A stretch of 15,759 nt of DNA. Origin: a bacterium (GTDB taxonomy: Bacteria > SM23-31 > JAUVVT01). The stretch covers positions 1 to 15,759 of the forward strand of contig JAUWXV010000062.1 in NCBI GenBank assembly GCA_030616165.1, read 5' to 3'. Position 1 is the stretch's first letter. Every line of letters begins with the position of its first letter. The notes below the pieces were generated by a model. It had not been told where the DNA came from. It made no database searches and saw only the letters and a list, made by a program, of their open reading frames with translations. Both the position numbers and the translations under genes were made by a program. Below, one piece after another: positions 1 through 15,759 of the stretch.

Positions 1-179
1 CAAAAACGTACAATTGCTAGGGATATGTCAATAAATAATAAAGACTAAAAAAAGAAAAATATCTGTTAAATTATTACTATTACAATTTAATTTTAACATA
101 ATCAGATATGATATTTGTTTTTGGCGACATGCAAAACGGCATGCATTTTTTACAAAAACATACAAAAAATGACAAAATT
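1..179. other. Gene-free AT-rich left edge with phased ACAAAA repeats
   Basis: No open reading frame worth calling is present. The end of the stretch holds three copies of ACAAA starting at 152, 162 and 172, exactly 10 bp apart. A short inverted repeat (CATGC / GCATG, about 128-143) lies just before them. The equivalent place in the second composite site holds three 10-bp-phased TGGCA motifs, so this may be a protein-binding arm of the first site. That reading is an inference from position and spacing. Confidence 0.35.
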
Positions 180-210
180 AAAGCCCTACTTTAAGTAAAA
201 GCAGGGCTTT
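180..210. terminator. Hairpin beside tRNA-Lys half (terminator-like)
   Basis: AAAGCCCT (180-187) pairs perfectly with AGGGCTTT (203-210) around a 15-nt loop. T-rich sequence follows on the plus strand and A-rich sequence on the other side, so it could act as an intrinsic terminator in either direction. It lies just beyond the 3' end of the minus-strand tRNA half. A hairpin of different sequence occupies the same place at the second site (4294-4328), so the position is conserved while the sequence is not. Confidence 0.6.
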
Positions 211-241
211 TTAATATATTGTTTTTATTATAATTTTACTT

Positions 242-317
242 GTGGGCCCACGAGGACTCGTCCTCCGTAGGCGGATCTGCCTTCGGCGGAAACCTCGGAC
301 CTACTGATTAAGAGTCA
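242..317 (-). pseudogene. tRNA-Lys(CTT) 3'-half remnant, part of a putative att site
   Basis: Read on the minus strand, this gives an anticodon loop CTCTTAA (308-314 on plus), the 3' anticodon-stem strand TCAG, a variable region, a T-arm CGAGG-TTCGAGT-CCTCG interrupted by a 30-bp insertion, and the acceptor 3' strand TGGGCCC with a discriminator A. The loop and stem resemble bacterial tRNA-Lys with anticodon CUU. No D-arm or 5' acceptor strand lies upstream: after three matching bases of the 5' anticodon stem, the sequence becomes the repeat shared with the second site. It is therefore a half gene of the kind left by site-specific integration into a tRNA anticodon loop, and it is not an intact tRNA. 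The Lys identity depends only on the anticodon region. Confidence 0.65.
261..290. repeat. 30-bp palindromic insertion in the tRNA-Lys T-loop
   Basis: Removing exactly 261-290 restores a normal T-arm (CGAGG, TTCGAGT, CCTCG on the minus strand), so these 30 bp are an insertion. They form an imperfect inverted repeat: TCCGCCGAAGGC against GCCTACGGAGGA, 10 of 12 positions complementary, with a 6-nt centre. Short GC-rich palindromes of this style occur as dispersed REP-like elements in many genomes. Only this copy is in the window. Confidence 0.6.
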
Positions 318-580
318 TATGCCCTATTTTATAATTAACTTTGTAACTTATTAAAAAACAACTTAACTGCGTGTGGCTGCTGTATTTAAACCGCTTTATT
401 AAATTCTCAAAATCCTTACCATTTAACACCAAAAGTGGCAAGAATTGGCAAGGTTGAGATTATGTAAACTAAAATAATTTTTATATTAGTAATGTATTTT
501 TTAACTCTTCTGAAATTAAAATAAAATCTATACCTTAATTTTTATTGAAAAGTGTCCAAAATGTTCTGAAGACGTACATT
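318..580. repeat. Composite site A tail (direct repeat of 4401-4627)
   Basis: Starting at the CATATG next to the tRNA half, several blocks recur in the same order and orientation as at 4401-4627: AACTTTGTAACT (337-348), a 19-bp block around TGCGTGTGGCTGC (364-382, one mismatch), a 37-bp identical block (418-454) containing two TGGCA motifs 10 bp apart, and a 58-bp block (523-580) matching 50 of 58 positions. Spacer lengths differ. There is no coding sequence. The organisation suggests the end of an integrating element with recombinase-binding sites; that function is inferred. Confidence 0.7.
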
Positions 581-595
581 TAGTGACTCGACGGA

Positions 596-619
596 CAATG
601 GTGAGACGTCACACCATTG
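596..619 (-). terminator. Hairpin just downstream of the DUF1080 gene
   Basis: CAATGGTG (596-603) and CACCATTG (612-619) pair perfectly around an 8-nt loop, only 5 nt beyond the stop codon of the DUF1080 gene on the minus strand. There is no U-tract after it on that strand, so it may be an RNA-stabilising or Rho-assisted 3' structure and not a classical intrinsic terminator. It lies at the edge between the GC-rich gene and the AT-rich repeat tail. Confidence 0.35.
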
Positions 620-624
620 CCAAA

Positions 625-1557
625 TCAGCGCTTCGGTACGGAAATGCTGATGTTGCGGAATTTCAGGACGCCGGCGTGGTCACCCTGGATGTAGAAAGAC
701 CCCGGCTCGCCTTCGTTGGCATCCAACGCGCCGCCGGTAATGCCCTCGATCTCCTGCTGATCAATTGTGGTGACGCCGTTGCGGACCACGGTCAGTGTGC
801 GACCCACCAGCGTAATATCGAACGTCTCCCACACGCCGGGCGTGCGCGGAAGCTCAACATTAGGCGCGATCCGGCCGTATATCGACCCAATCCGGCGCTC
901 CACCGGAGTTGCACCGAGAGATCCATATTCGAGCTGGATTTCATAACGACCCCGCAGGTAGAAGCCGCTATTGCCTTTGTCGGGGCAGTTGACCTCGAAG
1001 TGCAGCTTGAAGTCGTCGAACTTGCCGGTCGACTTCAGGTTCGCACCGCGATCTTCATTGACCAGCACCCCATCTTTCACAACCCAGTGGCTGTTGGCTG
1101 AATTGCCGATCGGCTCCCAGCCATCGAGATTCTTGCCGTTGAAGAGGGGCTCTGGATTCGTCCAGACGTTCGGAACGCTACGCTTCAGTTCTGGCGCGCG
1201 CACGCCTGTCAACGCGATGGTGTTTTCGCCGCGCCTCTGAACGCCGATGAGCTTGTCACCGACGGCGTCGAGTTCCCACGTCGTGGCCGGACGCCTGCTG
1301 GAGGCCTGAGATATGCTAATGGTCAGATGCGACCCATCCACCTTGAAATCCTTCATCTGTAAGACATGGCCCCCAGTGGGCTGGTACCATATCTCCAGAC
1401 TGCCGTCTTTTTCCGTCACGCCCAGCCAACTGGCGCGCGTGCTGGTCGGCGTCGTGATGTTGAAATCCCACCGTCCCACCAAAGGGTTGCTCTTTTTCTG
1501 TGAACAAGCCGGCGTCAGGAGTGCACTGACAAGAATTAGGGTTAAACCTAGCTTCAT
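625..1557 (-). CDS. DUF1080 (3-keto-disaccharide hydrolase-like) lipoprotein
   Basis: A 310-residue protein with a lipoprotein signal peptide (residues 1-17; lipobox LTPAC, lipidated Cys18). Residues about 24-130 form a beta-rich N-terminal region. From about 132 to the end is a DUF1080 domain with typical features: LFNGKNLDGWEPIG near its start, a GNSGFYLRGRYEIQ core and a C-terminal KFRNISI strand. Known members adopt a concanavalin-like fold, and some hydrolyse 3-keto-glycosides made by Gfo/Idh/MocA dehydrogenases, which suits the neighbouring oxidoreductase. The start at 1557 has GGAGG five bases upstream and gives a clean signal peptide. An in-frame ATG at 1611 also has a strong GGAGGT and would add 18 residues. 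The gene is much richer in G+C than its flanks, indicating acquisition. The domain call is firm; the substrate is unknown. Confidence 0.85.
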   Translation of the reverse strand: MKLGLTLILVSALLTPACSQKKSNPLVGRWDFNITTPTSTRASWLGVTEKDGSLEIWYQPTGGHVLQMKDFKVDGSHLTISISQASSRRPATTWELDAVGDKLIGVQRRGENTIALTGVRAPELKRSVPNVWTNPEPLFNGKNLDGWEPIGNSANSHWVVKDGVLVNEDRGANLKSTGKFDDFKLHFEVNCPDKGNSGFYLRGRYEIQLEYGSLGATPVERRIGSIYGRIAPNVELPRTPGVWETFDITLVGRTLTVVRNGVTTIDQQEIEGITGGALDANEGEPGSFYIQGDHAGVLKFRNISISVPKR

Positions 1558-1611
1558 GCATTCCTCCAAGAAGAAATGACGTTTCGAAATGACATATTTT
1601 CGGAATATCAT

Positions 1612-2386
1612 AATTTACCTCCTTTTTTTTAGTTTTTTTTCAATCAACTTTCAGTTTTCAAAGTCTAAATTAAAATGTAGTTTGTTTTTAAAATTTGTCA
1701 AATTTAAAAAAGAAAAACCAGGACTCACTAAATAGCAAATCCTATATTAGAGTTCCTTCAAGTGTATGAATGAAGAAAGTTCGATTTGGCTTATTGGGGA
1801 TCACACCTCAACAAGCGAGTAAAATGTATGATTTTCTAACCATATTATCAAGAAATAAGTATTGTGACGCAGAATTTACGAATAACCGGAAGCTATAACT
1901 CAAGCTAATCGTGCCATAATTAAACATACACATTTACCTTTGTCAATAATTAGTATTGTGTCCCCGAAATAAGATTTATTACATTAAATATAATATTTTA
2001 TGATAAAATTTGTAACAACCAAAAATCGTACTGGTTTAATTTATTATTGAAAAATAACTACCAAATTTTCCTTTATATGAGAACGGAGCTTATAATTAAA
2101 TAAATTTAAATATATTATAATATAATGATAATTAATATGTTTAGCAAGTTAAAAAATATTGATTAAATATTAGACAATGTCAATATATTCTGTTGAAATT
2201 TAAATATTATCTAAAATTAAGTAAAATGAAAAAATTTTCATACTTGTTGAAATTAAAAATTAATTTTCCCTTCTCATTATCTTTGTGGGTTAATAGGGAC
2301 ATCCCAGCCCTGCTGGCAAATACATAATTAAAGGGTCTGACCCTCATTTGACTCCTAACTGTACCTTAGGCATTCCAAACGAAACC
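1612..2386. other. Gene-free AT-rich spacer with two GC-rich palindromes
   Basis: No coding sequence is supported across about 775 bp between the two GC-rich genes. The part nearest 1612 holds the ribosome-binding and promoter-like sequences of the DUF1080 gene. The part near the oxidoreductase stop holds two small inverted repeats: CCAGC-CCT-GCTGG (2304-2316) and AGGGTC-T-GACCCT (2332-2344). The latter could help end transcription of the oxidoreductase or be a leftover repeat of the donor DNA. A perfect AT palindrome, TATATTATAATATA, at 2111-2124 is not remarkable in this composition. Confidence 0.5.
1674..1701 (-). promoter_or_regulatory. Possible promoter of the DUF1080 gene
   Basis: On the minus strand a perfect -35 hexamer TTGACA (1696-1701 on plus) is followed after 16 nt by TACATT (4 of 6 matches to TATAAT). 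It sits within the palindrome-like ATTTGACAAATT, which recurs before the Gfo/Idh/MocA gene. The region is very AT-rich, so chance matches are easy and the -10 is weak. Confidence 0.35.
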
Positions 2387-3757
2387 TCAGTATTCCAGTT
2401 TGATAATGCCCGGCTGCGGGACGGGATATTTACCATTAAGCCCGGCCTGCAGGGGTGCAGGAGAATCCATCGTCAGATTGTCGATATCGGGAGCGAACTC
2501 ATGCTCGCAGTTGAGGATTTCATCGTAGGTAACGATCTGACCGGTGTGCGCGGCCATCCTGCCCATCGACGTGACCAGACTGGCTTCGGCGCCGCGTTTC
2601 GCCTCGTTGAATGGCTTGTCCATGCGGATTGCTTCTATAAGGTGGTCCCATTCGAGCTGGTAAGGGTCCGGCTCGGGCTGAGGGAACGCCCAGACGATGT
2701 CTTCTTTTTTGTCCATATCCTGTCCCCTGTAGATGCGGCACTTTGCCGGCGAGTGGGACCCATCGGAGATGACCGCGGACCCCTTGTTGCCGTGGGCGTA
2801 GCTGGCGAACTCGCTATGGCAACCGTTGATACACCTGCCATAAAGAAACAGTTTCGTGCCGTCGGCGAAGGTGTATTCGACCGAGTAATTATCAAAGTTC
2901 TGGTCCACCGAGTTGCCACGATAATGGCGACCTCCGATAGACTGGGCTTTGACCGGCCAGGCACCCTTCATCCAGCAGCATTCGTCTATGTGATGTATGT
3001 AAAAGTCGCTGAAGCAGCCACCACTTGCCCAGAGGAAGCTGTGAAACCGTTGGATCTGATAGTGCAGTTCGCTGATACCTTCCGGTTTGGGGTCGGAGGC
3101 AAAATAGCCAATGGGCCCATGCATCCGATATGCCCGCATGGTGATGATGTCACCGACCTGGCCGTCTTTAATCCGATCGTAGAGCTGCCAGCGGGCTGTG
3201 CAGTGACGGCACATCAGCCCCACGCCCACCTTAAGGTTCTTCTTTACAGAATCTTCGGCAAGTTTCAGGAACTTGCGGGTGCTCGGGCCGTCCACTGTAA
3301 CTGGTTTTTCCATAAAGACGTTGATGCCCTTCTCGATGGCGTAGACAAAATGCACCCAGCGAAATGCCGGAGGCGTCGCAAAGATCACTACATCACCCAG
3401 GCTAAGACAGTCCATCGCCTTCTTATAAGAGTCAAAGCCAATGAATTTGCGCTCCTCAGGTACGTCCACCTGTTCAGTGTGCATCTTCTTCAAAACCGTG
3501 TAACTGCGGGCAAGACGGTTCTCGAATACGTCAGCCATGGCGACAAGCTTGATCGGCCCGTTCTTGACAGACAGGGCGTTTGACGCTACGCCGGCGCCCC
3601 GGCCACCGCAGCCAACCAAAGCCACCTTAATAGTATTGTTCTCCGCTGCGTAGTTGCGCGGAACGAGTCCCGTCGCCAGAGCCGAGGTCACGGCACTTCG
3701 ACCAGTGTTCTTCAAAAACTCGCGACGTGATGTCCGTTTTTGTTTCGATTCTTTCAT
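2387..3757 (-). CDS. Tat-exported Gfo/Idh/MocA family oxidoreductase
   Basis: A 456-residue NAD(P)-dependent oxidoreductase. It begins with a twin-arginine signal (SRREFL at residues 10-15, then a hydrophobic stretch to about 38), so it is probably exported folded with its cofactor. The Rossmann domain starts at about residue 43 with KVALVGCGGRG (GxGxxG at 49-54), and the family's EKP motif is at 150-152, where the lysine is normally catalytic. The remainder is the substrate-binding and oligomerisation domain. Members with Tat signals are common in polysaccharide-degrading bacteria, and some oxidise sugars at C3, producing the substrates of DUF1080 hydrolases like its neighbour. The start at 3757 is chosen because AAAGGAG lies just upstream and it places the RR motif correctly; an upstream ATG at 3799 lacks comparable support. 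Composition is GC-rich compared with the flanks. The exact substrate cannot be told. Confidence 0.88.
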   Translation of the reverse strand: MKESKQKRTSRREFLKNTGRSAVTSALATGLVPRNYAAENNTIKVALVGCGGRGAGVASNALSVKNGPIKLVAMADVFENRLARSYTVLKKMHTEQVDVPEERKFIGFDSYKKAMDCLSLGDVVIFATPPAFRWVHFVYAIEKGINVFMEKPVTVDGPSTRKFLKLAEDSVKKNLKVGVGLMCRHCTARWQLYDRIKDGQVGDIITMRAYRMHGPIGYFASDPKPEGISELHYQIQRFHSFLWASGGCFSDFYIHHIDECCWMKGAWPVKAQSIGGRHYRGNSVDQNFDNYSVEYTFADGTKLFLYGRCINGCHSEFASYAHGNKGSAVISDGSHSPAKCRIYRGQDMDKKEDIVWAFPQPEPDPYQLEWDHLIEAIRMDKPFNEAKRGAEASLVTSMGRMAAHTGQIVTYDEILNCEHEFAPDIDNLTMDSPAPLQAGLNGKYPVPQPGIIKLEY

Positions 3758-3829
3758 GACTAAATCTCCTTTCATTTTCAAACTTTTTTTCTTACCCACT
3801 ATTTAATTGTTAAAAATCTTTCCACTTTC

Positions 3830-3858
3830 ACTTTAACAAGGTTATACTAATTTGTCAA
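3830..3858 (-). promoter_or_regulatory. Likely promoter of the Gfo/Idh/MocA gene
   Basis: On the minus strand TTGACA (3853-3858 on plus) is separated by 17 nt from TAAAGT (3830-3835, 4 of 6 matches to the -10 consensus). It is about 75 bp before the chosen start codon and immediately downstream of the perfect hairpin at 3860-3884. The -35 lies in the same ATTTGACAAATT context as that of the DUF1080 gene. Confidence 0.5.
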
Positions 3859-3859
3859 A

Positions 3860-3884
3860 TTGTCAGAGGACAGTCCTCTGACAA
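3860..3884. repeat. Perfect 11-bp inverted repeat (hairpin)
   Basis: TTGTCAGAGGA (3860-3870) and TCCTCTGACAA (3874-3884) form an uninterrupted 11-bp stem with a 3-nt loop. It directly abuts the -35 of the oxidoreductase promoter. It could be an operator, a terminator insulating the promoter, or a REP-like dispersed element. Only one copy is visible. Confidence 0.55.
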
Positions 3885-4253
3885 ACCAAAAAGAAAAATT
3901 GGCCGGCTATCTTATTCGAGCGAATAAGGGGATGTTTTTATTAACAAAAATTAAAGTTGACCTTATTTTCCCGAAAGACGAATTATTTAAGAATTTTAGC
4001 ATTCATAAACTTCAATTTCCGACGATATTCACAATCTTCATTTCAGGCTCATATGTTGATTAGTTTATGTCTTCAGAACATTTTAGACATTTTATATAAG
4101 AAATTAAGAGATACATTTTGTATTATCAAGTGTTTTTTTTCGAAATTTTAAATTTTTATTTACTGTAATGTTTTATTTGTAATTCTTTCTCTCAATCATA
4201 TTATATTTTTTACAAATAAGTTAATTTTGAAGTCACGCCAGGAGACACCCAAA
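3885..4253. other. Gene-free AT-rich spacer with an 8-bp inverted repeat
   Basis: No credible gene is present. A 67-codon frame beginning with TTG inside the hairpin has no ribosome-binding site and no recognisable features. CTTATTCG (3911-3918) and CGAATAAG (3921-3928) form an inverted repeat with a 2-nt centre. Otherwise the stretch is AT-rich filler up to the second composite site. Confidence 0.45.
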
Positions 4254-4280
4254 TTTGGCATTTTATGGCAAAATGTGGCA
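4254..4280. promoter_or_regulatory. Three helically phased TGGCA motifs (possible recombinase arm sites)
   Basis: TGGCA occurs at 4256-4260, 4266-4270 and 4276-4280, exactly 10 bp apart and so on one face of the helix. The same pentamer recurs on the other side of the tRNA half: as TGCCA at 4502-4506 and 4511-4515, and as TGGCA at 4533-4537 and 4543-4547. Phased short repeats flanking a tRNA-derived core are typical of arm-type binding sites of tyrosine recombinases. The function is inferred. Confidence 0.45.
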
Positions 4281-4293
4281 GAAAATGTTAAAA

Positions 4294-4328
4294 AAATAGC
4301 CCAATAGTCTAAAACCATTGAGCTATTT
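4294..4328. terminator. Hairpin beside tRNA-Val half (terminator-like)
   Basis: AAATAGCCCAAT (4294-4305) pairs with ATTGAGCTATTT (4317-4328) with one mismatch and an 11-nt loop. It is flanked by an A-run on the left and T-rich sequence on the right, so it could terminate in either direction. It lies at the same relative position as the 180-210 hairpin, beyond the 3' end of the tRNA half. Confidence 0.55.
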
Positions 4329-4358
4329 AATTGCTTGTTTTTATTGATATTTTAAGCG

Positions 4359-4400
4359 TGGGCGATACTGGACTCGAACCAGTGACCTCCTGCTTGTAAG
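4359..4400 (-). pseudogene. tRNA-Val(TAC) 3'-half remnant, part of a putative att site
   Basis: On the minus strand the sequence reads anticodon loop CTTACAA (anticodon TAC), 3' anticodon stem GCAGG, variable loop AGGTC, T-arm ACTGG-TTCGAGT-CCAGT, acceptor 3' strand ATCGCCC and discriminator A. This is a well-formed 3' half matching bacterial tRNA-Val. Directly 5' of the loop, where CCTGC is expected, is CATATGT followed by the repeat tail. No D-arm or acceptor 5' strand is present. The break falls at the 5' edge of the anticodon loop, the same place as in the Lys half, within three bases. Confidence 0.75.
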
Positions 4401-4627
4401 ACATATGTCCCTTCTTTTTAAACAACTTTGTAACTCCTTAATAATCAATATAACTGCGTATGGCTGCTGAACTTACATCTCTTTCTTTATACTGCGACCA
4501 TTGCCACCAATGCCACCATTTAACACCAAAAGTGGCAAGAATTGGCAAGGTGGAAAAACTTGACAAAGTAAAATCTATACATTAATTTTCAATGTAAAAT
4601 GTCCAAAATGTTTTGAATACATACATT
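4401..4627. repeat. Composite site B tail (direct repeat of 318-580)
   Basis: It shares ordered blocks with the first site: CATATG at the tRNA junction, AACTTTGTAACT (4424-4435), a 19-bp block (4451-4469, one mismatch), a 37-bp identical block (4515-4551) and a terminal 58-bp block (4570-4627, 50 of 58 identical). Similarity stops at about 4627. Two inverted TGCCA motifs precede the 37-bp block here and are absent from the first copy. Confidence 0.7.
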
Positions 4628-4637
4628 GTATCGATGG

Positions 4638-4655
4638 AAACCGTTGAAACGGTTT
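4638..4655. repeat. 7-bp inverted repeat after site B
   Basis: AAACCGT (4638-4644) and ACGGTTT (4649-4655) form a hairpin with a TGAA tetraloop, 10 bp after the end of the shared tail. A short T-run follows at 4660-4663, so weak plus-strand termination is possible. Confidence 0.4.
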
Positions 4656-4681
4656 GACTTTTCAAGGTTATGATTCTTTTA

Positions 4682-4775
4682 CCCCTTACTGAAGTAAGGG
4701 GTTAATGAAATGTTTAGCTGAAGTAAGGGATTAATGAAATATTTAGCAGAAGCAAGGGGTTAATGAAATGTTTAT
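4682..4775. repeat. Three tandem 29-bp repeats with a leading hairpin
   Basis: Three head-to-tail units at 4689-4717, 4718-4746 and 4747-4775 share the pattern CTGAAGTAAGGGGTTAATGA followed by AATGTTTA, with a few substitutions. The first unit together with the preceding bases forms a perfect hairpin, CCCCTTAC / GTAAGGGG (4682-4689 / 4694-4701). There are no spacers, so this is not CRISPR. Every unit carries stop codons, so it is non-coding. It may be a minisatellite or a regulatory array in the leader of the dynamin genes. Confidence 0.75.
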
Positions 4776-4800
4776 CAAAAAAATTATTCCCATTTTATAC

Positions 4801-4828
4801 TTGACAAATTAAATAATTTACATATATT
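4801..4828 (+). promoter_or_regulatory. Possible promoter for the dynamin-like genes
   Basis: TTGACA (4801-4806) and TATATT (4823-4828, 5 of 6 matches) are separated by 16 bp on the plus strand. The -35 continues as TTGACAAATT, the same context found before both GC-rich genes. It lies almost 490 bp before the start codon, implying a long leader if used. A nearer promoter in this very AT-rich stretch cannot be excluded. Confidence 0.4.
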
Positions 4829-5209
4829 TTTGCTAAAAATTTCAATGTGAATGATAAAATTTAGAAAATAAAATCTTTTTTATTTTTCATTCAAACCTGT
4901 CATTTCTATTCTCAATAAATCCATACAATTGGATGTAATAATGAAAAATAGACAAATTTTATGATTGTTTTTTTATTATTATTTTTAATTATTTAATAGA
5001 TATTTTTATATATAAACATTTAAAGTTTTAATTGACTTTGCAGATTAAATTTATTAATTTATTTTTGAAAATGTAGTAACTACAAAATTTAGTCTAATTA
5101 TTCCCCCTTTTACAATAATTAAATTAAGATGCCATATTAATTTACTTTTTTAAAAACAAGAGGTTAGTAATTTTTCGTTGTATTTAAAAATTTTTTCATA
5201 TATTTTAAA

Positions 5210-5234
5210 ATACACAGTATATATACACAGTATA
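5210..5234 (+). promoter_or_regulatory. 12-bp direct repeat upstream of the dynamin-like genes
   Basis: ATACACAGTATA occurs at 5210-5221 and again at 5223-5234, a 13-bp period, about 80 bp before the start codon. Tandem identical dodecamers at this distance resemble an operator or activator site. AT-richness raises the chance of coincidence. Confidence 0.35.
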
Positions 5235-5315
5235 AATTGTTATAAAAAATAAATCACATATAAATATCCGTTCGGATTATTTTGTGAAATGCCTTTTAAA
5301 GGGGAGGAAAATTAT

Positions 5316-7271
5316 ATGTCAGGTGTTAAAGATTTAACACTTTCTTTAAAGGAATTCAGTGAGAAATATTATGATGCGGTCTATAAATGGTATCTTGAGA
5401 TGGAAAAACAACATCTATCAAGAGAAAACTACTTCAAGATACTTGAATGGAATATGAATGGACCTTTAAAGATAGTCTTCGTAGGAGAGTTCAATCACGG
5501 GAGGTCCTCACTTATAAACTCGATTTTAAAAATGCCCGATTTACTTCCTGTATCGTCAAAGCGACAAACAAAAGTCTGCACCTATATGTTCCCTCACTAT
5601 CACATTCAGGTCAGTGGATTCGGTCATTCAACTGAACACGCACTTTTGATAGACAAAGAAAAAAATCATATGGAGGTTTTTGATTTCAGCAATCTTTCCG
5701 TGTTATTGAAAGACCAGAAACTTTCTTCTGACAGATATGTTTTTTACATATATTTAAATCATCCATTACTGAATGAACATATTACCCTTGTCGATACTCC
5801 GGGATTTGATTCATCAGAAGAAGGGGTTCAATTTTACCCTATTAATCTTGCCAAGCAGAGCGATATTATAGTAATGGTGAGTGACTTAAATAAATCCTTT
5901 TCAAAACAGCATGAAGAATTTATCAAGCGTTTAGGCATACACACTAATAAACTTACACTTGTAATTAATAAAGCTGACCTTTATACAAGTAAGCAAGATA
6001 TTGTGGATACACTTACTCACGTCGCATCATACCAAGAGAGATTAGAGATTGATTTTCCGAAATTTTTATATTCCTCAATTCCCTCCGAACAACCCGAAGA
6101 AAAGCCATCAAAAGATGCCGAAGAAGAGGTGAAGATGTGGGAAAATTCTCAATTTGAAGATCATCTTAAAACTCTGATTGAAAACAGAAATACTACCAGA
6201 GCAAAAAACTGGACGTTGAACATCCTGGAAACTATTTATAATATATTGGGGCGTAAAAATGGTAATGTTAGAACCCTTTTGGATGACATGGATGCTATCG
6301 TGAAAAATATTAATGAAGAAGAGACAAATCTCAAATCACTATTGGAACATATTGAAAAAGAGAGAGTAACTGAAGATACACAAGTTAATAGAACAATAAT
6401 GATTCTCGAAGATGAAGCCAAAAAAATAATTTATAAAGAATCTGAAGATGCTTATAGATTTTTCAGCGAAAAATATTTAGGATGGCGTAAGAGGAAAGCC
6501 ACTATAAATTTTCAAAAATCCGTTACGAAAAAATTTCAGGAACATATTCTAAAAGCTATAGACACATTCAACGAATATTTTAATAAAGAGATTAAGAATT
6601 TCTGCCATCACTGGTTCAATATAATGACAAAAATACTCGATACACGATTTTTTGACAGAAATCTCCGGACAAGCGAAGTAGAAGAAACGAGGCAGATATT
6701 ATACTTATATCTATTTGAAAATCATTTTTTCTGGAACCATCAAAAATACCAGGATCTTATCGAAAAACTCAGAGTACGAAGATATGAAGAGATTATAAAA
6801 AATCCAGATTTATTATATGGTGTTCTTTCATGGGCAGATTTATTCTTTTTTGACATAAATAGTGAAAAATTTGTATTAAATAAAATAATCAAAGGCTGCC
6901 CAATTCCACATATATCAGATGAAACACGAAGCTTAATCTCACGGAATGTCTGGGAAATTCAAAAGGCACCGGGATTATTTAGTTTTGGCAATTATAAAAA
7001 ATTCCGTGAAAGAGTCCATGATACTCTGGATTTATATCACCGTGAAATATTTCAAAAACTCGAAAATGTAATAATTAATGAAATTCATCAATTCAAAATA
7101 AGTTCGAAAGCGGCACTCCAGGAGACAGAATCACAAATAAGAAGTGCGTTTCTCTCAAAGATAAAACAAAAAATGGAAGAATATTTTCAAGAGCAACTCA
7201 GAGATATTGGGAAACGACTTCAGGCTGCCATAGGTGATACTCCTATGCCGTTCGAGCAAACCAAAGAATAG
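5316..7271 (+). CDS. Dynamin-like GTPase, first of a pair
   Basis: A 651-residue bacterial dynamin-like protein. The GTPase domain shows a P-loop GEFNHGRSS (57-65) in which the usual lysine of GxxxxGKS is arginine (Arg63), a switch-I threonine in the region around 85-89, DTPG at 160-163 and NKAD at 218-221. Residues from about 290 are long charged helices, as in dynamin stalks. A moderately hydrophobic patch (about 505-515, GVLSWADLFFF) could be a membrane-contact tip; there is no clear transmembrane segment. The start at 5316 is preferred over 5289 because GGGGAGG lies 8 bp before it. The stop is 5 bp before the next dynamin-like gene, so the two are cotranscribed and probably form a hetero-oligomer. 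Family roles include GTP-driven membrane remodelling, sometimes in stress or phage defence; the specific role here is unknown. Confidence 0.85.
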   Translation: MSGVKDLTLSLKEFSEKYYDAVYKWYLEMEKQHLSRENYFKILEWNMNGPLKIVFVGEFNHGRSSLINSILKMPDLLPVSSKRQTKVCTYMFPHYHIQVSGFGHSTEHALLIDKEKNHMEVFDFSNLSVLLKDQKLSSDRYVFYIYLNHPLLNEHITLVDTPGFDSSEEGVQFYPINLAKQSDIIVMVSDLNKSFSKQHEEFIKRLGIHTNKLTLVINKADLYTSKQDIVDTLTHVASYQERLEIDFPKFLYSSIPSEQPEEKPSKDAEEEVKMWENSQFEDHLKTLIENRNTTRAKNWTLNILETIYNILGRKNGNVRTLLDDMDAIVKNINEEETNLKSLLEHIEKERVTEDTQVNRTIMILEDEAKKIIYKESEDAYRFFSEKYLGWRKRKATINFQKSVTKKFQEHILKAIDTFNEYFNKEIKNFCHHWFNIMTKILDTRFFDRNLRTSEVEETRQILYLYLFENHFFWNHQKYQDLIEKLRVRRYEEIIKNPDLLYGVLSWADLFFFDINSEKFVLNKIIKGCPIPHISDETRSLISRNVWEIQKAPGLFSFGNYKKFRERVHDTLDLYHREIFQKLENVIINEIHQFKISSKAALQETESQIRSAFLSKIKQKMEEYFQEQLRDIGKRLQAAIGDTPMPFEQTKE

Positions 7272-7276
7272 AATTT

Positions 7277-9457
7277 ATGAGCGAATTAATTCAACTCTCA
7301 AGTATAAAAAAGTCCGTTCTTGAAATTATTGATGACTTTCTGTCTTTCTCTCCACCGGAAACTATGGAAGACCACATTCAACGACTCAAAGATAACATTC
7401 TTAATAATTATTTTCAGATAGCGGTCGTTGCTACATGGAACACAGGAAAATCCACATTCTTAAATGCTCTTCAAGGAGACCCGATTTTCCCTACTCAAAA
7501 CAAAGAGACGACACACATTATCACCAGTCTTATATACTCAAAGGCGAGATATACTACATTAAAGTTCAGCGGGCGAGACCAGCTTGCTGTAAAATTGGCT
7601 AAAAATATCCTCGATAAACTCAATAAGGATTATAGTGAAAAATCGGAGAATCAAATATTCATTCCCTGTAAAAATTACAAAGAACAAAAACAAATTCTTG
7701 AAATCTTCTCTACGGATGACGGCTTTCTTCCAAAGTATCCGGAACTATATTCAGAAATATTTTTCGAAGAACTCCATGAAGAATTTCCCGATATGCCGAG
7801 CACTGCGGAAGAATATAAAAATGTAAAAAATAATCCTGACGTATCTGCACAAACAGAGATTATTAATAAATGGAGTCACATTACAAATATATTCAGATTT
7901 CAATGCTTGAGAAAGATTCAGAATCATCTATTAGAAATTATTCTTGGTATTCCGACGAGATTATGCGAACAAGGGATTCAACTAATCGATACTCCTGGCG
8001 TAGTAAGTCTCGATGAACTCAGAGATAAAATGGTTACAGATTATATTCAGTTTGCCCAGTGCGTAATTTTTATATTCCGATTTGACCAACCTGGAAATGC
8101 CGAGGATATAACATTCCAGAACTTCATCAAAAAAATGGGTATAAAGGACGTATTTTTGGTTCTCAATCGTGTTGATACTCAAAAAGACCCCCGTGATGTC
8201 TGGGACGCCATATCTCAGGTGGAAAAAGGACTGCAAAATATTATTAGCGGAGAAGTACATATTTATCCACTATCCTCGCTTGGAACACTTATTGCAAAAT
8301 TAAGAACAACAAAGGATGAAGAACTTATAAAGACAGAGGGAGAATTTACAGAATTCTTGAAAAGAAATGACCAGGTGAAACTTAATTCTTATATAAATGA
8401 TTTTGCCAAATTCTATAGAGACCTCGATAATTATCTCCTGCGGGTTGATAAATTTGACAGACTTATGAGGTCACCACTTCTATTCCTGAAACAAAAGGTA
8501 AAGGAACTTAAACAAATCTGGATTGATAAAAGAAAAGAACAAGAAAAAGATTTCTTCTATAAAAGATATAGTACTTATATTAATGACCTTGATAAAATTA
8601 ATAAAGAATTAACAGAACAAAAAGAAAAAATAGATGAAGTTTTTGAAGAAAAATTAGAAAAATATGAAAATGGGGAACTATATAAATTAATTTCAACCAA
8701 AATAGAGAGCCTCAGCAATCTATCTATGGAAGATTGGCAGGTAATGAATAAAAGTGGATTCCAGCTCACGTTCAAACATCTCTCAGCAAAACTCCAAAAA
8801 GATAATATTGAAGGAATCAATAAAGATTTATTCAAAAATAAAAAATATAATGAAAAATTAGATAACCTTAAAACCAAACTTAAGCCTTACTATAAGAAAT
8901 ACAATGATGAAACCACTCAATTAGTAAATATATTACTTAAAGCCATCCAGGACGAAGCAAAAAAACTTTATCAACAATGGCACACCCAAACAAAAAAATA
9001 CTTTGACCAGAAGTTTGCAATTTCCCTTCCACCTGCAGAAAGTGAACTATTGGAAATAGGCGAAATATCAAAGGTAAAAATCACATTTCCTAAAAAATCA
9101 ATTTCCAGCAAAATGAAATCCAAAGTATCTTCAATTTTTACCTTGAATAAAACCAAGAGATTACAACTGCTGAAAAATCAAGCATTGGAAATTATGGAGC
9201 ACATTTTCAAACAGACCCTATCCTATTTCGACAACAATATTAATAAAAATATTGGAAAACTCAGAAACACCTTTATAAACCAGATAGAAAAAGAATGTTC
9301 GGATGCTATTACCATATTTAAAGAGAATTTCAAGGAAGACGAAGAAGTAGGCAAAAAAGTTTCAAGCAAAATTGATAGTATTGACTCCAATATCAAAAAT
9401 ATAGAAAATTTACTTGACAAGATAAAACTTGTCGAAGAAAAACTCCCTCCTTTATAA
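7277..9457 (+). CDS. Dynamin-like GTPase, second of a pair
   Basis: A 726-residue partner of the preceding gene. The P-loop is ATWNTGKST (52-60): lysine and serine are kept, but the first glycine is alanine. A switch-I TTHIIT follows at 78-83, with DTPG at 238-241 and NRVD at 297-300. Between switch I and DTPG about 150 residues separate motifs, against about 70 in the first protein, pointing to an insertion of mostly charged helices. The C-terminal half is rich in lysine and glutamate, with predicted coiled coil at about 410-470 and again near the end. There is no signal peptide or clear membrane span. No strong ribosome-binding site precedes ATG 7277, so translation is probably coupled to the upstream gene. 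Paired bacterial dynamins usually act together on membranes; this is inference for these two. Confidence 0.85.
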   Translation: MSELIQLSSIKKSVLEIIDDFLSFSPPETMEDHIQRLKDNILNNYFQIAVVATWNTGKSTFLNALQGDPIFPTQNKETTHIITSLIYSKARYTTLKFSGRDQLAVKLAKNILDKLNKDYSEKSENQIFIPCKNYKEQKQILEIFSTDDGFLPKYPELYSEIFFEELHEEFPDMPSTAEEYKNVKNNPDVSAQTEIINKWSHITNIFRFQCLRKIQNHLLEIILGIPTRLCEQGIQLIDTPGVVSLDELRDKMVTDYIQFAQCVIFIFRFDQPGNAEDITFQNFIKKMGIKDVFLVLNRVDTQKDPRDVWDAISQVEKGLQNIISGEVHIYPLSSLGTLIAKLRTTKDEELIKTEGEFTEFLKRNDQVKLNSYINDFAKFYRDLDNYLLRVDKFDRLMRSPLLFLKQKVKELKQIWIDKRKEQEKDFFYKRYSTYINDLDKINKELTEQKEKIDEVFEEKLEKYENGELYKLISTKIESLSNLSMEDWQVMNKSGFQLTFKHLSAKLQKDNIEGINKDLFKNKKYNEKLDNLKTKLKPYYKKYNDETTQLVNILLKAIQDEAKKLYQQWHTQTKKYFDQKFAISLPPAESELLEIGEISKVKITFPKKSISSKMKSKVSSIFTLNKTKRLQLLKNQALEIMEHIFKQTLSYFDNNINKNIGKLRNTFINQIEKECSDAITIFKENFKEDEEVGKKVSSKIDSIDSNIKNIENLLDKIKLVEEKLPPL

Positions 9458-9532
9458 AATCTTAGTATATTTTTAAAAGTATTAAATATTAATCTAATCG
9501 ATTTTCCCAATTTATAAAAATGGAGAGGTGAA

Positions 9533-10807
9533 ATGAAAAATTATAATCTTAACAGAATATTCTGTCATCCGAGCAAGTGGCTTATGTTGATTATACTTTT
9601 GACCTTTTCAATTAATGTCCATGCTCAAGATGCAGGAGAAGAACTTCTTCCGTGGCAGGAAGGTTATTTTGATATACACCACATAAACACAGAATGCGGA
9701 GATGCTACATTTATGATTATGCCTGACGGGACAACGATGTTAATCGACGCTGGAGATAAAGGAAGGGGTACGATTTCTAAGGAAGGTGTAAAGCCAAATG
9801 CGTCTCGCAGTGCTGGTGAATGGATTGTCAGATATATTGGTCATTATCTCTCCTTGAAGGAGAAGCCTGTTCTTGATTATGTAATGTCTACTCATTTTCA
9901 CGGAGACCATATGGGGAGCATTACCGAATCCGCTAAAACCAAGAATGTTCATGGGTATTACCTAACCGGAATAACAGAAGTTGCAGAATATATTCCTGTT
10001 CGTAAAATAATTGACAGAAACTTTCCTGATTACAATTATCCCCGTCCGCTGCAAAGTGGGAATATGAAAAACTACAGGCAATTTCTTGCATATTCGATGC
10101 AGAATAAAGGATTGAAGGTTGAAAAAGCCCAACCGGGTTCTAATAAACAGATTATCCTTACTCACGAACCTGAAAAATATCCGAGTTTTGACGTAAGGAT
10201 AATCTCGGCTAATGGAGAAGTGTGGACAGGCATCGAAGAAACAACCCGACAGTATTTACCAATTGGGGATGAAATTGACCCTGATGACCCTCCAGAGGAA
10301 AATCCATGCAGTATCGTATCAAGATTCAGTTATGGGAAATTTGATTATTATACAGGCGGGGATATACAGGGTATCCCAAACCCCGGGAGGGGAGATTTTC
10401 ACGATATTGAAACTCCCGTTGCCAGAGTGGTTGGACCCGTGGAGGTGTGTAAAGGTAATCATCATGGTTTTCCACTAAATATGAATTCATATTTTATCAA
10501 AGCACTGAGAGCGCGTATTTATGTTTTCTTTACATACGACCAAATGCACTGCAGTGAAGCTGTATTGAGCAGAATATTCTCGCCACGATTATACAGCGGA
10601 CCTAGGGAAGTATTTGCTACTGGAATTCATGAAGCAACAAAAGCTATGTTGACAATTATGCGATGGTATGATAGGATAACAGGAACAAGCGGTCATATCG
10701 TAGTTCGTGTCAATCCGGGAGGCGATTCGTACTGGGTGTTTACAATAGATGATTCGGCAGAAACATATAAAATAACCGGTAAGTTTGGTCCATATCAGTC
10801 GAATTAA
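9533..10807 (+). CDS. Exported ComEC-like metallo-beta-lactamase-fold hydrolase
   Basis: A 424-residue protein with a Sec signal peptide (hydrophobic core about 16-28, likely cleavage after VHA at 29-31). The metallo-beta-lactamase fold resembles the soluble C-terminal domain of ComEC/Rec2: GDATFMIMPDGTTMLIDAGD (56-75), the metal motif HFHGDH (121-126), a TGGD strand-turn (274-277) and GNHHG (308-312). Metal ligands are therefore present, and a hydrolytic enzyme acting outside the cytoplasm is likely. Relatives include nucleases and phosphodiesterases; the substrate cannot be told. Its start has GGAG 7 bp upstream. It lies 75 bp after the dynamin-like pair on the same strand, so it may belong to that operon, but separate transcription is possible. 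Confidence 0.8.
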   Translation: MKNYNLNRIFCHPSKWLMLIILLTFSINVHAQDAGEELLPWQEGYFDIHHINTECGDATFMIMPDGTTMLIDAGDKGRGTISKEGVKPNASRSAGEWIVRYIGHYLSLKEKPVLDYVMSTHFHGDHMGSITESAKTKNVHGYYLTGITEVAEYIPVRKIIDRNFPDYNYPRPLQSGNMKNYRQFLAYSMQNKGLKVEKAQPGSNKQIILTHEPEKYPSFDVRIISANGEVWTGIEETTRQYLPIGDEIDPDDPPEENPCSIVSRFSYGKFDYYTGGDIQGIPNPGRGDFHDIETPVARVVGPVEVCKGNHHGFPLNMNSYFIKALRARIYVFFTYDQMHCSEAVLSRIFSPRLYSGPREVFATGIHEATKAMLTIMRWYDRITGTSGHIVVRVNPGGDSYWVFTIDDSAETYKITGKFGPYQSN

Positions 10808-10974
10808 TGCTCGATTAAAAAAACGAAAAATGATTTATATTGTTCTTTAGCAGGTGCAGTTTTTTTTTATTTTGGATTTACTTTTATATTTTAATATTAG
10901 AGTCATACAGATGACCAAAATTGAAAGTGCACTTTTAATTTTAATATAGATTTTTTGACTGCGGGAGATAAAAA

Positions 10975-11373
10975 ATGTTAAGGAAAGCAATTTGCATTAT
11001 CTTGATAGCCTGCTTTCTTTTTCAAATAAGATGTGCAACAACTAAGACATTACCTGTGGTAAGTGAGGACTACGATAAGTTAAAAGAAGAGAAGGAAATC
11101 TTTGTGACAGTTAAAAGTGGGCAGGAATACGAGTTGATTGAATTCGAAATTACAGATACACATATCATAGGAAATTCTATTACAAAAGACCCCGATTCAC
11201 AGATTATATTATCTAAAGAAAAGATTGAGATTAAATTAGAAGATATTGAATTAATACTTGTGAAAAAAACTGAAGTTACTGCAAAAGGTATTTTAATTCC
11301 CGTGGCAATAGTTTCATTAATTGCAATTATTGCTGCCGCTGTTTTAGGTTCATCCGAACCATGTGCTACATGA
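10975..11373 (+). CDS. Small lipoprotein/membrane protein of unknown function
   Basis: A 132-residue protein not recognised as a named family. The N-terminus MLRKAICIILIACFLFQIRC looks like a lipoprotein signal, with Cys20 as the possible lipidation site, although the residues before it are not a canonical lipobox. The middle (about 45-95) alternates short beta-strand-like segments with charged residues (VTVKSGQEYELIEFEI). A second hydrophobic segment, about 107-125 (ILIPVAIVSLIAIIAAAVL), is followed by a short polar tail ending in Cys-Ala-Thr. GGGAGA lies 6-7 bp before the ATG. It follows the metallo-beta-lactamase gene after 167 gene-free bp and precedes a convergent gene block. Confidence 0.65.
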   Translation: MLRKAICIILIACFLFQIRCATTKTLPVVSEDYDKLKEEKEIFVTVKSGQEYELIEFEITDTHIIGNSITKDPDSQIILSKEKIEIKLEDIELILVKKTEVTAKGILIPVAIVSLIAIIAAAVLGSSEPCAT

Positions 11374-11385
11374 CCTTAGTGTCAC

Positions 11386-11400
11386 CTCACAGGTTGTGAG
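11386..11400. terminator. Weak hairpin in the convergent intergenic gap
   Basis: CTCAC (11386-11390) and GTGAG (11396-11400) pair around a 5-nt loop shortly after the stop at 11373. This gap of 100 bp separates plus-strand and minus-strand transcription units, where a terminator is expected. The stem is short and no strong T-run follows. Confidence 0.25.
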
Positions 11401-11473
11401 ATATTAGAATTTTTAAATTTATATAAAATTCATTATTACTGCCAATTTTTTGGATAGAAAGAAATGAGACTGC

Positions 11474-12481
11474 TTATTTGTTTGTACCCTGAATCTGAGT
11501 CTTGAATGCTGTAAATCGTTCATATTGGTCTGTTGCAACGAAATCTACTCCTGCCTCTATAACAGCGCACCACCGCTCCTTTACCTTCTCCTCAGAGCCA
11601 AAATTGTAATTGGAACTCCAGCCGAGAGAAGAGTCGGGGTCATGGCCATTCAAGGTGTAAAACCGTATCCATAAACCGAACTCGTGTGCATGTTCCACGA
11701 GCAATTGCAGCCGCTTCATATCTTCTATTGTCCATTCTTCCGCCTCCTGCTGTCCGCCCTTTTCCACTACTTTCCAGGGATTATTCCACCATCGCCGATA
11801 ATTGTTCGCACCATGCGGGACCATCTGTTCAGGAATCACCTCTACACTATCCGCATAAGTATGGACGGCACCGAATAGCCGCAATCTTTCCCCTGTTCTT
11901 ACCTGGTCATAAAATATCAGTTGTTGTTCATCACTTCTGCCAGTCAGCACCAATACAGGTCTAACTTCAATAGGCATTATTTTTCGCATATCACTGACGC
12001 GCTCAGCCGTACACAACCATCCTTCGTACTCACCCAACAACTCCCAGATTTCGACATGATGCTCTGGTTCATTTGTTTTGAAATCCAGGTTCAGGATGAT
12101 TAATGGCCAATCCTCTTTATTCTCATTATGGATGGTTTCTTTGACAATCGGCCGGATCCGCTCAAAAAAGTAGTTCAGCAGTGCAGGCTCTTCACCTGAA
12201 TACGGACTTCCATGAGAAATAATCGACCACGATTCTCCACTCAGACTGTCGGTATACCATACCAGATCTTGTTCAATCGCCAGGGGTACCCCTGTTTCAA
12301 GCGCCCGGTCAATACGGTCTTCCCATTCCCCATTATACGGATAACAATTGTGTGCGTCCAGCAGGGTACGGCTGCCGGGAAGAATTGATGTTTCAGGAGT
12401 CTTCGAACAAGCTGTTACCAGCAATGAAGACACCACAATCACACAAAGAACAAAATTCAAATATCTTTGTTTCAGGTTCAT
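11474..12481 (-). CDS. PI-PLC/GDPD-like phosphodiesterase lipoprotein
   Basis: A 335-residue protein with a lipoprotein signal (lipobox LVTAC, Cys25). From residue 40 the sequence LLDAHNCYPYNGEWEDRID, followed by ALETGVPLAIEQDLVW (61-76), matches the N-terminal catalytic strand region of the PI-PLC/glycerophosphodiester phosphodiesterase TIM-barrel superfamily, especially the AIM6-like branch. His44, Glu70 and Asp72 are likely active-site or metal residues. The C-terminal ...GVDFVATDQYERF fits the last barrel strand. It probably hydrolyses a phosphodiester at the outer membrane or periplasm; the substrate is unknown. AAGGAAG precedes the start. It lies 55 bp after the epimerase-like gene on the same strand, but its base composition is visibly richer in G+C, suggesting a separate origin. 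Confidence 0.7.
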   Translation of the reverse strand: MNLKQRYLNFVLCVIVVSSLLVTACSKTPETSILPGSRTLLDAHNCYPYNGEWEDRIDRALETGVPLAIEQDLVWYTDSLSGESWSIISHGSPYSGEEPALLNYFFERIRPIVKETIHNENKEDWPLIILNLDFKTNEPEHHVEIWELLGEYEGWLCTAERVSDMRKIMPIEVRPVLVLTGRSDEQQLIFYDQVRTGERLRLFGAVHTYADSVEVIPEQMVPHGANNYRRWWNNPWKVVEKGGQQEAEEWTIEDMKRLQLLVEHAHEFGLWIRFYTLNGHDPDSSLGWSSNYNFGSEEKVKERWCAVIEAGVDFVATDQYERFTAFKTQIQGTNK

Positions 12482-12536
12482 TTTTTCTTCCTTCTTAAAC
12501 GTGTATTATATTCCTCTCTGGATATATCTCTTTAAC

Positions 12537-13388
12537 TTAAAATAATTTTTGTAAAAATTTTTTAAACATAAATTTTATAATGCAGAATATACTTCTATAA
12601 TATCCATTCCATTTGTTTCTCAACTGGATAAAATATACATCTTGAGTAATTTCGTATAATACATCAAAAAGTCTTATGTGTAATAAATGATAGTGAATAG
12701 AAGCCAATCGTTTATCGCTTCGAAGGTCGTATCGCGACCAATATCCTGTATCATAATGTTTAATATTGTCTTTCAGTGACAGTACCGACTGGTTAAATAA
12801 TTTTTCTGCTTTTTTATTTTTAGCGAATATAAATAAGTCATATAAACCCAAAATAGAGAATATAAATCCGTTAAGAACACTGTTTGTTGAACCAGTTGGA
12901 TACTCCTCAAATACAATGCAACCATCAGGGAAGGTTGACATTACACCCCCTTCACGAACTGGAACATCAAAAATATTTACTACTTTTTCTGCAGTGTCAA
13001 GAAAATTTTTACTGCCAGTTATTTGATTTGCGCGAAGTAATACAGATACAGTTAGTCCTTGAGCCATTGCCGAAATCCAGGGAGATTTCAATCCGCACTC
13101 GGTTAAATCAAATTTGTAAAACCAAACTAAAGAATAATTTTTATAGTCTGAAACATTCTTGAGAAACCATTCAGCCCCATTCAAAAATATTTTCTTATAC
13201 TTATCATCTTTAGTTCTAATATAAAGTGAAAGGTGAGCAAGAGAATATTGTGCAACAGTCACGGGATTATACTGAAGACCTGTTTTTCTTCCATAATTAA
13301 CCATAGGTATTCCATTGTTGTCGAAAATCAAAGTGGAAAAATTTTTTTTCATTTCAAGACTGAAATCATAATAATAATCATTTAACAT
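12537..13388 (-). CDS. D-glucuronyl C5-epimerase C-terminal domain protein
   Basis: A 283-residue protein resembling the (alpha/alpha) barrel of heparosan/heparin glucuronyl C5-epimerases. Diagnostic stretches are LQYNPVTVAQYSL (38-50), PWISAMAQGLTVSVLLRA (103-120), FEEYPTGSTNSVLNGFIFSI (160-179) and YDTGYWSRYDL (212-222). The family converts glucuronic to iduronic acid residues in polysaccharides, and bacterial forms are often found in capsule or exopolysaccharide clusters like this one. There is no signal peptide, so it may act on cytoplasmic lipid-linked glycans or on monosaccharide units. Its start overlaps the end of the flippase gene by 11 bp, so it is translationally coupled. The last 20 residues are basic and hydrophobic. 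Family membership is fairly firm; the exact sugar is not. Confidence 0.8.
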   Translation of the reverse strand: MLNDYYYDFSLEMKKNFSTLIFDNNGIPMVNYGRKTGLQYNPVTVAQYSLAHLSLYIRTKDDKYKKIFLNGAEWFLKNVSDYKNYSLVWFYKFDLTECGLKSPWISAMAQGLTVSVLLRANQITGSKNFLDTAEKVVNIFDVPVREGGVMSTFPDGCIVFEEYPTGSTNSVLNGFIFSILGLYDLFIFAKNKKAEKLFNQSVLSLKDNIKHYDTGYWSRYDLRSDKRLASIHYHLLHIRLFDVLYEITQDVYFIQLRNKWNGYYRSIFCIIKFMFKKFLQKLF

Positions 13389-14826
13389 CTTTTCTAAATA
13401 GACTCCTTATTAAATTTATATCATCCGTTTTAAAAAATCTTAATAAATAAAGAACTAAAAAATATAAAAAAGGAAAAGAAAGTTTTATTAATATATGAAC
13501 ATCTTTAAGAATAAGACTCACAATCATTATAATAGTCCCGCCAGAAATGACTTTTAACATTTTTAAAAAATCATATTTTATAGAATAGAACTTTTGAGAG
13601 AAAAAATATCCAAGTAATGCAAGGACCAAATAAGATACTGCTGTTGCCCATGCTGCACCATGTATATTATAAATAGGAATTAAAATCAGATTCAACACTA
13701 TGTTTAAAAAAGCCGCTGCTGTAATAACAAGAGCAATATATTGAGTCCTGTCCTTAATATATATGCCAACTATAAAATTTTCATAATAACCATAAAAGAT
13801 GTATCCCAATGCTACAATCGGGATTAGATTTATCGATTCATAATAAACCGGTGAAAATATATATTTAAAAAATACAGGAATATATATGCTGATAAGAAGA
13901 TAAAAAAATATCAGAAAAAAATTGAAATAATTAAAAACAGTGGAGAATATCTTCTGCGCCTCTTTTTGTTTTGACACCTGAAAAATAAACGGAAACCAGG
14001 CAAACCTGAATCCAGTGATAATAATAGACAATGCCATTCCCATTTTATATCCCACTGCATATATGCCAACTTTATCAAAGAATCCGAAAATCTTAAGGAG
14101 ATACTGGTCAATCATAATAAGCATAGTCAACGACAATACCGCAGGAACAGTGGGAATTCCGTATCGGAACATCTTTTTAAATAATCTTAATGAAAATTTT
14201 AAATGAAGCAGTTTTTTTACTTCAAAAGATAGAAATAAGAGTAAAGAAACCGAACCAGTTAGATTTCCAAGAACCGCACCGTATAATCCCAACTTCAGAA
14301 TCGAAAGAAATATAAGGTTTGAACCCAGAATAACACTTATTCTAACTATTATTGCAGTAATAAATCCCACAGGATTATTTTGAGCACGATATATAAGAAG
14401 CACTAAACTCGATAGAGACTCAAGCAACAGAATCATTGCTCCATAATAGAATATACCTTTATATTCAATATTACCAAAGAAAACCTCCGATAACTCCTTA
14501 GAAAAGGCAATAACCATGATGGATAAAAACACATTAAACACTGAAATAAATAAAAATGCTGTACTAAAAACATCCCTATTATCATATCTTTCATCAAGAA
14601 AATATCTGATAAATCCCGAATTTATCCCCAGGAGATAAAACGTTAAACCAAAAGAATAAAAAAGTATAAAGAGATTAAAAATACTGTATTCTGGGGGGGT
14701 GAGATAATAGGTATGAATTGGGATGAGAAACAGGGATAAAACTTTACCACCTATATCACCTATTCCGTAAATTGCAGATTGACTGAACAAACGCTTTATA
14801 TAATGATTTACAGGTCTAACTTCCAT
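13378..14826 (-). CDS. Polysaccharide (Wzx-type) flippase, MVF/MATE-like fold
   Basis: A 482-residue integral membrane protein with about 12-14 hydrophobic segments spread along its length. The N-terminus has the IYGIGDIGGKVLSLFLIPIH pattern typical of oligosaccharide flippases (RfbX/Wzx, polysaccharide-biosynthesis family). Such proteins move undecaprenyl-linked repeat units across the inner membrane. Length is normal for the family and there are no frameshifts. It overlaps the upstream glycosyltransferase gene by 19 bp and the downstream epimerase-like gene by 11 bp, indicating a tightly coupled operon. The start at 14826 has no strong ribosome-binding site, which agrees with coupling. Confidence 0.85.
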   Translation of the reverse strand: MEVRPVNHYIKRLFSQSAIYGIGDIGGKVLSLFLIPIHTYYLTPPEYSIFNLFILFYSFGLTFYLLGINSGFIRYFLDERYDNRDVFSTAFLFISVFNVFLSIMVIAFSKELSEVFFGNIEYKGIFYYGAMILLLESLSSLVLLIYRAQNNPVGFITAIIVRISVILGSNLIFLSILKLGLYGAVLGNLTGSVSLLLFLSFEVKKLLHLKFSLRLFKKMFRYGIPTVPAVLSLTMLIMIDQYLLKIFGFFDKVGIYAVGYKMGMALSIIITGFRFAWFPFIFQVSKQKEAQKIFSTVFNYFNFFLIFFYLLISIYIPVFFKYIFSPVYYESINLIPIVALGYIFYGYYENFIVGIYIKDRTQYIALVITAAAFLNIVLNLILIPIYNIHGAAWATAVSYLVLALLGYFFSQKFYSIKYDFLKMLKVISGGTIIMIVSLILKDVHILIKLSFPFLYFLVLYLLRFFKTDDINLIRSLFRKDVK

Positions 14827-15759
14827 CCTAATATTTTATATTTTTCAATCATTGATTTCACAACCTCAACACCATCGTGGTATTTTTCGACCCATTTTCT
14901 TCCTTCAAGTCCTTTCTCTGTCCTGAATTCTCTGTCTTTGATTAGTTGAATTACCTTTTCCCTTAAATTATTTTCATTTACATTTATGAAGGGATGGTCA
15001 GGGATAAATTTTTCATATTCAGATGTAAGTTCAGTGCAAGTTACTATTCCCATTGCCATAGATTCGAGCGAACTATACCCGTATCCTAATTCACCTAACT
15101 GGTCAATTACTATATCACAAGACGATTTTATTTTAATCACCTCATTGTGTTTCATCCCCCTTAACAGTACCAATTCAACAGGATATTCATTTTCAAGAGA
15201 TTTTATAATATTAATTATTTTTTTGGTGCCCTTTAATTCGAAATTCGTCGGTGAATGACAGATTCTTAGTTTCTTATTCTCATTATGAACGACCTTGTAT
15301 TCATCCAAATTGAACGGTGCATAAATAAAATTAATTTCCTGATATAATCCCAGATGGTCAAACTCTGCAGTGAAATTTATATCGCTAATTCCATCAATTA
15401 CAGGAATTATCCCTCTCCTTCTTAAGTCACTGCCAAAATAAACACAAACTATTTTTTTGCCTTTATCTTTGAAATTTTTTATAATTTTACCACTTCTTAA
15501 AAAACCGAGACCCCCATCGAGTTGATATATATCAAAATCGGATAAATCAAAAGATATCTTTTTATTCTTTAATATTAACTCCCATATCAAATCTCTGAAA
15601 TAGAAAAAAAATTTTTCTAAAATATTTCCTGAAGTCCATACTGGAGGTAAAGTAATATTTTTGAAATTTTTTATTTCTTCATTCTTATTTTTCAATTTTC
15701 TTAAAATATTTAACAAATAATTTTCTTTAAGCATAGGCAGTTCAAGGCATATATCCTCC
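14808..15759 (-). CDS. Family 4-like glycosyltransferase (5' end outside window)
   Basis: The frame stays open to the right edge: a Met at 15734 is preceded in frame by sense codons with no stop, so the true start probably lies beyond 15759. The visible part, at least 317 residues, has the GT-B organisation: DIYQLDGGLGFL and KKIVCVYFGSDLRRRG in the N-terminal half, LRICHSPTNFELKGTKKI at the domain linker, and GYGYSSLESMAMGIVTCTEL with a conserved Glu in the C-terminal nucleotide-sugar site. It most resembles GT4 enzymes of capsule or exopolysaccharide synthesis and begins the coupled glycosyltransferase-flippase-epimerase set. The donor and acceptor sugars cannot be told. Confidence 0.75.
   Translation of the reverse strand, partial: EDICLELPMLKENYLLNILRKLKNKNEEIKNFKNITLPPVWTSGNILEKFFFYFRDLIWELILKNKKISFDLSDFDIYQLDGGLGFLRSGKIIKNFKDKGKKIVCVYFGSDLRRRGIIPVIDGISDINFTAEFDHLGLYQEINFIYAPFNLDEYKVVHNENKKLRICHSPTNFELKGTKKIINIIKSLENEYPVELVLLRGMKHNEVIKIKSSCDIVIDQLGELGYGYSSLESMAMGIVTCTELTSEYEKFIPDHPFINVNENNLREKVIQLIKDREFRTEKGLEGRKWVEKYHDGVEVVKSMIEKYKILGWKLDL

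Follow-up and report, generated by a model that had tools for sequence, protein, structure and literature searches.

Two composite sites, at 180-580 (site B) and 4294-4627 (site A) of the 15,759-nt stretch of DNA analysed here (the window, contig C4 of a fragmented, ~90% complete MAG of 3.74 Mb in 343 contigs), are very probably attachment junctions, either attR or attP-like hybrids, of a single family of integrative elements. Sequence comparison within the window places both sites in the same, direct orientation, and on the minus strand each follows the same order of outer box, two TTGCCA iterons, a tail of ~150 bp, the 3' part of a tRNA, a terminator and further flank. A 37-bp block is identical between them (418-454 and 4515-4551; 40 nt at 98%), a second block is 86% alike over 63 nt (518-580 and 4565-4627) and a third stretch 77% alike over 79 nt (322-400 and 4409-4487), with hairpins at 180-210 in site B and 4294-4326 in site A. 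An earlier, sequence-only reading of the window had described two directly oriented tRNA-half sites with a 37-bp identical block and a second shared block, and in these respects it was accurate. The parts of the two sites and the genes between them are:

125..241, minus strand: site B P'-like flank downstream of the tRNA part, with terminator hairpin (180-210) and TGCATG repeats
242..317, minus strand: site B tRNA 3' part, a tRNA-Met body (nt 30-75) with Lys-like anticodon loop CTCTTAA, from local alignment to all 36 distinct intact tRNAs
261..290, minus strand: site B T-loop insert, 30 nt, GC-rich and palindromic; identical in locus L028, and present in variant form at this T-loop position in L012 and L019
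320..454, minus strand: site B P arm, comprising TTGCCAATTCTTGCCAC iterons plus the tail (111.6 bits with the tail profile, E 1.7e-32)
517..578, plus strand: site B outer box, an imperfect palindrome TGTCCAAAATGTTCTGAAGACGTACA with an AT-rich, promoter-like lead (box profile 53.8 bits)
625..1611, minus strand: cargo ORF, lipoprotein-like, with a 3-keto-disaccharide hydrolase domain (PF06439, E 8e-39; GC 0.568)
2387..3799, minus strand: cargo ORF, Gfo/Idh/MocA oxidoreductase with a Tat-like leader (PF01408, E 5.2e-6; GC 0.540)
4066..4137, minus strand: incomplete outer box in inverted orientation, next to site A on its cargo side (box profile 50.0 bits; inverted repeat I1)
4261..4339, minus strand: site A P'-like flank, terminator hairpin and TGCCA iterons (nine-copy family, 65.5 bits)
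4358..4403, minus strand: site A tRNA-Val-TAC 3' part, nt 31-76 (alignment score 77 to the intact tRNA-Val-TAC of L020)
4405..4552, minus strand: site A P arm, comprising TTGCCA iterons plus the tail (144.2 bits with the tail profile, E 1.6e-42)
4557..4625, plus strand: site A outer box (box profile 53.1 bits)

Recognition of the tRNA parts relied on 36 distinct tRNA sequences recovered from the genome, in which 39 tRNA genes score above the family cut-off. ARAGORN finds no complete tRNA gene in the window because the parts are incomplete, and the genome carries its intact Val and Met genes on contigs other than that of the window. (An Rfam match, RefA9, on the terminator hairpin fell below threshold and was taken as chance.) Both sites hold a displaced tRNA part that runs from the anticodon arm to the 3' end, as in tRNA-targeting integrative elements. 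The same tail is fused in this genome to Val-TAC, Met, Met-2 (as a reversed 5' half), Ala-CGC, Arg-CCT and Lys-CTT, and in a sister genus to Ala-GGC; in nine of the best cases the tRNA homology sets in at nt 29-31, within the 5' strand of the anticodon stem, and mostly extends to the 3' end (nt ~75). Sublocations of integration within tRNA genes, the anticodon loop among them, were reportedly set out by Williams in 2002. The loop is described as a well-known integration position of tRNA integrases (Williams 2002, as cited in PMC9897764), and an onset at nt 29-31 is what integration there would leave behind. The CATATG proposed as a junction motif from the window alone is not fixed: it is missing from most copies, and where it occurs it derives by decay from the 5' strand of the anticodon stem, for example GAGCATCTG in L011.

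The cores of the two sites are unlike. Site A carries the Val loop CTTACAA and site B a Lys-type loop, CTCTTAA, on a Met body, while L023 has a further chimeric core, in which a GTT loop sits on a Lys body. The core of site B may have arisen when a Lys-type element integrated into tRNA-Met, which is one route; a point mutation would serve equally. The flanks beyond the tRNA parts also lead back to intact tRNA genes: window positions 125-260 are 88% alike over 136 bp to the 3' end and downstream flank of an intact tRNA-Met gene (L026:8227), and a member of the family to which the site A flank (4261-4339) belongs adjoins the intact tRNA-Val of the sister genus (L057).

Whole-genome searches matched unit A in 35 places and unit B in 48; many of these matches cover just a box, an arm or a tRNA part, or are intact tRNA genes. 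In the contigs examined, a profile of the tail found 17 places, 14 in this genome, with sites A and B included, and three in the sister genus, whose MAG CSMAG_1171 holds further copies of the units; the tails most like unit A match it at 86-89%, and 75 kb of contigs picked regardless of matches yielded zero copies of the tail. With tail E values of 1.6e-42 and 1.7e-32 and 15 other places, a chance origin of the likeness between the sites is excluded. In 10 of the 14 copies of this genome the tail continues into a tRNA part, and when tRNA parts with another tail or none are counted the genome holds ~16 tRNA junctions. Two loci, L010 and L020, have 167 bp in common at 93%, comprising a tRNA-Val 3' part and ~120 bp beside it, after which they diverge abruptly, so the flank travels together with the tRNA part. 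A recurring module had been proposed from the window alone, to be given up if no other copies of the shared block could be found beside tRNA 3' parts; that search was run, copies were found, and the module recurs both in this genome and in the sister genus.

No recombinase gene lies on the window contig. The tyrosine recombinase for which the sequence-only reading advised a search is thus absent from the contig of the two sites and present at tRNA genes elsewhere in the genome. Four integrase ORFs of one family stand beside intact tRNA genes (Met-2, Arg-CCT, Ala-GGC and Pro-CGG), and three are full length, at ~370 aa with the catalytic residues present; beyond these, family members also lie beside Pro, Arg and Gln tRNAs elsewhere. 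Upstream of three of the four is an excisionase (xis)-like gene, and the Arg-CCT locus has, still further upstream, an ERCC4-nuclease-like ORF, both being named by sequence reading rather than by family search. The core of the 37-bp block, TTGCCAATTCTTGCCA, is found at or just past the 3' end of the three full-length integrase genes and close to the intact tRNA (Met-2, Arg-CCT and Ala-GGC), and in two of the genes it codes for the last residues, ...ARIGKV. Family integrases at tRNA genes carry the same iterons as the window sites, which agrees with the proposal that these sites are attachment sites of tyrosine-recombinase elements. Polarity is not uniform, as in both Met-2 cases the tRNA turns its 5' end, not its 3' end, toward the integrase; in keeping with this, the tail in L018 runs into the 5' half of tRNA-Met-2, reversed. 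One locus, L026, preserves both ends of an element: an intact tRNA-Met (8227-8301) is followed by a flank like that of site B, ~4 kb of cargo, a 52-aa integrase remnant and a displaced tRNA-Met 3' part (52 nt aligned), with the Met core at both element ends. In viral contigs the exact TTGCCA block was not found, and viral integrases are at most 35% identical to the family integrase.

The outer box is less faithful to this arrangement. The box profile finds 31 copies in this and the sister genome, many lacking tail or tRNA, and some occur alone next to core genes, where an attachment-site reading leaves them unexplained. Such copies, together with the inverted boxes that flank unit A (4066-4625), would suit a transposon- or MITE-like repeat, with the boxes as terminal inverted repeats, a transposase as the means of spread and the tRNA piece as a passenger. 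We consider this highly improbable: by eye there is no target-site duplication at 4066/4625, most boxes are unpaired, and such a repeat predicts neither the constant anticodon-stem start across many tRNAs nor iterons that match integrase loci. As a candidate promoter of cargo genes the box was rejected, the next gene being codirectional in ~16 of the 29 cases that have one, which is no better than chance.

The best evidence that tail and integrase belong together comes from a distant lineage. Among 84,980 species, each represented by one genome, close relatives of the integrase turned up in just three genomes, a Gemmatimonadales-labelled MAG (52 and 41% identical), a Glassbacteria MAG (41%) and CSMAG_1171 (88%), and every one of these relatives adjoins an intact tRNA. 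The Gemmatimonadales-labelled MAG has full or remnant family integrases at Pro-GGG, Arg-ACG, Pro-TGG and Gln-CTG, and its iterons read GTGTCAG, both at the integrase locus and in a homologous tail. That tail is part of a composite site, located by a 20-nt exact match with the tRNA-Pro/integrase flank as query, in which GTGTCAGTTTGTGTCAGCA is followed by a tail homologous to that of the window and then by a tRNA-Val 3' part. The tail scores 49.8 bits against the window tail profile (E 3.8e-14) and 140 in direct alignment, against a mean of 27.9 (s.d. 5.0) for shuffles. Because the site was located through the iterons, their agreement is not independent evidence; the independent part is that the sequence beside the iteron match proved to be a copy of the window tail with a tRNA-Val 3' part. 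Tail and integrase therefore belong together in two lineages with different iterons, the co-variation of iteron and integrase being a single case drawn from one composite site in that MAG.

Read together, these observations suggest a mechanism in which a tyrosine recombinase of ~370 aa, with a xis-like gene just upstream, would bind paired iterons flanking the site on both sides and carry out strand exchange within the anticodon arm of a tRNA gene. The element would bring a replacement 3' part, by which the tRNA gene stays intact, while the displaced 3' part would remain joined to the P arm of the element; the arm itself would be generic and could be joined to many tRNA cores. Repeated rounds of integration, loss of integrases and rearrangement would then scatter junctions over the genome, and the foreign sugar-enzyme pair would have arrived between two of them, probably as an integrase-less relic or a passively carried segment. 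The sequences themselves establish the family of repeats, the point at which the tRNA homology begins, the association of iterons with integrase genes and a single element with its two ends; strand exchange, mobilisation in trans, core swapping and the history of the cargo are inferences. Weighing against this explanation are the window contig without an integrase, the unlike cores of A and B, the intact Val and Met genes on other contigs, the reversed polarity at Met-2, the lone outer boxes beside core genes and the fragmented state of a 90%-complete MAG.

Each junction may instead be the scar of an independent old island, with neither present mobility nor a working cassette system. Such dead relics are favoured by the decay of the tRNA parts, by the inserts in T-loops, by integrase remnants that measure 52-128 aa and by the mixed cores, but three full-length integrase ORFs with catalytic residues persist together with xis-like genes, and the best tails retain the close likeness to unit A given above; on balance we lean against this reading while taking it seriously. 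It is compatible with an origin of the sites as attachment junctions and concerns only their present state.

The sequence-only reading went further and proposed that the two sites bracket one excisable cassette within a cassette array. The first proposal finds no support and the second is not proven, the copies being attR-like or attP-like junctions on many contigs. Simple excision by recombination between A and B is not expected, since their anticodon loops differ (CTTACAA against CTCTTAA). In tRNA-targeting integrative elements the same core stands at both ends, and the window pair combines Val with Met/Lys-loop; membership of this class is accordingly claimed for sites A and B and not for the DNA between them. 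Similarly, a cis-mobilizable element (CIME) has two compatible att sites with no recombination genes between them; no recombinase lies between A and B, but their cores differ. A true array, in which 600-4290 would excise through A x B recombination and be reinserted by an integrase acting in trans, is favoured by the direct orientation, by P-arm and P'-like sequences at both sites, by foreign cargo and by the existence of a same-tRNA array with integrase-free cargo in another genome, G011. We nevertheless judge it improbable, given the unlike cores and a contig on which no second Val or Met site flanks the segment.

G011 lies outside the class of the window genome, in a phylum with only four genomes in the database, and is the only genome in which a tandem same-tRNA array with integrase-free cargo was found. 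On two of its contigs (C283 and C200), tRNA-Val 3' parts with a conserved upstream arm are spaced at ~1.2 to 6.7 kb, and on C283 these parts are identical over 47 bp in four copies and 94% alike in a fifth. Cargo genes there encode, for example, a sensor kinase, a patatin and a Fic protein. Between the tRNA-Val 3' parts of either contig no recombinase gene was seen, so by sequence both features of a CIME are present. As G011 has no match to the window tail, it is an analogue and not a proven relative. It has three tyrosine recombinases, all without a tRNA in the flanks examined, and the one that was scanned is nearest to XerA and integron types, below their cut-offs.

A broader form of capture can also be envisaged, in which one recombinase family would move integrase-less cargo in trans, much as integrons do, through a generic arm, with the core exchanged at near-matching anticodon loops so that elements switch their target tRNA. 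We regard this as unlikely, if less so than excision of the window segment itself; if it were true, the chimeric cores (Met/Lys-loop at site B, Lys/GTT-loop in L023) would be its by-products. Integrons likewise keep integrase-less cargo beside a repeated recombination site, whereas the sites here are tRNA-derived rather than demonstrated attC sites, and the integrase is not of the IntI type (TIGR02249 at 34.8 and 38.4 bits against a cut-off of 265).

Genomic islands that target tRNA and tmRNA genes are catalogued in the Islander database. The present family resembles them in the 3' part displaced from the anticodon arm, the intact gene elsewhere, the integrase beside a tRNA and the xis-like gene upstream, and differs in that a single P-arm tail occurs with at least seven tRNA species, at ~16 junctions in one genome, many without a nearby integrase. 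An integrase as a rule stays with a single tRNA, and how its target changes is, to our knowledge, an open question, for which one arm on many tRNAs, with iterons that change with the integrase elsewhere, offers a natural series for studying arm recognition and target switching. That integration gives rise to tRNA fragments has been described in general (PMC9897764). Accretion of integrase-less islands at RNA genes is a known kind of process: in Dehalococcoides, islands accrete in tandem at ssrA, 15 of them without an integration module, and these islands and CIMEs share with the present case many direct repeats of an RNA-gene 3' end and islands of cargo (PMC3146451). Theirs is a single target, with a CcrB-like integrase (DsiB) and a tandem arrangement downstream of one gene (PMC3146451), in contrast to the tyrosine recombinase, many tRNA targets and dispersed junctions found here. 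Recurring tRNA-Lys repeats mark additive islands in Methylophilaceae (PMC10872708, where tycheposons are also described), and this marking of additive cargo by tRNA-end repeats resembles the tRNA-Val array of G011; their repeats are 20 bp long and of one tRNA, whereas ours combine tRNA parts of ~45 nt with a 150-bp arm. Tycheposons, as PMC10872708 describes them, similarly have a tyrosine recombinase, tRNA-bounded islands and metabolic cargo; the likeness comes down to the first two features, which are present here and are not tycheposon-specific. The new part would be the shared tail with many tRNA cores and the iterons that co-vary with the integrase, for which we found no description in the open-access literature, though one may exist.

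The enclosed genes had been called foreign, and their composition supports this: among 364 ORFs in 562 kb of contigs examined, 625..1611 ranks first in GC and 2387..3799 second. The sites show no general link to GC-rich genes, the median being 0.383 near sites against 0.369 overall. Genes for Gfo/Idh/MocA proteins also lie near several other junctions; the family is common in this genome and the contigs were selected for junctions, and no enrichment is claimed. Junctions of this kind may offer an uncultured lineage a route for the uptake of sugar-metabolism genes of foreign composition.

The outer box, the repeat at the outer end of sites A and B, consists of a TTGATA lead and the imperfect palindrome TGTCCAAAATGTTTTGAAGACA, and was found at 31 places, among them:

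window 517-578, 4066-4137 and 4557-4625, outer box
comparison locus L016 1242-1315, 5333-5405 and 6337-6410, outer box

Some copies occur with the conserved tail and others without it, and some adjoin core genes; in L016, two outer boxes flank a lone 3-keto-disaccharide hydrolase-like gene.

Several different tRNA parts are interrupted at the identical T-loop position by a GC-rich palindromic repeat of 30 nt, further members of which lie at other places (L076, L077 and L079):

window 261-290, T-loop palindromic repeat
L012 17012-17052, the same
L019 1321-1361, the same
L028 13758-13798, the same

Some tRNA parts are chimeric, joining a GTT anticodon loop to a Lys body (L023:2540-2620) or a Val 3' end to a GTT arm (L019:1280-1400). 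At L067:4077-4420, a duplicate 5' half, which runs as far as the anticodon loop, lies ahead of tRNA-Pro-CGG, next to a truncated integrase of the junction-associated family. In G011, a genome from a different small phylum, tRNA-Val 3' parts stand in tandem with a conserved upstream arm (L051, contig C283; L052, contig C200), and the cargo lacks an integrase.

Immediately past site A in the window, the 29-bp unit CTGAAGTAAGGGGTTAATGAAATGTTTAG stands in three tandem copies (4689-4775). Two side-by-side dynamin-family GTPase genes (PF00350) occupy 5289-9457 of the window, followed by a metallo-beta-lactamase-fold gene (9533-10807).
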